Positions 1 to 64,000 of a stretch of DNA of 64,000 nt are shown in pieces (positions within the stretch are counted from its first letter, which is position 1; each line of letters starts with the position of its first letter). Origin of the DNA: Caulobacter vibrioides (GTDB taxonomy: Bacteria; Pseudomonadota; Alphaproteobacteria; Caulobacterales; Caulobacteraceae). The notes beneath the pieces are model-generated. The model did not search any database, was not told where the DNA came from, and saw nothing but the letters and a program-made list of their open reading frames with translations. The stretch spans positions 1,178,001 through 1,242,000 of the forward strand of contig NZ_CP023315.3 of the NCBI RefSeq assembly GCF_002310375.3, given 5' to 3'. The position numbers and the translations under genes were made by a program.

Positions 1-1365
1 GAGATGGCGCGCGCCAACTGGGCGGGCTCTGGCCAGCAAGGCGCGGCGGCGGCCTGGTTCTCGATCAAGGAAAAGGCCGGCGCCACCGACTTCGTCGGCT
101 ATGAGACCACCGAGACCACCGGCGTGGTGAAGGCGATCGTCGTGGACGGCGCCGAGGTCGAGAGCGCTTCGGCCGGGCAAACCGTCGAGGTCCTGCTGGA
201 CCGCACCAGCTTCTACGCCGAAAGCGGCGGTCAGGCCGGCGACACCGGCGTCATCGAGGCCCATGGCCGCGAGAGCCGCGTCATCGACACCCAGAAGCAG
301 GCCGGCGAGCTGCACGTCCACCGCGTCGAACTGGCGAGCGACCTGAAGGTCGGCGACCAGGTCGTCGCCTCGGTCGACGCCGATCGTCGCCACACCACCC
401 GCTCCAACCACTCGGCCGCCCACCTGGTGCACGCCGCCCTGCACCATGTGCTGGGCCCGCACGTCGCCCAGAAGGGCCAGATGGTCGATGGTGAGCGCAT
501 GCGCTTCGACTTCAGCCACGGCGGTCCGCTGACGCCCGACGAGCTCGACCGCATCGAGGCCGAGGTCAACGAGGTCATCCGCCAGAACGTCCCCGCCGAG
601 ACTAAGGAAATGGCCCCGCAGGAGGCCATCGAGGCCGGCGCCGTGGCGCTGTTCGGCGAAAAGTACGGCGACAGCGTCCGCGTCCTGACGCTCGGCAAGT
701 CGCTGGCCGATGAGGCCAAGGCCTATTCGGTCGAACTGTGCGGCGGCACCCACGTCGCCCGCACCGGCGACATCGCCCTGTTCAAGATCGTCTCCGAGCA
801 AGGCGTCGCCGCCGGCGTGCGCCGCATCGAGGCCCTGACCGGCGAGGCGGCCCGCCGCTTCCTGCTGGACCAGGCGGGCGTCGCCAAGGCGCTGGCTGAC
901 CAGTTCAAGACCCCGGTGGCCGAAGTCGCCACCCGCGTCGACGCCCTGATCGCCGACCGTAAGCGTCTCGAGAAGGAGCTGGCCGAGGCCAAGAAGCAGC
1001 TGGCCCTGGGCGGCGGCGGCGCGGCCTCGGGTCCTGAGGACATCAATGGCACGGCCCTGATCGCCCGCGTCCTGGACGGCGTCGGCGGCAAGGAGCTGCG
1101 CGGCGTGGCCGAGGAGTTCAAGAAACAGCTCACCAGCGGCGTCGTCGCCCTGGTCGGTACGTCGGACGGCAAGGCCGCCGTGACGGTGGCGGTCACCGCC
1201 GATCTGACGGGCAAGTTCAGCGCCGCTGACCTCGCCAAGGCCGCCGTGATCGCCATGGGCGGGCAGGGTGCAGGCGGCAAGGCCGACTTCGCCCAAGGCG
1301 GCGCGCCGGATGACAGCAAGGCCGAAGAGGGCCTGGCGGCCGTCAAGGCGGCGCTGGCGGGCTAA
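1..1365 (+). CDS. alaS: Alanyl-tRNA synthetase, C-terminal part (5' end outside window)
   Basis: This is the last 454 codons of AlaS, which charges tRNA-Ala with alanine and clears mischarged Ser/Gly-tRNA-Ala. The reading frame is already open at base 1, so the catalytic aminoacylation domain lies upstream of the window. Visible parts are the editing domain with zinc-type motifs HSAAH (about residue 137 of the visible part) and CGGTH (about 246), then a Lys/Glu-rich coiled coil (about 300-340). A DHHA1-type C-terminal domain ends in a Gly-rich stretch with AQGG. A good intrinsic terminator follows. Identification is secure; only the start is missing. Confidence 0.97.
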   Translation, partial: EMARANWAGSGQQGAAAAWFSIKEKAGATDFVGYETTETTGVVKAIVVDGAEVESASAGQTVEVLLDRTSFYAESGGQAGDTGVIEAHGRESRVIDTQKQAGELHVHRVELASDLKVGDQVVASVDADRRHTTRSNHSAAHLVHAALHHVLGPHVAQKGQMVDGERMRFDFSHGGPLTPDELDRIEAEVNEVIRQNVPAETKEMAPQEAIEAGAVALFGEKYGDSVRVLTLGKSLADEAKAYSVELCGGTHVARTGDIALFKIVSEQGVAAGVRRIEALTGEAARRFLLDQAGVAKALADQFKTPVAEVATRVDALIADRKRLEKELAEAKKQLALGGGGAASGPEDINGTALIARVLDGVGGKELRGVAEEFKKQLTSGVVALVGTSDGKAAVTVAVTADLTGKFSAADLAKAAVIAMGGQGAGGKADFAQGGAPDDSKAEEGLAAVKAALAG

Positions 1366-1393
1366 GGCTCGAAGCGCTCACGCCAAACAACAA

Positions 1394-1429
1394 GGCCCAC
1401 CCTCCGTCGCGGAGCGGTGGGCTTTTTTG
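1394..1429 (+). terminator. Rho-independent terminator of alaS
   Basis: A GCCCAC/GTGGGC stem with extra pairing in CTCCG/CGGAG is followed directly by a run of six T. It lies about 30 bases after the alaS stop. Confidence 0.88.
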
Positions 1430-1470
1430 TTGGCGGCTTTGACGGGGGTGTTGATGGCGTCGTGGTCGCC

Positions 1471-1560
1471 GTCCTCGCCTTTTGACAGGCTCAGGGTGAG
1501 GACGACTGTTGGCGCAGGGTCGCACAAAATCCTCATCCTGAGCTTGTCGAAGGACGAGGA
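1471..1560. repeat. Palindromic intergenic repeat, family D (full copy)
   Basis: Two arms face each other: GTCCTCGCC...GACAGGCTCAGGGTGAGGA on the left and TCCTCATCCTGAGC...GTCGAAGGACGAGGA on the right. They form a long imperfect hairpin. A half copy with the same arm occurs at 32698-32729, also just downstream of an intrinsic terminator. It is non-coding. Confidence 0.75.
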
Positions 1561-1620
1561 TTTCCATCCGCATCGAGCGCCGGCGCTCAACGCGAATGCG
1601 ACCAAGATCGAGGGTGTGGC

Positions 1621-1641
1621 GTCCGCCGTTTCGCGGCGGAC
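1621..1641 (-). terminator. Stem-loop after the VOC gene (terminator-like, no T-run)
   Basis: A perfect 8-bp stem, GTCCGCCG/CGGCGGAC, with a 5-base loop lies 10 bases beyond the stop of the minus-strand VOC gene. There is no T-tract, so it may protect a 3' end rather than terminate transcription. Confidence 0.4.
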
Positions 1642-1651
1642 GCCGGCTGCC

Positions 1652-2029
1652 TCAGCCCTTGAAGAACGCGGCCAGCTTGTTGCCGTCGGGATCGCGGACA
1701 TAGGCCAGGTAGTAGCCCTCGCCATAGGTCGGACGCGGTCCGGGCGGGCCGGCGCAGACGCCGCCATGGGCCATGGCGGCGGCGTGGAAGGCGTCGACCT
1801 GCTCAGGCGACTCGGCCTTCAATCCGATCATGATGCCGTTGCCGGCCTTGGCGGGTTCGCCGTTCTCTGGCGAGCAGATCATCAGCGTGGCGTGCTCGGG
1901 GTCTGGCCCATAGCCGATCCAGTCGCCTTGTCGCCAAAGCCGCTGATTGCCCAGCGCGCCCAGGGCCGCGTCATAGAAGGCGCCAGCCCGGTCGGGGTCG
2001 CTGGCGCCGATGGTGATGTAGCTGATCAT
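1652..2029 (-). CDS. VOC (glyoxalase/bleomycin-resistance) family protein
   Basis: A 125-residue single-module VOC protein. The betaalphabetabetabeta pattern is recognisable from the N-terminal strand MISYITIGASD, the segment AGAFYDAALGALG and the C-terminal YVRDPDGNKLAAF. The usual metal ligands are not obvious. The His expected in the first strand is Thr, and the Glu after DPDGN is replaced by Leu/Ala. It may therefore not be a metal-dependent glyoxalase. A strong AGGAG lies upstream of the ATG. It follows the AEC transporter gene by 32 bases and may be the last gene of a DUF2939-AEC-VOC operon. The substrate is unknown. Confidence 0.85.
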   Translation of the reverse strand: MISYITIGASDPDRAGAFYDAALGALGNQRLWRQGDWIGYGPDPEHATLMICSPENGEPAKAGNGIMIGLKAESPEQVDAFHAAAMAHGGVCAGPPGPRPTYGEGYYLAYVRDPDGNKLAAFFKG

Positions 2030-2061
2030 GTCGGTCTCCTCTTGGAGAAGACCTTAGCCGC

Positions 2062-3006
2062 CTAGCTGACACCGGCTGTCAGCAGGATCGCCACCAGCGA
2101 CAGGGAGACGATCGAGATGGCGGTCGTCAGCGCTACGGTCCGCGCCGCGCCGCGCGGCCAGACGCCGTAGGCGCGGGTCTGGATGAAGACGTTCACCGCC
2201 GTCGGCGCGGCGGCCACCAGGGTCGCGCCGGCCCGGAACGCCGCAGGCGCGGGCGTCAGGCCGATCATCCACCAGACCAGCAGGGGGAAGACCAGCAGCT
2301 TGGCGAGCGCGGCCAGAGCGATGGGGGCGCTGGCCGGCGCGGGCTCGTCCTCGGTCTGGCGAAGGCCCAGCGCCGCCCCCAGGGCGACAAGGCCCACCGG
2401 ACTGCCCGAGGCCGCCGCCATGCCGACGGCGCGGTCCAGGGGCTGGGGCAGGGCCAGATCCAGCAACGCCAGGAGCAGGCCCAGCAAGGCGGCCGCCACC
2501 ACCGGATTGCGGAAGGCCTGCGCCGTCGAGCGCCAGACCGATCGTCCGGCCGCCCAGCCCAGAAGGCCCACCCCGGTCGCCGCCAGCACCACGAAGTCGG
2601 CCGCCACCGCGCCGGCCACCAGACGGGCCGTCTCGGGCCCCAGCACGGCGGCGGTGACGGGAAGCGCCAGGAAGGCGCTGTTGCCGACGCCAGACGCCAT
2701 GGCGGCCCCCGCGCGCTCGCCTCGGGTCCAGCCCAGAAGGCGCCCGACAACCAGCAGGCCGCCCATGACCAGCAGGCCCACCAGCGCATAGGCCGCCAGC
2801 CCCGCCGTCAGTTCAGGGCCCGGGCGGCCCAGGCGCGACAGGGAATGGACGAGCAAGGCGGGGAAACCCACCCAATAGACATAGGCCGAGAGGCCCTGCG
2901 TCATCCGTGCGTCGAACAGCTGTAGCCGAGCGAGCGCGACGCCTGCGGCGACCAGCAGAAAGAATGGCCAGACGCGCCCGGCGACATCGACAACGAGCGC
3001 GATCAC
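2062..3006 (-). CDS. AEC (auxin efflux carrier) family transporter
   Basis: A 314-residue membrane protein made almost entirely of hydrophobic helices (about 8-10 segments). Its two-half organisation is typical of AEC permeases, which export or take up small organic acids such as malate. Features include the N-terminal helix with the following ARLQLFDARMTQGLSAYVYW segment and, in the second half, the typical LVAAAPTAVNVFIQ segment. The start is GTG, 10 bases after the DUF2939 stop, so the genes are probably co-transcribed. No neighbour fixes the substrate. Confidence 0.88.
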   Translation of the reverse strand: MIALVVDVAGRVWPFFLLVAAGVALARLQLFDARMTQGLSAYVYWVGFPALLVHSLSRLGRPGPELTAGLAAYALVGLLVMGGLLVVGRLLGWTRGERAGAAMASGVGNSAFLALPVTAAVLGPETARLVAGAVAADFVVLAATGVGLLGWAAGRSVWRSTAQAFRNPVVAAALLGLLLALLDLALPQPLDRAVGMAAASGSPVGLVALGAALGLRQTEDEPAPASAPIALAALAKLLVFPLLVWWMIGLTPAPAAFRAGATLVAAAPTAVNVFIQTRAYGVWPRGAARTVALTTAISIVSLSLVAILLTAGVS

Positions 3007-3016
3007 GGCGGTTGGA

Positions 3017-3595
3017 TCAGCCCTGGCGCTCGTCGCCCGGCAGGCGGATATGCACCAGCTTCCAGGTGAACAGCGCCTTACGCTCGAAGGTGAAGATCGT
3101 GACCTTGCGGCTGGCGTCAGGACGCTTGACCGAGATCCGCACGCGGTTGGGATCCCAATAGGCGATGCCGGGGTAGGGGCCGCGCACCGTGTCGCGGATC
3201 TGGCCGCCCAGCGAGTCGTCGCGGCGCGAGGCGGGCGGCGCCTTGCCGGGCGCGTAGCCCCGCGTCAGGGCCGAGACGCCGGCCACGGTCAGGTAGCGAT
3301 CGACCTTGGGCTCAGGCGGGGCGATGGGCTCGATGGCCTTCTTGAAGACGCTCATCGGATCGCGCCACAGCGATGGGGCTTCGGGCTTGGCGGCCGGGGC
3401 GTCGGCGATCAACTGCCCGGTCAGGCTGCGGCGCACGGCCGGGAAATCGACCAGTTGCCCGATCGCCTGGACATCCTCGTACTGCGCGGCGGCCTTCAGC
3501 GCGCGGAAGGCGAACCAAGGCGCGCTCGCGAAGGCGGCGGCGAACGCGAAGATCGCCAGCACGATCAGGTCCCAGATCCGCTTTTGCAGAGTCAT
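3017..3595 (-). CDS. DUF2939 family membrane-anchored protein
   Basis: A 192-residue protein with one N-terminal transmembrane segment (about residues 8-28) and a soluble, probably periplasmic, domain. That domain begins around YEDVQAIGQLVDFPAVRRSL, which matches the DUF2939 family of unknown role. The second half contains a SKPxxRKVTIFTFERK-like strand pattern resembling a nutrient/lipid-binding beta fold, but no catalytic residues are evident. A good GGAGG ribosome site precedes the ATG. It is the first gene of a likely three-gene minus-strand operon with an AEC transporter and a VOC protein. Confidence 0.75.
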   Translation of the reverse strand: MTLQKRIWDLIVLAIFAFAAAFASAPWFAFRALKAAAQYEDVQAIGQLVDFPAVRRSLTGQLIADAPAAKPEAPSLWRDPMSVFKKAIEPIAPPEPKVDRYLTVAGVSALTRGYAPGKAPPASRRDDSLGGQIRDTVRGPYPGIAYWDPNRVRISVKRPDASRKVTIFTFERKALFTWKLVHIRLPGDERQG

Positions 3596-3670
3596 GCCGC
3601 CTCCGAAAGGTTAACGCGGATAGATCAGGTCTCGGCGCGCCTCGCAAGACCGCTCGCGCGTGACGGGCGC

Positions 3671-3708
3671 CCAAGAAAAACGCCCCGGAGGAGGACCTCC
3701 GGGGCGCT
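3671..3708 (-). terminator. Rho-independent terminator of icd
   Basis: Read on the minus strand, a 12-bp GC stem (CGCCCCGGAGG / CCTCCGGGGCG) is followed by TTTTTCTTGG. It starts about 30 bases after the icd stop. Confidence 0.88.
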
Positions 3709-3736
3709 TCACTCATGGGCTAGAGGCCCAGAGTTT

Positions 3737-4948
3737 TTAGGCCATGGCCTTCTTCAGGTTCTCGTCGATCTTGTCGAGGAAGCCTTCGGTGGTCAGCCAG
3801 CCTTGCTTGTCGCCGACCAGCAGGGCCAGGTCCTTGGTCATGAAGCCGCTTTCGACGGTGTCGACGCAGACCTTTTCCAGGGTCAGGGCGAAGTTGGCCA
3901 GGTCCTGGTTGTCGTCCAGCTTGGCGCGGTGGGCCAGGCCACGCGTCCAGGCGAAGATCGAGGCGATCGAGTTGGTCGAGGTGCTCTGACCCTTCTGGTG
4001 CTGGCGGTAGTGGCGGGTCACGGTGCCGTGGGCGGCTTCGGCTTCCACCGTCTGGCCGTCCGGGGTCATTAGCACCGAGGTCATCAGGCCCAGCGAGCCG
4101 AAGCCCTGGGCGACGATGTCCGACTGCACGTCGCCGTCGTAGTTCTTGCAGGCCCAGACGTAGCCGCCCGACCACTTGAGGGCCGAGGCCACCATGTCGT
4201 CGATCAGGCGGTGCTCGTAGTGGATGCCGGCGGCCTTGAACTGCTCGGCGTAATGCGCGTCGAAGATCTCCTGGAAGATGTCCTTGAAGCGGCCGTCATA
4301 GGCTTTCAGGATCGTGTTCTTGGTGGAGAGATAGACCGGATAGTTGCGGGCCAGGCCGTAGGCGAACGAGGCGTGGGCGAAGTCGCGGATCGACTCGTCC
4401 AGATTGTACATGCCCATGGCCACGCCGGCACCGGGGGCCTTGTAGATCTCGTGCTCGATGACCGAGCCGTCCTCGCCGACGAACTTCATCGTCAGGGTGC
4501 CCTTGCCCGGGAACAGGAAGTCGGTGGCCTTGTACTGGTCGCCGAACGCGTGGCGGCCGACGATGATCGGCTGGGTCCAGCCCGGCACCAGGCGCGGCAC
4601 GTTCTGGCAGATGATCGGCTCACGGAAGATCACGCCGCCCAGGATGTTGCGGATGGTGCCGTTGGGCGACTTCCACATCTTCTTGAGCTTGAACTCCTCG
4701 ACGCGTTGCTCGTCGGGGGTGATGGTGGCGCACTTGACGGCGACGCCGTGGCGCTTGGTGGCGTTGGCCGCGTCGATCGTCACCTGGTCGTCAGTGGCGT
4801 CCCGATTCTCGACCGACAGGTCGTAGTAGTCGAGTTCCAGATCCAGGTACGGGAAGATCAGCTTGTCCTTGATGAGCTTCCAGATGATGCGGGTCATTTC
4901 ATCGCCGTCCATGTCGACGACGGGATTGGCGACTTTGATCTTGGCCAT
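3737..4948 (-). CDS. icd: NADP-dependent isocitrate dehydrogenase
   Basis: A 403-residue enzyme that oxidatively decarboxylates isocitrate to 2-oxoglutarate in the TCA cycle. It is the homodimeric, eukaryote-like subtype common in alphaproteobacteria rather than the E. coli type. Diagnostic segments are the N-terminal [16 protein letters not shown], the substrate loop [13 protein letters not shown] (about residue 94), the catalytic region [20 protein letters not shown] and [16 protein letters not shown] near the cofactor site. Length fits the family. It is monocistronic, with its own terminator, and divergent from a sensor kinase. Confidence 0.97.
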
Positions 4949-5154
4949 TGCGGGGATGTTCCTCTGGCGGTGGCGCGCCTGCGGCGTTCTGGCGCACAGG
5001 GCCAGTACGCGGCGCGGACCGGGAGGCTATAGACTGTTGCGTCGCGGGGGAAAAGCCGATCGGTATGGCGCCGCTACGAACTTGAGCGTTCGAGTATCCG
5101 GTTTTGGGTGAAGAGTCCGAGGGGCGGGCTCAAAGGGCGGGCCAGGGAGCAAGC

Positions 5155-7638
5155 TTGGACAACGGTTCGGGTGCGATTGCCGGAGTGACCGCGCCGCTGG
5201 CGCGGCGGCTGCTGACGATGGTGGCGATCCTGTCGATCGCTGTGACCAGCGTCGCGACCGCAGCAGCCTTCATCTTCGTGCGCGAGAGCGCGGCCGACAC
5301 CCAGACGCGGCATCTGGCTGAATATGTCGGGGAGCGGGTCAAGACCGAGGATCGGTTGTTCTCTGATCTGGTCAGGGTGCACGACGCGGCCCGCGAGTCG
5401 CTGACCCGGCGCCTTGATCATCAGCCCGCTGCGCCGATCACGGCCGAGTTTGAGCGCCTCTATCCCGAGAAGGGCGATGGCACCCGCCGTTCAGCCCCCG
5501 CGCTTTATGATGGCGTGCGGGTCGATGGCCATTACGTTCATGGCCTGGGCGGCTATCTGCGCGACGCGAAGGCCATGAGCCGGGCCGAACAGGCGCTGTT
5601 CGTCGCGGCCGCCGACGTGGTGGCGGGCGCGGGCGAGGCGCAGATCCGCCACTACGACAACTTCTACTTCTTCACGCCGCAGACGCGTCTGGTGATGTTT
5701 GGCCCGCTACGCGAGGACAGGCTTGAGTACTATCGGCGTGACGCGCCCAATACGCTGGACATCTCCAAGGAGGAGATGACGACCTTGACCCTGCCGGAGA
5801 ACAATCCAGAGCGGGTCATGAAATGCACCAAGCTGCGGCGCCTGATCTCCGATCCCAGCGGTCGGGGGCTCAACGCGGCCTGCATGACGCCCTTCTACTA
5901 CAAGGGCCAGTTCATGGGCGCGTTCGGCACAAGCCTGTCGCTCGACTCCTATCTTCTGCGCGCCGTCGCCGACGCCCTGCCTGGCGGGTCGAACATGATC
6001 GTCGCTGATGACGGCGAGTTGGTGGCCGCGCAGGGGCTCTCGCGGAACGGCTTCGTCGACGCGGACCTGCTGCGACGGTTCGAGGTCGACAATGATCTCA
6101 AAGCCCTGATGAGCCGAATCCGCGCGGGCAAGCGTGACGTCGGCGCGGTGCTGTCGCCCGACGGCGACCGGTTGGTGGCCTATGGCCGCCTGGTGGAGCC
6201 CGGTTGGTGGTTCCTGATGAGCTTCCCATCCAGCGACCTTGTCTGGTCGTCGCTCAAGACCGCCTCGTGGGTTCTGCTGTTCGGCTTCTTCGGCGTGCTG
6301 CTGCAGGTGCTGCTGCTGCATCGCTTGACCAACCAGATGGTCGCCGCGCCGCTGCAGGCGCTGGCAGACGCCCAGCAGCAGGGCGATCCGGCCGCCGCGC
6401 GTCCGTTCGAGGCGCGACCCGACGAGATCGGCTCCCTAGCGCGGGCGCTGCGCCGACAACGCGAACGTTACGAGGACCTGTTCCGCTCCTTGGAGCAGCG
6501 CGTGGCCGTGCGCACCGCCGAGTTGGAGCGGGCCAACCAGGCCAAGTCGGTATTCCTGGCCAACATGTCCCACGAACTGCGCACGCCGCTGAACGGCGTC
6601 ATCGCCATCGGCGACCGTCTGGCCGAGGAGGAAGACGCCGGGACCCGCCGCGAGCTGGCCTCGCTGGTGACCTCGTCCGGCCGATTGCTGGAGCAGGTGC
6701 TGGGCGACATCCTGGATGTCTCCAAGATCGAAGCGGGCCAATTCCAGCTGAGTCCGGTGCCGTTCGACCTGGTCCAGCTGGTGCGCGGCATGGCCGAGCT
6801 GCACGCGGCCGCGGCGGAGGCCAAGCAGCTGACGTTCCGCTGGTCGGTCTCGCCGGACGCCGAAGGGTCCTATGATGGCGATGCGGGGCGGATCAGCCAG
6901 ATCCTCTCCAACCTGCTGGCCAATGCGGTCAAGTTCACGGCGACGGGCGAGGTCTCCCTGGACGTCGACCGTCAGGGCGAGGCGCTGCGCTTCGTCGTCC
7001 GCGATACGGGCGTCGGGTTCGACGACGCCGTGCGCGACCGCCTGTTCAAGCGCTTCGTCCAGGCCGACCAGTCGATCACGCGCCAGTTCGGCGGCACGGG
7101 CCTTGGCCTCTCGATCTGCGCGGCCCTCGCCGAGATGATGCAAGGGTCGATCACGGCCGAAGCGACACTGGGGCAGGGCGCCTGCTTCGAAGTCGTCCTG
7201 CCGCTGCCGCGCTGCGCCGAAGTCACCGATGTGGCGGTCGAGGAAGATCGCGAGATCTCGCTGGAAGGCATGCGGGTGCTGGTGGCCGAGGACCATCCGA
7301 CCAACCGCAAGGTGGTCGAGATCGTCCTCCAGCCCTTCGGCGTGGACCTGACCATGGTCGAGGACGGTCAGGCCGCGCTGGACGCGCTGGAGCAGGGGCG
7401 CTTCGACGCGGTCCTGATGGACATGCAGATGCCGGTGCTGGACGGCCTGTCGGCCACCCGCGCGATCCGGGCGCGGGAGAAGGCCGCCGGCGCCTCGCCG
7501 ATCCTGGTGATCATGCTGACCGCCAACGCCATGGAGGAGCATGTGGCCTCGGCGCGTGCGGCGGGGGCCGATCTGCATCTGGCCAAGCCGCTGCATCCGG
7601 CCCAGCTGCTCGAGGCCCTGGCGCGGGTGCGGCGCTAG
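5155..7638 (+). CDS. Membrane-bound hybrid sensor histidine kinase with C-terminal receiver
   Basis: A protein of 827 residues when read from TTG 5155, which has a GGGAG ribosome site; an upstream TTG at 5104 is also in frame but has none. Order: transmembrane helix 1 (about 15-38), a roughly 310-residue periplasmic sensor region, then transmembrane helix 2 (about 360-382). HAMP-like linker and coiled coil lead to HisKA with H-box NMSHELRTPLNG (His473). HATPase_c carries NLLANAVKFT and GGTGLGLS. A REC domain with phospho-acceptor Asp756 in VLMDMQMPVLDGL ends the protein. The periplasmic part is not recognised, so the signal is unknown. The architecture implies a phosphorelay needing an external Hpt protein. 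It is divergent from icd. Confidence 0.93.
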   Translation: MDNGSGAIAGVTAPLARRLLTMVAILSIAVTSVATAAAFIFVRESAADTQTRHLAEYVGERVKTEDRLFSDLVRVHDAARESLTRRLDHQPAAPITAEFERLYPEKGDGTRRSAPALYDGVRVDGHYVHGLGGYLRDAKAMSRAEQALFVAAADVVAGAGEAQIRHYDNFYFFTPQTRLVMFGPLREDRLEYYRRDAPNTLDISKEEMTTLTLPENNPERVMKCTKLRRLISDPSGRGLNAACMTPFYYKGQFMGAFGTSLSLDSYLLRAVADALPGGSNMIVADDGELVAAQGLSRNGFVDADLLRRFEVDNDLKALMSRIRAGKRDVGAVLSPDGDRLVAYGRLVEPGWWFLMSFPSSDLVWSSLKTASWVLLFGFFGVLLQVLLLHRLTNQMVAAPLQALADAQQQGDPAAARPFEARPDEIGSLARALRRQRERYEDLFRSLEQRVAVRTAELERANQAKSVFLANMSHELRTPLNGVIAIGDRLAEEEDAGTRRELASLVTSSGRLLEQVLGDILDVSKIEAGQFQLSPVPFDLVQLVRGMAELHAAAAEAKQLTFRWSVSPDAEGSYDGDAGRISQILSNLLANAVKFTATGEVSLDVDRQGEALRFVVRDTGVGFDDAVRDRLFKRFVQADQSITRQFGGTGLGLSICAALAEMMQGSITAEATLGQGACFEVVLPLPRCAEVTDVAVEEDREISLEGMRVLVAEDHPTNRKVVEIVLQPFGVDLTMVEDGQAALDALEQGRFDAVLMDMQMPVLDGLSATRAIRAREKAAGASPILVIMLTANAMEEHVASARAAGADLHLAKPLHPAQLLEALARVRR

Positions 7639-7680
7639 AAGCGCTTGCATCCGGCGGCCGGTCGGCGGCAAAGGACACCG

Positions 7681-8475
7681 ATGACAGACGCCGCCGCCTT
7701 CAAGCCCGTCCCCCCCTGCGTGATCCTCAACGAACCCCAACTGGCCGAGAACATCGGCTCGGTGGCGCGGGTCATGGCCAATTTCGGCCTGTGGGATTTG
7801 CGCCTCGTTCGGCCGCGCGACGGCTGGCCGCAGGAGCGGGCGTGGGCCAGCGCCTCGGGCGCGCACTGGCCGCTGGACGACGCCAGGGTGTTCGACACGC
7901 TCGAGGCGGCGATCGCCGACCTCAAGCTGGTCTACGCCACCACCGCGCGGCCGCGCGAGACGCGCCTGCCGGTCTATACGCCGCGCGAAAGCGCCGGCCA
8001 TCTGGCCGAAGAAGTCGCCCAAGGACGGGCCGTCGGCCTGCTGTTCGGGGGCGAGCGGGCGGGCTTGGAGACCCATGACATCGCGCTGTGCCAAGCCATC
8101 GTCTCGATCCCGATCGACGAGCGCTTCCGCTCGCTGAACCTGGCCCAGGCGGTGTCGATCAACGCCTACGAATGGAAGATGACCCAGGACGACCGCCCTT
8201 GGCGGAAGTTCGAGCACAACGTCGAGGAGCCGGCCGATCAGGCCACGCTGCTGGGTCTCTACGAGCATCTCGAGGGCGAGCTGGAGAAGGCGGGCTTCTA
8301 TCACCCGCCCGAGAAGAAGCCGTCGATGGTGCGCAATCTGCGGGTCCCGCTGGCGCGCGCGCGGTTGTCCGACCAGGAGGTTCGCACCTTCCGTGGCGTG
8401 ATCACCGCGCTCAGCAAGGGGCGCGGCCGCGTTCTGGCCAAGCTGGCCGAAAAGGCCAAGAAGGACGCCCCTTAA
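7681..8475 (+). CDS. trmJ: TrmJ-type SPOUT RNA 2'-O-methyltransferase
   Basis: A 264-residue SpoU/TrmH-class methyltransferase, most like TrmJ, which 2'-O-methylates position 32 of the tRNA anticodon loop using SAM. Motif 1 is LNEPQLAENIGSVARVMANF, with the catalytic Arg region. Motif 2 is LLFGGERAGLETHDI. Motif 3 is VSIPIDERFRSLNLAQAVSI, forming the trefoil knot. A C-terminal helical extension (about residues 170-264) is typical of TrmJ dimers. The ATG at 7681 was chosen over an upstream alternative because homology begins there. It starts 43 bases after the kinase stop. Confidence 0.88.
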   Translation: MTDAAAFKPVPPCVILNEPQLAENIGSVARVMANFGLWDLRLVRPRDGWPQERAWASASGAHWPLDDARVFDTLEAAIADLKLVYATTARPRETRLPVYTPRESAGHLAEEVAQGRAVGLLFGGERAGLETHDIALCQAIVSIPIDERFRSLNLAQAVSINAYEWKMTQDDRPWRKFEHNVEEPADQATLLGLYEHLEGELEKAGFYHPPEKKPSMVRNLRVPLARARLSDQEVRTFRGVITALSKGRGRVLAKLAEKAKKDAP

Positions 8476-8568
8476 GGGCGCGGCGTCCTTGCGGATTTTG
8501 ACTTCGATCATCCGCGTGCGGCCTTGTCGAGCGCACGGTCAGGGTCGTGATCCAGCAAGGAGCCTTCC

Positions 8569-8985
8569 ATGAACCCCGACGCCATCACCCTGGTCGTTGT
8601 CGCCGACGGCCGCCGCGCCCGACTGCTTGAGCAGCGTCGCATCGACGGCCCGCTGCATGACCGCCCCGAGTGGCTCTCGGACGTCAAGGAGCACCACGAT
8701 CACGGCGCGCCCAGCCATATCACCCACAGCGGCGACGCCCACGACCGCGCCGAAAAGGCGTTCCTGAACACTCTGGCGAAACGCGTCGACGCGGTGCTGG
8801 CGCATAACACCATCGACCAGGTGATCCTGATCGCGCCGCCGCGCGCCCTGGGCCACCTGCGCGAGGCGCTGTCGCCCGCCGCCACCAAGAAGGTGGCCGG
8901 CTCCGACGCCCACGACCGGGTGGACGCCACGATCATCACCCTGGAAAGCGCCGTCCACGCCGCGCGTATGGCTCACGCGGTCTAG
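8569..8985 (+). CDS. Host attachment family protein (baeRF-like)
   Basis: A 138-residue protein of the host-attachment family, named after an Agrobacterium factor and related to eRF1-like baeRF domains. It begins with a strand-rich ITLVVVADGRRARLLEQRR and continues with the characteristic FLNTLAKRVDAVLAHNTIDQVILIAPPRALGHLREAL. It has no signal peptide, so a cytoplasmic role is more likely than adhesion; the family name is probably misleading. A GGAG ribosome site precedes the ATG. A hairpin (GTCTGAT/ATCAGAC) follows at 8992-9012 without a T-tract. Confidence 0.82.
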   Translation: MNPDAITLVVVADGRRARLLEQRRIDGPLHDRPEWLSDVKEHHDHGAPSHITHSGDAHDRAEKAFLNTLAKRVDAVLAHNTIDQVILIAPPRALGHLREALSPAATKKVAGSDAHDRVDATIITLESAVHAARMAHAV

Positions 8986-9108
8986 ACGTCCGTCTGATCG
9001 ACTTCATCAGACCGGAAAGGGCTCCGAACCCAATCAGCGTCGCGCGGTGCTTGCGCCGCGCGGCGTCTCGCGTTCAACTGCCTTCAAACAAGTGTTGGGG
9101 AGGGCGGC

Positions 9109-10395
9109 ATGAACCGTCGGGAATGGCTGGCCATGGCCGGCGCGCTGGGTCTTTCGCCCGCCCTTGGATCGGCCGCTCAAGCGGCGGAAAGCGACCCCAC
9201 GGCGGCGCGTGACGCCTATCTCTACGCCCTGCCGCTGATCGAGATGGCCACGACCCGGGCGCGTCTGCTCAAGAGCCCCGGCGCGGCGGTCAACACCCTG
9301 ACCCACACCCGGACCCTGTCGGACCACAACGCCCGCTGGGTGACCACGCCCAACAACGACACGCTCTATTCGTCAGCCTTCCTGGACCTGACGCAGGGCC
9401 CCGCGACCCTGACCATCCCGCCGCTGGGCAAGCGCTACTACTCGGTGGCGGTGATGGACATGTTCACCAACAACAACGTCGTGCTCAGCACCCGCACCGT
9501 CGGCGGGGAGGGCGGGACCTTCACCCTGGTCGGACCCGGGCAAGCCTCGAGCGGACCCAATCCCACCCGTATCGCCACGCCGCATGCCTGGCTCCTGATC
9601 CGAACCCTGACCGACGGCGGCGAAGACCTGGCGGCCGCCCACAAGGCGCAGGACGCCTTCCGCGTGAAGGGCGCGGCGGGGTCGCCCATCGCCGCCCACG
9701 CCGCGCGCGACGCCAAGCCCGCCGACTACTTCGCCACCGCGCGGGCGCTGCTGGCCAGCGATCCGGCGCCGTCCACCGACCTGCGCATTCTCAAGCGCAC
9801 GGCGGCCTTCCTGGGCGCGGGACCGTTCGACGAGGACGCCGCGGCGAAGGGCGTCCAACAGGCGCGGATGATCACGCTCCTCGCCCAGGGGCGCCAGACC
9901 TTCATCAACGGCTGGTCGTATCCGCGCCCCAACCTTGGCGACTATGGCCAGGACTACATCTACCGCGCCATCGTCGCGCTGCAGGGACTGGGCGCGCTGC
10001 CGGTGGCCGAGGCCCTGTACATGAAGGCCGCGGGCGAAGACGGCGCGGGGACCTTTACCGGCGATGGGCCGTATCGCCTGATCATGCCGGCGCAACTGCC
10101 GCTGGAGGGGTTCTGGTCGTTGTCGATGTACGAGGCCACGCGCGATGGCCAGTTCTTCTTCACCGATAACCCGATCCATCGCTACACGATCGGCGACCGC
10201 ACCCAGGGGCTCAAGCGCAACGCCGACGGCACGCTGGACGTTTGGATCGGCCGCGCCGATCCGGGCGGCGACAAGACCGCCAACTGGCTGCCGGCCCCCC
10301 AGTCTGGCCCGTTCGCGCTGTTCCTGCGCGCCTATCTTCCCAAGGCGGAAATGCTGGACGGCCGTTTCCGCGTCCCGGCCGTCGTGAAGGTCTGA
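9109..10395 (+). CDS. DUF1254/DUF1214 domain exported protein
   Basis: A 428-residue protein with an N-terminal signal (residues 1-26) of Tat type, RREWLAMAGALG, ending near AQAA. The DUF1254 domain (about 35-165) shows ARDAYLYALPLIEM and TTPNNDTLYSSAFLDL. The DUF1214 domain (about 300-425) shows GFWSLSMYEATRDGQFF and IHRYTIGDRT. Proteins with this pair are common in proteobacteria and their biochemical role is unknown. It is preceded by a GGGGAGG ribosome site and followed 67 bases later by frmA. No operon link is proven. Confidence 0.86.
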   Translation: MNRREWLAMAGALGLSPALGSAAQAAESDPTAARDAYLYALPLIEMATTRARLLKSPGAAVNTLTHTRTLSDHNARWVTTPNNDTLYSSAFLDLTQGPATLTIPPLGKRYYSVAVMDMFTNNNVVLSTRTVGGEGGTFTLVGPGQASSGPNPTRIATPHAWLLIRTLTDGGEDLAAAHKAQDAFRVKGAAGSPIAAHAARDAKPADYFATARALLASDPAPSTDLRILKRTAAFLGAGPFDEDAAAKGVQQARMITLLAQGRQTFINGWSYPRPNLGDYGQDYIYRAIVALQGLGALPVAEALYMKAAGEDGAGTFTGDGPYRLIMPAQLPLEGFWSLSMYEATRDGQFFFTDNPIHRYTIGDRTQGLKRNADGTLDVWIGRADPGGDKTANWLPAPQSGPFALFLRAYLPKAEMLDGRFRVPAVVKV

Positions 10396-10462
10396 TCGGG
10401 GCTCGACCCGGACCGCGCGCGGCGGCAAAGTCGCGCCGACTCGTTTCTGAGGAGACCTCGCG

Positions 10463-11572
10463 ATGAAGACCCGCGCCGCTGTTGCGTTCGAAGCCAAGAA
10501 GCCGCTGGAGATCGTCGAGGTCGACCTGGAAGGCCCCAAGGCCGGCGAGGTGATGGTCGAGATCAAGGCGACCGGCGTCTGCCATACCGACGCCTACACC
10601 CTGGACGGCTTCGACAGCGAAGGCATCTTCCCCTCGATCCTGGGCCACGAGGGCGCGGGCGTGGTGGTCGAGGTCGGGGCCGGCGTGACCAGCGTCGCGG
10701 TCGGCGATCACGTGATCCCGCTCTACACGCCCGAATGCCGCCAGTGCAAAAGCTGCCTGTCGGGCAAGACCAACCTGTGCACGGCGATCCGCGCGACCCA
10801 GGGCAAGGGCCTGATGCCGGACGGCACCAGCCGGTTCTCCTACAAGGGCCAGCCGATCTATCACTACATGGGCTGCTCGACCTTCTCGAACTACACGGTC
10901 CTGCCCGAGATCGCGGTCGCCAAGATCCGCCGCGACGCGCCGTTCAAGACCGCCTGCTACTGCGGCTGCGGCGTGACGACGGGCGTGGGCGCCGTGACCA
11001 ACACCGCCAAGGTCGAGCCGGGCGCCAACTGCATCGTCTTTGGCCTGGGCGGCATCGGTCTGAACGTCCTGCAGGGCCTGAAGCTGGTGGGTGCCAACAT
11101 GATCGTCGGCGTCGATATCAATCCGGACCGCGAAGAATGGGGCCGCAAGTTCGGCATGACCCACTTCGTCAATCCTAAGGACGTCCAGGGCGATCTCGTC
11201 GCCCACCTGGTGGCCCTGACCGACGGCGGCGCGGACTACACCTTCGACGCCACCGGCAACACCGGCGTCATGCGCACGGCGCTGGAAGCCTGCCACCGCG
11301 GCTGGGGTGAAAGCATCATCATCGGCGTGGCCGAGGCGGGGAGGGAAATCTCGACCCGTCCGTTCCAACTGGTCACGGGCCGCGTCTGGAAAGGCACGGC
11401 CTTCGGCGGCGCGCGCGGCCGCACCGACACGCCCAAGATCGTCGACTGGTACATGGACGGGAAGATCCAGATCGACCCGATGATCACCCACGTCCTGCCG
11501 CTGGACGAGATCAACAAGGCGTTTGACCTGATGCACGCGGGCGAGAGCATCCGGACCGTGGTGACGTTCTAA
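10463..11572 (+). CDS. frmA: S-(hydroxymethyl)glutathione dehydrogenase (class III alcohol dehydrogenase)
   Basis: A 369-residue zinc medium-chain dehydrogenase that oxidises S-hydroxymethylglutathione, formed from formaldehyde and glutathione, to S-formylglutathione with NAD. Catalytic zinc ligands are in [12 protein letters not shown] and GHEGAGVV. Structural zinc cysteines are in [17 protein letters not shown]. The nucleotide site is [13 protein letters not shown]. Conserved class III segments such as [11 protein letters not shown] and GTAFGG are present. The next gene encodes S-formylglutathione hydrolase, completing formaldehyde detoxification. A GAGGAG ribosome site precedes the ATG. 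Confidence 0.96.
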
Positions 11573-11580
11573 TTTGAATT

Positions 11581-11700
11581 CCCTCCCCCTTGATGGGGGA
11601 GGGTAGGGTGGGGGTGATGCGGCGTCGGACGCCGCGCGCCGCCGCCGGCTCAGTAGATCACCCCCATCCCCGACCCTTCCCCCATCAAGGGGGAAGGGAG
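11581..11700. repeat. Palindromic GGGGGAGG repeat, family A (copy 1), inside the frm operon
   Basis: A 120-base imperfect palindrome: CCCTCCCCCTTGATGGGGGAGGG at the left and the matching arm CCCTTCCCCCATCAAGGGGGAAGGG at the right, with GGGGGTGAT/ATCACCCCC as inner pairs. It fills the whole frmA-fghA spacer and its right end supplies the fghA ribosome site region. Relatives are at 28452, 35350, 37068, 39321 and 48281. Confidence 0.8.
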
Positions 11701-11712
11701 AGGAGCAAGCCC

Positions 11713-12546
11713 ATGACCGTCGAAACCCTCTCCACCCACCGCGTCCATGGCGGAACGCTGCGGTACTGCAAGCACGACAGCACCAGCACCGGCACGCCGA
11801 TGAAGTTCACGGTGTGGGTTCCGGACGGGCAGGGGCCGTTCCCCTATCTCGTCTGGCTATCGGGCCTGACCTGCACCGAGGACAATTTCACGGTGAAGTC
11901 GGGGGTCTATGAGCACGCCGCCCAGCACGGGATCGCTATCGTCGCGCCCGACACCTCGCCGCGCGGGGAGGGCGTCGCCGACGATCCGGCCTATGACCTG
12001 GGGCAGGGGGCGGGCTTCTATGTCGACGCCACCCAAGCCCCGTGGGCGCCGCACTTCATGATGCACTCGTATGTGACTGGCGACCTTCTGGCGGCCGTCG
12101 AGGGCGGCTTCCCGCTGGACGGCGCGCGCAAGGGGATCTTCGGTCACTCGATGGGCGGCCACGGCGCCCTGACCATCGCGCTCAAGCACCCCGAGCTTTT
12201 CAAGTCGGTCAGCGCGTTTTCGCCCATTGTCTCGCCGTTGAACTGCCCGTGGGGCGACAAGGCGCTGAGCGCGTATCTCGGCCCTGACCGCGCCGCCTGG
12301 CGTCCGTATGACGCCTGCGCCCTGATCGAGGACGGAAAGGGGGCGAGCTTTGATGACATCCTGATCGATCAGGGCCTGGCCGACAGCTTCCTGGAAAACC
12401 AGCTGAAGCCGCAGCTGATCGAAGCCGCCGCCGCCAAGGCCGGCCGCAAGGTCACGGTCCGCCGCCAGGACGGCTACGACCACAGCTACTTTTTCATCAC
12501 GTCCTTCATCGGGGATCACCTGGCGTTTCACGCTCAAAGGCTGTGA
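11713..12546 (+). CDS. fghA: S-formylglutathione hydrolase
   Basis: A 277-residue esterase-D-type alpha/beta hydrolase that splits S-formylglutathione to formate and glutathione, the step after frmA. The nucleophile elbow is GHSMGGHGAL (Ser about 147). The acid is in DILIDQGLADSFL and the His in DGYDHSYFF. LSGLTCTEDNF near residue 50 is a family signature. The ATG at 11713 is preferred: it has AGGAG nine bases upstream and homology starts at TVETLSTHRVHGG. The longer reading frame from 11590 runs through a palindromic repeat and is spurious. Confidence 0.95.
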   Translation: MTVETLSTHRVHGGTLRYCKHDSTSTGTPMKFTVWVPDGQGPFPYLVWLSGLTCTEDNFTVKSGVYEHAAQHGIAIVAPDTSPRGEGVADDPAYDLGQGAGFYVDATQAPWAPHFMMHSYVTGDLLAAVEGGFPLDGARKGIFGHSMGGHGALTIALKHPELFKSVSAFSPIVSPLNCPWGDKALSAYLGPDRAAWRPYDACALIEDGKGASFDDILIDQGLADSFLENQLKPQLIEAAAAKAGRKVTVRRQDGYDHSYFFITSFIGDHLAFHAQRL

Positions 12547-12558
12547 CCCCGGGCTGCA

Positions 12559-12586
12559 TTGAGAGGGTATGGCGATATGCTATGCT
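12559..12586 (+). promoter_or_regulatory. Candidate promoter for a leaderless toxin-antitoxin transcript
   Basis: TTGAGA (12559-12564) and TATGCT (12581-12586) are separated by 16 bases. The -10-like box ends six bases before ATG 12593, which would place +1 on the start codon. No Shine-Dalgarno sequence is visible before that ATG, in keeping with leaderless translation. Confidence 0.45.
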
Positions 12587-12592
12587 CGCCTC

Positions 12593-12769
12593 ATGGTCCC
12601 CGAGCCGTCCATCTTCGAGATTGACGCGGAAGCCGAAGAGGCCGCCGATGCGGAAGGCATGGCTGACATCGCAGCCGGCCGCGTTGTACCCCACGAAGAG
12701 GTCTCCGCCTGGCTCGACACTTGGGGGACGCCCGAAGAAAAGCCCGCGCCCGAGACGTGGCGCAAGTAG
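12593..12769 (+). CDS. Small acidic antitoxin of a ParE/RelE-type TA pair
   Basis: A 58-residue acidic protein. The N-terminal half is a Glu/Ala-rich helix; the C-terminal half contains AAGRVVPHEEVSAWLDTWGTPEE. That GR-V-PHEEV-WL-SWGT pattern is common in small antitoxins next to ParE/RelE toxins. It overlaps the toxin gene by 13 bases. I chose ATG 12593 over the upstream ATG at 12569 because the latter falls inside the proposed promoter. A dedicated DNA-binding fold is not obvious, so the subclass (ParD/RelB/CopG-like) is uncertain. Confidence 0.72.
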   Translation: MVPEPSIFEIDAEAEEAADAEGMADIAAGRVVPHEEVSAWLDTWGTPEEKPAPETWRK

Positions 12770-13023
12770 TCTGGACTTGGCGTGCGCTGGCCGATCTGAC
12801 GGCTATCCGCGGCTATATTGGCCAATTCAGCCCGCTCGCGGCCCAGCGCATGGCTCTACGGCTCAAGACCGCTGCTGACAGCCTAGCGGAGTATCCCGAG
12901 CGCGGCCGCCCAGCAACAGCGACGCTTCGGGAGTTGGTCGTCGTTCCGCCCTATGTGATCCGCTACTATGTGGCTGACGGCCTGGTGCATATCGTCCGCA
13001 TCCGGCACGCCGCCCGGTTGTGA
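12757..13023 (+). CDS. parE: ParE/RelE superfamily toxin
   Basis: An 88-residue toxin read from GTG 12757, which overlaps the antitoxin end. The ParE pattern is clear: VWTWRALADLTAIRGYIGQFSP, a second helix with RLKTAADSLAEYPERGRP, and strands LRELVVVPPYVIRYYVADGLVHIVRIRHAARL. Members inhibit gyrase (ParE) or cleave mRNA (RelE). The PERGRP and RELVV-PYVIRYYV motifs favour ParE. Translation is probably coupled to the antitoxin through the overlap. Confidence 0.85.
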   Translation: MAQVVWTWRALADLTAIRGYIGQFSPLAAQRMALRLKTAADSLAEYPERGRPATATLRELVVVPPYVIRYYVADGLVHIVRIRHAARL

Positions 13024-13102
13024 CTTTTTCGTAATTCATCCTGGGTTCAGGCGGCGAGCGGTCCTCTCACGGTCAAGCTGACCAAAAAGAGGGGACACCA
13101 GC

Positions 13103-13486
13103 ATGAAACTCGCATCGCTCGCCGCCGTCATCGTCCTGGGCCTGAGCACCTCGGCCTGTGTGATCATCGACGCCGATGACAGCCATCCTAACGTCGCCGT
13201 CAACGCGCAGACGGGCGACCGTCCGCTGGAGGCGCTTGGCGGCGCGCGGGTCGACGGCGCCGATCTGGTGGTGCGTGTCAGCTCCAATGGCTGCACGCGC
13301 CAGGAGGACTTCTCGGTCGAGACCCAGCGCCGCGACGGCCTGACCAGCTTCTCGTTCGTCCGCAAGCGTCCCGACAACTGCAAGGCCCTGCTGCCGGAGG
13401 GCGTCGAGCTGCGCTATCCGCTGGACGCGTTTGGCGTCGAGCGCGGCGGCAAGATCCGCCTGCGCAACTCGCTGGTCCGACCGTAA
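13103..13486 (+). CDS. Two-cysteine putative lipoprotein (paralogue of 15873-16250)
   Basis: A 127-residue exported protein. The N-terminus is a signal (LASLAAVIVLGLSTSAC) with a weak lipobox (Thr at -3). The mature part contains VRVSSNGCTRQEDFSVETQ, FSFVRKRPDNC and a closing strand with IRLRNSL. The same spacing of two cysteines and strands is found in the protein at 15873-16250, so the two are paralogues. The family is not recognised and no catalytic residues are visible. A good AGAGGGG ribosome site precedes the ATG. Confidence 0.75.
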   Translation: MKLASLAAVIVLGLSTSACVIIDADDSHPNVAVNAQTGDRPLEALGGARVDGADLVVRVSSNGCTRQEDFSVETQRRDGLTSFSFVRKRPDNCKALLPEGVELRYPLDAFGVERGGKIRLRNSLVRP

Positions 13487-13505
13487 GCCCAAGGGCGGCG
13501 GAAGA

Positions 13506-13534
13506 TTGACTCTCCGCCGCCGCTCCCCCATAAA
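13506..13534 (+). promoter_or_regulatory. Candidate housekeeping promoter of rpsD
   Basis: TTGACT (13506-13511) and CATAAA (13529-13534) are separated by 17 bases. This predicts a 5' leader of about 115 bases, which could hold a ribosomal-protein control site. Confidence 0.5.
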
Positions 13535-13656
13535 CCGCGCCTTCACGCCGCCGGCTCGCCGCGCGGCGCGATGACCTTATGACGGATTGACCCGAAGCCG
13601 CCGTTGCGATCGCGACCCGAAAGGGGAGCCGGCCCGGATCGTTAGAAAGAACGACT

Positions 13657-14274
13657 ATGTCGAAGCGCCATAGCGCCAAGTACAAGATCGACCGCCGCAT
13701 GGGTGAAAACCTGTGGGGCCGTCCGAAGTCCCCGGTCAACTCGCGTTCCTACGGCCCGGGCCAGCACGGCCAGCGTCGTAAGAGCAAGGTTTCGGACTTT
13801 GGTCTGCAGCTGCGCGCCAAGCAAAAGCTGAAGGGCTACTACGGTAACCTGACCGAGAAGCAATTCTCGCGCACCTACGAGGAAGCCGCCCGTCGCAAGG
13901 GTAACACCTCGGAGAACCTGATCGCTCTGCTCGAGTCGCGCCTGGACGCCATCGTCTATCGCGCCAAGTTCGTGCCGACCGTGTTCGCCGCCCGCCAGTT
14001 CGTGAACCACGGCCACGTGACCGTGAACGGCAAGCGCGTGAACATCCCGTCGTACCGCTGCAAGGCCGGCGACGTGATCCAGGTCCGCGAAAAGTCGCGC
14101 AACATGGCTCTGGTCCTCGAAGCCGTCGCCTCGAACGAGCGTGACTTCGCCGAGTACGTCTCGGTCGACGCCAAGAGCCTGTCGGCCACCTTCGTCCGCG
14201 CTCCGGAACTCTCGGAAGTTCCGTATCCGGTGAAGATGGAACCGAACCTCGTCGTCGAATTCTACGCTTCGTAA
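13657..14274 (+). CDS. rpsD: 30S ribosomal protein S4
   Basis: A 205-residue primary 16S rRNA-binding protein that nucleates assembly of the small subunit body. The N-terminal domain shows RRMGENLWG and [29 protein letters not shown]. The S4 RNA-binding domain spans about residues 95-160, with [25 protein letters not shown] and [17 protein letters not shown]. The gene is monocistronic, outside the alpha operon, as usual in alphaproteobacteria, with its own terminator. Confidence 0.98.
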
Positions 14275-14299
14275 GCGTCGGATCCGAACCGATACGGAA

Positions 14300-14331
14300 A
14301 AGGCCCCGGAGCGATCCGGGGCCTTTTTTGT
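14300..14331 (+). terminator. Rho-independent terminator of rpsD
   Basis: AAGGCCCCGGA and TCCGGGGCCTT form an 11-bp stem with a short loop, followed by a T-run. It starts about 25 bases after the rpsD stop. Confidence 0.93.
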
Positions 14332-14342
14332 TGCGCCAAGGC

Positions 14343-14370
14343 CTTGAACCGGATCGGACGGGCGCCTAAT
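14343..14370 (+). promoter_or_regulatory. Candidate sigma32 (heat-shock) promoter for the zinc-ribbon/htpX operon
   Basis: CTTGAAC (14343-14349) matches the -35 CTTGAAA at six of seven positions. After 13 bases comes CGCCTAAT, a partial match to the CCCCATNT -10 element. Known heat induction of htpX in other bacteria makes this plausible. Confidence 0.4.
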
Positions 14371-14433
14371 TGCGGTTCAGCGGGACCGGGCCCCTCTGGC
14401 GAGCAATGCAAGTGCTCGTGATGTCGGACCGCA

Positions 14434-14512
14434 TCGGGTGTTCTCGATGTCTTGGGTCCGGCCGCCTAGCCCCCCTCCCCAAAAGGCGCCGCCTGTCGTC
14501 GAGAACACCCGA
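14434..14512 (+). promoter_or_regulatory. Leader inverted repeat upstream of the zinc-ribbon/htpX operon
   Basis: A perfect 14-base inverted repeat, TCGGGTGTTCTCGA (14434-14447) and TCGAGAACACCCGA (14499-14512), flanks 51 bases. It lies between the candidate promoter and the first gene. In RNA it would form a stable stem ending 27 bases before ATG 14540. Confidence 0.6.
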
Positions 14513-14539
14513 GCATCCTTTTTGGACCGGAGGTTCCGA

Positions 14540-14845
14540 ATGCCGCTTCTGATGTGCCCCAACTGCGACGCCTCGATGCAGGCCGTGCAACGCGCCAGCG
14601 TCGAGTTCGACATGTGCCCCCGCTGCCGGGGCGTCTGGCTGGATCGGGGCGAGCTCGAGAAGCTGATGGCGATGGAGCGCGACGAGACCCAGGCGGTCTA
14701 TGGCCAGCCCAAGCCCTACAGCCGGCCCGATCATCATCACGACCATGGCCATAGCCACAGCGCCAAGCGCCATGACGACGACGACTATCGTCGCCACGGC
14801 CACCACAAGAAAAAGCGTTTCGACCTGTTCGACATCTTCGACTGA
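14540..14845 (+). CDS. Zinc-ribbon (TFIIB-type) protein with His-rich tail
   Basis: A 101-residue protein with an N-terminal zf-TFIIB ribbon: LMCPNCDASM, then FDMCPRCRGVWLDRGELEKLM, four cysteines in two CPxC knuckles. The C-terminal half is a flexible His/Asp/Lys-rich tail (HHHDHGHSH, GHHKKKRFD) that could bind metal. ATG 14540 is supported by GGAGG at -10; longer versions of the frame run through the leader hairpin. It starts nine bases before htpX and probably forms an operon with it, suggesting a role in membrane protein quality control. The function is unknown. Confidence 0.88.
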   Translation: MPLLMCPNCDASMQAVQRASVEFDMCPRCRGVWLDRGELEKLMAMERDETQAVYGQPKPYSRPDHHHDHGHSHSAKRHDDDDYRRHGHHKKKRFDLFDIFD

Positions 14846-14854
14846 CGAAAGACG

Positions 14855-15805
14855 ATGAACCACTTCAAGACCTACATGCTGCTGGCGGGCCTGACGGCCC
14901 TGTTCATGGCCGCCGGCTTCCTGATCGGCGGCGCCACCGGCATGATGATCGCGCTGGTCTTCGCCCTGGCCATGAACGCGTTCTCGTACTGGAACGCCGA
15001 CAAGATCGTGCTGCGGACCTATGGCGCGGTCGAGGTCGACGAGAGCCACCCCGAGCCGCTGATCCGCAACTATGTGATCGACACGGTCGAGATGGCCCGC
15101 TCGGCCGGCCTGCCGCGTCCGCGCATCACGGTGATCGACAGCGCCCAGCCCAACGCCTTCGCCACCGGCCGTGACCCCGATCACGCCGCCGTGGCCGCCA
15201 GCACGGGCCTGCTGCAGCTTCTGACCCGCGAAGAGATCCGCGGCGTCATGGCCCACGAACTGGCCCACGTGAAGAACCGCGACACCCTGGTCATGACCGT
15301 GACGGCGACCATCGCCGGCGCGATCTCGGCCCTGGCCAACTTCGCCTTCTTCTTCGGCGGTTCGCGCGATGAAGAGGGCAACGGCGGCGGTCTGGGCGGC
15401 ATGATCGGCGCGATCCTGATCGCCATCCTGGCGCCGATCGCGGCCATGCTGGTGCAGATGGCCATCAGCCGCGCCCGCGAGTACGAGGCCGATCGCATCG
15501 GCGCGCAGATCGCCGGCGACTCCGAGTCGCTGGCCCGCGCGCTGCAGAAGATCGAGGCCTATGCCCGCGGCGGCTATGAGAACGTCCAGGCCGAGCGCAA
15601 TCCGGCCACCGCCCACATGTTCATCATCAACCCGCTGGCCGGGAAGGGCGCCGACAACCTGTTCTCGACCCACCCGGCGACCCACAACCGCGTCGAGGCC
15701 CTGATGCGTCTGGGCGTGGAGCGGGGCGCGCGTCGTCCGGCTATGGCGGCGGCGACGTCGTCCAGCGTGCCGCTGAGCGGCGAGCGCGGCGGCCCCTGGA
15801 GCTGA
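14855..15805 (+). CDS. htpX: HtpX membrane zinc metalloprotease
   Basis: A 316-residue M48B peptidase that degrades damaged inner-membrane proteins. Two N-terminal transmembrane helices (about 5-45) precede the active site HELAH (about residues 131-135, with Glu132 catalytic). Two further hydrophobic segments follow (about 150-170 and 185-205). The third zinc ligand is the Glu in [11 protein letters not shown]. The C-terminal [14 protein letters not shown] is characteristic. It is co-transcribed with the zinc-ribbon gene upstream. The last 25 residues are low-complexity. Confidence 0.95.
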
Positions 15806-15872
15806 TCTGGGCCTCTGGTCAGCACGCCGCGCTGCTGCGATCCTCAAGGCGGATCATGCGCTTTGAGGATCG

Positions 15873-16250
15873 GTGAGCGGCGTGCCTTCGCGCAGAGTTT
15901 TCATGTGGACGCTCGCCGCCCTTTCGCTGGCCGGCTGCGCGACCCTGCCGACCTTATCGACGCCCGAACCAGGCGAGACCTGGCCAGAGCTTGAACCCCT
16001 GCTGTCGGTGACGCCAGGTCGCGAGGGGTTGTCGATCCGCGTGCGATCCCAAGGCTGTGCGGCGAAGTCTGATTTCGTGTTTCGGGTCGATCGCAAGAAC
16101 GGCCGTGCGGTGGTCGCCTTTGCGCGGCGGCGGCTGGAGACCTGTCGAGGCGTAGAGGGGGAGGCGACGCTGTCATTCAGCTACGCCGAACTGGGCCTTT
16201 CGGCGCGGGATCGGATCGTCGTGGCCAACCCCATCGCGCCAAGCACCTGA
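15873..16250 (+). CDS. Two-cysteine putative lipoprotein (paralogue of 13103-13486)
   Basis: A 125-residue protein with a basic N-region, hydrophobic core and good lipobox LAGC (Cys about 22), so probably a lipoprotein. The mature domain shows IRVRSQGCAAKSDFVFRVDR, VAFARRRLETC and IVVANPI, matching the cysteine and strand spacing of the protein at 13103-13486. The GTG at 15873 is chosen because GAGG stands four bases upstream; a GTG at 15882 is also possible. Family unrecognised. Confidence 0.72.
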   Translation: MSGVPSRRVFMWTLAALSLAGCATLPTLSTPEPGETWPELEPLLSVTPGREGLSIRVRSQGCAAKSDFVFRVDRKNGRAVVAFARRRLETCRGVEGEATLSFSYAELGLSARDRIVVANPIAPST

Positions 16251-16304
16251 ACGCGCGCACCGTCGTGTGTGAGGATCTTGAGGCTTTCTCAGCCGGGGGC
16301 TCGT

Positions 16305-16409
16305 TGCGTCCTTCGAGGCTCGCCGGTGGCTCGCACCTCAGGATGAGGAAACCGCTGCTGAACACCTCATCCTGAGGTGCGCGCGCCTGAGCGCGCCTCG
16401 AAGGACGCA
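16305..16409. repeat. Palindromic intergenic repeat, family B (copy 1)
   Basis: A roughly 105-base palindrome with outer arms TGCGTCCTTCGAGGC and GCCTCGAAGGACGCA. Inner arms are CACCTCAGGATGAGG and CCTCATCCTGAGGTG. The closest relative is at 28296-28401, with the same arms and a different loop. No gene lies here. Confidence 0.85.
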
Positions 16410-16436
16410 GGGCGCCGGACGTCCCGCTAGGGTCTG

Positions 16437-16550
16437 TAACAGCCTCTAGCCCCCCTCCAGAAACCCGACCTTCCCGGCGAAGGCCGGGATCCAGATCGAA
16501 GCCGCAAGCGTGAGCCCGGCCCCGCAAGCGGGGCGGGAGGCTTGCGGCGT
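16437..16550. repeat. Degenerate family C repeat in the 16250-16556 gap
   Basis: CCCGGCGAAGGCCGGGATCC and the hairpin CCCGCAAGCGGGGCGGG resemble parts of the CCCGGCC-GGGATGAC repeats at 27561 and 49222, but the element is incomplete. Nothing else is visible in this roughly 300-base gap besides this and the family B copy. Confidence 0.4.
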
Positions 16551-16555
16551 TTACT

Positions 16556-16975
16556 TCAGCCCTTCGGCGTGAAGCGCTCGATCATCCAGGGGAGGACGCG
16601 GGCCGGGCGCTTGGCGGCGATGTCGATCAGCACCCAGTCGGTGCGGACCTGGGCGCACATCTCGCCGTCGGGCCCATCGATGCGGATGTAGCGCTCGAAG
16701 CGCGGACCCTTCAGCTCGCCCACCCAGGTATAGCCGGTGGCGGTTTCGCCGGGCAGAAGCTCGCGGCGATAGTCGACCTCGTGGCGGCGTGCGACCCAGC
16801 TCCAGGGCGCGCGTTCTTCCGGCGAGGTCCAGGCGTCCCAATGGGTGATGGCCAGATCCTGCGCCCAGCCCAGATAGACCACGTTGTTGACGTGGCCATT
16901 GGCGTCGATGTCCGACGCCTTAGGCATGAAGGTCAGGGTGTAGGCGTCCGACGGCGGGACGAACAGGCGGCTCAT
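16556..16975 (-). CDS. Acyl-CoA thioesterase (4HBT hot-dog family)
   Basis: A 139-residue hot-dog thioesterase of the 4-hydroxybenzoyl-CoA thioesterase/YbgC class. The active-site stretch ASDIDANGHVNNVVYLGWAQD has the conserved Asp and HVNN. The following beta strands (HEVDYRRELLPGETATGYTWV, RYIRIDGPDGEMCAQVRTDWVLID) fit the fold. It starts 16 bases after grxD and is the last gene of a bolA-AKR-grxD-thioesterase operon. The acyl substrate cannot be told from sequence. Confidence 0.87.
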   Translation of the reverse strand: MSRLFVPPSDAYTLTFMPKASDIDANGHVNNVVYLGWAQDLAITHWDAWTSPEERAPWSWVARRHEVDYRRELLPGETATGYTWVGELKGPRFERYIRIDGPDGEMCAQVRTDWVLIDIAAKRPARVLPWMIERFTPKG

Positions 16976-16991
16976 GCCGAGACGGCCACCT

Positions 16992-17333
16992 TTAGGCGGC
17001 GATCACGCCCTGTTCGGTCAGGAAGGTCTTCAGCTCGCCCGACTGGAACATCTCGCGGATGATGTCGCTGCCGCCGATGAATTCACCCTTCACATAGAGC
17101 TGGGGAATGGTCGGCCAGTCGGTGAAGGTCTTGACGCCCTGGCGCAGATCGTCGTCCTGCAGCACGTCGACGCCGACGAACTCGACGCCCAGGTGATCCA
17201 GGATCTGCACCACCACCGACGAGAAGCCACAGCGCGGCTGGTCCGGCACGCCCTTCATGAACACCACCACCGGATGGTCGGCGACGGTCTTGGCGATGAA
17301 GTCCAGAGCGGGGGAGGCGGCGGCGTCGGTCAT
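16992..17333 (-). CDS. grxD: Monothiol glutaredoxin (Grx4/GrxD type)
   Basis: A 113-residue single-domain monothiol glutaredoxin. The active site is CGFS within QPRCGFSSVVVQIL (about residues 32-38). The MKGVPDQP loop precedes it, and WPTIPQLYVKGEFIGGSDI contains the cis-Pro and glutathione-binding GGSD. Such proteins bind a [2Fe-2S] cluster with glutathione and pair with BolA proteins in Fe-S delivery and iron sensing. A BolA gene stands two genes upstream in the same operon, which supports that role. Confidence 0.95.
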   Translation of the reverse strand: MTDAAASPALDFIAKTVADHPVVVFMKGVPDQPRCGFSSVVVQILDHLGVEFVGVDVLQDDDLRQGVKTFTDWPTIPQLYVKGEFIGGSDIIREMFQSGELKTFLTEQGVIAA

Positions 17334-17382
17334 GGCGGTATCCTAGAGTGCTCCTGTCAGCTAGGCGCCGTGCGGGCCGGGG

Positions 17383-18273
17383 TCAAGTCCGGTGGGCGGC
17401 CTTCTCGCGTTCTTGAGCCGAGAAGCGGGCCATCTCGATCTGGGCGCAGACGCCGGTGGGCAGGTCGCGCTCGACCACGGCGGCCAGGCGCTCGATCTCC
17501 TGGCGGTTATCGGCGGTGATCCGCACCGTGGCCAGCGACGGCTCGGTCAGGGCGTAGCCGAGACAGATGTCCTCGGCGCTCCAGCCGGGCGTGTTGCTCA
17601 GGAACTCATAGCCGCCGACATCGGCCAGCGGGTCGGTGCGCCGTTGCCAGAACGAGGGCTTGGGCGGGGTCTTGTCGGCGACTTCGCGCAGGGCCTGGGG
17701 CCAGAAGTCCTCGCCGATGACCGCGAAATCGTTCTTCGACGCCTGGCGAATGCGATGGCGCTCAGCCCATCCCGAGGAGAGGTTGTAGGGCGAGGAGACA
17801 GCGGTGACCAGGTCATTGGCCAGCAGGCCCGGATCGATGTCGCCGCGACTGGCGATGCCCACCCCTCGGAGCGCGCGGCCTTTCTGCAAGTCCTGGAGGC
17901 CGGACTCGAAGGCCACGGGCAGTGACGACGATTGCGGATCGTTGATCAGCACCAGGTCCAGATAGTCCAGCGACAGGCCCTCGAAGGCCGATCGGCGCAG
18001 GACCTCCAGCGTCTGTTGGCTATGCTGCATCGCATCGCCACGGATCCGCCAGGTCAGGAACAGCAGGTGGCGCTCGACCGACGCAAAGGCCTCACCGGCT
18101 CCCTTCAGCAGGTCGGGCGCGTCGCCGTCGATCTGGAAGCTGTTGACGCCGTTCTCAAGCGCCGTGAACACCAGGGCGCGCCAGTCATTGGCCCGGAGCC
18201 GCGGGCTATCAGCCAGGCGCAGCGTCAATGCCGAAACCGCGATGCCCGTTGTTCCGAAAGGACGATAGCGCAC
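17383..18273 (-). CDS. Aldo/keto reductase-fold protein with degenerate active site
   Basis: A 296-residue protein with AKR ends: the N-terminus [16 protein letters not shown], the segment [15 protein letters not shown] and [15 protein letters not shown] near the C-terminus. The Asp-Tyr-Lys-His tetrad is not conserved. The FDTA-type Asp region reads [11 protein letters not shown] and no Tyr follows at the usual place. The Lys strand reads LLFLTWR. The His of the DL-xxH strand is Asn (VLINDP). It is probably a non-catalytic or altered member. It sits 13 bases after bolA and 49 before grxD, so its role may be linked to that Fe-S pair. Confidence 0.78.
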
Positions 18274-18286
18274 GGTGCTGAGGCTC

Positions 18287-18517
18287 CTACTCGGCGGGGG
18301 CGGCGGTTTCGAGGGCCAGGGCGTGCAGGGTTCCGCCCAGGACGTCGGCCAGCGCTCGGTTGACCAACTGGTGCTGACGTACGCGCGGCAGGCCCTTGAA
18401 CGCCGGCGAGACGATCCGCGCCTTCCAATGATCGTTGTCGCCGACCATGTCCGTCAACACGATCTCGGAATCCGGAAAGGCCGCGACCAGGCGGGCTTCG
18501 AGCTCGGCGTGAGACAT
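18287..18517 (-). CDS. bolA: BolA family protein
   Basis: A 76-residue BolA/IbaG-type protein with the class II KH-like fold. The pattern [23 protein letters not shown] is followed by [27 protein letters not shown], which contains the conserved His and the F-G-xxR-HQ-VN-AL helix used to hold a cluster with a monothiol glutaredoxin. The ATG at 18517 is the natural start; the reading frame extends further upstream without homology. It is the first gene of an operon that includes grxD. Confidence 0.92.
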
Positions 18518-18639
18518 GGGCACGGGACAGACACTCCGATCTTTCAGCCGATCTTCTGGCCGAGAATCCTTAAGAACAACCATACGTGGCGCGTTCGAAT
18601 GACAGCGCTAGCCATAGGGCGAACCGCCGTCATGACCGA

Positions 18640-18653
18640 GATTTAACTAAATC
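18640..18653. promoter_or_regulatory. 14-bp palindrome upstream of the M28 peptidase
   Basis: GATTTA-AC-TAAATC is a perfect palindrome 29 bases before the peptidase ATG. It matches the palindrome at 24237-24250 at 11 of 14 positions. It could be a repressor site; the binding protein is unknown. Confidence 0.35.
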
Positions 18654-18682
18654 CCACGCGCGAGGCGAGGCATGTAGCGGCC

Positions 18683-19612
18683 ATGATCATCTCTCGTCGC
18701 TCGCTGAGTCTTTTCGCCGCAGCCTTCGTCGCCGTGGCCTCGCCCGCCTTCGCCAATCCTGGCGACAAGGCCCTGGATGATGTCCGGATCCTGTCCGCCG
18801 ACGACATGCAGGGGCGCGGGGTCGGGACGCCGGGTTCCGAGAAGGCGCGGGCCCATATCCTCTCGCGGTTCAAGGAGATCGGCCTGGCGCCGGTCAGCGA
18901 CCGGTTCGAGCACACGTTCACCTTCACCAAGCGCGACGGATCGACGGCGCAGGGTGTGAACCTGATTGCGCGGATCAAGGGAACGACGCCGGGCAAGGCC
19001 ATGGTCGTCACCGCGCACTACGATCACCTGGGCGTCCGCAATGGCGAGATCTACAACGGCGCCGACGACAACGCCTCGGGCGTGGCGGGTCTGCTGGCGG
19101 TGGCCGAGGCGTTCAAGGCCAAGCCGCCCAAGCACGACGTGATCCTGGCGGTGGTCGACGCCGAGGAGAGCGGCCTGCGCGGCGCCCGGGCGTTTGCGGC
19201 CGCGCCGCCGGTTCCCCTGGAGTCGATCGCCCTCAACATCAACTTCGACATGCTCAGCAAGAACGCCAAGAACGAACTCTTCGTCGCCGGCGCGTCGGCG
19301 TTCCCGGTGCTGCGGCCGATCCTCGAGCGGGTCGCGGCGACGGCGCCGGTGACCTTGAAGCTGGGCCACGACACCGACGCAGATGGGGCGCAGAACAACT
19401 GGACCAACCAGTCCGACCACTACGCCTTTGTCGAGAAGGGCGTGCCGTGGGTCTATTTCGGGGTCGAGGACCACCCCGAATACCATCGTCCCAGCGACGA
19501 CTTCGCGACCATCCCGCAGGACTTCTTCAAGCGGTCTGTGGCGACCGTGGTGCAGGCCAGCGTCGTGCTGGAGGCGTCGCTGGACGAGGTGGCCAAGAGC
19601 GCGAAGCGCTAA
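18683..19612 (+). CDS. Exported M28 family zinc aminopeptidase
   Basis: A 309-residue secreted peptidase. Signal peptide at residues 1-24 (SRRSLSLFAAAFVAVASPAFA). The M28 co-catalytic zinc site is shown by VVTAHYDHLGV (His, Asp), GADDNASGVAGLL (bridging Asp), VVDAEESGLRGARAF (Glu-Glu) and ESIALNINFDML (Asp). The final His is in VEDHPEYHRPSDDFATI. It probably releases N-terminal amino acids from peptides in the periplasm. It is monocistronic, with a 14-bp palindrome just upstream. Confidence 0.93.
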   Translation: MIISRRSLSLFAAAFVAVASPAFANPGDKALDDVRILSADDMQGRGVGTPGSEKARAHILSRFKEIGLAPVSDRFEHTFTFTKRDGSTAQGVNLIARIKGTTPGKAMVVTAHYDHLGVRNGEIYNGADDNASGVAGLLAVAEAFKAKPPKHDVILAVVDAEESGLRGARAFAAAPPVPLESIALNINFDMLSKNAKNELFVAGASAFPVLRPILERVAATAPVTLKLGHDTDADGAQNNWTNQSDHYAFVEKGVPWVYFGVEDHPEYHRPSDDFATIPQDFFKRSVATVVQASVVLEASLDEVAKSAKR

Positions 19613-19770
19613 GCACCGCGCATCTGGCCAGCCGCCGGGCGCGACGGATTGTCTCTGGTCTGGCTGGAGAGGCCAACTGTCCCTAATCTGGGGGGATCAC
19701 CGTGATTCCGGTAACCCCCAGGAGCTGAGCGATCATTTCGCCCGCCATCAGAGCTCGGATCGCCAGAGCC

Positions 19771-21549
19771 GTGCCGACGGTCTGCCTCATCGTGGGCGTG
19801 GCCATGGTGCTGGATTTCGTCATCGACATCCTGCTGCTGGACAACCGCCCGGCCTATGCGCCGCTGACGACGCTGGTGATGTCCACGATCATCGCCGCGC
19901 CCTTGGCCTACTGGGTCGGCAGTCAGAACATCCGACTCGAGGAGATGCACGCCGACCTCAAGGCCAGCCTCGACGCCAAGCAGGGCGCGATCGAGGAGGC
20001 CCAGGCGGCGCTCGCCAAGTATCGCGAGGTCGATCGCCTCTACCGGCTGCTGGGCGACAATCTGACGGATCACGTCGCGCTGTGGTCTCCCCAAGGCGAG
20101 CGGCTCTACAGCTCGCCCAGCATTGAACGCATCACCGGCTATACGCTTGAGGAGTTCATGGCCCTGCCGCCGCAGGCCCTGGTCAGCGACGCCGATTTCA
20201 AGTGGGTGCAGGGCATCATCCAGAAGCTCACGCCCGGCGGCGCGCCCGTCAGCGCCGACTATGAGAGTCTGTGTAAGGACGGGACGCGGATCTGGGTCGA
20301 AAGCACCTATTCCATGCTGGGCGACGGATCAGGCATCCTGCTGGTCACCTCGCGCGACATCACCGAGCGCAAGCGCCTGGAGCTGGATATCGCCAAGGCC
20401 CTGGAGATGGCCGAGGCGGCGTCGGCGGCCAAGTCCGACTTCCTGGCCAACATGACCCACGAGCTGCGCACGCCGCTGACCGCGATCATCGGCTTCGCCG
20501 AGGTGCTGCGCCGCTCGCGCAATCTGAACAAGACCGCCACCCGCCAGATCGGCCACATCCTGGACGCCAGCAACACCCTGCTCAGCGTCGTCAACGACGT
20601 GCTGGACTTCTCGCGGCTCGAGGCGGGCGGGCTGGAGCTGGACCCCGCGCCCTTCGATCCGGCCGCCATGGCCTCATCCTGCGCCGGCCTAGTGGCCGAG
20701 CGTGCGGAAGCCAAGGGCCTTGAGATCCACGTTCGCACGGCGCGCGGCGTCAAGCCGATGGACCTTGATGGACCAAGGCTTAGCCAGGTGCTGCTGAACT
20801 TCCTGTCCAACGCGGTGAAGTTCACGCCTCACGGCTCCATCACCGTCGCCCTCCGCCAAACGATCGAGGGACACGAGGCGGTCTTGCGCGGCGAGGTCAT
20901 CGACACCGGCATCGGCATCGCGCCCGAGCACCGCGAGAACATCTTCGACCGCTTCTCCCAGGCCGACGCGGCCGTGTCGCGGCGCTTTGGCGGGACGGGC
21001 CTGGGTCTGGCGATCTCGCGCCGGATCATCGAGCGGATGGATGGCCGTATCGGCGTCGACAGCGTCGAGGGCCAGGGTTCGACCTTCTGGTTCGAGGTGC
21101 GCGGACCGCTCGCCGAACTACCGACCCAGGAGGCCCAGGAAACCTCGCCCCTGGCCGCCGACGCCGATGTGCGTTTGCTGCTCGTCGAGGACAACGCCGT
21201 CAATCGCGAGCTGATCTGCACGATGCTGGAGCCCTTCGGCGTGGCCGTCGAGACCGCCAATGACGGCGTGGCGGGCGTCGAGGCCATGCGCCAGGGCCAG
21301 TACGATCTGGTGCTGATGGATGTGCAGATGCCGGTCATGGACGGCCTGACCGCCACCCGCGAAATCCGGGCCTGGGAAGGCGCGCGTGGCGCTTCCACGC
21401 CGATCATCGCCATGACCGCCAACGTCCTGCCCGAACAGGTCGCCAACTGCCTGGCCGCCGGCATGGACGACCACCTGGGCAAGCCGATCAGCCCCAGCAA
21501 GTTGCTCGAGGCGGTGGCGCGCTGGGCGGGACGGTCGCACGCGGCTTAA
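19771..21549 (+). CDS. PAS-containing hybrid sensor histidine kinase
   Basis: A protein of 592 residues from GTG 19771. Two close transmembrane helices (about 1-22 and 29-50) are followed by a coiled coil (55-85) and a PAS domain (about 88-200, WSPQGERLYSSPSIERITGYTLEEF). HisKA follows with NMTHELRTPL (His230). HATPase_c has NFLSNAVKFT and GGTGLGLAI. A REC domain with Asp517 in LVLMDVQMPVMDGL ends the protein. The GTG has no ribosome site. An in-frame ATC at 19732, seven bases after AGGAG, would add ISPAIRARIARA, a sensible basic N-terminus, and may be the true start. Confidence 0.92.
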   Translation: MPTVCLIVGVAMVLDFVIDILLLDNRPAYAPLTTLVMSTIIAAPLAYWVGSQNIRLEEMHADLKASLDAKQGAIEEAQAALAKYREVDRLYRLLGDNLTDHVALWSPQGERLYSSPSIERITGYTLEEFMALPPQALVSDADFKWVQGIIQKLTPGGAPVSADYESLCKDGTRIWVESTYSMLGDGSGILLVTSRDITERKRLELDIAKALEMAEAASAAKSDFLANMTHELRTPLTAIIGFAEVLRRSRNLNKTATRQIGHILDASNTLLSVVNDVLDFSRLEAGGLELDPAPFDPAAMASSCAGLVAERAEAKGLEIHVRTARGVKPMDLDGPRLSQVLLNFLSNAVKFTPHGSITVALRQTIEGHEAVLRGEVIDTGIGIAPEHRENIFDRFSQADAAVSRRFGGTGLGLAISRRIIERMDGRIGVDSVEGQGSTFWFEVRGPLAELPTQEAQETSPLAADADVRLLLVEDNAVNRELICTMLEPFGVAVETANDGVAGVEAMRQGQYDLVLMDVQMPVMDGLTATREIRAWEGARGASTPIIAMTANVLPEQVANCLAAGMDDHLGKPISPSKLLEAVARWAGRSHAA

Positions 21550-21578
21550 GATCGCCGCGTGCTCCTGATCGTCGGTCC

Positions 21579-23786
<2,208 letters not shown>

Positions 23787-23846
23787 GGGCGCGCCTTCTA
23801 ACCCGGTCGATCAGATTCCGCCACAGCCGTCAGGCGATTAGGGGCC

Positions 23847-24119
23847 TCAAGACTTCGGAGAGGCCTGGCCTTCCTTCACCTGGCCGGCGGCTTCGTCCCA
23901 CATGGCCTTGCCCTGGGCGATCCAGTCGTCGACGACAGCGCCGCCCTTTTCGACCGAACCCATGCGCAGGGACACGCCGATCATCACAGCGCCGAACAGG
24001 GCGAGAAGAATGACCACCATGCTGACCAGCGGCGGGACGCTCGAGCGTTTGCGACGCCGGGCCCACACAGGCACGCCGCTGACATAGGTCTCGGGAAACC
24101 GAACTTCGGGATCGGCCAT
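23847..24119 (-). CDS. Small single-pass membrane protein of unknown function
   Basis: A 90-residue protein: a polar N-terminus with a basic patch RRRKRS, one transmembrane helix (about residues 30-50, LVSMVVILLALFGAVMIGV) and a C-terminal Gly/Lys/Glu-rich helix. The positive-inside rule puts the N-terminus in the cytoplasm. It lies 60 bases upstream of purL on the same strand, but purL probably has its own start signals. No family is recognised and the ribosome site is weak. Steady GC-rich codon use supports a real gene. Confidence 0.65.
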   Translation of the reverse strand: MADPEVRFPETYVSGVPVWARRRKRSSVPPLVSMVVILLALFGAVMIGVSLRMGSVEKGGAVVDDWIAQGKAMWDEAAGQVKEGQASPKS

Positions 24120-24236
24120 GGTGTTTTAACTCTGCGTGTCCGGAAAGGCTCCCGCAGCAGCCTTCTGTTTCTTCTTGGTGCGCCAGATGTCGCTGAGGGG
24201 AGGCGTTCGTTCCAGCCATCTCCCCCAAGCGGTGCG

Positions 24237-24250
24237 GATTAACCTTAATC
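24237..24250. promoter_or_regulatory. 14-bp palindrome between two divergent small genes
   Basis: GATTAA-CC-TTAATC is a perfect palindrome in the 355-base gap 24120-24473. It resembles the site at 18640-18653. Apart from it and the sigmaT promoter, nothing else is evident in this gap. Confidence 0.35.
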
Positions 24251-24398
24251 ATCTCGTAACAAGCGAATGTTTTGCCCGAAAATGGCGCTGGGCTAGATTA
24301 AACGCGCCTTGGGTCTGTGATCGCCCTCACGAAGAGGCGTTTGGCCGAAAATCCGTGAAAATTCGGAAGCTTAGCTGCAGTTTGGCGGCTTGTTGCGA

Positions 24399-24423
24399 GG
24401 AACGGGAAGAGTCCGGAGCCGTT
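24399..24423 (+). promoter_or_regulatory. sigmaT/EcfG general stress promoter
   Basis: GGAAC (24399-24403), exactly 16 bases, then CGTT (24420-24423). This is a perfect match to the alphaproteobacterial EcfG consensus GGAAC-N16/17-CGTT. It lies 50 bases upstream of the ATG at 24474. Confidence 0.85.
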
Positions 24424-24473
24424 ACAACCTTGTGCGCGCCGACAGCGCGTGGTGAGCAAGAAGGACAAGTCCG

Positions 24474-24680
24474 ATGGCCGAACAGACCCGCACCCCGCAA
24501 CAACAGTCGAACGATCCGCAGCGCAAGACGCCCGACCAGCAACAGAAGACCGGCGAGCGCCAAGCCGCGCCGGCCGTGACCCCCGGCGTCGAGGGCGCGC
24601 CCAGCAAGACAGCGCCCGGTCATGACGCCGCTGGCAAGGACGCTGCTGGCAAGGACTCAGCCAAGCAAAGCGGCCGCTAA
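24474..24680 (+). CDS. Small disordered hydrophilin-like stress protein
   Basis: A 68-residue, highly polar protein rich in Gln, Pro, Lys, Ala and Thr with no hydrophobic core. It opens with EQTRTPQQQSNDPQRK and ends with imperfect repeats of DAAGK (HDAAGKDAAGKDSAK). It is expected to be fully disordered, like hydrophilins made under desiccation or osmotic stress. An AAGAAGGA ribosome site stands before the ATG. A perfect EcfG promoter upstream makes it a strong candidate member of the general stress regulon. The molecular function is unknown. Confidence 0.8.
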   Translation: MAEQTRTPQQQSNDPQRKTPDQQQKTGERQAAPAVTPGVEGAPSKTAPGHDAAGKDAAGKDSAKQSGR

Positions 24681-24755
24681 AGCGCCGCAGGGCGCGTGGG
24701 AACAAGGCGCGCAGGTTTACCCGCCGAACACGCCCCGCACCTGACGCGCCTAAAG

Positions 24756-24786
24756 AAGGGCCGGCGGTTTGACCGCCGGCCCTTTT
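24756..24786. terminator. Bidirectional Rho-independent terminator
   Basis: AAGGGCCGGCGG-TTTGA-CCGCCGGCCCTTTT is a 10-bp GC stem with A-rich and T-rich flanks. It can end both the plus-strand hydrophilin transcript and the minus-strand CocE transcript. Confidence 0.88.
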
Positions 24787-24804
24787 GGCTTGGGACGCTC
24801 GCGG

Positions 24805-26772
24805 CTACTTCGCGTCCACGACCGGCAGTTCGATGAAGCTGGCGGTGTCGCCCGCATGGAACACCCGCTGCGTGGCCTTCACGTAGTCATCCGGCTTGGC
24901 GAAGAAGATGTTCGGCACAAAGGTCTGCGGGTTGCGGTCATAGAGCGGGAACCAGCTGGACTGCACCTGGACCATAACCCGGTGACCGGGTTTGAAGGTG
25001 TAGTTGGCCGTGGGCAGGATGAACTGGTACTTCAGCGGCGTATTCGGCTTCAGGGCCTTGGGCTGGCTGAAGCTCTCGCGATAGCGGCCGCGGAAGATCG
25101 TCATGCCGACCGCCAGCTGATAGCCGCCCAGTTCGGGCTGGCTGGGGACCTCGTCGGGATAGACGTCGATCAGCTTGACCACCCAGTCGCTGTCCGTGCC
25201 GCTGGTCGAGGCGAACAGGTTCACTTTCGGAACACCGGCGATCTTCAGCGGTTCGGTCAGGGGCTCGCTGACATAGGTCAGCACGTCCGGACGACCATCG
25301 ACAGAGCGCTGATCGGTCACCAGCCACGGGGTCCAGCGGCTGCGGTCGGAAAACTGCAGCGGGCGAGGGATGTAGGGCACGGGCTTGGCCGGATCGGACA
25401 CATACTCGGCATAGGCCGCCGCGCCCTTGCCGGCCGCCGGGGCGCTGAAGCCCAACCCGCCGTTGGCGCTAAGATAGAGGTTCTTGCTGGCCTTGCCTGA
25501 CCCGGCGCCGTCCGCGCCGCCCTGCGGCCAGCGGGCGTAGCGGTTCCAGGTGTTCTGGCCAGGATCGTAGATCAGCACCGGCGGGGTGTCGGCCTTGGGT
25601 CCGTCCTTCAGATACTGGTCGAAGAACGGCTTCATCACGTCGCGGCGGAACTGCAGGGCGGTGTCGCCATCCCACTTGAACGGGCCAAGATTATAGCCCT
25701 CGTAATTGACCTGGCTGTGCCGCCAGGGACCCAGCACCAGATAGTTCTTGTCGTTGCCGGTGTCCTTGGACTCCATCGCCGGGTACGAGTGCACCGCGCC
25801 CCAGATGTCTTCCTGGTCCCACAGGCCCTGGATCCACATGGTCGGCACCTTGAGCGGCGTCTTCTCCATAACCTTGTCCAGCGCCTGCTCGCTCCAGAAG
25901 CTGTCATAGGCCGGGTGCTCGAGCATCTTCCGCACCCCCGGAAGCTTATCCACGCCGAACTTCTTGGCGTAGTCGCCCGCCGAGCCTGCACGCAGGAAGT
26001 TGGAATAGTCGTCATAGCCCTGACGCTGCACGCCGCTGCCAGAGCCGCGCGACGAGGTCTGGCTGCTGAAGTAGTCGAAATTGTTCTGGCGGAAGGCGCC
26101 GTGCTGGAACCAGTCGTCGCCCATCCAGCCGTCGACCATCGGGCTCATCGGCGCGGCCACCTTGAGGGCCGGGTGCGGATTGACCAGGGCCATCATCACC
26201 GTGAAGCCCTCGTAGGAGCTGCCTAGCATGCCGACCTTGCCGTTGGTCTCGGGCACGTTCTTCACCAGCCAGTCGATGGTGTCGTAGGCGTCGGTGGAGT
26301 GGTCGACCTCGGAGCTGTTCAGCGGTCCCTTGAGCGGACGCGTCATCACATAGTCGCCTTCGGAGCCGTACTTGCCCCGGATGTCCTGGAAGACCCGGAT
26401 ATAGCCGCCGTCGGCGACGAACGGTTCGTCGCCCTGCGGCATGGCGGCCACCATGCGTGGGCTGTCGGCGCGCGCGGCGCGGCCGGCCGCGTTGTAGGGC
26501 GTGCGGGTCAGCATGATGGGCAGGCCCCCCGGCGCCTTCTGGCCGCCCTTGGGAACCACGATCACGGTGTAGAGCTTGGTCCCGTCCCGCATCGGGATCA
26601 TCACGACGCGCTTGTCGTAGTCGTAGTTGACCGTCGCCCGGACGTACTTGCCGTCGATATCCGGCGTCATCGGCGAGACCGGGGCCGAGACCTGGGCGTG
26701 GGCGACAGCGCCGAAGGCGCAGAGCGCGGCGGCGGCCAACAGCCCCGCGCGCAAGGTGGTGACGAGACTCAT
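24805..26772 (-). CDS. CocE/NonD family serine hydrolase (alpha-amino acid ester hydrolase-like)
   Basis: A 655-residue exported enzyme. Signal peptide at about 1-26, ending AHAQ. The X-Pro dipeptidyl-peptidase S15-like alpha/beta hydrolase core has nucleophile GSSYEG (Ser about 190). Oxyanion-type and cap segments include DWFQHGAF and WIQGLWDQEDIW, and the His is in LGPWRHSQVNYEG. The C-terminal galactose-binding jelly roll (about 470-650) shows VSEPLTEPLKIAGVP and TSGTDSDWVVKLIDVYPDE. Relatives hydrolyse amino-acid esters, glutaryl acylamides or dipeptides. Its promoter contains a palindrome, so it is probably regulated. The substrate is not known. Confidence 0.92.
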   Translation of the reverse strand: MSLVTTLRAGLLAAAALCAFGAVAHAQVSAPVSPMTPDIDGKYVRATVNYDYDKRVVMIPMRDGTKLYTVIVVPKGGQKAPGGLPIMLTRTPYNAAGRAARADSPRMVAAMPQGDEPFVADGGYIRVFQDIRGKYGSEGDYVMTRPLKGPLNSSEVDHSTDAYDTIDWLVKNVPETNGKVGMLGSSYEGFTVMMALVNPHPALKVAAPMSPMVDGWMGDDWFQHGAFRQNNFDYFSSQTSSRGSGSGVQRQGYDDYSNFLRAGSAGDYAKKFGVDKLPGVRKMLEHPAYDSFWSEQALDKVMEKTPLKVPTMWIQGLWDQEDIWGAVHSYPAMESKDTGNDKNYLVLGPWRHSQVNYEGYNLGPFKWDGDTALQFRRDVMKPFFDQYLKDGPKADTPPVLIYDPGQNTWNRYARWPQGGADGAGSGKASKNLYLSANGGLGFSAPAAGKGAAAYAEYVSDPAKPVPYIPRPLQFSDRSRWTPWLVTDQRSVDGRPDVLTYVSEPLTEPLKIAGVPKVNLFASTSGTDSDWVVKLIDVYPDEVPSQPELGGYQLAVGMTIFRGRYRESFSQPKALKPNTPLKYQFILPTANYTFKPGHRVMVQVQSSWFPLYDRNPQTFVPNIFFAKPDDYVKATQRVFHAGDTASFIELPVVDAK

Positions 26773-26816
26773 GATTGCCCTCCTACAGAGAGCGGCAGCT
26801 TAGGCCCGGTAATCTT

Positions 26817-26839
26817 AAAGTGCTACAATATAACACTTT
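26817..26839 (-). promoter_or_regulatory. Operator-like palindrome in the CocE promoter
   Basis: AAAGTG (26817-26822) and CACTTT (26834-26839) flank 11 AT-rich bases. Read on the minus strand the centre holds TATATT, a -10-like box. The GTG-TA-...-TA-CAC symmetry extends inward. A repressor bound here would cover the promoter of the hydrolase. Confidence 0.45.
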
Positions 26840-26867
26840 CCGTTCGCCCCCTTTCGGGGCGAAGCGC

Positions 26868-27530
26868 TCAGGCGCTCTGGAAGATGCTGCGGAACAGCAC
26901 CGCGCCGTCTTCGGAGCCCAGATCGGCGTCGAAGGCCCGGTCGGGGTGGGGCATCAGGCCCAGGACGTTGCCGCCCGCATTGACGATGCCGGCGATGTCG
27001 CGGGCCGAGCCGTTGGGGTTTTCCTTGTAGCGGAACACCACCTGGCCTTCGCCCTCGAGACGGTCCAGCGTCTCTTCGTCGGCGAAGTAGTTGCCCTCGC
27101 CGTTGCCGACGGTCATCACCGCGTCGCGCTGCTCGCCGTAGCCGGCTGTGAAGCGGGTCTGGCCGTTGACGATGTCCAGCTCGACCGGCTTGCAGACGTA
27201 TTTGAGGCCCGCATTGCGCAGCAGGGCGCCGGGCAGCAGGCCAACCTCGGTCAGCACCTGGAAGCCGTTGCAGATGCCGACCACGGCCACGCCCTTGCCG
27301 GCGGCCGAGACGACCTCTTTCATCACCGGGCTCTGGGCGGCCATGGCGCCGCAGCGCAGATAGTCGCCATACGAGAAACCGCCGGGCAGGACGATCAGAT
27401 CCAGGTCGTCCGGCAGCGCCGTCTCCTGGTGCCAGACCATTTCGACACGCGCCCCAGCGGAGCGCTCGATGGCGACCTTGCAGTCACGATCGCAGTTCGA
27501 ACCCGGAAAAACGATGACGGCGGCTTTCAT
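26868..27530 (-). CDS. purQ: Phosphoribosylformylglycinamidine synthase, glutaminase subunit
   Basis: A 220-residue class I glutamine amidotransferase that supplies ammonia to Pur[11 protein letters not shown] is the N-terminal strand. The catalytic Cys87 is in GICNGFQVL, and the His/Glu pair is in [14 protein letters not shown] near residue 200. [18 protein letters not shown] is typical of PurQ. The ATG at 27530 starts the homology; an upstream ATG six codons earlier has none. It lies downstream of a DUF3291 gene with a palindromic repeat between them. Confidence 0.97.
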
Positions 27531-27560
27531 GGCGCGGGCCTGTAGCACCGTTCGGCCCTC

Positions 27561-27649
27561 GCTGTCATCCCGGCGAAAGCCGGGACCGCCGGAAACCCGG
27601 CGCTTCCCGTGGTCCCGGCTCTACGCTTCGCTTCGGCCGGGATGACAGC
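27561..27649. repeat. Palindromic repeat, family C (copy 1)
   Basis: Arms TGTCATCCCGGC-AAGCCGGGACC and GGTCCCGGCT-...-GGCCGGGATGACA form an 89-base inverted element. It fills the spacer between purQ and DUF3291. The related copy is 49222-49333. Confidence 0.8.
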
Positions 27650-27652
27650 TCG

Positions 27653-28138
27653 CTAAGCGCATTCATCCAGCTCAGGCGCCACAGCCTCGCCGCTGGGGGC
27701 GGGGAAGGGGACCTTGAAGGTGAAGGCCGCCGGCGTCGGGCCGTGGGTCTCCAGGTGCGCCAGCGTCTCCAGGGCTTCCGCGACGGTGGGCGTGTGGCCG
27801 GCCGGGACCCACCACAGCGCCATATAGAGGTCCATGTGCTCGAACCACTCGCGACGGCGGCGCATGATCTCGACGTGGTCGCTGCGATAGACGAAGGCGC
27901 CGAGCGAGGGGATGTCGGTCCAGACCGACAGGTTCGGGATGAACAGCGGATCGTTGTCGATCGCCAGGTCCGTGGCGTTGTTGCCCTCGCCCGTGAGGCG
28001 CCAGACGAAGCCTGGAGAGGCCTCGGCCAGGGCGTTGATGCGGTCGAGGTTGTCGACGAAGTCCTTGATCATCGGGTGATCGATCGGGGCCTTCAGGCGT
28101 CCGACATTGACCTGGGCCAGGTGGAACTTGGCGCTCAT
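27653..28138 (-). CDS. DUF3291 domain protein
   Basis: A 161-residue protein matching the DUF3291 family, which has a dimeric ferredoxin-like (ABM-type) fold. It shows FHLAQVNVGRLKAPIDHPMIKDFVDNLDRINALAEASPGF, WRLTGEGNNATDL and the core NLSVWTDIPSLGAFVYRSDHVEIMRRRREWF. The WVPAGHTPTVAEALETLAHL segment ends the domain. The family resembles monooxygenase-type or heme-handling folds but no activity is established. It carries no signal peptide. A GGGAGA ribosome site is next to the ATG. Confidence 0.85.
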   Translation of the reverse strand: MSAKFHLAQVNVGRLKAPIDHPMIKDFVDNLDRINALAEASPGFVWRLTGEGNNATDLAIDNDPLFIPNLSVWTDIPSLGAFVYRSDHVEIMRRRREWFEHMDLYMALWWVPAGHTPTVAEALETLAHLETHGPTPAAFTFKVPFPAPSGEAVAPELDECA

Positions 28139-28295
28139 CGACGGTCTCCCTTCCGCGCGTGCCTCACGGGGCGGCTGACCCAGTGGTTCCCGCCTTGGGG
28201 GAGGGTGTCAACCGACAGGCCGTGACGATCTGAAGGTCCGGTGGTCGGCAGGATGCCGATGGTGGACTTCGACCGTGGGCGGGACCTTGGCTCCC

Positions 28296-28401
28296 TGCGT
28301 CCTTCGAGGCGCGCTCAAGAGCGCGCACCTCAGGATGAGGGCCTCAGCAACAGACTTCCTCATCCTGAGGTGTGAGCCGTAGGCGAGCCTCGAAGGACGC
28401 A
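28296..28401. repeat. Palindromic intergenic repeat, family B (copy 2)
   Basis: Outer arms TGCGTCCTTCGAGGC and GCCTCGAAGGACGCA, inner arms CACCTCAGGATGAGG and CCTCATCCTGAGGTG, as at 16305-16409. It shares the 28139-28629 gap with a family A element; nothing else is visible there. Confidence 0.85.
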
Positions 28402-28451
28402 TTGCGGTAGGAGCCCGACCTCCCCGGCGAACGTCGGCGCCGAAGACGCAA

Positions 28452-28562
28452 ATCCTCCCCCCAGCGGGGGAGGAGGCCGAAGGCCGGAGGGGGAAGCGCC
28501 GCCGAGCCGGCCTCTTCCCCCTCCGTCGGCTTCGCCGACACCTCCCCCGCTAGGGGGAGGAT
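28452..28562. repeat. Palindromic GGGGGAGG repeat, family A (copy 2)
   Basis: Arms AATCCTCCCCC-AGCGGGGGAGG and CCTCCCCC-CTAGGGGGAGGATT enclose GGAGGGGGAAG/CTTCCCCCTCC. It shares its whole layout with copies at 35350, 37068 and 39321. Confidence 0.85.
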
Positions 28563-28629
28563 TGGTCCGAAATCCACCCCAACCAGACAATCAACATGCG
28601 CCGGTGCATCCCCTCCGCCCCGTCGCCCC

Positions 28630-28809
28630 TCAAAGCTCGATCATGTCGAAGTCCGACTTCGGTGTCCCGCAGAGCGGACACAGCCACCCCGCCGGAATGT
28701 CCGCCCAGCGGGTGCCGGGCGCGAGACCCTCGCCGGGGTCGCCCTGTTCCTCGTCGTAGATGTAGCCGCAGGTGCGGCACTGCCAGACCTTGAAGGGTTC
28801 CGCGCTCAT
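28630..28809 (-). CDS. rubA: Rubredoxin
   Basis: A 59-residue rubredoxin, a one-iron electron carrier. The iron is held by two CxxC(G) knuckles: WQCRTCGYIYDEEQGDP near residue 11 and WLCPLCGTPKSDFD near residue 44. Pro/Trp-rich TRWADIPAGW lies between them. The gene starts seven bases after the P450 stop on the same strand, so the two are almost certainly co-transcribed. This suggests the rubredoxin feeds electrons to that P450, an uncommon pairing. The ATG at 28809 fits the family length. Confidence 0.95.
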   Translation of the reverse strand: MSAEPFKVWQCRTCGYIYDEEQGDPGEGLAPGTRWADIPAGWLCPLCGTPKSDFDMIEL

Positions 28810-28816
28810 CGCCGCC

Positions 28817-30091
28817 TCAGTGCAGCTTGAAGCGGATCGGCACCGACTTGGGGCCGCAGACGAAGTTGGCGACCATGCGGGTGGGCGCGCCGTCCAGCTC
28901 GACATGGTCGAGGCGGGCGAGGAGTTCTTCCCACAGCACCCGCATCTCCATCCGCGCCAGGTGTTGGCCCAGGCAGATGTGGGCGCCGTAGCCGAAGGCG
29001 ACGTGCTTGTTGGGCGTGCGATCGACGCGGAAGGTGAAGGGGTCTTCGAACACCGCCTCATCGCGATTGCCGGACGGATAGGACAGCATCATCCAGTCAC
29101 CCTTGGCGATCTTCTGGCCGCCCAGTTCGGCGTCGGCGGTGGCGGTGCGCATGAAGTGCTTCACGGGCGTGACCCAGCGGATCGACTCCTCGATCAGGCC
29201 CGGGATCAGCGACGGATCGGCCTTGACCTTGGCGAACTGGTCGGGGTTTTCGGCCAGCGCCCATAGCGCGCCGGCGGTGGTCGAGGAGGTGGTGTCGTGC
29301 CCGGCGGTAGCGGCGATGATGTAGTAGCTCATCGCCTCCAGGTGGCCCATCGGCTCGCCATTGATCTTGCCGTTGGCGATCAGGGTGGCCAGGTCGTCGC
29401 GCGGGTTGGCCCGGCGATCCTCAGTGATCGCGTTGAAATACATCATGAAGTCCATGACCACGGACTGGATGCTGTCGACGCCCTCGCCGACGTCGGTCAC
29501 CGACTTGCCGGTGCGGTTCAGATCCGGGTCGGCGTTGCCGAACAGCTCCTGGGTTAGTTTCAGCATGCGGGGCTCGTCGCTCTCAGGCACGCCCAGCACT
29601 TCCATGATCACGTGCAACGGATACAGGAACGCCACGTCGCGGGCGAAGTCGCAGCGGTCGCCGTGCTCGGCCATGCGGTCGACGAAGCCCCGCGCGATCT
29701 CGCGGATCCGCGCCTCCAGCGCCCGCAGGTTCTGCGGCAGCAGCGCGCCTTGGGTGATCTTGCGGTAGGCGAAGTGGTCGGGGTTATCCATCTGCACCAG
29801 CGAGCGGACGAGGTGAGGGGATCCGCCCATCATCTCGCGCACCTTCTTGTCGGCCTCGATGGTGGTGATGACGGTGGCGCGGTCGCCGTTGTGGAACAGC
29901 TCGTTCTGGCGCTCGACCTCCAGGATGTCGGCGTGACGCGTGACCACCCAGAACGGATCAAAGCCGTCGGGCTGGGCGACCGCCAGCGGCGCTTCACGGC
30001 GCAGGTGGGCGAAGGCCTGGTCGATCCGGTCGCCGTCGGCATAGGCCTTGGGGTCGATAATGGTGTTGGCGATGTCGGTCGAGATCGTCAT
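28817..30091 (-). CDS. Cytochrome P450 monooxygenase
   Basis: A 424-residue soluble bacterial P450. The oxygen-activating I-helix is ATAGHDTTSS (about residue 262). The K-helix ExxR is in LIEESIRW. The heme-binding loop FGYGAHICLGQ carries the axial Cys373. The aromatic/HTR region PVKHFMRTA is typical of CYP families acting on terpenes, steroids or alkyl chains, but the family cannot be assigned by eye. A rubredoxin follows in the same operon and a TetR regulator is divergent, with a palindromic site between them. The regulator probably senses the substrate. Confidence 0.95.
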   Translation of the reverse strand: MTISTDIANTIIDPKAYADGDRIDQAFAHLRREAPLAVAQPDGFDPFWVVTRHADILEVERQNELFHNGDRATVITTIEADKKVREMMGGSPHLVRSLVQMDNPDHFAYRKITQGALLPQNLRALEARIREIARGFVDRMAEHGDRCDFARDVAFLYPLHVIMEVLGVPESDEPRMLKLTQELFGNADPDLNRTGKSVTDVGEGVDSIQSVVMDFMMYFNAITEDRRANPRDDLATLIANGKINGEPMGHLEAMSYYIIAATAGHDTTSSTTAGALWALAENPDQFAKVKADPSLIPGLIEESIRWVTPVKHFMRTATADAELGGQKIAKGDWMMLSYPSGNRDEAVFEDPFTFRVDRTPNKHVAFGYGAHICLGQHLARMEMRVLWEELLARLDHVELDGAPTRMVANFVCGPKSVPIRFKLH

Positions 30092-30137
30092 GCAGGCCTC
30101 CTGGCTCCTCCCGAGGATGGCTCTGCGGCTATCTCAA

Positions 30138-30163
30138 TTATTTGCTTGTTGTCCAACAAATAA
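30138..30163. promoter_or_regulatory. Operator candidate between P450 and tetR
   Basis: Nested inverted repeats: TTATTTG (30138-30144) with CAAATAA (30157-30163), and TTGTTG (30146-30151) with CAACAA (30154-30159). The site lies 15 bases before the tetR ATG and 47 before the P450 start. That is the usual place for a TetR protein controlling both directions. Confidence 0.6.
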
Positions 30164-30177
30164 CTAAGTTCGGCAAG

Positions 30178-30801
30178 ATGACATCGTCCCTTAAGGTCCC
30201 CGAGCGCCGCACCCAGTCCGACCGCCGCCAGCAGTCGGAGGCCGAACTGCTGCGCGCCGCCGCCGAGCTGATCGCCGAGCAGGGCGTGGCGGCGGCCACC
30301 TTCGAGAACATCGGCGCGCGGGCGGGCTACAGCCGAGGCCTGGCCACCCAGCGGTTCGGCTCCAAGCACGGGCTGATCGAGGCCTTGATCGCCAGGCTGC
30401 AGGCCAGGCTTCAGGCGCAGATGGACGACCGACGGCTAGACCAAACCAACGGGCTGGAGGCGGTGTTGGGCTTTGTCGACGCGTTCCTGACGACCCTGTC
30501 GCAGGACGGGGAGCTGCGGGCCTATTTCGTGATGATGGCCAGCGCGGTCGGCGACATGTCCGACCTGCGCGCGCCCTTCGCCGCCGCCCACAAGGAGGCC
30601 GAGCAGCGTCTGGAGGCGATGGTGCTTCGAGGTCAGGCCGAGGGCGTCATCCGGCCGGATCTCAACGCCGACGCGGCGGCGCTGATGGTGGGGTCACTGC
30701 TGCTGGGGGTGTCGACGCAGCTGCTGATCGATCCCGGCATGGACCTTGAGCCGATCCGGCGGACCAGCTTGGCGACGTTGCGGGTCAGTTTTGGGGTCTA
30801 A
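30178..30801 (+). CDS. TetR family transcriptional regulator
   Basis: A 207-residue repressor. The N-terminal helix-turn-helix (about residues 20-65) reads LLRAAAELIAEQGVAAATFENIGARAGYSRGLATQRFGSKHGLIEAL, a clear TetR signature. The C-terminal ligand domain is all-helical. ATG 30178 is used; the frame continues upstream through the operator and would be spurious. It is divergent from the P450-rubredoxin operon with a palindromic site between them, so it most likely represses that operon and itself. The inducer is unknown. Confidence 0.93.
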   Translation: MTSSLKVPERRTQSDRRQQSEAELLRAAAELIAEQGVAAATFENIGARAGYSRGLATQRFGSKHGLIEALIARLQARLQAQMDDRRLDQTNGLEAVLGFVDAFLTTLSQDGELRAYFVMMASAVGDMSDLRAPFAAAHKEAEQRLEAMVLRGQAEGVIRPDLNADAAALMVGSLLLGVSTQLLIDPGMDLEPIRRTSLATLRVSFGV

Positions 30802-30809
30802 AATGGAAG

Positions 30810-30830
30810 CCCTCTCTCAAAGAGAGAGGG
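30810..30830. terminator. Stem-loop between convergent tetR and purS
   Basis: CCCTCTCTC-AAA-GAGAGAGGG is a perfect 9-bp hairpin between two converging genes. It has no T-run on either side, so it may only pause or cap transcripts. Confidence 0.5.
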
Positions 30831-30843
30831 ACCGAATAGGCCC

Positions 30844-31083
30844 TCAGGCCACGTCGATGCGGTAGCTTTCGATGACCGTGTTGGCGAGCAGCTTTTCGCA
30901 CATGGTCTTGACCTCGGCCTTGGCGGCTTCGGCGTCGGTGGCGTCGAGGTCGAACTCAATGACGCGGCCGACGCGGGCGTCCTTGACCGACGGCCAGCCC
31001 AGGCCGTGCAGGGCGTTCTCGACAGCCTTGCCCTGAACGTCGAGGACGCCGGGCTTCAGGAACACGTGGACGGTGGCTTTCAC
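30844..31083 (-). CDS. purS: Phosphoribosylformylglycinamidine synthase subunit PurS
   Basis: A 79-residue PurS, the small bridging subunit of the PurLQS complex. It has the typical KATVHVFLKPGVLDVQGKAVENALHGLGWPSVKDARVGRVIEFDL and ends with KMLANTVIESYRIDV-like strands. The start is GTG. It follows purC by 51 bases, with a stable hairpin in the spacer, and is probably co-transcribed with purC. Confidence 0.96.
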   Translation of the reverse strand: MKATVHVFLKPGVLDVQGKAVENALHGLGWPSVKDARVGRVIEFDLDATDAEAAKAEVKTMCEKLLANTVIESYRIDVA

Positions 31084-31097
31084 TCTAACTTCTCCCT

Positions 31098-31117
31098 TCG
31101 CGACGCTGGCGTCGCGA
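31098..31117 (-). promoter_or_regulatory. Hairpin in the purC-purS spacer
   Basis: TCGCGACG-CTGG-CGTCGCGA forms a perfect 8-bp stem 15 bases before the purS GTG. It could tune purS expression relative to purC. Confidence 0.4.
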
Positions 31118-31134
31118 CGAACGCCGAAGGCTTC

Positions 31135-31893
31135 TTAGTGCACGCCGCCCTGAATGACGGTCGGCATTTCCTTCATGATGCCGAGGCGGCGGGCCACCTC
31201 GGTGTAGCTTTCGATGACATTGCCCAGATCCCGGCGGAAGCGGTCCTTGTCCAGCTTCTCGTTGGTCACGGTGTCCCACAGGCGGCAGCTGTCGGGGCTG
31301 ATCTCGTCGGCCAGGATGACGCGGCTGAAGTCGCCTTCGTAGATGCGGCCGAACTCGACCTTGAAGTCCACCAGGGTGATGCCGACGCCGCTGAACAGGC
31401 CCGACAGATAGTCGTTCACCCGCAGGGCCATGGCCATCATGTCGTCGATCTCCTGGGTCGCGGCCCAGTTGAACGCGGTGATGTGCTCCTCGGTGACCAT
31501 CGGGTCGCCGAGCTTGTCGTCCTTGTAGTAGAATTCGATGATCGAGCGGGGCAGGGGCTGGCCCTCGGTCAGGCCCAGGCGCGTGGCGATCGAGCCAGCG
31601 GCGATGTTGCGCACCACGACTTCGAGCGGAACGATCTCGACTTCCTTGATCAACTGCTCGCGCAGGTTCAGCCGGCGGATGAAGTGGTTCTGGACGCCGA
31701 TCCCGTTCAGGCGAGTCATGATGTACTCGCTGATCCGGTTGTTGATGACGCCCTTGCCTTCGAGGATGGCCTTTTTCTGAGCGTTGAACGCCGTCGCGTC
31801 GTCCTTGAAGTACTGGATCAGCGTGCCGGGCTCGGGCCCCTCGTAAAGGATCTTGGCCTTGCCTTCGTAGATCTTCTTGCGACGGGTCGTCAT
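31135..31893 (-). CDS. purC: SAICAR synthetase (phosphoribosylaminoimidazole-succinocarboxamide synthase)
   Basis: A 252-residue enzyme that joins aspartate to CAIR with ATP in purine synthesis. It shows [14 protein letters not shown] at the N-terminus, [41 protein letters not shown] and [14 protein letters not shown], all standard PurC motifs. The ATG at 31893 lies 20 residues before the conserved core. It is followed by purS on the same strand. The upstream 390 bases hold a repeat and the divergent DUF1476 gene. Confidence 0.97.
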
Positions 31894-32077
31894 GGCTCTC
31901 GTCGAGGCCCTTTCCGGAATCGCGCGCTACCCCAGCCCAGGATCTTCCCGGAAAACGAAAAGCGCGCGCGGCGGATAGCTGCGCGCGGCGTTCGACTCAA
32001 GGCCGCTCACTTTAAAATTCTCGCTAAACCTACTCGAATGAGCGCGGGATCGCAAACCAGCGCCCGGAGTTTGGTCT

Positions 32078-32164
32078 ATGACGCGCTACGAAACGTCGCC
32101 TGCGGCTTATCCGCCGATTGCAGCGACGAGCGCCACGATATATGCAGCCGGCGTAGGAGCATGA
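32078..32164 (+). CDS. Possible 28-residue small protein
   Basis: ATG 32078 has CGGAG eight bases upstream and opens a 28-codon frame (MTRYETSPAAYPPIAATS, then an Ala/Gly tail). The frame stops inside the palindromic repeat at 32157. It occupies the otherwise empty gap between purC and the DUF1476 gene. There is no homology support; it is listed only because it has a ribosome site and sits in a non-coding region. Confidence 0.25.
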   Translation: MTRYETSPAAYPPIAATSATIYAAGVGA

Positions 32165-32254
32165 TAGCCGAAAGTGGACGCCGGTTTTGGCGACCATCAT
32201 GCTCAAAATGATTTGGAATTAGAGCCTGTTTGGCCAGATCGACCGATCTGGCTC
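32157..32254. repeat. Two-hairpin repeat, family E (copy 1)
   Basis: The first hairpin has arms GAGCATGAT and ATCATGCTC around GAAAGTGG-ACG-CCGGTTTTGG. The second is bounded by TTAGAGCC and GGCTC with inner stem GCCAGATCG/CGATCTGGC. The same plan with different inner stem sequence recurs at 41401-41510. It ends 26 bases before the DUF1476 start. Confidence 0.75.
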
Positions 32255-32280
32255 AACGGGCTGGCGACTTTGAGGCTTCC

Positions 32281-32595
32281 ATGACCACCTTCGACGAACG
32301 CGAACAGGGTTTCGAACGCAAGTTCGCGCACGACCAGGAACTGGAATTCAAGGCGACCGCGCGCCGTAACCGCCTGCTGGGCGAATGGGCCGCCGGCCTG
32401 ATGGGCCTGGCGACCGTGGAAGAGTACGCGCGCGCCGTCGTGAAGTCCGACTTCGAACAGCCGGGCGACGAGGATGTGCTGCGCAAGGTCTTCGAAGACC
32501 TGAAGGGCGCCGGCGTCTCGACCACCGAGGGCGAGGTCCGCATGAAGATGGCCGAGCTGCTGGCTCAAGCCCGCGAGCAGATCAAGTCTGAGTAG
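32281..32595 (+). CDS. DUF1476 protein, F1-ATPase inhibitor zeta subunit
   Basis: A 104-residue, all-helical protein of the DUF1476 family. The Paracoccus member is the zeta subunit that inhibits ATP hydrolysis by the F1Fo-ATP synthase. It shows the N-terminal inhibitory segment TTFDEREQGFERKFAHDQE followed by FKATARRNRLLGEWAAGLMGL and YARAVVKSDFEQPGDEDVLRKVFEDL. ATG 32281 is chosen because homology begins there; an earlier start would run into the repeat. It has its own terminator. Function is assigned from the family. Confidence 0.92.
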   Translation: MTTFDEREQGFERKFAHDQELEFKATARRNRLLGEWAAGLMGLATVEEYARAVVKSDFEQPGDEDVLRKVFEDLKGAGVSTTEGEVRMKMAELLAQAREQIKSE

Positions 32596-32625
32596 GCGTT
32601 CGGAGCGTCACTCTGGACAAGACAA

Positions 32626-32656
32626 GGGGCCGCTCCCAACCGGGGCGGCCCTTTTT
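32626..32656 (+). terminator. Rho-independent terminator of the DUF1476 gene
   Basis: GGGCCGC (32627-32633) pairs with GCGGCCC (32645-32651), followed by TTTTT. It is 31 bases after the stop. Confidence 0.88.
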
Positions 32657-32697
32657 CTGTGGCTGTCTTGACGCCGGGCGCCCGCGCCGTGGCGGCC

Positions 32698-32729
32698 GTC
32701 CTCGCCCTTCGACAGGCTCCGGATGAGGA
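32698..32729. repeat. Half copy of palindromic repeat, family D
   Basis: GTCCTCGCCCTTCGACAGGC-TCCGGATGAGGA is the left arm of the element at 1471-1560 without its partner. Like that copy it stands just downstream of an intrinsic terminator. Confidence 0.55.
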
Positions 32730-32747
32730 TTTCCATCCGGCTGTTCG

Positions 32748-33245
32748 TCAGCTTTGGGCCAGCCCGTCGCGGAGCGCGGCCCAGGCCGCCGCCTTCTGCG
32801 CGAACGTACGCGCCGCATAGGCGGGGCTGGAGGAGGGCAGGGCCAGGGTGCTGACCCGTGTCCCGATGAGACGGCCGCCCAGCCGCCCGGCGGTTCCCCC
32901 GTTGAAGGCCACCAGCCGCAGCGCGGGCAAGGTGTCGATCAAGGCCATGAGGTCGTTGGCGGCGGGCTCGCGGATGGCGGCGTCCAGGCTGCCGGGCCGC
33001 CGCGCCGTCTCGATCACGTCCCAGAGGCCGACGCCGTGCGCCAGCAGCGCGGCCAGGCGATCCTCGTAGGGGAGCGCGACTAGCGGCGCGTCGATCACCC
33101 CTTCCATCAACCGCCAGAAGGCGTTGCGGGGATGGCCATAGTACTGGCCCGCCGCCAGGGAGGCGTCGCCGGGCAAGCTGCCCAGGATCAGCACGCGGGT
33201 GTGTGCGTCGACGACGGGCGGGAAGCCGCGCTTAGCCGCGTCCAT
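32748..33245 (-). CDS. Hypoxanthine-DNA glycosylase (UDG family 6 type)
   Basis: A 165-residue uracil-DNA glycosylase-superfamily protein of the DNA-deoxyinosine glycosylase kind. The catalytic region RVLILGSLPGDASLAAGQYYGHPRNAFWRLM carries the GSxPGxxSL...Q-YY-HP-N-FW signature. LVAFNGGTAGRL and the C-terminal loop LPSSSPAYA, in place of the UDG HPSPL-type motif, fit the family. It removes hypoxanthine from DNA after adenine deamination. It overlaps the end of the 2OG oxygenase gene by 14 bases and lies in the purB operon. Confidence 0.92.
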   Translation of the reverse strand: MDAAKRGFPPVVDAHTRVLILGSLPGDASLAAGQYYGHPRNAFWRLMEGVIDAPLVALPYEDRLAALLAHGVGLWDVIETARRPGSLDAAIREPAANDLMALIDTLPALRLVAFNGGTAGRLGGRLIGTRVSTLALPSSSPAYAARTFAQKAAAWAALRDGLAQS

Positions 33246-33975
33246 TGGGCGGATCGTTGCGCAGCCATCCGGTGACTGTCAGGCGCAGCGCGCCGGCATA
33301 GGGCGCGACTGGGGCCACCGAGTGCTGCTGGGGCACCTTGAACAGGGTCAGGACGTTGAACGCCGGCGCGAAGCCGCGCGTGACGTCGCCCTGGTCGTCG
33401 TGGAACAGCAGCTGACCGCCCCAGTCCGGCCGCCACTGGCGCGTCAGGCCCAGCGTGTAGGCGGCCAGGCGCTCGCCGACCCCGGTGTCGTCGTGCTGGG
33501 TCAGGAAATCGCCGGGCCGATAGCAGGTGGCCTGTCCGTCGATCTTGGTGATCCCGCGCTCGCCGGTGACGGCCGCGCCGAAGGCGATGAACGCGGGGCT
33601 GTTCAGGAACGCGGTCAGGGCGTGGATCGGATGGCCCGGATCCCGGCCCCCGACCAGCGCGTCGATCATCGGATAGCCGAGATAGACATAGGCAAAGCCG
33701 CTGCGGGCCCGCAGGGTGGCCGCGTGCAGGCGGTCGGCCACGGCCTGATCGCCCAGCTCGCCGCGCCGCGCCCGGCTGATCACCTCGGCCCCGCCGCGCT
33801 CATCCGAGCAGATGATGTCCCAGTCGATGGTCTGTTCGAGGATGCCCGCCAGGCGATCGACGACCTCGGGCTCGAACACCTCGGGGATGCGCACCACGCC
33901 CTCACGGGCGTAGGCGTCCGCGAACGCCGCCGGATCCAGCGCGGGATTGAGGCGCAGGACCGGCGGCTGGCTCAT
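33232..33975 (-). CDS. 2OG-Fe(II) oxygenase (prolyl 4-hydroxylase-like)
   Basis: A 247-residue 2-oxoglutarate/iron dioxygenase. The double-stranded beta-helix core has the first iron pair His-Asp in GDFLTQHDDTG (about residue 153). The second His and the 2OG-binding region follow in VPQQHSVAPVAPYAGALRLTVTGWL (about 215-240). WRPDWGGQLLFHDDQGD is the typical intervening segment. The N-terminal third has no known domain. It starts two bases after purB and overlaps the glycosylase. The substrate is unknown; a nucleic acid, a protein prolyl or a nucleobase are all possible. Confidence 0.88.
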   Translation of the reverse strand: MSQPPVLRLNPALDPAAFADAYAREGVVRIPEVFEPEVVDRLAGILEQTIDWDIICSDERGGAEVISRARRGELGDQAVADRLHAATLRARSGFAYVYLGYPMIDALVGGRDPGHPIHALTAFLNSPAFIAFGAAVTGERGITKIDGQATCYRPGDFLTQHDDTGVGERLAAYTLGLTRQWRPDWGGQLLFHDDQGDVTRGFAPAFNVLTLFKVPQQHSVAPVAPYAGALRLTVTGWLRNDPPNGRG

Positions 33976-33977
33976 GC

Positions 33978-35288
33978 TCAGCCCTTTTCGCCGAAGACGC
34001 GCTGGAAGATCACGTCGACGTTCTTGGTGTGATAGCCAAGGTCGAACAGCTCTTCGAGTTCGGTCTCGGTCAGGGCCTTGGACACGACCGGATCGGCCTT
34101 CAGGAAGTCGAGGAACCGGCCCTCGCCGCGCCAGACCTTCATGGCGTTACCCTGCACGGCCGCATAGGCGTCCTCGCGGCTGACGTCCTTGTGGGTCAGG
34201 GCCAGCATCACGCGCTGCGAGAAGACCAGGCCCCCCAGCTTGTCTAGGTTCTTGGCCATGTTGTCGGGATAGATGTTGAAGCGCTCGATCACGCCCGCCA
34301 GACGGCGCAGGGCGAAGTCGAGGTGGATGGTGGCGTCGGGGCCGATGCCGCGCTCGACCGACGAGTGGCTGATGTCGCGCTCGTGCCAGAGGGCGACGTT
34401 CTCCATGGCCGGCACGACGGCCGAGCGGACCAGGCGGGCCAGGCCGGTGAGGTTCTCGGTCAGGATCGGGTTGCGCTTGTGCGGCATGGCCGACGAGCCC
34501 TTCTGGCCCGGATCGAACGGCTCTTCGGCTTCCAGCACCTCGGTGCGCTGCAGGTGGCGGATCTCGGTGGCCAGGCGCTCGACCGACGAGGCCACGACGC
34601 CCAGGGCCGCGAAATAGGCCGCGTGGCGGTCGCGCGGGATCACCTGGGTCGAGACCGGCTCGACGGCCAGGCCCATCTTGTCGGCCACGTGCTGTTCGAC
34701 GCGCGGATCGACATTGGCGAAGGTGCCCACGGCGCCCGAGATCGCGCAGGTGGCGATCTCGAACTTGGCCATCGCCAGGCGCTCCTTGGCGCGCTGGAAC
34801 TCGGCGTAGTAGCCCGCGAGCTTCAGGCCAAAGGTGATCGGTTCGGCGTGGATGCCGTGGCTGCGGCCGACGCAGACGGTCATCTTGTGCTCCATGGCCC
34901 GGCGCTTGAGCGCGGCCAGGACTAGGTCGACGTCTTCGAGCAGAAGGTCGGTAGCGCGCGACAGCTGCACGGCGAAGCAGGTGTCCAGCACGTCGCTGCT
35001 GGTCATGCCCTGGTGCAGGAAGCGGGCTTCGGGACCGACGATCTCGGAGACGTGGGTCAGGAAGGCGATGACGTCGTGCTTGGTGACGCGTTCGATCTCG
35101 TCGATGCGGTCGCTGTCCCAGACCGCGTCGCGGCCCTTTTCCCAGATCGTCTCGGCGGCGAGCTTGGGGATGACTCCCAGCTCGGCCATGGCGTCGGCGG
35201 CGTGGGCCTCGATCTCGAACCAGATCTTGTACTTGGTCTGGCTGGACCAGATGGCGGCGGCTTCGGGGCGGGCGTAGCGGCTGATCAT
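33978..35288 (-). CDS. purB: Adenylosuccinate lyase
   Basis: A 436-residue fumarase-superfamily enzyme acting twice in purine synthesis: SAICAR to AICAR, and adenylosuccinate to AMP. It shows [34 protein letters not shown] (catalytic His) and the signature loop [17 protein letters not shown] (about residues 262-278). [18 protein letters not shown] follows. The ATG at 35288 fits the family; longer frames run back into the MFS gene and are not real. It is the first gene of a three-gene operon with a dioxygenase and a DNA repair glycosylase. Confidence 0.97.
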
Positions 35289-35349
35289 GGGCGGGCGTTT
35301 CGGCCCGACCGCCCCGGGAGTCAAGGGAAGAGACTTATTACTTAGGCCA

Positions 35350-35468
35350 ATCCTCCCCCCAGCGGGGGAGGTGTCCGCGCAGCGGACGGTGGGGGAAGTT
35401 CCGCCGATCCTGCCTCTTCCCCCTCCGTCGTCTCTTTGAGCCGACACCTCCCCCGCGAGGGGGAGGGT
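35350..35468. repeat. Palindromic GGGGGAGG repeat, family A (copy 3)
   Basis: CAATCCTCCCCCC-AGCGGGGGAGG at the left and CCTCCCCC-GCGAGGGGGAGGG at the right, with GGTGGGGGAAG/CTTCCCCCTCC inside. It fills most of the purB-MFS spacer. Confidence 0.85.
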
Positions 35469-35476
35469 TTTTAGCC

Positions 35477-36973
35477 TTAAGCCTTCGCCCGCGCCTCGAA
35501 GTGCTTGACCATGCCGATGGCGGCCAGGGCGTAGTGCAGGCCGGCCCAGGCGTAGAAGCACAGCGAGACGATGATGCCCTGCTGGCTGGCCACCGACAGG
35601 GTGGTCTTGCACTGGGCGACCAGTTCGGCCGAGGCGCCTTTGGGCGCGATGCCGCCCGGGCAGGCGCTGGCGAAGCTCTGGCCCGCCTCGCCGCCGAACG
35701 AGCCCAGCACGCTGGCGATCACGCCGCCGCCCGGATGGTTGAAGTGGAACTGGGCCAGGTGGTCGATCAGCCAGCCGGTGAAGACCGGCCCGCCGCCCAG
35801 GGCGATCAGGTTCAGGAAGAAGAACAACAGCGCCGTCGCCGTCGCCCGGCGGCGCGGCTCGACTGAGTTCTGCACCACGCCGAAGGTCGGGGCCAGGTAC
35901 ACATAGTGGAAGATGCCGGGGACCAGCAGGATCAGGGCGGTGGTCTGCCAGTCGGTCTGCAGATAGGCGGCGATATAGATCGGGGTGCAGATAATCAGGC
36001 CGATGGCCGGGGTCAGGGCGTACCACTTGGCGCTGCGCTTGCCGGCCCAGTCGCTCAAGAAGCCGCCGACCAGGGTGCCGACGCCCGCCGAGAAGCCGCC
36101 GATCAGGCCGGTGATCAGGCCTACCTGCGCCAGGCCCAGGTCAAAGGCGCGGACGAAGTACGACGGCACGAAGGCGCCCGAGCCGTACGAGCCGAACGAG
36201 GCGATGGTCACGCCCAGCACCATGTGCAGCACCGGCCACTTGCCGAACAGCACCTTGGTGACCGCCCAAAGCTCCTTGAACTCGTTGGCCATCGAGAACG
36301 CCGGCTTGGCGGGCTCGACCACGACGTCCTCAGCCTCCAGCGGGCGTTCGACGATCTCGGAATGGCCGCGCGGCGGCTCCTTGACCACCAGCTTGACGAT
36401 CACCGCCAGCAGAATGCCCGGCAGGCCGACGATCACGAAGGCCACGCGCCAGCTGAACTCCTGGGCCAGCCAGCCGCCGGCCACCGCGCCGAACATCGTG
36501 CCCAGCGGAATGCCGAAGGAATAGATCGACAGGGCCGTGGCCCGCTTCTTGGGCTCGTAATAGTCGCTGATCAGCGAGTGGCTGGGCGGCGAGCAGCCGG
36601 CCTCGCCGACGCCGACGCCGAAGCGGAACAGGGCCAGCTGGGTGAAGTTGGCGGCCGCGCCGCACAGGGCCGTGAAGCCCGACCAGATCACCAGCGACAC
36701 CGAGATGATCGTCACTCGGTTGAAGCGCTCGGCCAGACGCGCGATCGGGATGCCGAGGATGGTGTAGAGCAGGGCGAAGTAGAGCCCGCCCAGCAAGCCC
36801 AACTGCGTGTCGGTGAGCTTCAGGTCGACCTTGATGGCCTGACCGATGGTCGCGATGATCGTCCGGTCGATGAAGTTGAAGGTGTAGGTGGCCAGCAGCA
36901 GCCCCAGCACCGCGGCCTTGTAGCCGTTCGAGTAAAGCGGCCGATCGCCGCCGGACGCCCGCGCGTCGGCCAT
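35477..36973 (-). CDS. MFS transporter (spinster-like), first of a pair
   Basis: A 498-residue, 12-helix major facilitator. Residues 15-40 form the first helix (AVLGLLLATYTFNFIDRTII). The helix 2-3 loop IPIARLAERFNR and the helix 4-5 GVGEAGCSPPSHSLISDYYEPKKRA are typical of spinster-type MFS, which carry lipids or hydrophobic compounds. A long cytoplasmic loop (about 200-235) and a large extracellular loop near the C-terminus (about 420-465) are unusual extras. It is about 43 percent alike in motif order to the next gene. It shares an upstream 19-base element with it. Confidence 0.9.
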   Translation of the reverse strand: MADARASGGDRPLYSNGYKAAVLGLLLATYTFNFIDRTIIATIGQAIKVDLKLTDTQLGLLGGLYFALLYTILGIPIARLAERFNRVTIISVSLVIWSGFTALCGAAANFTQLALFRFGVGVGEAGCSPPSHSLISDYYEPKKRATALSIYSFGIPLGTMFGAVAGGWLAQEFSWRVAFVIVGLPGILLAVIVKLVVKEPPRGHSEIVERPLEAEDVVVEPAKPAFSMANEFKELWAVTKVLFGKWPVLHMVLGVTIASFGSYGSGAFVPSYFVRAFDLGLAQVGLITGLIGGFSAGVGTLVGGFLSDWAGKRSAKWYALTPAIGLIICTPIYIAAYLQTDWQTTALILLVPGIFHYVYLAPTFGVVQNSVEPRRRATATALLFFFLNLIALGGGPVFTGWLIDHLAQFHFNHPGGGVIASVLGSFGGEAGQSFASACPGGIAPKGASAELVAQCKTTLSVASQQGIIVSLCFYAWAGLHYALAAIGMVKHFEARAKA

Positions 36974-36991
36974 ACTGACTCTCTCCCTTCA

Positions 36992-37010
36992 AACATTTGT
37001 TCTAATTGTT
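36992..37010. promoter_or_regulatory. Shared upstream element of MFS transporter 1
   Basis: AACATTTGTTCTAATTGTT lies 18 bases before the start. It is semi-palindromic (AACA-TT...AA-TGTT) and differs by one base from the element before the second MFS gene. Confidence 0.6.
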
Positions 37011-37067
37011 TGAGGGACTGTGACCGAGCGGAAGCCAAAGCGCCAGTGGGGATTTTCGGGCGATAAA

Positions 37068-37184
37068 ATCCTCCCCCGATGGGGGAGGTGGCCGAAGGCC
37101 GGAGGGGGAAGTTCTGTTGAACCTGCCGCTTCCCCCTCCGTCGTCTCTTCGAGCCGACACCTCCCCCGCGTGGGGGAGGATTTT
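37068..37184. repeat. Palindromic GGGGGAGG repeat, family A (copy 4)
   Basis: AAATCCTCCCCC-GATGGGGGAGG and CCTCCCCC-GCGTGGGGGAGGATTTT are the outer arms, with GGAGGGGGAAG/CTTCCCCCTCC inside. It lies between the two MFS genes, just past the stop of the second. Confidence 0.85.
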
Positions 37185-37187
37185 CAG

Positions 37188-38522
37188 TCAGCTGACCATC
37201 TCGTCTCGGATGGTCTTACGGGCGGCCCAGAACAGTCCGAAGGCGCCCAATCCCAGCGTCGCCGACAGGATCAGCGCCCAGCGCACGCCCTGCGCCTCGC
37301 CCAGCCCCACCGGTCCGGCCAGGATGTCGCTCAGCAGGCCGACGACCAGCGGGCCCAGGCCAAGGCCGATCAGGTTGATGATCAGCAGCAGAACCGCCGA
37401 GGCCGTCGCGCGCAACGCCGGGTCGACGATGCTCTGAGCCGTCGCGTAGACGGGGCCGTACCACAGGGTGCCCAGAAGGGCGTTGACGGCCAGCAGGCTG
37501 ATCGCGGCCATCGGCGCATCGAGGCTCATGGCGACAACAAAGATCGGGATCGTGATCACCGAGGCGATGGCCGGTACGGTGACATAGGCCCGCAGGTCCT
37601 TGGCCCCCAGGCGGTCGGCGAAGACGCCGCCCAGCCAGGCGCCGATCACGCCGGCCGTCCCGCCGATCAGGCCCAGGGCCAGGCCCAGGAACCCGGCCGA
37701 CTTCAGGCCGAACATCCCGGCCAGCTCGGCGATCTCCGCGCCGTGGACGCGGAAAAAGAACGAGGCGGTGAAGGGCGCATGGCCATAGCCGATGAAGGCC
37801 TTGATCGAGGCGGCCAGCGCCACCAGCCAGAAGGTCTTCTTGGTGGCCAGCACCGCCAGCGCCGCGGCGAAGCTGATCTGCAAGCTGGCGCGGGCGGCCA
37901 TTTCGGCGGCCAGCTTCTTGCGCGGCTCGATCAGCGTGAAGGCGGCGACCAGCGCGAACACCAGTCCCGGGGCGCCGGCGACCATGAAGGCCACGCGCCA
38001 GCCATAGGCGTCGGCCACCAGTCCGCCCATCGCCATGCCGGCCAGGGTGCCCAGCGGTGTGCCGATCGAATAGAAGGCGATGGCGCTGGCCCGCTTCTCC
38101 TTGGGCACATAGTCGGTGATCAGCGAGTGCGCGGGCGGGGTGCAGCCGGCCTCGCCGACGCCCACGCCGATACGGGCCAGGATCAGCTGCCAGAAGTTCT
38201 GGGTGAAGCCGCACAGCACGGTGAAGGCGCTCCACGCCGCCACCGAAATCCCGATGATGTAGGGGCGGTTCTTGGTCTCGGCGATGCGGGCGATCGGGAT
38301 GCCCAGCACCGTGTAGAAGATGGCGAAGGCCAGGCCCGTCATCATGCCCAGCTGCCAGTCGGCCAGGCCCAGGTCACGCTTGATCGGCTCAGCCAGGATA
38401 TTGACCACCTGCCGGTCCAGGAAGTTCAGGGTGTAGATGATCAGCAGCACCCACAGGGCGTAACGGCGATAGGCCGTCGACACCGGGGCGATGACGGGCG
38501 ACGGCGTGGCGGGTTGCGCCAT
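37188..38522 (-). CDS. MFS transporter (spinster-like), second of a pair
   Basis: A 444-residue, 12-helix major facilitator of the same type as its neighbour. It shows LLIIYTLNFLDRQVVNIL in helix 1, IPIARIAETKNR after helix 2, and RIGVGVGEAGCTPPAHSLITDYVPKEKRASAIAFYSIGTPLG. It lacks the long C-terminal loop of the other copy. The two genes are separated by a palindromic repeat but have nearly identical promoter-proximal sequences. Together they are likely co-regulated exporters or importers of hydrophobic compounds. The substrate is unknown. Confidence 0.9.
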   Translation of the reverse strand: MAQPATPSPVIAPVSTAYRRYALWVLLIIYTLNFLDRQVVNILAEPIKRDLGLADWQLGMMTGLAFAIFYTVLGIPIARIAETKNRPYIIGISVAAWSAFTVLCGFTQNFWQLILARIGVGVGEAGCTPPAHSLITDYVPKEKRASAIAFYSIGTPLGTLAGMAMGGLVADAYGWRVAFMVAGAPGLVFALVAAFTLIEPRKKLAAEMAARASLQISFAAALAVLATKKTFWLVALAASIKAFIGYGHAPFTASFFFRVHGAEIAELAGMFGLKSAGFLGLALGLIGGTAGVIGAWLGGVFADRLGAKDLRAYVTVPAIASVITIPIFVVAMSLDAPMAAISLLAVNALLGTLWYGPVYATAQSIVDPALRATASAVLLLIINLIGLGLGPLVVGLLSDILAGPVGLGEAQGVRWALILSATLGLGAFGLFWAARKTIRDEMVS

Positions 38523-38539
38523 GGACTCTCTCTCCCTCG

Positions 38540-38558
38540 AACATTTGTTCTAATCGTT
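38540..38558. promoter_or_regulatory. Shared upstream element of MFS transporter 2
   Basis: AACATTTGTTCTAATCGTT lies 17 bases before the start, next to the same CTCTCTCCCT (ribosome-site complement) as in the first MFS gene. 18 of 19 positions match 36992-37010. Confidence 0.6.
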
Positions 38559-38630
38559 GAGGGCAACTTAGACGCAGGCTAAGCGAAAACGCCATCCGGC
38601 ATTTTCGAAACAGCTTCAGGAGCGCGCGGC

Positions 38631-39260
38631 GTGGAACTCGTGATCGGCACCAAGCAGTGGTCCACCTGGTCGCTGCGCCCGTGGCTGGCGCTCAAGCGGG
38701 CGGGCGTCGACTTCGCCGAGATCGAGGTCGCGCTTCGTCGCGGCGAAGCCACCGCCGACGAGATCGGCCGCATCTCGCCCAGCCGGCTGGCCCCAGCGCT
38801 GCGGGACGGCGATCTGGTGATCTGGGACTCGCTGGCGATCTGCGAGTACCTGGCCGAAAAGTTCCCCGAGGCGAAGCTTTGGCCCGACGATCCGGCGCTG
38901 CGCGCGCTGGGGCGTTCGGCGTGCGCGGAGATGCACTCAGGCTTTCAGGCGCTGCGGAGCGAATGCCCGATGGCGCTCGACGAACCGCCCCGTGTGCTTG
39001 AGCTTTCCGAAGCGACGCAGAAGAACGTCCGCCGCATCGTGGCGCTGTGGACCGCGCTCCTGGCTCGCTCGCACGGCCCGTTCCTGCTGGGCGCGTGGTC
39101 GATCGCCGACGCGTTCTACACGCCGGTGGCGACGCGGTTCAGAACCTATGGCGTCAAGCTGGCCGACTACGGCGACGCCGGCGCGGCCCAGGCCTATGCG
39201 GAGCGCCTGCTGGAGACGCCGGAGTTCCTGGAGTGGGAGCGGGCAGCGCTGGTGGGGTGA
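38631..39260 (+). CDS. Glutathione S-transferase family protein
   Basis: A 209-residue GST. The thioredoxin-like N-terminal domain (1-80) shows ELVIGTKQWSTWSLRPWLALK, with Ser/Thr at the glutathione-thiol position. PSRLAPALRDGDLVIWDSLAICEYLAE follows, with cis-Pro replaced by Leu-Ala-Pro and the Asp-Ser glutathione gamma-Glu site. The C-terminal domain is all helical, with FLLGAWSIADAFYTPVATRF as the N-capping box motif. The start is GTG with AGGAG nine bases upstream. It is transcribed away from the MFS genes. The substrate is unknown. Confidence 0.92.
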   Translation: MELVIGTKQWSTWSLRPWLALKRAGVDFAEIEVALRRGEATADEIGRISPSRLAPALRDGDLVIWDSLAICEYLAEKFPEAKLWPDDPALRALGRSACAEMHSGFQALRSECPMALDEPPRVLELSEATQKNVRRIVALWTALLARSHGPFLLGAWSIADAFYTPVATRFRTYGVKLADYGDAGAAQAYAERLLETPEFLEWERAALVG

Positions 39261-39320
39261 GGTTTGCTCGTCTCGTCCATCAGAGCGGGAGGAGACTTAG
39301 CGCGAACCCGCGTAACCCAA

Positions 39321-39434
39321 TCCTCCCCCTAGCGGGGGAGGTGGCGCGAAGCGCCGGTGGGGGAAGTTCTGCGTGCCTTGCCTCTTCCCCCTCCGTCGGC
39401 TGCGCCGACACCTCCCCCGCTGGGGGGAGGATTG
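39321..39434. repeat. Palindromic GGGGGAGG repeat, family A (copy 5)
   Basis: AATCCTCCCCC-TAGCGGGGGAGG at the left and CCTCCCCC-GCTGGGGGGAGGATT at the right, with GGTGGGGGAAG/CTTCCCCCTCC inside. It fills the space between converging GST and meaB. Confidence 0.85.
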
Positions 39435-39443
39435 GCGTAGCCC

Positions 39444-40424
39444 TCACAACCCAAACGCCGCCAGCAGCCTGTCGGCCGCCGCCGATGCGGGAACCTCGCC
39501 CTGACGCACCGCCGTCTCCAGCTCCGGAACCAGCGCCGCCACGGCCGGGGCGGTCTTGAAGGCGTCTTCCAAGCGGTCGCGGACCATGGCCCACATCCAG
39601 CGGGCGTCCTGGTCGGCGCGGCGAGACGCTCGGGCCCCATTGGCGGTCATCACCTCGCGGTGGCGCTGGATCTGCGTCCACAGGACGTCCAGCCCCTGGC
39701 CGGTGAGACCCGACGCCGTCAGCACCGGCGGCGTCCAGTCCGGATGGGCGGGGGTGAGGATATGCAGGGCGTTGCGATAGTCGCGAGCCGAACGTTCGGC
39801 CTTAGCCGGATCGGCGTCGGCCTTGTTGATGACCAGGAGGTCGGCCAGTTCGATCAGGCCTTTCTTGATCCCCTGTAACTCGTCGCCGCCGCCGGGAATG
39901 AGCAGCGCCAGGAAGATGTCGACCATGTCGGCGACGACGGTCTCGGACTGACCCACGCCCACGGTTTCGACGATGACCACGTCGAAGCCGGCGGCTTCGC
40001 ACAGCAGCATGGCCTCGCGGGTCTTGCGCGCAACGCCGCCGAGAGCGCCGCCGGAGGGCGAGGGGCGGATGAAGGCGTTGGGCTGGACGCTGAGCTGCTC
40101 CATCCGCGTCTTGTCGCCCAGGATCGAGCCGCCGTGACGGCCTGACGAGGGATCGACGGCCAGCACCGCCACCTTGTGACCGGCCGCAACCAGGTCGCAG
40201 CCGAACCGCTCGATCGTCGTCGACTTGCCCGCGCCCGGCACGCCGGTGATCCCGATCCGCTGCGCTTGGCCCGTCAGCGGCATAAGCCGCGACAGCAGCG
40301 TGCGCGCGGCGGCCTGATGGTCGGGGCGGCGGCTTTCGACCAGGGTGATGGCGCGCGCCAGGGCCGCGCGGTCGCCGGCGACCAGGCGGGGCTCCAAGGC
40401 GTCGATGTCGAGCGTGGGGATCAC
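39444..40424 (-). CDS. meaB: Methylmalonyl-CoA mutase chaperone GTPase MeaB
   Basis: A 326-residue G3E-type P-loop GTPase that loads and protects the B12 cofactor of methylmalonyl-CoA mutase. The Walker A is GVPGAGKST (about residue 63). VLAVDPSSGRHGGSILGDKTRM and ETVGVGQSE form switch regions. LLVINKADAD is the NKxD base-specificity motif. The start is GTG with GGGGAC upstream. It follows the YbjQ gene by nine bases. The mutase genes are 2.2 kb away on the same strand, which supports the assignment. Confidence 0.95.
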   Translation of the reverse strand: MIPTLDIDALEPRLVAGDRAALARAITLVESRRPDHQAAARTLLSRLMPLTGQAQRIGITGVPGAGKSTTIERFGCDLVAAGHKVAVLAVDPSSGRHGGSILGDKTRMEQLSVQPNAFIRPSPSGGALGGVARKTREAMLLCEAAGFDVVIVETVGVGQSETVVADMVDIFLALLIPGGGDELQGIKKGLIELADLLVINKADADPAKAERSARDYRNALHILTPAHPDWTPPVLTASGLTGQGLDVLWTQIQRHREVMTANGARASRRADQDARWMWAMVRDRLEDAFKTAPAVAALVPELETAVRQGEVPASAAADRLLAAFGL

Positions 40425-40433
40425 GTCCCCCGA

Positions 40434-40751
40434 TTAGAGGACGACGGCGGTCCCGGAAACCGAAACCATCATCATCGAGCCTTGCGGGCCGACGGTGTTG
40501 TAGTCGAGATCAACCGCCAGGATGGCGTTGGCCCCCAGCTTCTCGGCTTCCTTCATGAGGTTCTTCATCGCGTCCTCGCGGGCGCGGGCCAGGACACGCT
40601 CATACGATTTGGAATGACCGCCGATGAAGTCGCGGATCGCCGCCAGGAGGTCCAGCACGACATTGGCGCCCAGGATCGACTGGGCGTAGATCGCGCCCTT
40701 GTACTCCTGGACAGGGCGGCCTTCGATAAAGGGCGTCGTGGTGATCAGCAT
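40434..40751 (-). CDS. YbjQ/UPF0145 family protein
   Basis: A 105-residue protein of the YbjQ heavy-metal-binding-domain-like family, which forms beta-rich pentamers. It shows MLITTTPFIEGRPVQEYKGAIYAQSILGANVVLDLLAAIRDFIGGHSKSYERVL and a C-terminal LGANAILAVDLDYNTVG with VSVSGTAVVL. The metal role of the family is not established and no Cys/His ligands appear here. It precedes meaB by nine bases. Confidence 0.9.
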   Translation of the reverse strand: MLITTTPFIEGRPVQEYKGAIYAQSILGANVVLDLLAAIRDFIGGHSKSYERVLARAREDAMKNLMKEAEKLGANAILAVDLDYNTVGPQGSMMMVSVSGTAVVL

Positions 40752-40937
40752 CCGAGAATCCTGGCGGACTATAGGGTTAACTTAGGCGCAAACGCCGCCT
40801 TTCGCGAGGGGCTCCCTCCGCGCGCGAGACTTTCGATCACGCCGTTCGCTCAATGCGGGAATCTCGTGCGCCAGCCCTTCCTGCGGGGGCGGGCTTAAGG
40901 CAGATTGGCCGCGTTTACCGTGTCCCGGAGCCGTTTG

Positions 40938-41399
40938 GTGATCTTCGCGAAATCGCACGTCGAGCTGCACAACATCCGCGCCAATGTGGAGCGGGTGAAG
41001 AAGCTCTCCGACAACGTCGTCGGCGTGGGGCCGCTGGGCGTGGGTCTGGACGGTCTGCTGACCTGGATTCCGGGGGCGGGCGAGCTCTACAGCCTGGGCG
41101 CGGGCGGCCTGATCGTGCTGGACGCGGTGCGGGCGCGGGCCGCGCCGATGGTCATCATCCAGATCTGCGCGATCATCCTGATCGATACGGTCGCCGGCTC
41201 GGTGCCGGTGGCCGGCAAGGTGGCGGACGTGCTGTTCACCGGCCACAAGTGGTCGGCGGACATGTTGACCAAGCACATGGACGACACGATCTATTTCGAA
41301 GGGACCCGCAAGGAGGTCCAGGCGACGCAAGAATATCGCGACCTTCTGGCCCGCATCCAGGCGGGCAAGGAGAAGCGACGGGTCGTGTTCCTGGGCTAG
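40938..41399 (+). CDS. DUF4112 membrane protein, copy 1
   Basis: A 153-residue protein of the DUF4112 family. The core is LSDNVVGVGPLGVGLDGLLTWIPGAGELYSLGAGGLIVLDAVRA, then a hydrophobic helix MVIIQICAIILIDTVAGSVP and KVADVLFTGHKWSADMLTKHM. Two membrane-embedded segments are likely. GTG 40938 is chosen because CGGAG stands seven bases upstream; TTG 40905 and GTG 40920 are also in frame. The next plus-strand gene is a paralogue. The function is unknown. Confidence 0.82.
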   Translation: MIFAKSHVELHNIRANVERVKKLSDNVVGVGPLGVGLDGLLTWIPGAGELYSLGAGGLIVLDAVRARAAPMVIIQICAIILIDTVAGSVPVAGKVADVLFTGHKWSADMLTKHMDDTIYFEGTRKEVQATQEYRDLLARIQAGKEKRRVVFLG

Positions 41400-41400
41400 G

Positions 41401-41510
41401 GCGTGACGTCGAAAGTGGGAACCGGTTTTGGCAAGGGTCACGCTCTAAGTGTTTGATTTAGAGCCTCTCTATCGCGTCAAAACGATTCCGTTTTGACGCG
41501 CGAGGCTCTA
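41401..41510. repeat. Two-hairpin repeat, family E (copy 2)
   Basis: First hairpin: GCGTGAC/GTCACGC around GAAAGTGG-GAA-CCGGTTTTGG. Second hairpin: TTAGAGCC/GGCTCTA with a perfect 12-bp inner stem CGCGTCAAAACG/CGTTTTGACGCG. It starts immediately after the stop of DUF4112 copy 1 and separates the two paralogues. Confidence 0.8.
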
Positions 41511-41547
41511 GCGGCAACGACAACAGGGACGGAGCGTTGAGCCAAGC

Positions 41548-42009
41548 ATGACCGACGAAATCTCCGTTTCAGCCGACTATTCCGACCGGCATGCCGGGCG
41601 TCGCGCCAAGGCCCATCGGGCCTGGCGTTCGGCGGAAACCATCAAGGGTCTGTCTGATCGCCTGATTGGCCTTGGCCCGTTCGGTCTGGGCCTGGACGGC
41701 GTGCTGTCGTGGGTTCCGGGCGTGGGCCCGCTGTACAGCGTCGGCGCGGGCGCGTTCCTCCTGTTCAACGCCGTCAGCGCCGGCGCCTCGGCCGCGACGC
41801 TCGCCCGGATGCTGGCCTATGTCCTGGCCGACACCGCGACCGACGCCGTGCCGTTCGCGGGTTCGGTCGTCGACATGCTGTTCCCGGGCCACCTGATGGC
41901 GGCCAAGGCGCTGCAGAAGGACATCGAGACCCGCCACGGCCTGCCCGATGACATCGCCGCCGAACGCGCCAAGAAGAAGCGGGGGCTGTTCCGCAAGAAG
42001 GGCGGCTAG
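41548..42009 (+). CDS. DUF4112 membrane protein, copy 2
   Basis: A 153-residue paralogue of the preceding gene. The aligned core is LSDRLIGLGPFGLGLDGVLSWVPGVGPLYSVGAGAFLLFNAVSAG, a second hydrophobic stretch MLAYVLADTATDAVPFAGSVVDMLFPGHLMAAKALQ and a highly basic C-terminus (KKKRGLFRKKGG). Its N-terminal 30 residues are polar and unlike copy 1. The stop codon is part of a TAGAGCC repeat arm shared with the convergent Uma2 gene. The function is unknown. Confidence 0.88.
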   Translation: MTDEISVSADYSDRHAGRRAKAHRAWRSAETIKGLSDRLIGLGPFGLGLDGVLSWVPGVGPLYSVGAGAFLLFNAVSAGASAATLARMLAYVLADTATDAVPFAGSVVDMLFPGHLMAAKALQKDIETRHGLPDDIAAERAKKKRGLFRKKGG

Positions 42010-42042
42010 AGCCCCTTAGCTATATAGACCCGACAGGCTCTA
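42007..42042. repeat. Family E-like hairpin joining two gene ends
   Basis: TAGAGCC (42007-42013) and GGCTCTA (42036-42042) flank 22 bases. The first three bases are the stop of DUF4112 copy 2. The last three are the reverse of the Uma2 stop. The arms equal the outer arms of the second hairpin in family E copies. Confidence 0.6.
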
Positions 42043-42615
42043 ACGGATGATCGGAAGCTCGGCGAGGCACAGCGACACGCTAGGCAGCGCCAGGGCGGTG
42101 ACGGTTTCCTGCGCCCCGTGATGGGTCACGTCGCGATAGACGCCGTCCACCAGGCCGCGATGCACAATGAGCGTATCGGTGTTCACATCCACGACCCAGT
42201 AGTCGCGAACCCCGTGCTGGGCGTAGAGTTCGGCCTTAAAGGCCAGATCGCTCCGCAGGGTTGATTGGGCGACCTCTATGACGAGACCCACGTTCGACCC
42301 ATTGATTTGGCCCAGCGAAAGCGCCTGATCATAGAGATAGAGGTCCGGATCTGGCGCGTTGGTCGGCGACAGCCTCAGGGTCGACTCGACCATCACCTGA
42401 ACAGCATCGCCGACGGATAGGATGAACTGTTTCGCGATCTGCATTTTCAGCCGCGAATGGAGTTCTCCTTCGGACGCCATCTCGACCAGCGCTCCATCGA
42501 TCAGCTCGACGCGGGCGCTCTCATCGAGGATGCCCGCTTCCTGCATGCGCAGAACGTCGTCCAGCGTGAAGCGGTGCTGTTGCGAGGTCTCCAGCGCTCG
42601 AGCCAGGGCGTTCAT
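42040..42615 (-). CDS. Uma2 family PD-(D/E)XK nuclease-fold protein
   Basis: A 191-residue Uma2 (DUF820) protein. It has the N-terminal RFTLDDVLRMQEAGILDE and ELIDGALVEM. The nuclease-like core is DPDLYLYD (Asp), then LVIEVAQSTLRSDLAFKAELYAQHGVRDYWVVDV, which carries the Glu-x-x-Ser-x-x-D-K-Y-GV-YW pattern. Uma2 proteins are numerous in cyanobacteria and scattered elsewhere, and their biological substrate is unknown. The gene is alone on its strand and ends in a shared hairpin. Confidence 0.87.
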   Translation of the reverse strand: MNALARALETSQQHRFTLDDVLRMQEAGILDESARVELIDGALVEMASEGELHSRLKMQIAKQFILSVGDAVQVMVESTLRLSPTNAPDPDLYLYDQALSLGQINGSNVGLVIEVAQSTLRSDLAFKAELYAQHGVRDYWVVDVNTDTLIVHRGLVDGVYRDVTHHGAQETVTALALPSVSLCLAELPIIR

Positions 42616-42658
42616 GACCCTAGTCTAGCACACGCAAGGCTGGCCGCACACTCGCCGG

Positions 42659-44809
<2,151 letters not shown>

Positions 44810-44813
44810 GAGC

Positions 44814-46277
44814 TCAGGCTCCCTCGAAGGCGGCGGCGAAGCGCACCGGCGTCAGGGCCGGGCAATGGCTGTCGGGGCCGGGCAGGCCTACGTCAGGACC
44901 TTGGACGGCGAAGGCGGACGGGTCGGGCGTCTCGACCTCCGGCGGCTTGTCGTCGGCGTTGGGGAAGACGGTGACGCCGAGGATCTTGCGGCTCTTGTCG
45001 GCGTAGGCCGCCTCCTGGGCCGTGCGGCTCTTGGCGACAGCGTCAGCGATGAGGCCGGTCTCCAGGGCCTTGATGACCCCGCCGGCGCCTTCGATGCTCT
45101 GGAACGACGCCCAGGCCGCGCGGGCCAGCTGGTCGGTCAGGCTGTCGAGGTACCAGGCCCCGCCGGCCGGATCGGCGACACGGCCCAGGTGGCTTTCTTC
45201 CAACAGGACCAGCTGGGTGTTGCGCGCCTGGCGGCGGGCGAAGGCGGTCGGCAGGCCGATGGCGTCGGTGAAGGCGTCCAGCACGATGGCGTCCGCGCCG
45301 CCGACCGCGCCGGCGAAGCCGGCCGAGGTCAGGCGCAAGAGGTTCGTCCAGGCGTCGGCCTTGGCCAGCATCCGGCGCGAGGAGCGGGCCTCGATCGTGG
45401 GGGCGACCGTGACGCCGCATGACTCGGTGAGCCGCGCCCAGAGGGCCTTGGCGGCGCGCACCTTGGCGACGCCGGTGAAGTACTCGCCGTCCAGGCTGAC
45501 GCCCAGGACGATGCGGCCGAACGCCTCCTCGATCGTCAGGCCCGAGCGGACCAGGGCCTTGGCGTAGGCCAGGGCGGCGGCCGTCATCAGGGCCAGTTCC
45601 TCGACGTTCGAACCGCCGGCTTCGTGCGCGGCGCGGCCCGTGGCCAGGAACAGGCTGGCCTTGGCGTAGGTCGCCGACAGCCGCGTTGCCACCGTTGCGG
45701 CGTTGAAGACATGGCTTTCGATCGGGCCGGGGCTGGCGCCGGCCTGGGCGAAGGCCGTCAGCGGATCGAGATGAAAGGCGAGGGGGGCGTTGGGCGCAGC
45801 CTTGGCCAGCGCGCCCAGCCAGTCGGCGGCCTTGGGGCCCAGGAAACCTGCGTCGAGCGCGACGGGCGCCAGGTCCAGCAACACGCCCGACAGGGCCTTG
45901 CCGAGGTCATCAGCCGAGCCGACCGCCACGCCGTTTACGCCGGCCGGATCGATCTGCAGCAGCACCGAGGCCGCCCCGCCTTCGAGGTCGGTCAGAACGT
46001 CCTTGGCCGCCCGCGTGGGATCGGGATGGGCCGCGCGCATCCGCAGGTCCCATGGGCGGTGGGTGTCCCGGGCGCGCAGGTCGCGCGCCACGGCGACGCC
46101 GTCCTCGGCGGTGTAGAGAGGCTGGATCGTCAGGCCGTCTGGTGTTGTGACGGTGAGCGCGTCGTCGAAGCTTTGACCCTTCAGGGTCTTCTCGACCAGG
46201 GCCATCCAGCGCGCGCGGGTCGCCGCGTCGCCTTGGGCGCCGAAGTCCTCGGCCAGGGGCGTCATCGCCTCGGTCAA
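44814..46277 (-). CDS. mutA: Methylmalonyl-CoA mutase, small (non-catalytic) subunit
   Basis: A 487-residue subunit with the mutase TIM barrel but without a DxHxxG cobalamin motif. The sequence ends soon after the barrel ([16 protein letters not shown]), so the C-terminal B12-like domain of longer MutA proteins is missing. Barrel motifs include [56 protein letters not shown] and [32 protein letters not shown] 46277 has AGGAG nine bases upstream and is preferred to ATG 46265. The frame extends to 46367 without support. Confidence 0.9.
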
Positions 46278-46365
46278 AGCGTCTCTCTCCTGCACTGCAG
46301 CATTCTTGTATTTTTGATCGTGATGCGCCCCTGCCGCTAGGGCCGTCAAGCCTTGCGTCCAGGCC

Positions 46366-46395
46366 AAACAGTTGTTTAAGCTGATCGCTGATCAG
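46366..46395. promoter_or_regulatory. Twin palindromes between mutA and the nitronate monooxygenase-like gene
   Basis: AAACA-GT-TGTTT (46366-46377) and CTGATC-GCT-GATCAG (46381-46395) are two perfect palindromes in tandem. They sit in the divergent spacer where one regulator could act on both genes. Confidence 0.45.
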
Positions 46396-46437
46396 ATATT
46401 CGGCGTCTCAAGCCGACCTCCAAAAGGGAGCTTCTCC

Positions 46438-47445
46438 ATGGCCCTGCCGCCGATCCTGCGCGACCGCCTGCGCCTTCCGGTCATCGCCTCGCCGCTGTTC
46501 ATCATCAGCAATCCGGATCTGGTGATCGCCCAGTGCAAGGCGGGCATCGTCGGGTCGTTCCCGTCGCTGAACGCGCGCCCGCTGTCGCAGCTGGACGAAT
46601 GGCTGGCCCGGATCACCGAGGAACTGGCGGCCTGGGACAAGGCCAATCCCGACATGCCGTCGGCGCCGTTCGCGGTGAACCAGATCGTCCACAAGACGAA
46701 CAACCGTCTCGAAGACGACATCGCCATGTGCGTGAAGTACAAGGTGCCGCTGGTCATCACCTCGCTGGGCGCCCGCGAGGACGTCAATCAGGCGATTCAC
46801 TCGTATGGCGGCATCACCCTGCATGACGTCATCACCGACCGCTTCGCCCGCAAGGCGATCGAGAAGGGCGCCGATGGCCTGATCCCCGTCGCCGCCGGCG
46901 CCGGCGGCCATGCCGGCACGCTGTCGCCGTTCGCGCTGATCCAGGAAATCCGCCAGTGGTTCGATGGCCCGGTCGCGCTGTCCGGCTCGATCGCCTCGGG
47001 GCGTTCGATCCTGGCCGCCCAGGCCATGGGCGCGGATCTGGCCTATGTCGGCTCGGCCTTCATCGCCACGAAGGAAGCCAACGCGGTCGAGGGCTACAAG
47101 CAGATGATCGTCGACAGCAAGGCGGACGATATTCTCTACTCGAACCTCTTCACCGGCGTTCACGGCAACTATCTGCGGCCTTCGGTCATCAATGCCGGCC
47201 TGGACCCGGAGAACCTGCCGGAAAGCGATCCGTCGAAGATGAACTTCGGCTCGGGCGGCAACCAGGACGCCAAGGCCTGGCGCGACATCTGGGGCTGCGG
47301 CCAGGGCATCGGCGCGATCGACAACGTGCTGACCGCCGGCGAACTCGTCGCCAAGTTCGCGGCCGAGTATGAGCAAGCCAAGGCCGAACTGGCCGCCAAG
47401 ACGGCCTTTACCGCCGGAAAACATTTGGCTTTCGCCGCCGAATAG
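46438..47445 (+). CDS. Nitronate monooxygenase-like FMN oxidoreductase
   Basis: A 335-residue TIM-barrel flavoprotein of the NMO/2-nitropropane dioxygenase family. It shows RLRLPVIASPLFIISNPDLVIAQCKAGIVGSFPSLNARP, the FMN site VAAGAGGHAGTLSPFALIQEI, and PVALSGSIASGRSILAAQAMGADLAYVGSAF. ATG 46438 is preceded by AAAAGGGAG and begins the homology. The class includes P3N-detoxifying enzymes and fatty-acid enoyl reductases, so substrate assignment is loose. It is divergent from the mutase genes. Confidence 0.92.
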   Translation: MALPPILRDRLRLPVIASPLFIISNPDLVIAQCKAGIVGSFPSLNARPLSQLDEWLARITEELAAWDKANPDMPSAPFAVNQIVHKTNNRLEDDIAMCVKYKVPLVITSLGAREDVNQAIHSYGGITLHDVITDRFARKAIEKGADGLIPVAAGAGGHAGTLSPFALIQEIRQWFDGPVALSGSIASGRSILAAQAMGADLAYVGSAFIATKEANAVEGYKQMIVDSKADDILYSNLFTGVHGNYLRPSVINAGLDPENLPESDPSKMNFGSGGNQDAKAWRDIWGCGQGIGAIDNVLTAGELVAKFAAEYEQAKAELAAKTAFTAGKHLAFAAE

Positions 47446-47456
47446 GCGGGTGGGTA

Positions 47457-47482
47457 CGGGGACGGAACAGCTTCCGTCCCCG
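47457..47482 (+). terminator. Stem-loop after the nitronate monooxygenase-like gene
   Basis: CGGGGACGGAA-CAGC-TTCCGTCCCCG is a perfect 11-bp hairpin, 11 bases past the stop. There is no T-run, so it may act with Rho or as a 3' stabiliser. Confidence 0.5.
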
Positions 47483-47537
47483 CCCTTCGCGGCGGCCCGA
47501 TGCTTGGAGCGGATTTCAACCCCGCTCGGAGCCGCCG

Positions 47538-48275
47538 ATGTTCGACGATGTCACGCCCCGCCTTGGCCTGCCCTATGTGGTCGCCGCCCAGGCCCAAAAG
47601 CACATTCCCATCAATGAGAGCCTCGCCCGGCTGGACGCCTTGGTTCAACTGGCGGTGGAAAGCCGCGCGCTCGCGGCGCAGCCGGCCAGTCCGGTCGCGG
47701 GCGGCGTCTGGATTCTGCCGACCGCCGCCACGGGCGCGGCCTGGGGCGGTCTGGCGGCCGGAACCCTGATGCGCTTCGAGGCGGGCGCGTGGGAGGCCCT
47801 GGCCCCCGCCGAGGGCGTGCTGGCCTGGGTCAAGGATGAGAACCAGATCGTCGCCTTCGACGGCGCGGCCTGGACGCCGCTGTCGACGACGTTCCGCAGC
47901 ACGGTCGCCGCAGCTTCGCCCGGTCTGGCCAACACCCGGCTGGAGGTCCTCGAGCAGGAGGTGACGCTCTCGGGCGCGTCGACGGCGACCAGTATCGTCA
48001 TCCCGAACCGCGCGATCGTGCTGGCCGTCTCCACCCGGACCACGGTCGCGATCACGGGGGCGGCCTCCTACAACTGCGGCGTCGCGGGCGAGGCCAGCAA
48101 GTTCGGGGGCGCGCTGGGCGTGGCCAGGAACGCCAGCAATGTCGGGGTGGTCGGACCGACGGCCTACTACGCCGACACGCCCGTGGTGCTGACGGCGGTG
48201 GGCGGCGCCTTCGTCGGCGGCAAGGTGCGGGTGGCGATCCACGTGATGCGCTTCGACGCGCCGCAAGCCGTCTAG
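47538..48275 (+). CDS. DUF2793 phage/gene-transfer-agent-type protein
   Basis: A 245-residue protein of the DUF2793 family, found in phages and in gene transfer agents, where a member is linked to head spikes that bind capsule. The N-terminal TPRLGLPYVVAAQAQKHIPINESLARLDALVQLAV is the DUF2793 hallmark. WILPTAATGAAWGGLAAGTLMRFEAGAWEALAP follows, then a beta-rich C-terminal part (about 130-245). There are no phage genes beside it. Good codon use and a conserved start support an active gene. The role here is inferred only from the family. Confidence 0.88.
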   Translation: MFDDVTPRLGLPYVVAAQAQKHIPINESLARLDALVQLAVESRALAAQPASPVAGGVWILPTAATGAAWGGLAAGTLMRFEAGAWEALAPAEGVLAWVKDENQIVAFDGAAWTPLSTTFRSTVAAASPGLANTRLEVLEQEVTLSGASTATSIVIPNRAIVLAVSTRTTVAITGAASYNCGVAGEASKFGGALGVARNASNVGVVGPTAYYADTPVVLTAVGGAFVGGKVRVAIHVMRFDAPQAV

Positions 48276-48280
48276 TCCCA

Positions 48281-48407
48281 TCCTCCACCGTGCAACGGGG
48301 GAGGGGGACCGCGAAGCGGTGGAGGGGGCGCTGTAGGCCGAAGCGCCCCCTCCGTCACGGCGCGGACTCGCGCCGCGCCACCTCCCCCGCCATGCGGGTG
48401 AGGAGGA
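48281..48407. repeat. Palindromic GGGGGAGG repeat, family A (copy 6, divergent)
   Basis: TCCTCCACCG...CGGGGGAGGGGG at the left and CCCCCTCC...CACCTCCCCCG-...-AGGAGGA at the right. It shares the plan of family A but the loops are different (CGAAGCGGTGGAGGGGGCGC). It fills the space between DUF2793 and the riboswitch. Confidence 0.7.
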
Positions 48408-48444
48408 ATTGACCCGGCGCCGACAACCCGCTAAACGCCGCCCA

Positions 48445-48566
48445 CCTTTGGGGAGTAGCCGCCCGCGCCTATCAGCGGGCCCCGCCGTCAACACACTTGA
48501 TCTTCCGGATCATGGCGCGGGGAAGGGAAGCGGACTTGCAGCTTCCTTGGCGAGACCAATGGCGCC
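48445..48566 (+). promoter_or_regulatory. yybP-ykoY manganese riboswitch
   Basis: The conserved elements appear in order: CTTTGGGGAGTAGCC (L1 side), a GCCCGC/GCGGGC stem, then CGTCAACACACTTGATC, the second conserved loop side. A variable arm follows, then CCTTGGCGAGACCAATGG closing P1 through TTTGG/CCAA. These match the Mn2+-sensing yybP-ykoY aptamer, normally found before manganese exporters. Here the gene after it is a UPF0016/GDT1 exporter, which fits exactly. Confidence 0.88.
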
Positions 48567-48576
48567 GATCGTCATC

Positions 48577-48620
48577 CGGGCCGGGTGGGGTATCGACGCT
48601 ATTGGCATGCGCCCGGCCCG
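48577..48620 (+). promoter_or_regulatory. Expression-platform hairpin of the manganese riboswitch
   Basis: CGGGCCGGG (48577-48585) pairs perfectly with CCCGGCCCG (48612-48620). It ends at the GAGGA ribosome site of the exporter gene and is followed by GTTTT. It could either sequester the ribosome site or act as a weak terminator. Confidence 0.6.
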
Positions 48621-48632
48621 AGGACTGTTTTC

Positions 48633-49208
48633 ATGGAAAGCCTGCTCGTCTCGACCCTGGTCGTGGCCATCGCCGAGATCGGCGACAAGACTCAGCTTCT
48701 GGCCATCATCCTGGCCACGCGGTTCAAGAAGCCGATCCCGATCATCATGGGCATCCTGGTGGCGACGCTGGCCAACCACGCCCTGGCCGCCACGGCGGGC
48801 TACTGGGTCGCCGACTTTCTCAGTGGCGTCTGGTTCAGGTGGGCCATCGCCGTCTCGTTCATCGCCATGGCCGCCTGGGCCCTGATCCCCGACAAGGCCG
48901 ACGACGAAGAAGGGGATGCGGCGGGCCGCTATGGCGTGTTCCTGACCACCACCATCGCCTTCTTCCTGGTCGAGATGGGCGACAAGACCCAGATCGCCAC
49001 GGTCGCCCTGGGCGCCAAGTTCCAGTCGATCGCCTTGGTCGCCGCCGGCACGACCCTTGGGATGATGCTGGCCAATGTCCCGGCCGTTTATCTGGGCGAG
49101 GCGGCGACCAAGGTTGTGCCGCTGAAATATGTGCGCATCGGCGCGGCGGTGATCTTCCTGGCGCTGGGGGTGTGGCAGGCGGCGGAACTGCTGGGGGTTC
49201 TGAAGTAA
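48633..49208 (+). CDS. UPF0016/GDT1 family manganese exporter
   Basis: A 191-residue integral membrane protein with the duplicated signature E-x-GDKTQ: AIAEIGDKTQLLAIILATRF (about 12-20) and LVEMGDKTQIATVALGAKF (about 118-125). Six transmembrane helices are expected. Bacterial and eukaryotic relatives (MneA, GDT1, TMEM165) transport Mn2+ or Ca2+. ATG 48633 sits after the riboswitch platform with an AGGA site. The yybP-ykoY riboswitch in the leader indicates induction by manganese. Confidence 0.92.
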   Translation: MESLLVSTLVVAIAEIGDKTQLLAIILATRFKKPIPIIMGILVATLANHALAATAGYWVADFLSGVWFRWAIAVSFIAMAAWALIPDKADDEEGDAAGRYGVFLTTTIAFFLVEMGDKTQIATVALGAKFQSIALVAAGTTLGMMLANVPAVYLGEAATKVVPLKYVRIGAAVIFLALGVWQAAELLGVLK

Positions 49209-49221
49209 CCCCGCCAAAGCG

Positions 49222-49333
49222 CGTCATCCCGGCCGTAGCGCGGAGCGCGTAGAGCCGGGACCCAGGGGCGGCGCGCATGGCGCTTCGTCACACCTGGGTC
49301 CCGGATAGCCTCTGCGAGGCTTCCGGGATGACA
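49222..49333. repeat. Palindromic repeat, family C (copy 2)
   Basis: CGTCATCCCGGC...AGAGCCGGGACCC and GGGTCCCGG...CTTCCGGGATGACAC are inverted arms around a 30-base centre. It occupies the space between the exporter and 5-oxoprolinase genes. Confidence 0.8.
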
Positions 49334-49381
49334 CGGGTGGTAGAGGCGTTATGACGGGGGTGCGAAGGGAGCCGCCACCTC

Positions 49382-52300
49382 ATGACCGCCACCGACCAAA
49401 CCGCTCGCGGCTGGGAGTTCTGGATCGATCGCGGCGGCACGTTCACCGACATCGTTGCGCGCCGGCCGGACGGGTCCTTGGTCACCCACAAGCTGTTGTC
49501 GGAAAACCCCGAGCACTATGCCGACGCCGCCGTGGCGGGCGTGCAGGCGCTCTTGCCCCACGGCGCCGCCATCGACGCGGTGAAGATGGGCACCACCGTC
49601 GCGACCAACGCCCTCTTGGAGCGCAAGGGCGAGCCCACGGTGCTGGCGATCACCAAGGGCCACGCCGACGCGCTACGGATCGGCTACCAGGCCCGGCCCA
49701 AACTGTTCGAGCGCCATATCGTCAAGCCCGAGGCCCTCTATGACCGCGTCGTCGAGATCGACGAGCGGATGAGCGTTGAAGGTCAGGTGCTGCGGCCGCT
49801 GGACGAGTCCGCCGCGCGCGCTGGCCTTCAAGCCGCGTTTGACGTCGGCTTCCGCGCCGTGGCGATTGTCTTGCTGCACGGCTTTCGCTTCACCGACCAC
49901 GAGGCGCGGGTGGCGATGATCGCCCGCGAGATCGGCTTCACCCAGGTCTCGGTCAGCCATGAAGTCAGTCCACTGATGAAGTTGGTCGGGCGGGGCGACA
50001 CGACGGTGGTCGACGCCTATCTGTCGCCGATCCTGCGGCGCTATGTGGACCAGGTCAGCGGCGCGCTGGGCCATGACACCCGGCTGCTGTTCATGCAGTC
50101 CAATGGCGGCCTGACCGACGCGCGGGCGTTCCGAGGCAAGGACGCCATCCTGTCCGGCCCGGCCGGCGGCGTGGTCGGCATGGCGCGCACGGCGGCCGAG
50201 GCCGGGTTCGATCGCGTGATCGGCTTCGACATGGGCGGCACCTCGACCGACGTCTGCCACTATGCCGGCGCCTATGAGCGGGCCTTCGAGACCGTCGTGG
50301 CGGGCGTGCGGATGCGCGCGCCGATGATGAACATCCACACCGTGGCGGCGGGCGGCGGTTCGATCTGCAGTTTCGACGGCGCGCGGCTGCGGGTGGGACC
50401 GGCCTCGGCCGGGGCGGTTCCGGGTCCGGCGGCCTATCGCCGGGGCGGGCCGCTGACGGTCACCGACTGCAACGTGATGCTGGGCAAGCTGCGGCCCGAG
50501 TTCTTCCCGAAGGTGTTTGGCCCGGGCGCCGATCAGCCGCTCGATGTGGAGGCCGTCACGCGCGGCTTCGAGGCGATGGCGGCGAAGATCACCGCCGCGA
50601 CGGGCCGCGCGATGACGCCGCAGGAGGTCGCCGAGGGCTTCGTCACCATCGCCGTCGAGAACATGGCCAAGGCGGTGCGGCAGATCTCTATCCAGCGCGG
50701 CTATGACGTGACCCGCTATGTGCTGGCCTGTTTCGGCGGCGCGGGCGGGCAGCACGCCTGTCTGGTGGCCGACGCCCTGGGCATGACCAAGGTGATGATC
50801 CACCCCTTCGCGGGGGTGCTGTCAGCCTATGGCATGGGCCTGGCGGACCTGCGCCTGATCCGCGAGGAGACGGTCGAGCGCCCCCTGGACCAGGCCGATG
50901 ATCTGGCCCAGCGCGCGGAGCGTCTGGCCACAGAGGCGGAAGCCGCGCTGCATGCGCAGGACGTTCCGATGGCCGCGCTGGAGACGGTGGCGAGCCTGCG
51001 GGTCAAGTACGCAGGCACCGACACGCCGCTGGTCGTGCCTCTGGACGAGCATGTCCGAGCGACCTTCGAGGACCTGCACCAGCGTCGCTTTGGCTTTACG
51101 TCGCCGACGACGCCGCTGGTCGTCGAGACCCTGGCGGTCGAGGCGATCGGCCACGCGGATGCGGGCGAGCGCCCGAGCTTTGGCGATACTGCGGCGGGGG
51201 GCGCACCGACGCCGCTCGCCACCGTCGAGGTGCGGATGGCGGGCGAGGCTCGTGTCACGCCGGTGTTCGATCGTGAAGCGTTGGCGGTCGGCGCCGAGGT
51301 CCCAGGGCCCGCGATCATCCGCGAAGCCACGGGCACCACGGTGGTCGAGCCCGGCTGGCGGGCGAGCGTCGACGCGCAACTGAACCTCGTCCTTGAGCGG
51401 ATTGTCGCCCTGCCGAGCCGAAAGGCCATCGGTACGGACGCCGATCCGGTGATGCTGGAGGTGTTCAACAACCTCTTCATGGCCGTCGCCGAGGAGATGG
51501 GGTTCGCCCTGCAGAACACCGCTTATTCGGTGAACATCAAGGAGCGCCTCGACTTTTCGTGCGCTCTGTTTGACCGCGATGGAAACCTGATCGCCAACGC
51601 CCCGCACATGCCGGTGCATCTGGGCTCGATGGGCGACAGCGTGCGGGCGATCCGCGAGGCGCGGCGGGGCGATGGCCGCGGCATGCAGCCCGGCGACGTC
51701 TACATGCTGAACGCGCCCTATAACGGCGGCACCCACTTGCCGGACGTGACGGTGGTGATGCCGGTGTTCGACGGCGAGGGCGATCTTCGCTTCTACGTCG
51801 CCGCGCGCGGTCACCAGGGCGACATCGGCGGGATCACGCCCGGCTCCATGCCGCCCAGCAGCCGCACGGTCGAGGAGGAGGGGGTTCTGATCGAGAACTT
51901 CCTGCTGGTCGAGGGCGGACGCTTCCGCGAGGCCGAGACCCGGGCGTTGCTGGCCTCCGGCCGGTGGCCCGCCCGCAATCCCGACCAGAACATCGGCGAC
52001 CTGAAGGCCCAGATCGCCGCCTGCGCGCGCGGGGCTGAAGCCCTGACCGGGATGGTCACCGAGTTCGGCCTGGAGGTGGTCGAGGCCTATATGGCCCACG
52101 TCCAGGACAACGCCGAAGAAGCCGTCCGCCGCGTGCTGGCCACGATGAAGAGCGGCGCCTTCGCCTATGAGCTGGACGACGGCGCGGTGGTTCGCGTGGC
52201 GATCGCGGTGGATCAGGCGGCGCGGACCGCCCGGGTCGACTTCACCGGCACCAGCGATCAGGTCCCGACCAACTTCAATGCGCCGGCCTCGATCTGCCGG

Positions 52301-52975
52301 GCGGCGGCGCTGTATGTCTTCCGCACCCTGGTGGACGACGAGATCCCCATGAACGACGGCTGCTTGCGGCCGGTCGAGCTGGTGATCCCCGAAGGCTCGA
52401 TGCTTCGGCCGCGCTATCCGGCGGCGGTGGTGGCGGGCAATGTCGAGACCAGTCAGGTCGTGGTCGACGCCCTCTACGGCGCCCTGGGCGTCATGGCGGC
52501 GGCGCAGGGGACGATGAACAACTTCACCTTCGGCGATGATCGTCGGCAGTACTACGAGACTATCTGCGGCGGTTCCGGCGCAGGGCCGGACTTTGCGGGG
52601 ACCGACGCGGTGCAGACGCACATGACCAACAGTCGCCTGACCGATCCCGAGGTGCTGGAAGCGCGCTATCCGGTGCTGGTCGAGGCGTTCTCGATCCGGC
52701 GCGGCTCAGGCGGAGCCGGCGCCAACCGGGGCGGTGACGGCGTCGTGCGCAAGATCGGCTTCCGCGAGCCGATGACCGCGACCCTGTTGTCCAACCGCCG
52801 CCGCGTCGCGCCGTTTGGCCTCGAAGGTGGCGATTGCGGCGCCGTGGGATCGGCGCGGGTCGAGCGCGCCGATGGTCAGGTGCAAGCCTTGGGCGCGACC
52901 GACCTCGTCGAGGTGTCTGCGGGCGACGCGATCGTTATCGAAACGCCCGGCGGCGGCGGGTGGGGGAGACACTAA
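49382..52975 (+). CDS. Fused hydantoinase/5-oxoprolinase (HyuA-HyuB)
   Basis: A 1197-residue protein joining the HyuA-like ATPase half (about 10-680) and the HyuB-like half (about 690-1195). Hyu[48 protein letters not shown] and [13 protein letters not shown]. Hyu[58 protein letters not shown] and TPGGGGWG at the end. The fusion and length fit ATP-dependent 5-oxoprolinase (5-oxo-L-proline to glutamate), though acetone carboxylase- or hydantoinase-like roles exist in the superfamily. The stop overlaps the next start (TAATG). Confidence 0.93.
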
Positions 52976-53451
52976 TGGCCAAGGCTGCAGTTCTGTTCGT
53001 CTGCATGGGCAACATCTGTCGCTCACCTCTGGCCGAGGGTGCGTTTCGCGCCGAGGCGGAGCGGCTTGGCCTGGACATCCTGGCGGACAGCGCCGGCACC
53101 GGCGGCTGGCACGCCGGTGCGTCACCGGACGCGCGCGCCGTCGCGGTGGCGGGACGAAACGGCGTCGACATCAGCGGCCAGCGTGCGCGCCAGGTGCAAG
53201 CCGAGGACTTCCGGACGTTCACCCACATTTACGCGCTGGACCAAGACAACCTGCGCGGCCTTCTGAATGTCGCGCCGGCCGATGCGACCGCCGAAGTGGG
53301 CTTGTTGCTGGACCTGGTGGAAGGTCACGCGGGACGCGGGGTCATCGACCCCTACTACGGCAACGACGCCGGGTTCGAGGTCGTTTGGACCGATGTCGTC
53401 ATGGCCGCGCGGGTGCTGGCTCAGCGTCTGGCCGACGAAGGCCGGACCTGA
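52975..53451 (+). CDS. Low-molecular-weight protein-tyrosine phosphatase
   Basis: A 158-residue LMW-PTP. The P-loop VCMGNICRSPLAEG has catalytic Cys10 and Arg16 (C-x5-R-S). The general acid is the Asp in VIDPYYGNDAGFE (about residue 122). ADSAGTGGWHAGASPDARA and ISGQRARQVQAEDF are typical. It can act on tyrosine or arginine phosphates. It overlaps the 5-oxoprolinase stop by one base and is translationally coupled to it. Its partner kinase is not in the window. Confidence 0.95.
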   Translation: MAKAAVLFVCMGNICRSPLAEGAFRAEAERLGLDILADSAGTGGWHAGASPDARAVAVAGRNGVDISGQRARQVQAEDFRTFTHIYALDQDNLRGLLNVAPADATAEVGLLLDLVEGHAGRGVIDPYYGNDAGFEVVWTDVVMAARVLAQRLADEGRT

Positions 53452-53464
53452 GGAGGCTCCCGCA

Positions 53465-54115
53465 TCAGCCGCCGAAGCTACCCTTGGACCGGCTGCTGCT
53501 GGCGTAGCTGCGTCCGCCGCCGAAGCCGCCGCGCGAGACCACCGAGGTGCGGGTCTGCACCTTGGGCGGCGCGTTGCGGATCACATCCGGCGGGTCGATG
53601 CTGGTCTTGCTGATGACCGTCTTGCCGGTGCCGTAGTCACGCCCGAGCTTTCCGCCCCAGGTGGAGTAGTAGCCGCCGCCATAGCGATCGTCCCGGCGAT
53701 ACATGCCTGTGCCGCGATAGTAGCCGCCGCCGCCGTCCAGCATCTGGCCGATCACGAAACCGGCCAACAGGGGACCGAAGAAGCTCTGTCCGTCCTGGCC
53801 GCGGGGGACGCAGTTTCCGGGGCCGTAGACCTCTTCGCAGGTGGCGCGCGCCTCATAGCGCGGCGCCTTCTCGGCGTCGTCCTTCTGGGCGGCGGCCCAA
53901 GAGGTGTCGCACTGCTCGTCGGAGACCTCGTTGGCCACCTTGCACTCGGCGAGGCTCTTGTAGCTGAACGCCTCGACCTGTTCGCCCCGGTTGGGGTCCC
54001 AGCTGGCCTGGGGCGAGGGATCGTCGCAGCCGGCCAAAGTCAGCGAGGCCGCGCCGACGAGCATGGTGCTGAGTTGCAGCGAGCTGGAGCGCTTGCGAGG
54101 AGCGGTCATGGCCAT
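53465..54115 (-). CDS. DUF1190 lipoprotein (YjfM/YgiB-like)
   Basis: A 216-residue exported protein with lipobox LAGC (Cys about 30). The DUF1190 domain (about 35-150) shows VEAFSYKSLAECKVANEVSDEQCDTSWAAAQKDDAEKAPRYEARATCEEVYGPGNC, with four cysteines likely in disulfides. A Gly/Tyr/Arg-rich low-complexity stretch (about 120-150) and a Ser/Gly-rich tail follow. It is homologous to E. coli YjfM/YgiB. It is the last gene of the minus-strand half of the yjf-like system, four bases after the DUF350 gene. Its job is unknown. Confidence 0.9.
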   Translation of the reverse strand: MAMTAPRKRSSSLQLSTMLVGAASLTLAGCDDPSPQASWDPNRGEQVEAFSYKSLAECKVANEVSDEQCDTSWAAAQKDDAEKAPRYEARATCEEVYGPGNCVPRGQDGQSFFGPLLAGFVIGQMLDGGGGYYRGTGMYRRDDRYGGGYYSTWGGKLGRDYGTGKTVISKTSIDPPDVIRNAPPKVQTRTSVVSRGGFGGGRSYASSSRSKGSFGG

Positions 54116-54119
54116 GTCC

Positions 54120-54533
54120 TCAGGCGGTCATGCAGGCGGCGTTGAGCAGGCCGACCGCGATGGAGATGCCCGCCAGATAGACGCCGATCGAGACCTCGCC
54201 GCTTTCGATGCGGGTCTTGACGTCGGGCAGGGCCACGATGCGAACGCCGGTGAAGGCGGCGATCTGGATCACGCCGGCCAGCGTCGCCCAGGCGGCGAAC
54301 TCAGGCAGGCTGACCGTATGGCTGAGCGCCGAGGCCAGGGGCAGGACATAGCCGACCAGCGCGCCCGCCAGCGCAATGGCCGCTGCGGTGTTGCCCTGCC
54401 GGATCAAGGCGCGCTCGTTGTACGGCGTCACCCACTGGTAGATGTACTTGAAGGCGATCGTGAACAGGCCGGCCAAGGCGAAGGCCAGCAGGAAAGCGAT
54501 CGCCCCTTCCTTGAAACCGATGAAGTCGAACAT
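54120..54533 (-). CDS. DUF350 membrane protein (YjfL-like)
   Basis: A 137-residue inner membrane protein with four transmembrane helices, the DUF350 type found as single or paired modules. It has GAIAFLLAFALAGLFTIAFKYIYQWVTPYNERALIRQGNTAAAIALAGALVGYVLPLASAL and a second half with IESGEVSIGVYLAGISIAVGLLNAACM. The ATG at 54533 starts the family homology. It is the middle gene of the DUF2491-DUF350-DUF1190 operon, matching YjfK-YjfL-YjfM order in E. coli. Confidence 0.92.
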   Translation of the reverse strand: MFDFIGFKEGAIAFLLAFALAGLFTIAFKYIYQWVTPYNERALIRQGNTAAAIALAGALVGYVLPLASALSHTVSLPEFAAWATLAGVIQIAAFTGVRIVALPDVKTRIESGEVSIGVYLAGISIAVGLLNAACMTA

Positions 54534-54601
54534 CTGGCTGGCTCTCCCCAAGAACCCGCCCGATCGGCGCTGGCCGAGCGGGTATGCGGGCTCGTCAAAA
54601 T

Positions 54602-55249
54602 TCAGGCTCGGAACTCGCCCACCGACAGCGGCAGGCCGATCATGGTCTCGTGACTGACGTCTTTACGATCTTCAGGCTCGAGGGTCAGGGCGAGCAAGAG
54701 CTCGCGACCATCGCCGCCCAGAAGGTCGCGGTGGAACAGCATCACGGTCTGGAACAGGCGGCGGTCGGGCGTCTGGGCGTCGCGCGCATAGTAGACGTCT
54801 TCCCACAGGGTCACCGGATCCTGTTGCTCGGCCTCATCGCCGAACCAAAGGCGCGTGTAGGGCGGCAGGCCTTCGGGCTGGAAGGTGCGAGACCGCAGGC
54901 GCTGGTTCCACAGTTCGTGATCGGTGCGATCGGCGGGATACTCGCTGGCCCAGGGCGTAAAGACGGTGAAGTCGTTGGCCTTCTGCCCCTCGCGATCGTC
55001 GGAGACGACCTGAAACAGGATCTCGTCGTCGGTGTAGAAGCGATGGACGAAAGCGCCGTCGTTCAGCTGGATCAGGCCTTGCGCGGTGATCTCCAGCGTA
55101 TCGCGGTCGAGGGCGAACTTGGTCTCCTCGCCCAGCCGGCGCCAGGCCAGCGGGTCAAGCACCACGGTCCGGCCGATCGTCACGTTACGGATGATGGGCA
55201 GGGCGGGGCCGGAGGGCTGGTCTTTGCGGCCGAAGAGTTTTCCGAACAT
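54602..55249 (-). CDS. DUF2491 protein (YjfK-like)
   Basis: A 215-residue cytoplasmic protein of the DUF2491 family. The N-terminus is MFGKLFGRKDQPSGPALPIIRNVTIGRTVVLDPLAWRRLG. The middle has TLEITAQGLIQLNDGAFVHRFYTDDEILFQVV and the end LWEDVYYARDAQTPDRRLFQTVMLFHRDL. It corresponds to YjfK of E. coli. ATG 55249 is used; a longer frame reaches 55375 but would cross the operator region. First gene of the minus-strand operon. No enzymatic motif is known. Confidence 0.9.
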   Translation of the reverse strand: MFGKLFGRKDQPSGPALPIIRNVTIGRTVVLDPLAWRRLGEETKFALDRDTLEITAQGLIQLNDGAFVHRFYTDDEILFQVVSDDREGQKANDFTVFTPWASEYPADRTDHELWNQRLRSRTFQPEGLPPYTRLWFGDEAEQQDPVTLWEDVYYARDAQTPDRRLFQTVMLFHRDLLGGDGRELLLALTLEPEDRKDVSHETMIGLPLSVGEFRA

Positions 55250-55368
55250 CGCGATCAGCGAGGCCTCGAATCCTGGGCCGGCTCGCTTATCTGGTGGGCG
55301 AAGCCGGTTTCCCGAAAGCGTGCTTGCTCTCGGGTGAAGTCGGTCGCAGGATGACGCTATACGATGGG

Positions 55369-55403
55369 TTGTCAAGCATACATGTTATGCGTACATGTAA
55401 CGC
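55369..55403 (+). promoter_or_regulatory. Tandem operators and promoter of the yjf-like system
   Basis: Two 15-bp near-palindromes, GCATACATGTTATGC (55376-55390) and GCGTACATGTAACGC (55389-55403), repeat every 13 bases and end directly at the ATG of the DUF2170 gene. TTGTCA (55369-55374), 17 bases and TACATG could be a promoter with +1 on the ATG. The site lies in the divergent spacer and could control both operons. Confidence 0.65.
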
Positions 55404-56075
55404 ATGCCTGCTAGACTGAAGAGAAGCGCTCAGGCCGCTGAAAGAACGCGGGCGTGGCGCGAAGCGCGACGGAACGCCGGCTTCGTGAAAATCGAGGTCT
55501 GGGCGCCGGCGGCGTGCAAGCCCGACATTCTTTCGGCTGTGCAGGCCATCGTCGTCGAGTCGGTCCGCGGACCGGCGCTGCAGACCAATCCCCATCCCCC
55601 CAAGGGCGTCAAACATATGGACTCCGTTATCGACACCGCCTGGACGATCCACACCCTGCGCGACGCGCTGGTGGAAAGCGCGCTCGTGCGCGAGGACGAA
55701 ATGACCGTTACGGTCGTCGAGGGCGTCGAGCCCGTGCTGATGGTGGTTATGCACGAGTTCGGCGACCTGCCGATCTATGTCAGCGGCGGGGGGCTGCAAC
55801 TAGTCGTCTCGACCCTGCTGTGGGCCTGCGATGAGCAGAACAATCGCTCGGAATTCAATGAGTTCCTGCTCAAAGCTCAGAAGATCGTGCCGCTGTCGAA
55901 CTTCGGCATCACCACGGTCGACGGCCGCGACTACTACGAGCTGTTGGGCGAGATCTCGTCCAAGACCACCCTGCAGACGCTGATCATCGAGCTGCGAACC
56001 CTGGCCGACAACGCCATCGCCGCCGCCAGCGACCTGCGTGATTCCTTCGAAAAAAGCCGCGTCGCGGCCGCCTAA
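55404..56075 (+). CDS. DUF2170 protein with MazE-like N-terminal extension (YjfI-like)
   Basis: A 223-residue protein. Residues about 72-215 form the DUF2170 domain: VIDTAWTIHTLRDALVESALVREDEMTVTVVEG, VMHEFGDLPIYVSGGGLQLVV, NEFLLKAQKIVPLSNFGITTV and YYELLGEISSKTTLQTLIIELRTLADNAI, matching E. coli YjfI. Residues 1-40 are an extra module, AERTRAWREARRNAGFVKIEVWAPAACKPDI. It resembles MazE-like antitoxin N-termini (R-x-x-R-x-AG-x-x-x-V-WVP). An internal ATG at 55617 would give the bare domain. The long form is preferred because the proposed promoter ends at ATG 55404. It is the first gene of the plus-strand operon. Confidence 0.85.
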   Translation: MPARLKRSAQAAERTRAWREARRNAGFVKIEVWAPAACKPDILSAVQAIVVESVRGPALQTNPHPPKGVKHMDSVIDTAWTIHTLRDALVESALVREDEMTVTVVEGVEPVLMVVMHEFGDLPIYVSGGGLQLVVSTLLWACDEQNNRSEFNEFLLKAQKIVPLSNFGITTVDGRDYYELLGEISSKTTLQTLIIELRTLADNAIAAASDLRDSFEKSRVAAA

Positions 56076-56098
56076 CGACAGAGACCGGAGAACTTCGA

Positions 56099-56857
56099 AT
56101 GTCTATCTGGAGCAAGCTCTCGGCCCTGTTCCGTGGCGCGGCGCATGAAGGCGCGCAGACGGTTGTGGACGCCAACGCCCTGCGCATCCTGGATCAGGAG
56201 ATCCGCGACGCCGACACCGCCCAGGGCAAGGCCCGGGACGAGCTGGCCAAGCTGGTCGCGCGCCGCCGCGCGCTGGAGACCGAGGTCGCCCAGCTGACCG
56301 ACCAGTCGCGCAAGTACGAATCCTCGGCGCGCGCGGCGATGAACAAGGGCGACCAAGCCCTGGCCCTGGAAGTGGCGCAGCGTATCGCCGACCTCGAAAA
56401 GGACGCGGGCCAGAAGTCGACTCAGATGACTGAGCTGCGCGCGGCTGAGGAAAAGCTGCGCACGGTGATCGCCCAGACTGACACCAAGGTCGAGGCGCTG
56501 CGCCGCGAGATCGAGATCGTGAAGGTCAACGAAAGCGTCCAGAAGGCTCAGGCGGCCGTCATCTCGCGCTCGGGTTCGGCCAGCGGTGTGGTCGGCTCGG
56601 CCGCCGATAGCCTCAAGCGCATCAAGGAACGTCAGGCGGTTCGCGAGGAGCAGTTCCGGCTGCACAGCGAGTCGGAGGACCGCAAGACCGGCGCTGATCT
56701 GGACGCCAAGCTGGCGGCGGCGGGCATCCTGCCGGGCGCGAGCGGCGCCGAGGACGTGCTGGCGCGCCTGATGGCCCCGAAGAACGAGGCCCTGCCGGCC
56801 CCGATGCTGGCCATCGAGGACAGGCAAAAGGTTGCTCGGGACGGCTCGGACGCCTGA
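56099..56857 (+). CDS. PspA/IM30 family protein (YjfJ-like)
   Basis: A 252-residue coiled-coil protein of the PspA/IM30 (ESCRT-III-like) family, which coats and repairs inner membrane. The N-terminal amphipathic start is SIWSKLSALFRGAAHEGAQTVVDANALRILDQEIRDADTAQGKARDELAKLVARRRALE. Heptad-rich helices then run to about residue 165. The tail (about 165-252) is polar, with AAAGILPGASGAEDVLARLM. It corresponds to YjfJ. Its stop overlaps the next start (TGATG), so the ATP-grasp enzyme is translationally coupled. Confidence 0.92.
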   Translation: MSIWSKLSALFRGAAHEGAQTVVDANALRILDQEIRDADTAQGKARDELAKLVARRRALETEVAQLTDQSRKYESSARAAMNKGDQALALEVAQRIADLEKDAGQKSTQMTELRAAEEKLRTVIAQTDTKVEALRREIEIVKVNESVQKAQAAVISRSGSASGVVGSAADSLKRIKERQAVREEQFRLHSESEDRKTGADLDAKLAAAGILPGASGAEDVLARLMAPKNEALPAPMLAIEDRQKVARDGSDA

Positions 56858-58020
56858 TGCGTCGTCTGACCCTGAAGCCTCGGCCGGACTGGAAGTCTAA
56901 GGCCGAGGCCGTCGGTTTCACCTGGCATCACGCCGATGGCCGCCGCTACTGGGACGAGCGAGCGGCCTACGCCTTCACGCTGGAGGAGGTCGAGGGTCAT
57001 CTGGAACCCGCGACCGAGGCGCTGCACAAGCTCTGCCTGGAGCTCGTGGACGACGCCGTCAAAAGCGACGCCCTGATGGCGCGGCTTCAGATCCCTGAAG
57101 CGACGCGAGACCTGGTCGCCGCCTCGTGGAAGGCGCGTGATCCGTCGCTCTATGGGCGGTTCGACTTTTTCTTCGACGGGGCCGGCCCGCCCAAGCTCTA
57201 CGAGTACAACGCCGACACCCCGACCAGCATCTATGAAGCGGGCGTGTTTCAGTGGCTGTGGCTGGAGGACCTGATCCAGCAAGGGGCGCTGCCGGAGTCG
57301 ACGGACCAGTTCAACAGCCTGCACGACCAGTTGGCCGAGCGGTTCAAGGCGATCTTCCCGAACGGCGGCTTTGTCCACTTCGCCAGCGATCCTGACTTTG
57401 TCGAGGACCGTCAGACGGTGCGCTTCCTGGAAGACATGGGCCGCCTGGCGGGTCTGGAGCCCAAGTTCGTGCCGACCACGGCGATCGGTCTCGACGCTGA
57501 CGGCCGTTTCGTCGACCAGGACAACTACATCATCGGCGCGCTGTTCAAGCTGTACCCCTGGGAGGACATGCTCCGCGAGCCCTACGCGGCCAGCATAGCG
57601 GGGTCCAAGACCCTGTTCCTCGAGCCGCCCTGGAAGGCGGTTCTGTCGAACAAGGCGATGCTCCCCCTGTTGTGGGAGCGGCACCCGGGGCATCCCAACC
57701 TGCTGGAGACCTATTTCGACGACGATCCCAAGGTCGAGCGTCTGGGGGCCAGCTACGCGCGCAAGCCGCTGTTCAGCCGCGAGGGCGCGAACATCGAGCT
57801 CTGGAAGGACGGCCGCAAGGGCAGGGTGCTCGACCAGGGCTATGGCGCTGAAGGCTGGATCCGTCAGGAGCTGAAGCCGCCGCCCCGGTTCGGCGCGAAC
57901 TATCCGGTGATCGGGTCGTGGGTCGTTGGCGATCAGCCCGCCGGCATCGGAGTCCGCGAGGATCGTGGCCAGGTGACGCGCGACCGCTCGCGGTTCATTC
58001 CGCACATCATCGAAGGCTAA
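56857..58020 (+). CDS. Glutathionylspermidine-synthase-like ATP-grasp ligase (YjfC-like)
   Basis: A 387-residue enzyme of the GSP_synth family (C-N ligase, ATP-grasp), corresponding to E. coli YjfC. It shows FTWHHADGRRYWDERAAYAFTLEEVE at the N-terminus and YGRFDFFFDGAGPPKLYEYNADTPTSIYEAGVFQW as the substrate region. EPPWKAVLSNKAMLPLLWERHPGHPNLLET and KPLFSREGANI lie in the nucleotide-binding half. GSWVVGDQPAGIGVRED is near the end. True glutathionylspermidine synthases have extra domains; this short form probably joins different partners, perhaps a peptide and a polyamine or amino acid. It overlaps PspA. Confidence 0.93.
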   Translation: MRRLTLKPRPDWKSKAEAVGFTWHHADGRRYWDERAAYAFTLEEVEGHLEPATEALHKLCLELVDDAVKSDALMARLQIPEATRDLVAASWKARDPSLYGRFDFFFDGAGPPKLYEYNADTPTSIYEAGVFQWLWLEDLIQQGALPESTDQFNSLHDQLAERFKAIFPNGGFVHFASDPDFVEDRQTVRFLEDMGRLAGLEPKFVPTTAIGLDADGRFVDQDNYIIGALFKLYPWEDMLREPYAASIAGSKTLFLEPPWKAVLSNKAMLPLLWERHPGHPNLLETYFDDDPKVERLGASYARKPLFSREGANIELWKDGRKGRVLDQGYGAEGWIRQELKPPPRFGANYPVIGSWVVGDQPAGIGVREDRGQVTRDRSRFIPHIIEG

Positions 58021-58754
58021 AGCGCGCGCAGGATGCGAACGGCGTCCGCGACGGCCGCCTGATCGGTGTCGCGCAGCTCGGGCGGCACGAAACCCATCGC
58101 GCCCAGCTTCGAGCTCGGCTCGGCGCCGGGGATCGGGCCACTGAAGGATCCGTGGACTTCGCGCACGCCGGTGCGGCGGACCAGCTCGGCGACATTGCCA
58201 GGTTTGACTCCGGCGCCGGCCAGGATGCCGATGCGTCCCGCGGCCTGCTCGACAAGGGCCGCGATCTGCTCTGCGCCGGCCTGGGCGGTCAGGGCGCCGC
58301 CGGACGTCAGGACCCGCTCGAACCCCAGCTGGACAGCGATCTCGAGCGCCTCGGCCTGATCGGGCACGAGGTCGAACGATCGGTGCAGGCTCATGCCCAT
58401 GCCTTGGGCGTGCGCCACAAGGGCTTCCAGGACGGGAAGGTCCAGCGCGCCGTCCGGGCGGTTGGCGCCGATCACCACGCCCGCCAGGCCATGGGCGCGC
58501 ACCGCATCGATGTCGCGCTTGATGGCGTCCACGTCGCCCTCGTCGTAGCAGAAGTCGCCGTTGCGCGGCCGGATCATCGGATAGATCGGGATCGGCGCTG
58601 ACGCAGCCTGGGCCATCAGGCCCGGCGCAGGGGTCAGGCCTTGCAGGGCCAGGGCCGCGCAAAGTTCGATCCGATCAGCGCCGCCGGCGATCGCCGCCGC
58701 CAGTCCAGCGGGCGTATCGACACAGACTTCCAGAAGAATGCGTTCAGGGCTCAT
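58017..58754 (-). CDS. cutC: Copper homeostasis protein CutC
   Basis: A 245-residue TIM-barrel CutC. ILLEVCVDTPAGLAAAIAGGADRIELCAALALQGLTPAPGLM is the family signature, and VHGSFSGPIPGAEPSSKLG is near the end. The sequence contains HRSFDLV, DLPVLEALVAHAQGMG and GRIGILAGAGVKPGNV. It has been linked to copper tolerance but its activity is not established. Its 3' end overlaps the ATP-grasp gene by four bases in a convergent way. Confidence 0.93.
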   Translation of the reverse strand: MSPERILLEVCVDTPAGLAAAIAGGADRIELCAALALQGLTPAPGLMAQAASAPIPIYPMIRPRNGDFCYDEGDVDAIKRDIDAVRAHGLAGVVIGANRPDGALDLPVLEALVAHAQGMGMSLHRSFDLVPDQAEALEIAVQLGFERVLTSGGALTAQAGAEQIAALVEQAAGRIGILAGAGVKPGNVAELVRRTGVREVHGSFSGPIPGAEPSSKLGAMGFVPPELRDTDQAAVADAVRILRAL

Positions 58755-58807
58755 GCTGGCCTCCAGGCGGTGCTACGGAATCGGCGCGGTCTTGTTGGAG
58801 CACACGG

Positions 58808-59839
58808 ATGTTGAATCGTAGAGGCCTGATCGGCGCCTCCCTCGCGGGCTCGGCGATGCTGAGCGCGGGGCGCGCGACGGCGCAGGGCGACGGTGTCAGG
58901 CTGACGGGCCCCGGTGTGATCTCGACCTGGGACTTCGGCGTCGCCGCCAACCAGGCCGCTTGGTCGGTCTTGGCCAAGGGCGGCCGGGCGCTGGACGCCG
59001 TCGAGGCCGGCGCGCGGATTCCCGAGCAGGACCTGAAGAACCACAGCGTCGGCCGCGCCGGCTATCCGGATCGGGACGGGAATGTCTCGCTGGACGCTTG
59101 CATCATGGACGAGCTGGGCAATTGCGGCGCGGTGGCGGCGCTGGAGCATATCGCGCACCCGATCTCCGTGGCGCGCCGGGTGATGGAAAAGACCCCGCAC
59201 GTGATGCTGGTCGGGGCCGGCGCGCTGCAGTTCGCCCTGGAGCAGGGCTTTCCTCGTGAGGAACTGCTGACGCCGGAGTCCCGCGCCGCCTGGGAGGCCT
59301 GGAAGAAGGACGCCAAGTATCAGCCCCGGGCCAATAGCGAGGTCTCCGACTACGGCAAGACGACCGGCCAACTGGGCACGCCGGGCGGGGCGGGCAATCA
59401 CGACACCATCGGCATGCTGGCGATCGACGCCAAGGGAAACCTGTCCGGCGCCTGCACCACCAGCGGCATGGCCTGGAAGATGCGCGGCCGGGTCGGCGAC
59501 AGCCCGATCATCGGCGCGGGTCTCTATGTCGACAACGAGGTGGGCGGCGCGACCTCCACCGGCGTTGGCGAAGAGGTGATCCGCAATGTCGGCAGCTTCC
59601 TGGTGGTGGAGCTGATGCGGCAGGGGCGTTCGCCGGAGGCGGCCTGCCGCGAGGCTGTCGAGCGGATTTTGAAGAAGAAGCCGCAGGCCAAGGACATCCA
59701 GGTTGGTTTCCTGGCCGTAAACAAGGCGGGCGAGGTTGGAGCCTGGGCGATCCAGTCCGGGTTCAGCTACGCCGTGTGCGATGGTCGCAAGCAGGACCTC
59801 CTCGTACCCGGCAAGGCGACCTATTCGGCAGCCCGGTAA
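58808..59839 (+). CDS. Exported N4-(beta-N-acetylglucosaminyl)-L-asparaginase (glycosylasparaginase)
   Basis: A 343-residue Ntn hydrolase precursor. Signal peptide of Tat type at 1-25 (LNRRGLIGASLAGSAML, then ATAQ). The autoproteolysis site GNHDTIGM places the new N-terminal nucleophile at Thr200 (after His198-Asp199). Substrate-site segments NHSVGRAGYPDRDGNVSLDACIMD and GACTTSGMAWKMRGRVGDSPIIGAGLYVDNEVG are present. It would release asparagine-linked GlcNAc, or act as an asparaginase. The ATG is close to the divergent cutC start, in a 53-base spacer. Confidence 0.94.
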   Translation: MLNRRGLIGASLAGSAMLSAGRATAQGDGVRLTGPGVISTWDFGVAANQAAWSVLAKGGRALDAVEAGARIPEQDLKNHSVGRAGYPDRDGNVSLDACIMDELGNCGAVAALEHIAHPISVARRVMEKTPHVMLVGAGALQFALEQGFPREELLTPESRAAWEAWKKDAKYQPRANSEVSDYGKTTGQLGTPGGAGNHDTIGMLAIDAKGNLSGACTTSGMAWKMRGRVGDSPIIGAGLYVDNEVGGATSTGVGEEVIRNVGSFLVVELMRQGRSPEAACREAVERILKKKPQAKDIQVGFLAVNKAGEVGAWAIQSGFSYAVCDGRKQDLLVPGKATYSAAR

Positions 59840-59855
59840 AGTGGATAGGCGAACG

Positions 59856-59870
59856 TATAACGCGGTTATA
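59856..59870. promoter_or_regulatory. 15-bp palindrome before the dienelactone hydrolase gene
   Basis: TATAAC-GCG-GTTATA is a perfect palindrome 34 bases before the ATG at 59905. Its arms resemble -10 boxes on both strands, so a bound regulator could block transcription. Confidence 0.45.
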
Positions 59871-59904
59871 GCGTGCCGGTCCCAAATCTAAGGAGGAGAC
59901 CGCC

Positions 59905-60765
59905 ATGTGCGATGATGAAATCCACCCCGGCCTCATTCAGGATCCGACGATCTCGCGTCGCCGGTTCGGCCTGCTGACCGTGGCCCTGACGGGCGTGGCC
60001 ACGGTCGCGCACGCCGACGACTCGGTCGTGGAAAAGGATGTCGAGGTCAAGACGCCCGATGGCACGGCCGACGCGGTGCTGTTCTATCCCAAAGGGAAGG
60101 GCAAATGGCCGGCGGTGCTGGTGTGGCCCGATATCTGGAGCCTGCGTCCGGTCTTCCGCCAGATGGCCCGTCGCCTGGCGTCCTCCGGCTATGTCGTGCT
60201 GGTCCCCAACCTCTACTACCGCACCAAGAAGGCGCCGGTGATGGAGGGCGCAATGAGCTTCGGCAATCCGCAGGACCGGGAGACGATCTCGGCCCTGGCC
60301 AGGACGGTCACGCCGACCACCGCAGTCACCGACGCGGTCGCCTTCGTCTCCTTCCTGGACGCCCAGCCGCAGACCAACAAGGCCAAGCGCGTCGGCGTGC
60401 AGGGCTACTGCATGGGTGGACCGCTGGCCTTCCGCACCGCCGGCTCCAACGCCGCGCGGATCGGCGCGGTGGCCAGCTTCCATGGTGGCGGCCTGACCGC
60501 CGAGGGGCCCGACAGCCCGCAACTGCTGATCCCCAAGGCGAAGGCCGACTATCTGGTCGCCGTCGCCGACAACGACGACAAGCGCGACCCGGCGTCCAAG
60601 GAAAAGCTCAAGGTCGCGTTCGCTGAGGCTAAGATCAAGGCGACCGTCGAGGTCTATGTCGGCGCCAACCACGGTTGGACCGTACCCGGCAGCCAAGCCT
60701 ACAACGAGCCTGCGGCGGAGAAGGCCTGGACCGAGCTCCTGGCGCTCTACAAGGCGGCGCTCTAG
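59905..60765 (+). CDS. Exported dienelactone hydrolase family protein
   Basis: A 286-residue alpha/beta hydrolase. A Tat-like signal (SRRRFGLLTVALTGVATVAHA, residues about 18-38) follows an 17-residue acidic N-terminus. The catalytic Cys is in VQGYCMGGPLAF (about residue 167). The acid is probably in VADNDDKRDP and the His in GANHGWTV. The core strand AVLVWPDIWSLRPVFRQMARRLAS fits dienelactone hydrolase. AAGGAGGAGA stands before the ATG. A good terminator follows. The physiological ester is not known. Confidence 0.92.
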   Translation: MCDDEIHPGLIQDPTISRRRFGLLTVALTGVATVAHADDSVVEKDVEVKTPDGTADAVLFYPKGKGKWPAVLVWPDIWSLRPVFRQMARRLASSGYVVLVPNLYYRTKKAPVMEGAMSFGNPQDRETISALARTVTPTTAVTDAVAFVSFLDAQPQTNKAKRVGVQGYCMGGPLAFRTAGSNAARIGAVASFHGGGLTAEGPDSPQLLIPKAKADYLVAVADNDDKRDPASKEKLKVAFAEAKIKATVEVYVGANHGWTVPGSQAYNEPAAEKAWTELLALYKAAL

Positions 60766-60773
60766 CGGCCGAA

Positions 60774-60808
60774 GAGGGCGGCTCGCGCAAGCGAGGCCGC
60801 CCTCTATT
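60774..60808 (+). terminator. Rho-independent terminator of the dienelactone hydrolase gene
   Basis: GAGGGCGGC (60774-60782) pairs with GCCGCCCTC (60796-60804), an exact 9-bp stem. TATTTGT follows. It is nine bases after the stop. Confidence 0.8.
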
Positions 60809-60823
60809 TGTCCTACAAAATGA

Positions 60824-60839
60824 TTGATAGCGCTATCAA
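60824..60839. promoter_or_regulatory. LacI-family operator before the GH39 gene
   Basis: TTGATAGCGCTATCAA is a perfect 16-bp palindrome with central CG, the standard LacI/GalR operator layout. It lies 39 bases before ATG 60879, suggesting sugar-controlled repression of the xylosidase and perhaps the following transporter. Confidence 0.72.
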
Positions 60840-60878
60840 CGCCGTGTAGCCGTTTCTCCAGGGACGGGGAGCAAACGG

Positions 60879-62423
60879 ATGTCGCTATCGCGCCGAACGA
60901 TCGTGGCGGGGCTGCCGCTCGCGGCGAGGGCGGGGCCCCTTTCCCGTGTCATTGACATCGACCTGAGCCGAACCGGTGCTCCCGTCGATCGCTTCTTCGA
61001 TCTGTCGATCGGATCCGACTATCCCGGGACCCTGATCCGCGAAGACAGCCAGGCCCAGCTCAAGACGACCGTCGACGAACTGGGTTTCCGCTACATTCGC
61101 TTCCACGCGATCTTCCACGACGTGCTGGGTACGGTGAAGCTCCAGGACGGCAAGATCGTCTACGACTGGACCAAGATCGACCAGCTGTACGACGCCCTGC
61201 TGGCCAAGGGGATCAAGCCCTTTGTCGAGCTCGGCTTCACGCCCGAGGCGATGAAGACCTCGGACCTGACCATCTTCTACTGGAAGGGCAACACCTCTCA
61301 TCCCAAGCTTGGACCCTGGCGCGACCTGATCGACGCCTTTGTCCGTCACCTGCGTGAACGCTATGGCGTCGAGGAGGTGCGGACCTGGTTCTTCGAGGTC
61401 TGGAACGAGCCCAATCTCGACGGCTTCTGGGAGAAGGCGGACCAGGCGGCTTACTTCGAGCTCTATGACGTCACCGCGCGCGCCATCAAGGCGATCGATC
61501 CATCCCTGCGCGTGGGTGGTCCCTCGACGGCGGGCGCCGCCTGGGTTCCGGAGTTCCTGGCCCATGTGAAGAAGAGCGGTTCGGCCGTCGACTTCGTCAC
61601 CACCCACACCTACGGCGTCGATGGCGGCTTTCTCGACGAGAAGGGCGTGCAGGACACCAAGCTCTCGCCGTCGCCGGATGCGGTTGTCGGGGATGTGCGT
61701 CGGGTTCGCGAGCAGATCGAGGCCTCGGCCTTCCCCGGACTGCCGCTCTACTTCACCGAATGGAGCACCAGCTACACCCCGCGCGACAGCGTCCATGACA
61801 GCTATGTCAGCGCCGCCTACATCGTCGAGAAGCTGCGGCGGGTGAAGGGACTCGTCCAGGGCATGAGCTACTGGACCTACACCGATCTCTTCGAAGAGCC
61901 GGGGCCGCCGACAGCGCCCTTCCAGGGCGGCTTTGGGCTGATGAACCCGCAGGGCGTCCGCAAGCCGTCCTGGTTCGCCTACAAGTATCTGAACGCCGTG
62001 AAGGGGCGGGAGCTGGCCTGCACGGACGACCAGGTCTTCGCCGCGCGCGACGGCGATCGCGTGACGGTCCTGGCCTATGCCTGGCGACAGCCCGACCAGA
62101 AGGTCAGCAACCGACCCTTCTACACGCGGCTTCATCCCGCTGCGGATATCGAGCCGCTGAAGGTCCGGCTGACCCGCCTCAAGTCAGGGCGTTATCGGCT
62201 GCGCGTGCGCCGCGTCGGCTATCAGCGCAACGACGCCTACAGCGCCTACATCGAGATGGGTATGCCCACCACGCTCACGCCGGCGCAACTGCGATCGCTG
62301 GAGGTGTTGACCGAGGACCGGCCAGAGATCGAACGGGTGCTGCGGGTGTCCGCACAAGCCGTCTTGGACCTGCCGATGCGGGCCAACGACGTGGTTCTGA
62401 TCGAACTTGATCCGTTGGCCTAG
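60879..62423 (+). CDS. xynB: GH39 beta-xylosidase-type glycoside hydrolase
   Basis: A 514-residue clan A glycoside hydrolase. The N-terminal SRRTIVAGLPLAARA may be a Tat signal. The TIM barrel includes FRYIRFHAIFHDVLG, IKPFVELGFTPEAMK, the acid/base Glu177 in FEVWNEPNLDGFW and the nucleophile Glu294 in YFTEWSTSYTPRD. A C-terminal beta sandwich (about 385-514) completes the fold. GH39 enzymes act on xylosides or similar pentosides. A LacI-type operator lies in the promoter and an MFS transporter gene follows, forming a likely uptake and breakdown unit. Confidence 0.95.
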   Translation: MSLSRRTIVAGLPLAARAGPLSRVIDIDLSRTGAPVDRFFDLSIGSDYPGTLIREDSQAQLKTTVDELGFRYIRFHAIFHDVLGTVKLQDGKIVYDWTKIDQLYDALLAKGIKPFVELGFTPEAMKTSDLTIFYWKGNTSHPKLGPWRDLIDAFVRHLRERYGVEEVRTWFFEVWNEPNLDGFWEKADQAAYFELYDVTARAIKAIDPSLRVGGPSTAGAAWVPEFLAHVKKSGSAVDFVTTHTYGVDGGFLDEKGVQDTKLSPSPDAVVGDVRRVREQIEASAFPGLPLYFTEWSTSYTPRDSVHDSYVSAAYIVEKLRRVKGLVQGMSYWTYTDLFEEPGPPTAPFQGGFGLMNPQGVRKPSWFAYKYLNAVKGRELACTDDQVFAARDGDRVTVLAYAWRQPDQKVSNRPFYTRLHPAADIEPLKVRLTRLKSGRYRLRVRRVGYQRNDAYSAYIEMGMPTTLTPAQLRSLEVLTEDRPEIERVLRVSAQAVLDLPMRANDVVLIELDPLA

Positions 62424-62511
62424 ATGCCGAAGTCTGCTCACCCGCAGGCGGGATCGCCCAGAACCGATCTGGCAGCCTCAAGCGCGAAGCGCGCTTCCTA
62501 GGAGATCATCC

Positions 62512-63804
62512 ATGTCCGATCCCTCCGGCGACCTGGAGCGCGCCACCGTCGGGCGCGTCACGCGACGGCTGATGCCGCTGTTCTGCCTGATGTACCTGAT
62601 CGCCTATATCGACCGGCAGAACGTGTCTTACGCCAAGCTGGACATGGTGCAGGCGCTTGGCTTGAGCGAAGCCGCCTATGGCCTGGGCGCGTCGCTGTTC
62701 TTCATCGGCTACTTCCTGTTCGAGGCGCCCTCGAACCTGATCCTGGCGCGGGTGGGCGCCCGCGTCTGGTTCACGCGGATCATGTTTTCCTGGGGGCTCG
62801 TCACCCTGGCCCTAGGCTTCACCCAGAACGCGGCGATGTTCTACATCCTGCGCTTTCTGCTCGGGGTCACCGAGGCGGGGTTCTTCCCGGGCGTGCTCTA
62901 CGTTCTGACCCTCTGGTACCCCCAGGCGCATCGCGCGCGGATGGTGGGACTGTTCATGATCGCCTCGGCCCTGGCCAATGCGGTCGGCGCCGCGATCGGC
63001 GGGCTTCTGCTGGGTATGGACGGTTTCCTGGGGCTGGCGGGCTGGCAGTGGGTCTTCCTGGTGACCGGGATGCCGGCGGTCCTGCTGGCCCCCTATGTAC
63101 TCTGGCGGTTGCCGAATGGCCCCTCTGAAGCCCGCTGGCTTCCCGACGTCGAGAAATCCTGGCTGTCGTCGGTGCTCGCGGCCGAGCGGGGCGGGGAGGT
63201 CGACGATCATCGCGGCGCCTGGAAGGCGATCTTCGATCCCCGCGTCCTGATGCTGGCGGGCCTCTACATCGGCATGCCGTTGGGCGCGTATGGGCTCAGC
63301 TACTGGCTGCCGACCATTGTGAAGTCGTTCGGGGTCTCCAACACCCTGAACGGCTTCATCAACGTCATTCCATGGCTGTTCGTGGCCGTGGCGCTGTGGT
63401 TCGTGCCGCGCCACGCGGCGCGACACGGCGCCAGCGCCTGGCACATCGCGGGGCCCGTCCTGCTGGCCGCGGTGGCCTTGAGCCTCAGCGTCATCGTGCC
63501 GGGCGCGCCGTTGAAGTTTGCGATGCTGTGCATCGCCGCGCCGGCCATCTTCGCCGCTCAACCGGTGTTCTGGAGCCTGCCGCCCAGCTTCCTCAGCGGC
63601 CCCAAGGCGGCGGCGGGGATCGCGGCGATCAACGCGGTGGGCAATCTGGGCGGTTTCATCGCCCAGAATCTGGTTCCGATCGTCCGCGACGCCACCGGCA
63701 GTGAGCTAGCCCCAATGTTCGCATTGGCGGCGGTGCTGCTGGTGACAAGCCTGCTCGTCTTTATCGTGATGGCGAGGCTGAAGCGGTCCAGCTCGCTAGG
63801 ATAA
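62512..63804 (+). CDS. MFS transporter of the anion:cation symporter type
   Basis: A 430-residue, 12-helix transporter of the ACS family (ExuT/tartrate-like). It shows LMPLFCLMYLIAYIDRQNVSYAKLDM in helix 1, LFFIGYFLFEAPSNLILARVGARVW, FLLGVTEAGFFPGVLYVLTLWYP and the cytoplasmic loop with EARWLPDVEKSWL. ATG 62512 has AGGAG eight bases upstream. Members import sugar acids and similar anions with protons. Its position after a GH39 hydrolase suggests plant-polymer-derived substrates. Confidence 0.93.
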   Translation: MSDPSGDLERATVGRVTRRLMPLFCLMYLIAYIDRQNVSYAKLDMVQALGLSEAAYGLGASLFFIGYFLFEAPSNLILARVGARVWFTRIMFSWGLVTLALGFTQNAAMFYILRFLLGVTEAGFFPGVLYVLTLWYPQAHRARMVGLFMIASALANAVGAAIGGLLLGMDGFLGLAGWQWVFLVTGMPAVLLAPYVLWRLPNGPSEARWLPDVEKSWLSSVLAAERGGEVDDHRGAWKAIFDPRVLMLAGLYIGMPLGAYGLSYWLPTIVKSFGVSNTLNGFINVIPWLFVAVALWFVPRHAARHGASAWHIAGPVLLAAVALSLSVIVPGAPLKFAMLCIAAPAIFAAQPVFWSLPPSFLSGPKAAAGIAAINAVGNLGGFIAQNLVPIVRDATGSELAPMFALAAVLLVTSLLVFIVMARLKRSSSLG

Positions 63805-64000
63805 CGGCGGCCCCACCGACCCTGAGGAGCGCTCTATCCCGTCGCGGTCGCCCTGGCGGCCGCGATGCTGTCGCGTGTCTGTTGGAGTAAAGCTCAGCGC
63901 GACGCTGAGCCCCGTCTCACGACAGGCGCTTGGCGCTACTAAACCTGAAACGGGGTTCTCGTCAGAATGGCGGGGACCCAAGCAACGAAGCTTGCTTGGG
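63805..64000. other. Non-coding end region with a terminal hairpin
   Basis: No gene is seen in these 196 bases. The last 24 bases form CCCAAGCAA-CGAAGC-TTGCTTGGG, a 9-bp stem at 63977-64000, preceded by GGCGGGGAC. This looks like the edge of a family C repeat cut by the window end. Confidence 0.5.

Follow-up and report, generated by a model that had tools for sequence, protein, structure and literature searches.

The leader of the GDT1-type gene at 48633-49208 in a 64,000-nucleotide stretch of Caulobacter vibrioides DNA (the window, meaning the whole stretch analysed) raises the question of how a Mn2+ aptamer is connected to the ribosome site that it precedes. The pairing of this aptamer with an exporter gene is textbook knowledge, and we focus on the part that could matter, the platform in between, where two crossing helices are conserved from Caulobacter to the Burkholderiales.

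The GDT1 leader carries a yybP-ykoY Mn2+ aptamer

A covariance-model search matched 48438-48548 on the forward strand to Rfam RF00080, the yybP-ykoY Mn2+ aptamer, with 49.0 bits (E 5e-10), above the curated cut-off of 45. This bears out the riboswitch class named in the initial annotation, which had called for such a search, and the match is the only one to RF00080 in the 4.14-Mb genome. The three conserved blocks of the aptamer were found in the 5' to 3' order that had been described, ahead of the GDT1-type gene: GGGGAGTAGC (48450-48459), which occurs once in the 64-kb window against 0.04 expected occurrences, GTCAACACACT (48487-48497) and GCGAGACC (48550-48557). These L1/L3 blocks are largely invariant among 44 related leaders (clade 1, see below). 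One relative (L005) has GCGAGACT in place of the otherwise conserved GCGAGACC, and its platform seems intact apart from that.

The gene directly 3' of the aptamer had likewise been recognised correctly, as it matches the GDT1 profile PF01169 with 142.5 bits in two stretches; the RNA is thus the leader of a Mn2+ homeostasis gene, a trait of RF00080 members. For the promoter, we relied on conserved positions upstream of GGGGAG, where position -41 is T in 83 of 86 leaders and position -18 is A or T in all 86. The window fits this pattern with TTGACC-N16-CTAAAC, which we take to be a promoter with the Caulobacter consensus in mind, so that the transcript would start near 48442. A generic sigma-70 scan found no promoter at the riboswitch leader. 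The main elements of the locus are as follows.

48409-48436, forward strand: predicted promoter, TTGACC (48409-48414) and CTAAAC (48431-48436), from conserved positions upstream of GGGGAG
48438-48557, forward strand: Mn2+ aptamer (yybP-ykoY), by RF00080 match, including GGGGAGTAGC, GTCAACACACT and the 3' block GCGAGACC
48633-49208, forward strand: GDT1 (UPF0016) cation/proton antiporter, probable Mn2+ exporter (PF01169)

Judged by its sequence, the leader is a genuine and ordinary yybP-ykoY riboswitch that is predicted to bind Mn2+, and both the aptamer and its placement before an exporter gene are already known biology. Further upstream, between the end of a DUF2793 gene (48275) and the putative promoter, GC-rich inverted repeats can be seen by eye at 48280-48400. 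The window contains a second match to an RNA family, a terC RNA (RF03067, 67 bits) at 14378-14436 on the forward strand, which precedes genes for a Zn-ribbon TFIIB-like protein (14438-14845) and an M48 peptidase (14855-15805) and not directly a terC gene.

Two crossing helices lie between the aptamer and the ribosome site

The initial annotation had described a perfect 9-bp hairpin ending at GAGGA, and this was verified: CGGGCCGGG and CCCGGCCCG form an inverted repeat at 48577-48585/48612-48620 with a 26-nt loop, the sole perfect 9-bp repeat reported in 48540-48660, and pairing ends on the first G of GAGGA. We refer to this helix as B/B'. A second, longer helix, absent from that annotation and here called A/A', is formed by 48556-48569 (CCAATGGCG-C-CGAT) with 48592-48605 (ATCG-A-CGCTATTGG) and comprises nine pairs, a mismatch and four further pairs. 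Strand A consists of the 3' strand of the aptamer switch helix P1.1 together with the bases that follow it.

48445-48451, forward strand: P1.1 5' strand, CCTTTGG, pairing with 48556-48562 with one U-U mismatch (100% pairs in 44 of 44 leaders)
48556-48569, forward strand: strand A, the P1.1 3' strand and following bases (CCAATGGCG C CGAT), pairing with A' and backed by covariation
48577-48585, forward strand: strand B (CGGGCCGGG), located apically in the A/A' hairpin, pairing with B', from comparison
48592-48605, forward strand: strand A' (ATCG A CGCTATTGG), in the B/B' loop, pairing with A
48612-48620, forward strand: strand B' (CCCGGCCCG), pairing with B and reaching the ribosome site, from comparison
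48620-48624, forward strand: predicted Shine-Dalgarno (SD) sequence GAGGA, 8 nt upstream of ATG, from sequence and from paired nucleotides in the B/B' duplex model

Since strand A' sits in the loop of B/B' and strand B in the apical part of A/A', the two helices cross, and duplex models leave only about 5-9 nt to join A' to B'. Full A/A' and full B/B' should therefore exclude each other. We also considered their coexistence in one pseudoknot and rejected it on loop length, the geometry of H-type pseudoknots serving as the yardstick by which this joint is too short. The earlier proposal that GAGACC competes for pairing holds insofar as its CC and the following bases pair with A'; its competitor is not the 9-bp hairpin itself.

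Both helices are conserved among related leaders

A perfect 9-bp repeat in a single sequence is unremarkable in this GC-rich window, which contains 47 perfect 9-mer repeats with loops of 15-35 nt (0.73 per kb), and the significance of B/B' comes from its conservation. Among 150 relatives, counting the own genome, RF00080 had a match at E≤0.001 in 93 and a score above the cut-off in 62, and 90 of the 92 matching relatives outside the own genome were retrieved (G007 and G059 were left out). With the window copy included, 86 of 91 loci have the GGGGAGTAG motif and, after it, the start of a GDT1 gene, the regular expression having missed motif or gene in L014, L022, L023, L048 and L061. By the same rule, 51 of 80 GDT1 loci from named genomes, one of which (L109) is an empty artefact, contain motif and gene; these include Sphingomonas, Novosphingobium, Phenylobacterium, Acidovorax, Duganella and Pandoraea. 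Leaving out L005 and L011, which have no standard GAGACC, gave a set of 84 leaders. Covariation was assessed in 44 of these (clade 1) and in another 25, of which 24 are distinct (clade 2), the other 15 being too divergent to align. With 43 loci from named genomes, a set of 127 leaders was obtained and thinned by similarity to 69 divergent ones.

For A/A', at most 5 of 100 dinucleotide shuffles were as good as the real sequence in 78 of 84 leaders, with a median z of -3.5. The window's own A/A' is weaker, with 6 of 100 shuffles equally good; 1387 of 5950 random stretches were as good as this helix and 14 of 5950 as good for both helices. Pairs of A/A' were changed on both sides at 4 of 12 positions in clade 1 and at 6 of 17 in clade 2, and in many relatives the helix reaches about 20 pairs. 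In both clades, none of 500 shuffles and no slid version reached the covariation score of the whole structure (clade 1, 44 leaders, 0.117 vs 0.092; clade 2, 24 distinct leaders, 0.225 vs 0.139). In P1.1, pairing is 100% standard in each of the 44 clade 1 leaders, but the helix is nearly invariant there and so gives no covariation signal.

In clade 1, 96.2% of cells in B/B' pair, mostly as invariant or G-U pairs, and one pair is changed on both sides (44 leaders), and in the corresponding helix of clade 2 this applies to 3 of 7 pairs (24 distinct leaders). Within the divergent set, the own partner ranked among the best five in 44 of 69 leaders for A', in just 20 of 69 for B/B' and in 7 of 69 for P1.1. 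In duplex models of 68 divergent leaders, one of the 69 being too short, the best B/B'-type duplex took up two or more nucleotides of the predicted SD in 67; in the window, perfect pairing does not extend past the first G of GAGGA. On these comparative grounds, we accept B/B' as a real helix adjoining the predicted ribosome site. The two helices behind the aptamer are both conserved, and their crossing predicts that they exclude each other. The order of A/A' and B/B' recurs in Caulobacterales, sphingomonads and Burkholderiales and, in outline, in E. coli mntP. In a Polaromonas leader (L161), the anti-SD bases and strand B are both kept but set apart by the insertion of a small hairpin.

The masking of the ribosome site by the hairpin, as put forward in the initial annotation, has comparative support; that Mn2+ opens the hairpin is not derivable from the pairings.

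Direction of the Mn2+ response

P1.1 has been seen in published structures (PMC6754395), and Mn2+ is described as stabilising it against invasion by a downstream strand (PMC6754395 and PMC11087558). In the model that we prefer, the leader would adjust synthesis of the GDT1 Mn2+ exporter. Without Mn2+, A' would invade P1.1 and the long A/A' hairpin would form. With Mn2+, P1.1 would hold strand A and leave the lower half of A/A' open, and B/B' should be permitted, since A' is the invader against which P1.1 is stabilised and A/A' excludes B/B'. Judging from relatives only, the net outcome may be Mn2+-induced expression, with A/A' as the off state, which might act through early termination or decay and not as a U-tract terminator; B/B' would be the helix of the Mn2+ state, tolerated or melted by the ribosome. 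We lean towards this reading, an ordinary Mn2+-ON riboswitch, by a modest preference, because related exporters are induced by Mn2+ and because E. coli mntP, itself reported as Mn2+-ON, shares the helix order.

The pairing logic itself counts against it. More P1.1 in Mn2+ means less A/A' and more B/B', and hence a closed ribosome site, a prediction in conflict with the Mn2+ induction of related exporters. It is conceivable, if rather unlikely, that Mn2+ frees strand B and lets B/B' close the ribosome site, GDT1 translation being lowered or capped by Mn2+ and the leader being an OFF switch or a limiter. The order and exclusivity of the helices fit an arrangement of aptamer, anti-sequestor and sequestor, and SD nucleotides are paired in B/B' in nearly all of the divergent leaders, as given above. 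Folding of 69 leaders with the P1.1 strand blocked gave a drop in SD accessibility exceeding 0.2 in 27, a rise in 1 and little change in 41, so that the site is masked more often than freed. Against this stand the reported Mn2+ induction of related exporter genes with the same aptamer, the little physiological sense of a substrate that represses its own exporter, and E. coli mntP, which is reported as Mn2+-ON and folds with the same helix order. We regard as somewhat more doubtful still a wider claim, that of an undescribed platform common to the GDT1 leaders of Alpha- and Betaproteobacteria which closes the ribosome-site helix in its Mn2+-bound and not in its free state, such that Mn2+ would cap or repress exporter translation, with an opposite effect or none on transcription.

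Masking of the SD by the beginning of the coding region when A/A' is formed was considered separately by folding 68 leaders. It was rejected, SD accessibility being 0.35 with the own coding sequences and 0.34 with synonymous controls.

In a simpler model, the 9-bp hairpin is all that masks the ribosome site in the absence of Mn2+, and the 3' strand of the aptamer opens it when Mn2+ is present. This would account for a conserved hairpin that ends at GAGGA, but the GAGACC strand has its conserved partner in A', within the hairpin loop, so that Mn2+ would favour the hairpin, and we consider this model improbable. We give just as little credence to B/B' or A/A' as an intrinsic terminator, even though the window has a T-rich spacer 3' of the SD and a few Burkholderiales leaders (L134, L150, L129) have 5-6 U directly after A'. 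A scan of 48280-48700 detected nothing resembling a terminator, whether behind one of the two helices or elsewhere. The bases after A' in the window are CATGCGCCC, and the run of T occurs only past the SD, so the weak terminator offered as an alternative role of the hairpin was dropped. That the hairpins arose by chance in GC-rich DNA behind a genuine aptamer is very improbable: the background frequency of perfect 9-bp repeats would allow it, but covariation in two clades speaks against it, as does the recurrence of the helix order in named alpha- and betaproteobacterial genomes.

The crossing-helix platform predicts how Mn2+ reaches the ribosome site, and this prediction is at odds with the expected induction. 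Settling the sign of the platform would show the mode of action of many proteobacterial GDT1 riboswitches. We found no description of a crossing-helix platform in the literature titles and abstracts searched, a scope with subscription literature mostly outside it.

Comparison with known systems

With the RF00080 class, the window shares the aptamer match, the conserved blocks and the place before a Mn2+ exporter gene, and its aptamer shows no differences from the class. It also resembles the UPF0016/GDT1 Mn2+ riboswitches of V. cholerae and V. parahaemolyticus mneA and of B. pertussis BP3410, presumably a GDT1 family member, in aptamer class and kind of gene; the Mn2+ response was measured in those systems, and the window is likened to them by aptamer and gene. 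Of 333 bacterial strains that were screened and have a UPF0016 gene, 328 are said in PMC7380456 to carry it under a yybP-ykoY riboswitch, and V. cholerae mneA is cited there as Mn2+-induced. Induction by Mn2+ is likewise given for V. parahaemolyticus mneA (PMC13274385) and for BP3410, named a calcium:cation antiporter in PMC8546581, which also describes a short RNA of ~200 nt in Mn-free medium. The B. pertussis promoter motif TGCTACAAT, sought in the Burkholderiales leaders, was present in L200 only, where nothing marks a Bordetella, and a Bordetella leader was not identified among the retrieved loci.

In the L. lactis yybP-ykoY switch, as in the window, the 3' strand of P1.1 competes with a downstream strand (PMC11087558). 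The competitor described there is an intrinsic terminator, whereas the window lacks a U tract and has a further helix, crossing the first, that reaches the ribosome site. E. coli mntP, reported as Mn2+-ON in PMC11647493, folds (L172, 1560-1690) with an A/A'-like hairpin and with GCUGGGG/CCCCGGU just before the SD, like the window. It differs in that this helix stops before AGGAC and in that the gene belongs to the MntP family, not to GDT1.

What the first reader, a model, noticed from the sequence alone, without database searches (positions are those of the whole stretch)
53465..58020. Complete yjfIJKLMC-like membrane/ATP-grasp system, split into two divergent operons
Six genes match the E. 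coli yjf set: DUF2170, PspA/IM30 and a glutathionylspermidine-synthase-like ATP-grasp on the plus strand; DUF2491, DUF350 and a DUF1190 lipoprotein on the minus strand. In E. coli they run as one row; here they are split around a short control region. Seen in sequence: the overlapping PspA/ATP-grasp stop-start and the four-base DUF350/DUF1190 spacing. Inferred: a cell-envelope device in which an ATP-grasp enzyme makes an amide-linked small molecule or peptide tag. A PspA-type coat, a four-helix membrane protein and a disulfide-rich lipoprotein would act on the membrane. Its substrate and purpose are largely undescribed.
Basis: partly seen in the sequence, partly recalled or inferred. Interest (0 to 1): 0.85.

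Follow-up and report, generated by a model that had tools for sequence, protein, structure and literature searches.

The report
PspA–polyamine-ligase system with built-in repressor
This is the Caulobacter version of a known but poorly understood bacterial membrane-stress gene set; its first gene carries an extra, probably DNA-binding part beside a matching control site, and the lipoprotein that accompanies its polyamine-attaching enzyme ends in a conserved glycine-rich tail that may be that enzyme's target.

Summary
Observation confirmed: six genes (DUF1190, DUF350, DUF2491 on minus; DUF2170, PspA, GSP-type ATP-grasp on plus) at the stated coordinates, in a Caulobacter vibrioides-like genome. 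The set is published (E. coli yjfIJKLMC; "third group" of CesT/Tir-PspA operons, Ravi 2024), and E. coli YjfC/YgiC are reported peptide-spermidine ligases. The split is not local: all 26 carriers among 119 Caulobacteraceae, and every uncut locus of a larger scan, share the divergent layout.

Three points go beyond what I found in the library. (1) The DUF2170 protein has an extra ~70-residue MazE-like, probably DNA-binding domain; all Caulobacteraceae forms with it, and four of five more distant ones, have CATG/ACGCGT repeats just before the start codon; forms without it lack them. In Pseudomonas, loss of the homologue BacA raises the operon's other proteins 6-13-fold, so I propose an operator-binding autorepressor switched by PspA. 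(2) The lipoprotein ends in a conserved RGGFG...GG tail; a like-tailed lipoprotein adjoins the ligase even where the DUF1190 domain is gone, making the tail a candidate substrate. (3) The genome lacks SpeD but has a DHS-like enzyme, suggesting homospermidine as the amine. All inferred, untested.

The parts
53465..54115 (-). DUF1190 lipoprotein (YjfM/YgiB type), 216 aa: lipobox LAGC, four further cysteines, conserved C-terminal tail SRGGFG...GSFGG
   Evidence: Pfam PF06693 1.7e-39; tail analysis
54120..54533 (-). DUF350 membrane protein (YjfL type), 137 aa from ATG 54533 (ORF open from TTG 54551)
   Evidence: Pfam PF03994 7e-36; homologues start at MFD
54602..55249 (-). DUF2491 protein (YjfK type), about 215 aa; confidently predicted beta-rich tunnel-like fold
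   Evidence: Pfam PF10679 1.6e-57; AlphaFold2 mean pLDDT 93; weak fold matches incl. triphosphate-tunnel enzymes, Z up to 5.3
55370..55403 (.). operator-like element containing TACATGTTATGCGTACATGTAA (55379-55400), ending 3 bases before the DUF2170 start codon; the TTGTCA beside it reads TGACAA on the minus strand (possible -35 of the DUF2491 operon, speculative)
   Evidence: single match with up to 3 mismatches in the window and in the whole genome; related repeats in 92 of 93 loci with the N-terminal domain, 0 of 11 without; GTCAA in 84 of 88
55404..55616 (+). N-terminal domain of the DUF2170 protein (residues 1-71), MazE-like, probably DNA-binding; core R...G-VK-E-W
   Evidence: PF11455 in 5 of 14 members, best 1.6e-5, one over the cut-off; not hit for the window's own copy; purifying selection; conserved in distant homologues
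55617..56075 (+). DUF2170 / YjfI domain (CesT/Tir-type chaperone fold), beginning at invariant Met72, a possible internal start codon
   Evidence: Pfam 6.2e-49; fold match to BacA 8q8o, SigE, YbjN, ExsC; Met72 invariant in alignment, Shine-Dalgarno test not significant
56099..56857 (+). PspA/IM30 family protein (YjfJ type), 252 aa
   Evidence: Pfam PF04012 3e-64
56857..58020 (+). ATP-grasp acid-amine ligase of the YgiC/YjfC family (GSP_synth domain without amidase domain), 387 aa
   Evidence: Pfam PF03738 6.8e-145; PDB 7uk8 YgiC 6e-119, 7uk6 YjfC 1e-109

Best explanation
The locus is the Caulobacter form of the YjfIJKLMC (CesT/Tir-PspA plus ATP-grasp) envelope system, in two divergent operons. 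PspA coats or repairs the inner membrane. The ATP-grasp enzyme joins a polyamine (probably homospermidine here) to a peptide carboxyl group. DUF350 and the DUF1190 lipoprotein act in the membrane and periplasm; DUF2491 is a cytosolic beta-tunnel protein of unknown activity. The DUF2170 protein is most likely the switch: its N-terminal domain binds the repeat beside its own start codon and represses its operon, and perhaps the divergent one, while its chaperone-like domain binds PspA. When PspA moves to a damaged membrane the repressor's state changes and the genes are released. Shown: gene content, layout, co-occurrence, fold of the DUF2170 domain, domain-operator association. Supported by published data on the Pseudomonas homologue: negative effect on its operon, and contact with the PspA homologue (described by the authors as unpublished). 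Inferred: DNA binding, the PspA switch, the amine, the peptide.
For: Six Pfam hits. Same divergent layout in 26 of 26 carriers and in all 75 loci of a second scan with enough flank. ATP-grasp full-length match to YgiC/YjfC, with the EYNAD core shared with GspS. N-terminal domain MazE-like in relatives and under purifying selection. CATG/ACGCGT repeats within 60 nt of the start in 92 of 93 long forms, 0 of 11 short forms, including two loci of another class with 9/9 inverted repeats. Site single in the genome. DUF2170 model matches T3SS-chaperone folds. Transposon mutant of Pseudomonas bacA: BacB-F up 6.1-13.5-fold (PMC10948618); BacA-BacB interaction mentioned as unpublished. No SpeD, no nspC over its cut-off, DHS-like enzyme 1.3e-89.
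Against: The window's own N-terminal domain has no Pfam hit over threshold, its model is low-confidence (pLDDT about 47-69), and a profile search of the PDB found nothing. The operator pattern was defined after seeing the sequences; single-locus inverted-repeat tests are often not significant (p=0.55 for the window). Long versus short forms need only one change on the alphaproteobacterial tree, so that association is not replicated there. One long form (L262) lacks the motif. The bacA mutant is a transposon insertion, so altered read-through is possible. E. coli YjfI has no such domain, so the switch cannot be general.
Confidence: 0.6

Rival explanations
1. Ordinary yjf/psp-type operon pair in which the DUF2170 protein is only a chaperone for PspA or other partners; the N-terminal extension is not DNA-binding, and the conserved repeat before it belongs to the promoter or to another regulator.
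For: No confident fold or window-level Pfam hit for the extension; E. coli YjfI lacks it; GTCAA next to the repeat could be a promoter element; the BacA authors explain regulation by protein-protein contacts.
Against: The repeat is found with the extension in two classes of Pseudomonadota and is absent without it; relatives match a MazE-like antitoxin family; a relative with a diverged extension (L155) has a different palindrome, CTCACGCGTGAG.
Confidence: 0.3
2. The ATP-grasp enzyme makes a free small polyamine-peptide metabolite, as glutathionylspermidine synthetase does, which protects membrane or redox state; the lipoprotein is a separate periplasmic partner and its tail is not modified.
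For: Homology to GspS and trypanothione synthetase; ligase cytosolic by sequence, lipoprotein exported by its lipobox, so they sit in different compartments; glutathione is a C-terminal-Gly peptide.
Against: The GspS loop NADSASC is replaced by NADTPTS; YgiC is reported not to share Gsp activity (PMC12506659 citing Sui 2012); the lipoprotein tail follows the ligase gene across unlike lipoprotein bodies.
Confidence: 0.5
3. The DUF2170 gene yields two products, full-length repressor from the first ATG and free chaperone domain from invariant Met72 (an addition to the main explanation rather than an exclusive rival).
For: Met72 invariant in 14 diverse long forms inside an unconserved, low-confidence linker; stronger anti-SD pairing than at the first ATG, means -5.3 vs +0.15 kcal/mol; near-perfect SD in two members of another class.
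Against: Synonymous-codon shuffling not significant (p=0.70 for the window; lowest among listed loci 0.05); the Met may be a relic of the short form.
Confidence: 0.4

Closest known systems
E. coli yjfIJKLMC (b4181-b4186)
   Same: All six families; yjfC annotated peptide-spermidine ligase
   Different: One row in E. coli, two divergent operons here; E. coli YjfI is the short form without N-terminal domain
Third group of CesT/Tir-PspA operons (Ravi et al. 2024, PMC11237479)
   Same: CesT/Tir-PspA pair with ATP-grasp ligase, DUF350, DUF1190, DUF2491
   Different: The ligand-sensing potassium channel of that group is missing here, though present in some relatives; the N-terminal MazE-like domain and operator did not appear in the passages found there by term search (full paper not read)
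bac cluster and BacA of Pseudomonas aeruginosa (PMC10948618, PDB 8q8o)
   Same: DUF2170 plus similar N-terminal domain followed by a PspA homologue; NCBIfam BacA model aligns residues 11-209
   Different: Score 140 against cut-off 300, so not an equivalog; the similar loci L257 and L258 lack DUF2491/DUF350/DUF1190/ATP-grasp nearby
YgiB-YgiC pair of E. coli
   Same: DUF1190 lipoprotein next to YgiC ligase; YgiB also has TRGGFG and ends SMGG
   Different: No PspA, DUF2170, DUF2491 or DUF350 in the annotated flanks
Glutathionylspermidine synthetase/amidase
   Same: Same ATP-grasp ligase domain
   Different: No amidase domain; glutathione-loop residues differ

Membership tests
yjf-type CesT/Tir-PspA + ATP-grasp system (Ravi group 3) | DUF2170 (CesT/Tir) gene next to a PspA-family gene | tested here: met
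yjf-type CesT/Tir-PspA + ATP-grasp system (Ravi group 3) | GSP-type ATP-grasp, DUF350, DUF1190 and DUF2491 in the same neighbourhood | tested here: met
   26 of 26 relatives
yjf-type CesT/Tir-PspA + ATP-grasp system (Ravi group 3) | potassium channel with ligand-sensing domain (optional member) | tested here: not met
   no room between DUF2491 and DUF2170 in the window; present in several relatives such as L144, L259, L260, L262, L270. E. coli yjf also lacks it, so I treat it as optional, not defining
YgiC/YjfC peptide-polyamine ligases | full-length sequence relation, synthetase domain alone | tested here: met
YgiC/YjfC peptide-polyamine ligases | ligase activity with peptide and spermidine | not testable with these tools
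   needs biochemistry
Glutathionylspermidine synthetase/amidase (GspSA) | bifunctional protein with amidase domain | tested here: not met
   387 aa; NCBIfam PRK10507 145 bits against cut-off 882
BacA equivalog (NF050185) | score over curated cut-off | tested here: not met
   140 vs 300 bits
MazE-like antitoxin domain (PF11455) | score over gathering cut-off | tested here: inconclusive
   one relative over cut-off (25.2 vs 22), 5 of 14 members at E<=0.1; window copy not hit
Classical Psp system | PspF and PspB/PspC partners | not tested
   not searched genome-wide
Triphosphate tunnel (CYTH/TTM) enzymes, for DUF2491 | TTM fold | tested here: inconclusive
   Foldseek nothing at E<=0.001; VIA best Z 5.3 to ygiF (rmsd 3.2, 81 aligned), several further TTM rows at Z 2.9-3.8

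The most novel reading that the evidence does not exclude
The YgiC/YjfC ligase family attaches a polyamine to the C-terminal tail of its companion lipoprotein. The tail carries [SA]RGG[FY]G and ends mostly in aromatic-Gly-Gly in DUF1190 proteins of this system, or in Gly-Glu or Cys-Cys-Gly in others. It stays next to the ligase gene even where the DUF1190 domain has been replaced by a mini-lipoprotein of about 100 residues. This would be a new bacterial protein modification, a polyaminated lipoprotein, here controlled by a PspA-linked repressor.
Probability: 0.25. Interest if true: 0.85.

Novelty: new variant of a known kind. Interest (0 to 1): 0.55.

Why it matters
The yjf/ygi genes are present in E. 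coli and many other bacteria, yet their in-vivo substrate and regulation are open. This locus offers two direct tests: a predicted operator with its repressor fused to a PspA partner, which would explain the published rise of the operon's proteins in a bacA mutant, and a named candidate substrate for the polyamine ligase that can be checked by mass spectrometry in E. coli K-12 or Caulobacter.

Tried and rejected
Local splitting of an E. coli-like row: rejected, layout shared by all Caulobacteraceae carriers. Bifunctional Gsp synthetase/amidase: rejected. Internal Shine-Dalgarno as proof of a second start: synonymous-shuffle test not significant. Single-locus palindrome statistics: mostly not significant, weight moved to conservation. 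Independent losses of domain and operator in alphaproteobacteria: tree needs one change only. PDB profile search with the N-terminal domain: one chance hit. DUF2491 fold: no significant Foldseek match, no sequence relative in the PDB. Spermidine made by SpeD or nspC in this genome: no SpeD, nspC only far below its cut-off. A count over 142 Alphaproteobacteria showed the set is rare there (4 with DUF2170, 4 with DUF2491). Papers on this system in Caulobacter: none found. PF03994 and PF04012 were not searched genome-wide, being broad families.
Full report
What is there. Pfam identifies each well above its curated cut-off: DUF1190 lipoprotein 53465-54115 minus, DUF350 54120-54533 minus (ORF open from TTG 54551), DUF2491 54602-55249 minus, DUF2170 55404-56075 plus, PspA/IM30 56099-56857 plus, GSP_synth ATP-grasp 56857-58020 plus. 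The TGATG overlap and the 4-base spacing are in the sequence. The genome is 4.14 Mb in one contig; the closest named records are Caulobacter vibrioides.

Is it a system? Among 119 Caulobacteraceae genomes 26 carry DUF2170 and the same 26 carry DUF2491; all 26 also carry GSP_synth (53 genomes in all) and DUF1190 (41 in all). Every DUF1190 genome in these lists also has GSP_synth. In all 26 the six genes sit together in the same divergent layout, as they do in all 75 loci with enough flank of an 80-locus scan. One alphaproteobacterium of another family (L144) has the same arrangement; two others (L266, L267) are divergent but keep the ligase on the DUF2491 side; loci of another class with the full set run in one row, as does E. 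coli K-12. A ligand-sensing potassium channel, listed by Ravi et al. for this operon group, is present in several relatives but absent here.

What is known. Ravi et al. 2024 (PMC11237479) describe this combination as a third group of CesT/Tir-PspA operons and relate it to polyamines and membrane stress. E. coli YjfC and YgiC are annotated as peptide-spermidine ligases, after Pederick et al. 2023, which I know only through citations in PMC10948618 and PMC12568646 and their PDB entries. The window's ATP-grasp aligns end to end with both and lacks the amidase domain of GspSA. An evolved promoter mutation raising yjfIJKL was reported in heat-adapted E. coli (PMC12492005).

The DUF2170 protein carries an extra domain. 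Residues 1-71 precede the DUF2170 domain. In relatives this part matches PF11455, MazE-like antitoxin (best 1.6e-5, 25.2 bits against a cut-off of 22; 5 of 14 members at E<=0.1); the window's own copy is not hit. Its core R...G-VK-E-W is kept from Caulobacter to homologues of another class, and changes among close relatives are mainly synonymous, so it is translated. That it binds DNA is an inference. Right before its start codon lies TACATGTTATGCGTACATGTAA (55379-55400), with no other match within 3 mismatches in the window or in the whole genome. CATG/ACGCGT repeats of this kind lie within 60 nt of the start in 92 of 93 long forms and 0 of 11 short forms; two loci of another class (L153, L154) have complete 9/9 inverted repeats with ACATGT arms. 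Limits: the pattern was chosen after inspection, relatives are not independent, one long form (L262) lacks it, and the alphaproteobacterial tree needs only one long/short change.

Why a switch. The model of the DUF2170 domain matches BacA (8q8o) and type III secretion chaperones and regulators such as SigE, YbjN and ExsC. For Pseudomonas BacA, a transposon mutant raises BacB-F by 6.1- to 13.5-fold, and the authors mention a strong, unpublished BacA-BacB interaction, BacB being the PspA homologue. They propose regulation through protein contacts; a term search of that paper found no mention of DNA-binding or ribbon-helix-helix, and the crystal covers only about 139 residues. A DNA-binding end, an operator and a PspA-binding end in one protein give a simple model. 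I put the operator-binding autorepressor step at about 0.6 and PspA control of it at about 0.4. GTCAA beside the operator is kept in 84 of 88 Caulobacteraceae long forms and could be part of a minus-strand -35 element, so one bound protein might cover both promoters; this is speculation. An internal start at invariant Met72 is possible but the Shine-Dalgarno test is not significant.

The lipoprotein tail. All 28 tail clusters of DUF1190 proteins contain an RGG[FY]G-like motif near the end; 22 end in Gly-Gly and 19 in aromatic-Gly-Gly, against 10% and 2.7% per position elsewhere in the last 30 residues. E. coli YjfM ends HWGG and YgiB SMGG. Caulobacteraceae with a ligase but no DUF1190 hit have instead, where the contig allows, a short lipoprotein next to the ligase with the same motif and a Gly-rich end, often Gly-Glu; one further group ends Cys-Cys-Gly. 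The tail is thus the constant companion of the ligase. Since the related GspS and trypanothione synthetase act on a C-terminal glycine (general knowledge), the tail is a candidate substrate, probability about 0.25. The main objection is that a lipoprotein tail should be periplasmic and the ligase cytosolic, so modification would have to precede export. The literature library showed nothing on this, but it is incomplete.

The amine and DUF2491. The genome has no AdoMet decarboxylase and no nspC over its cut-off, but a deoxyhypusine-synthase-like protein at 1.3e-89, a family known to include homospermidine synthases (general knowledge), so homospermidine may be the amine; not tested. DUF2491 is modelled confidently (pLDDT 93) with no significant Foldseek match; a second look lists several triphosphate-tunnel enzymes, best Z 5.3, which is inconclusive.

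Verdict. A real, conserved and already described system in a layout typical of its family. New here, as far as I could check, are the fused MazE-like domain with its operator and the ligase-linked lipoprotein tail. Both are inferences from sequence and are directly testable.

Noticed in passing
L259 (G378), about 6671-7420 minus; L155 upstream region: A relative with a diverged N-terminal domain has a different palindrome, CTCACGCGTGAG, twice before its start codon, suggesting co-change of domain and site.
   Followed up: partly
L263, L264, L268, L272, L273, L276, L261: Loci with short DUF2170 (most also with a PspA-like gene) carry GACATAWTATGTC palindromes, in most just before the DUF2170 gene; small proteins resembling ribbon-helix-helix regulators are encoded nearby in L272, L273 and L276.
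   Followed up: partly
L083, L087, L088, L147, L148, L283-L288: Mini-lipoproteins of about 100 aa with the RGGFG tail replace the DUF1190 protein next to the ATP-grasp gene.
   Followed up: yes
L108/L149, L151, L152, L292-L297: DUF1190 proteins of one group end in Cys-Cys-Gly instead of Gly-Gly.
   Followed up: no
L122-L136 short forms and L256: Short-form systems of Caulobacter, another Caulobacteraceae genus and Sphingomonas montana form one clade, possibly moved between lineages.
   Followed up: partly
L142 (6033-6314): The DUF2170 gene of this genome has an in-frame TAG inside the domain.
   Followed up: no
window 54602-55249: DUF2491 has invariant R, Q, R, E and E residues (R71, Q81, R134, E151, E184 in the model's numbering) in predicted strands; weak resemblance to triphosphate-tunnel enzymes.
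   Followed up: partly
window 52975-53451 and 58017-58754: Flanking genes: low-molecular-weight phosphotyrosine phosphatase (plus) and CutC family (minus), the latter convergent with the ligase gene.
   Followed up: no
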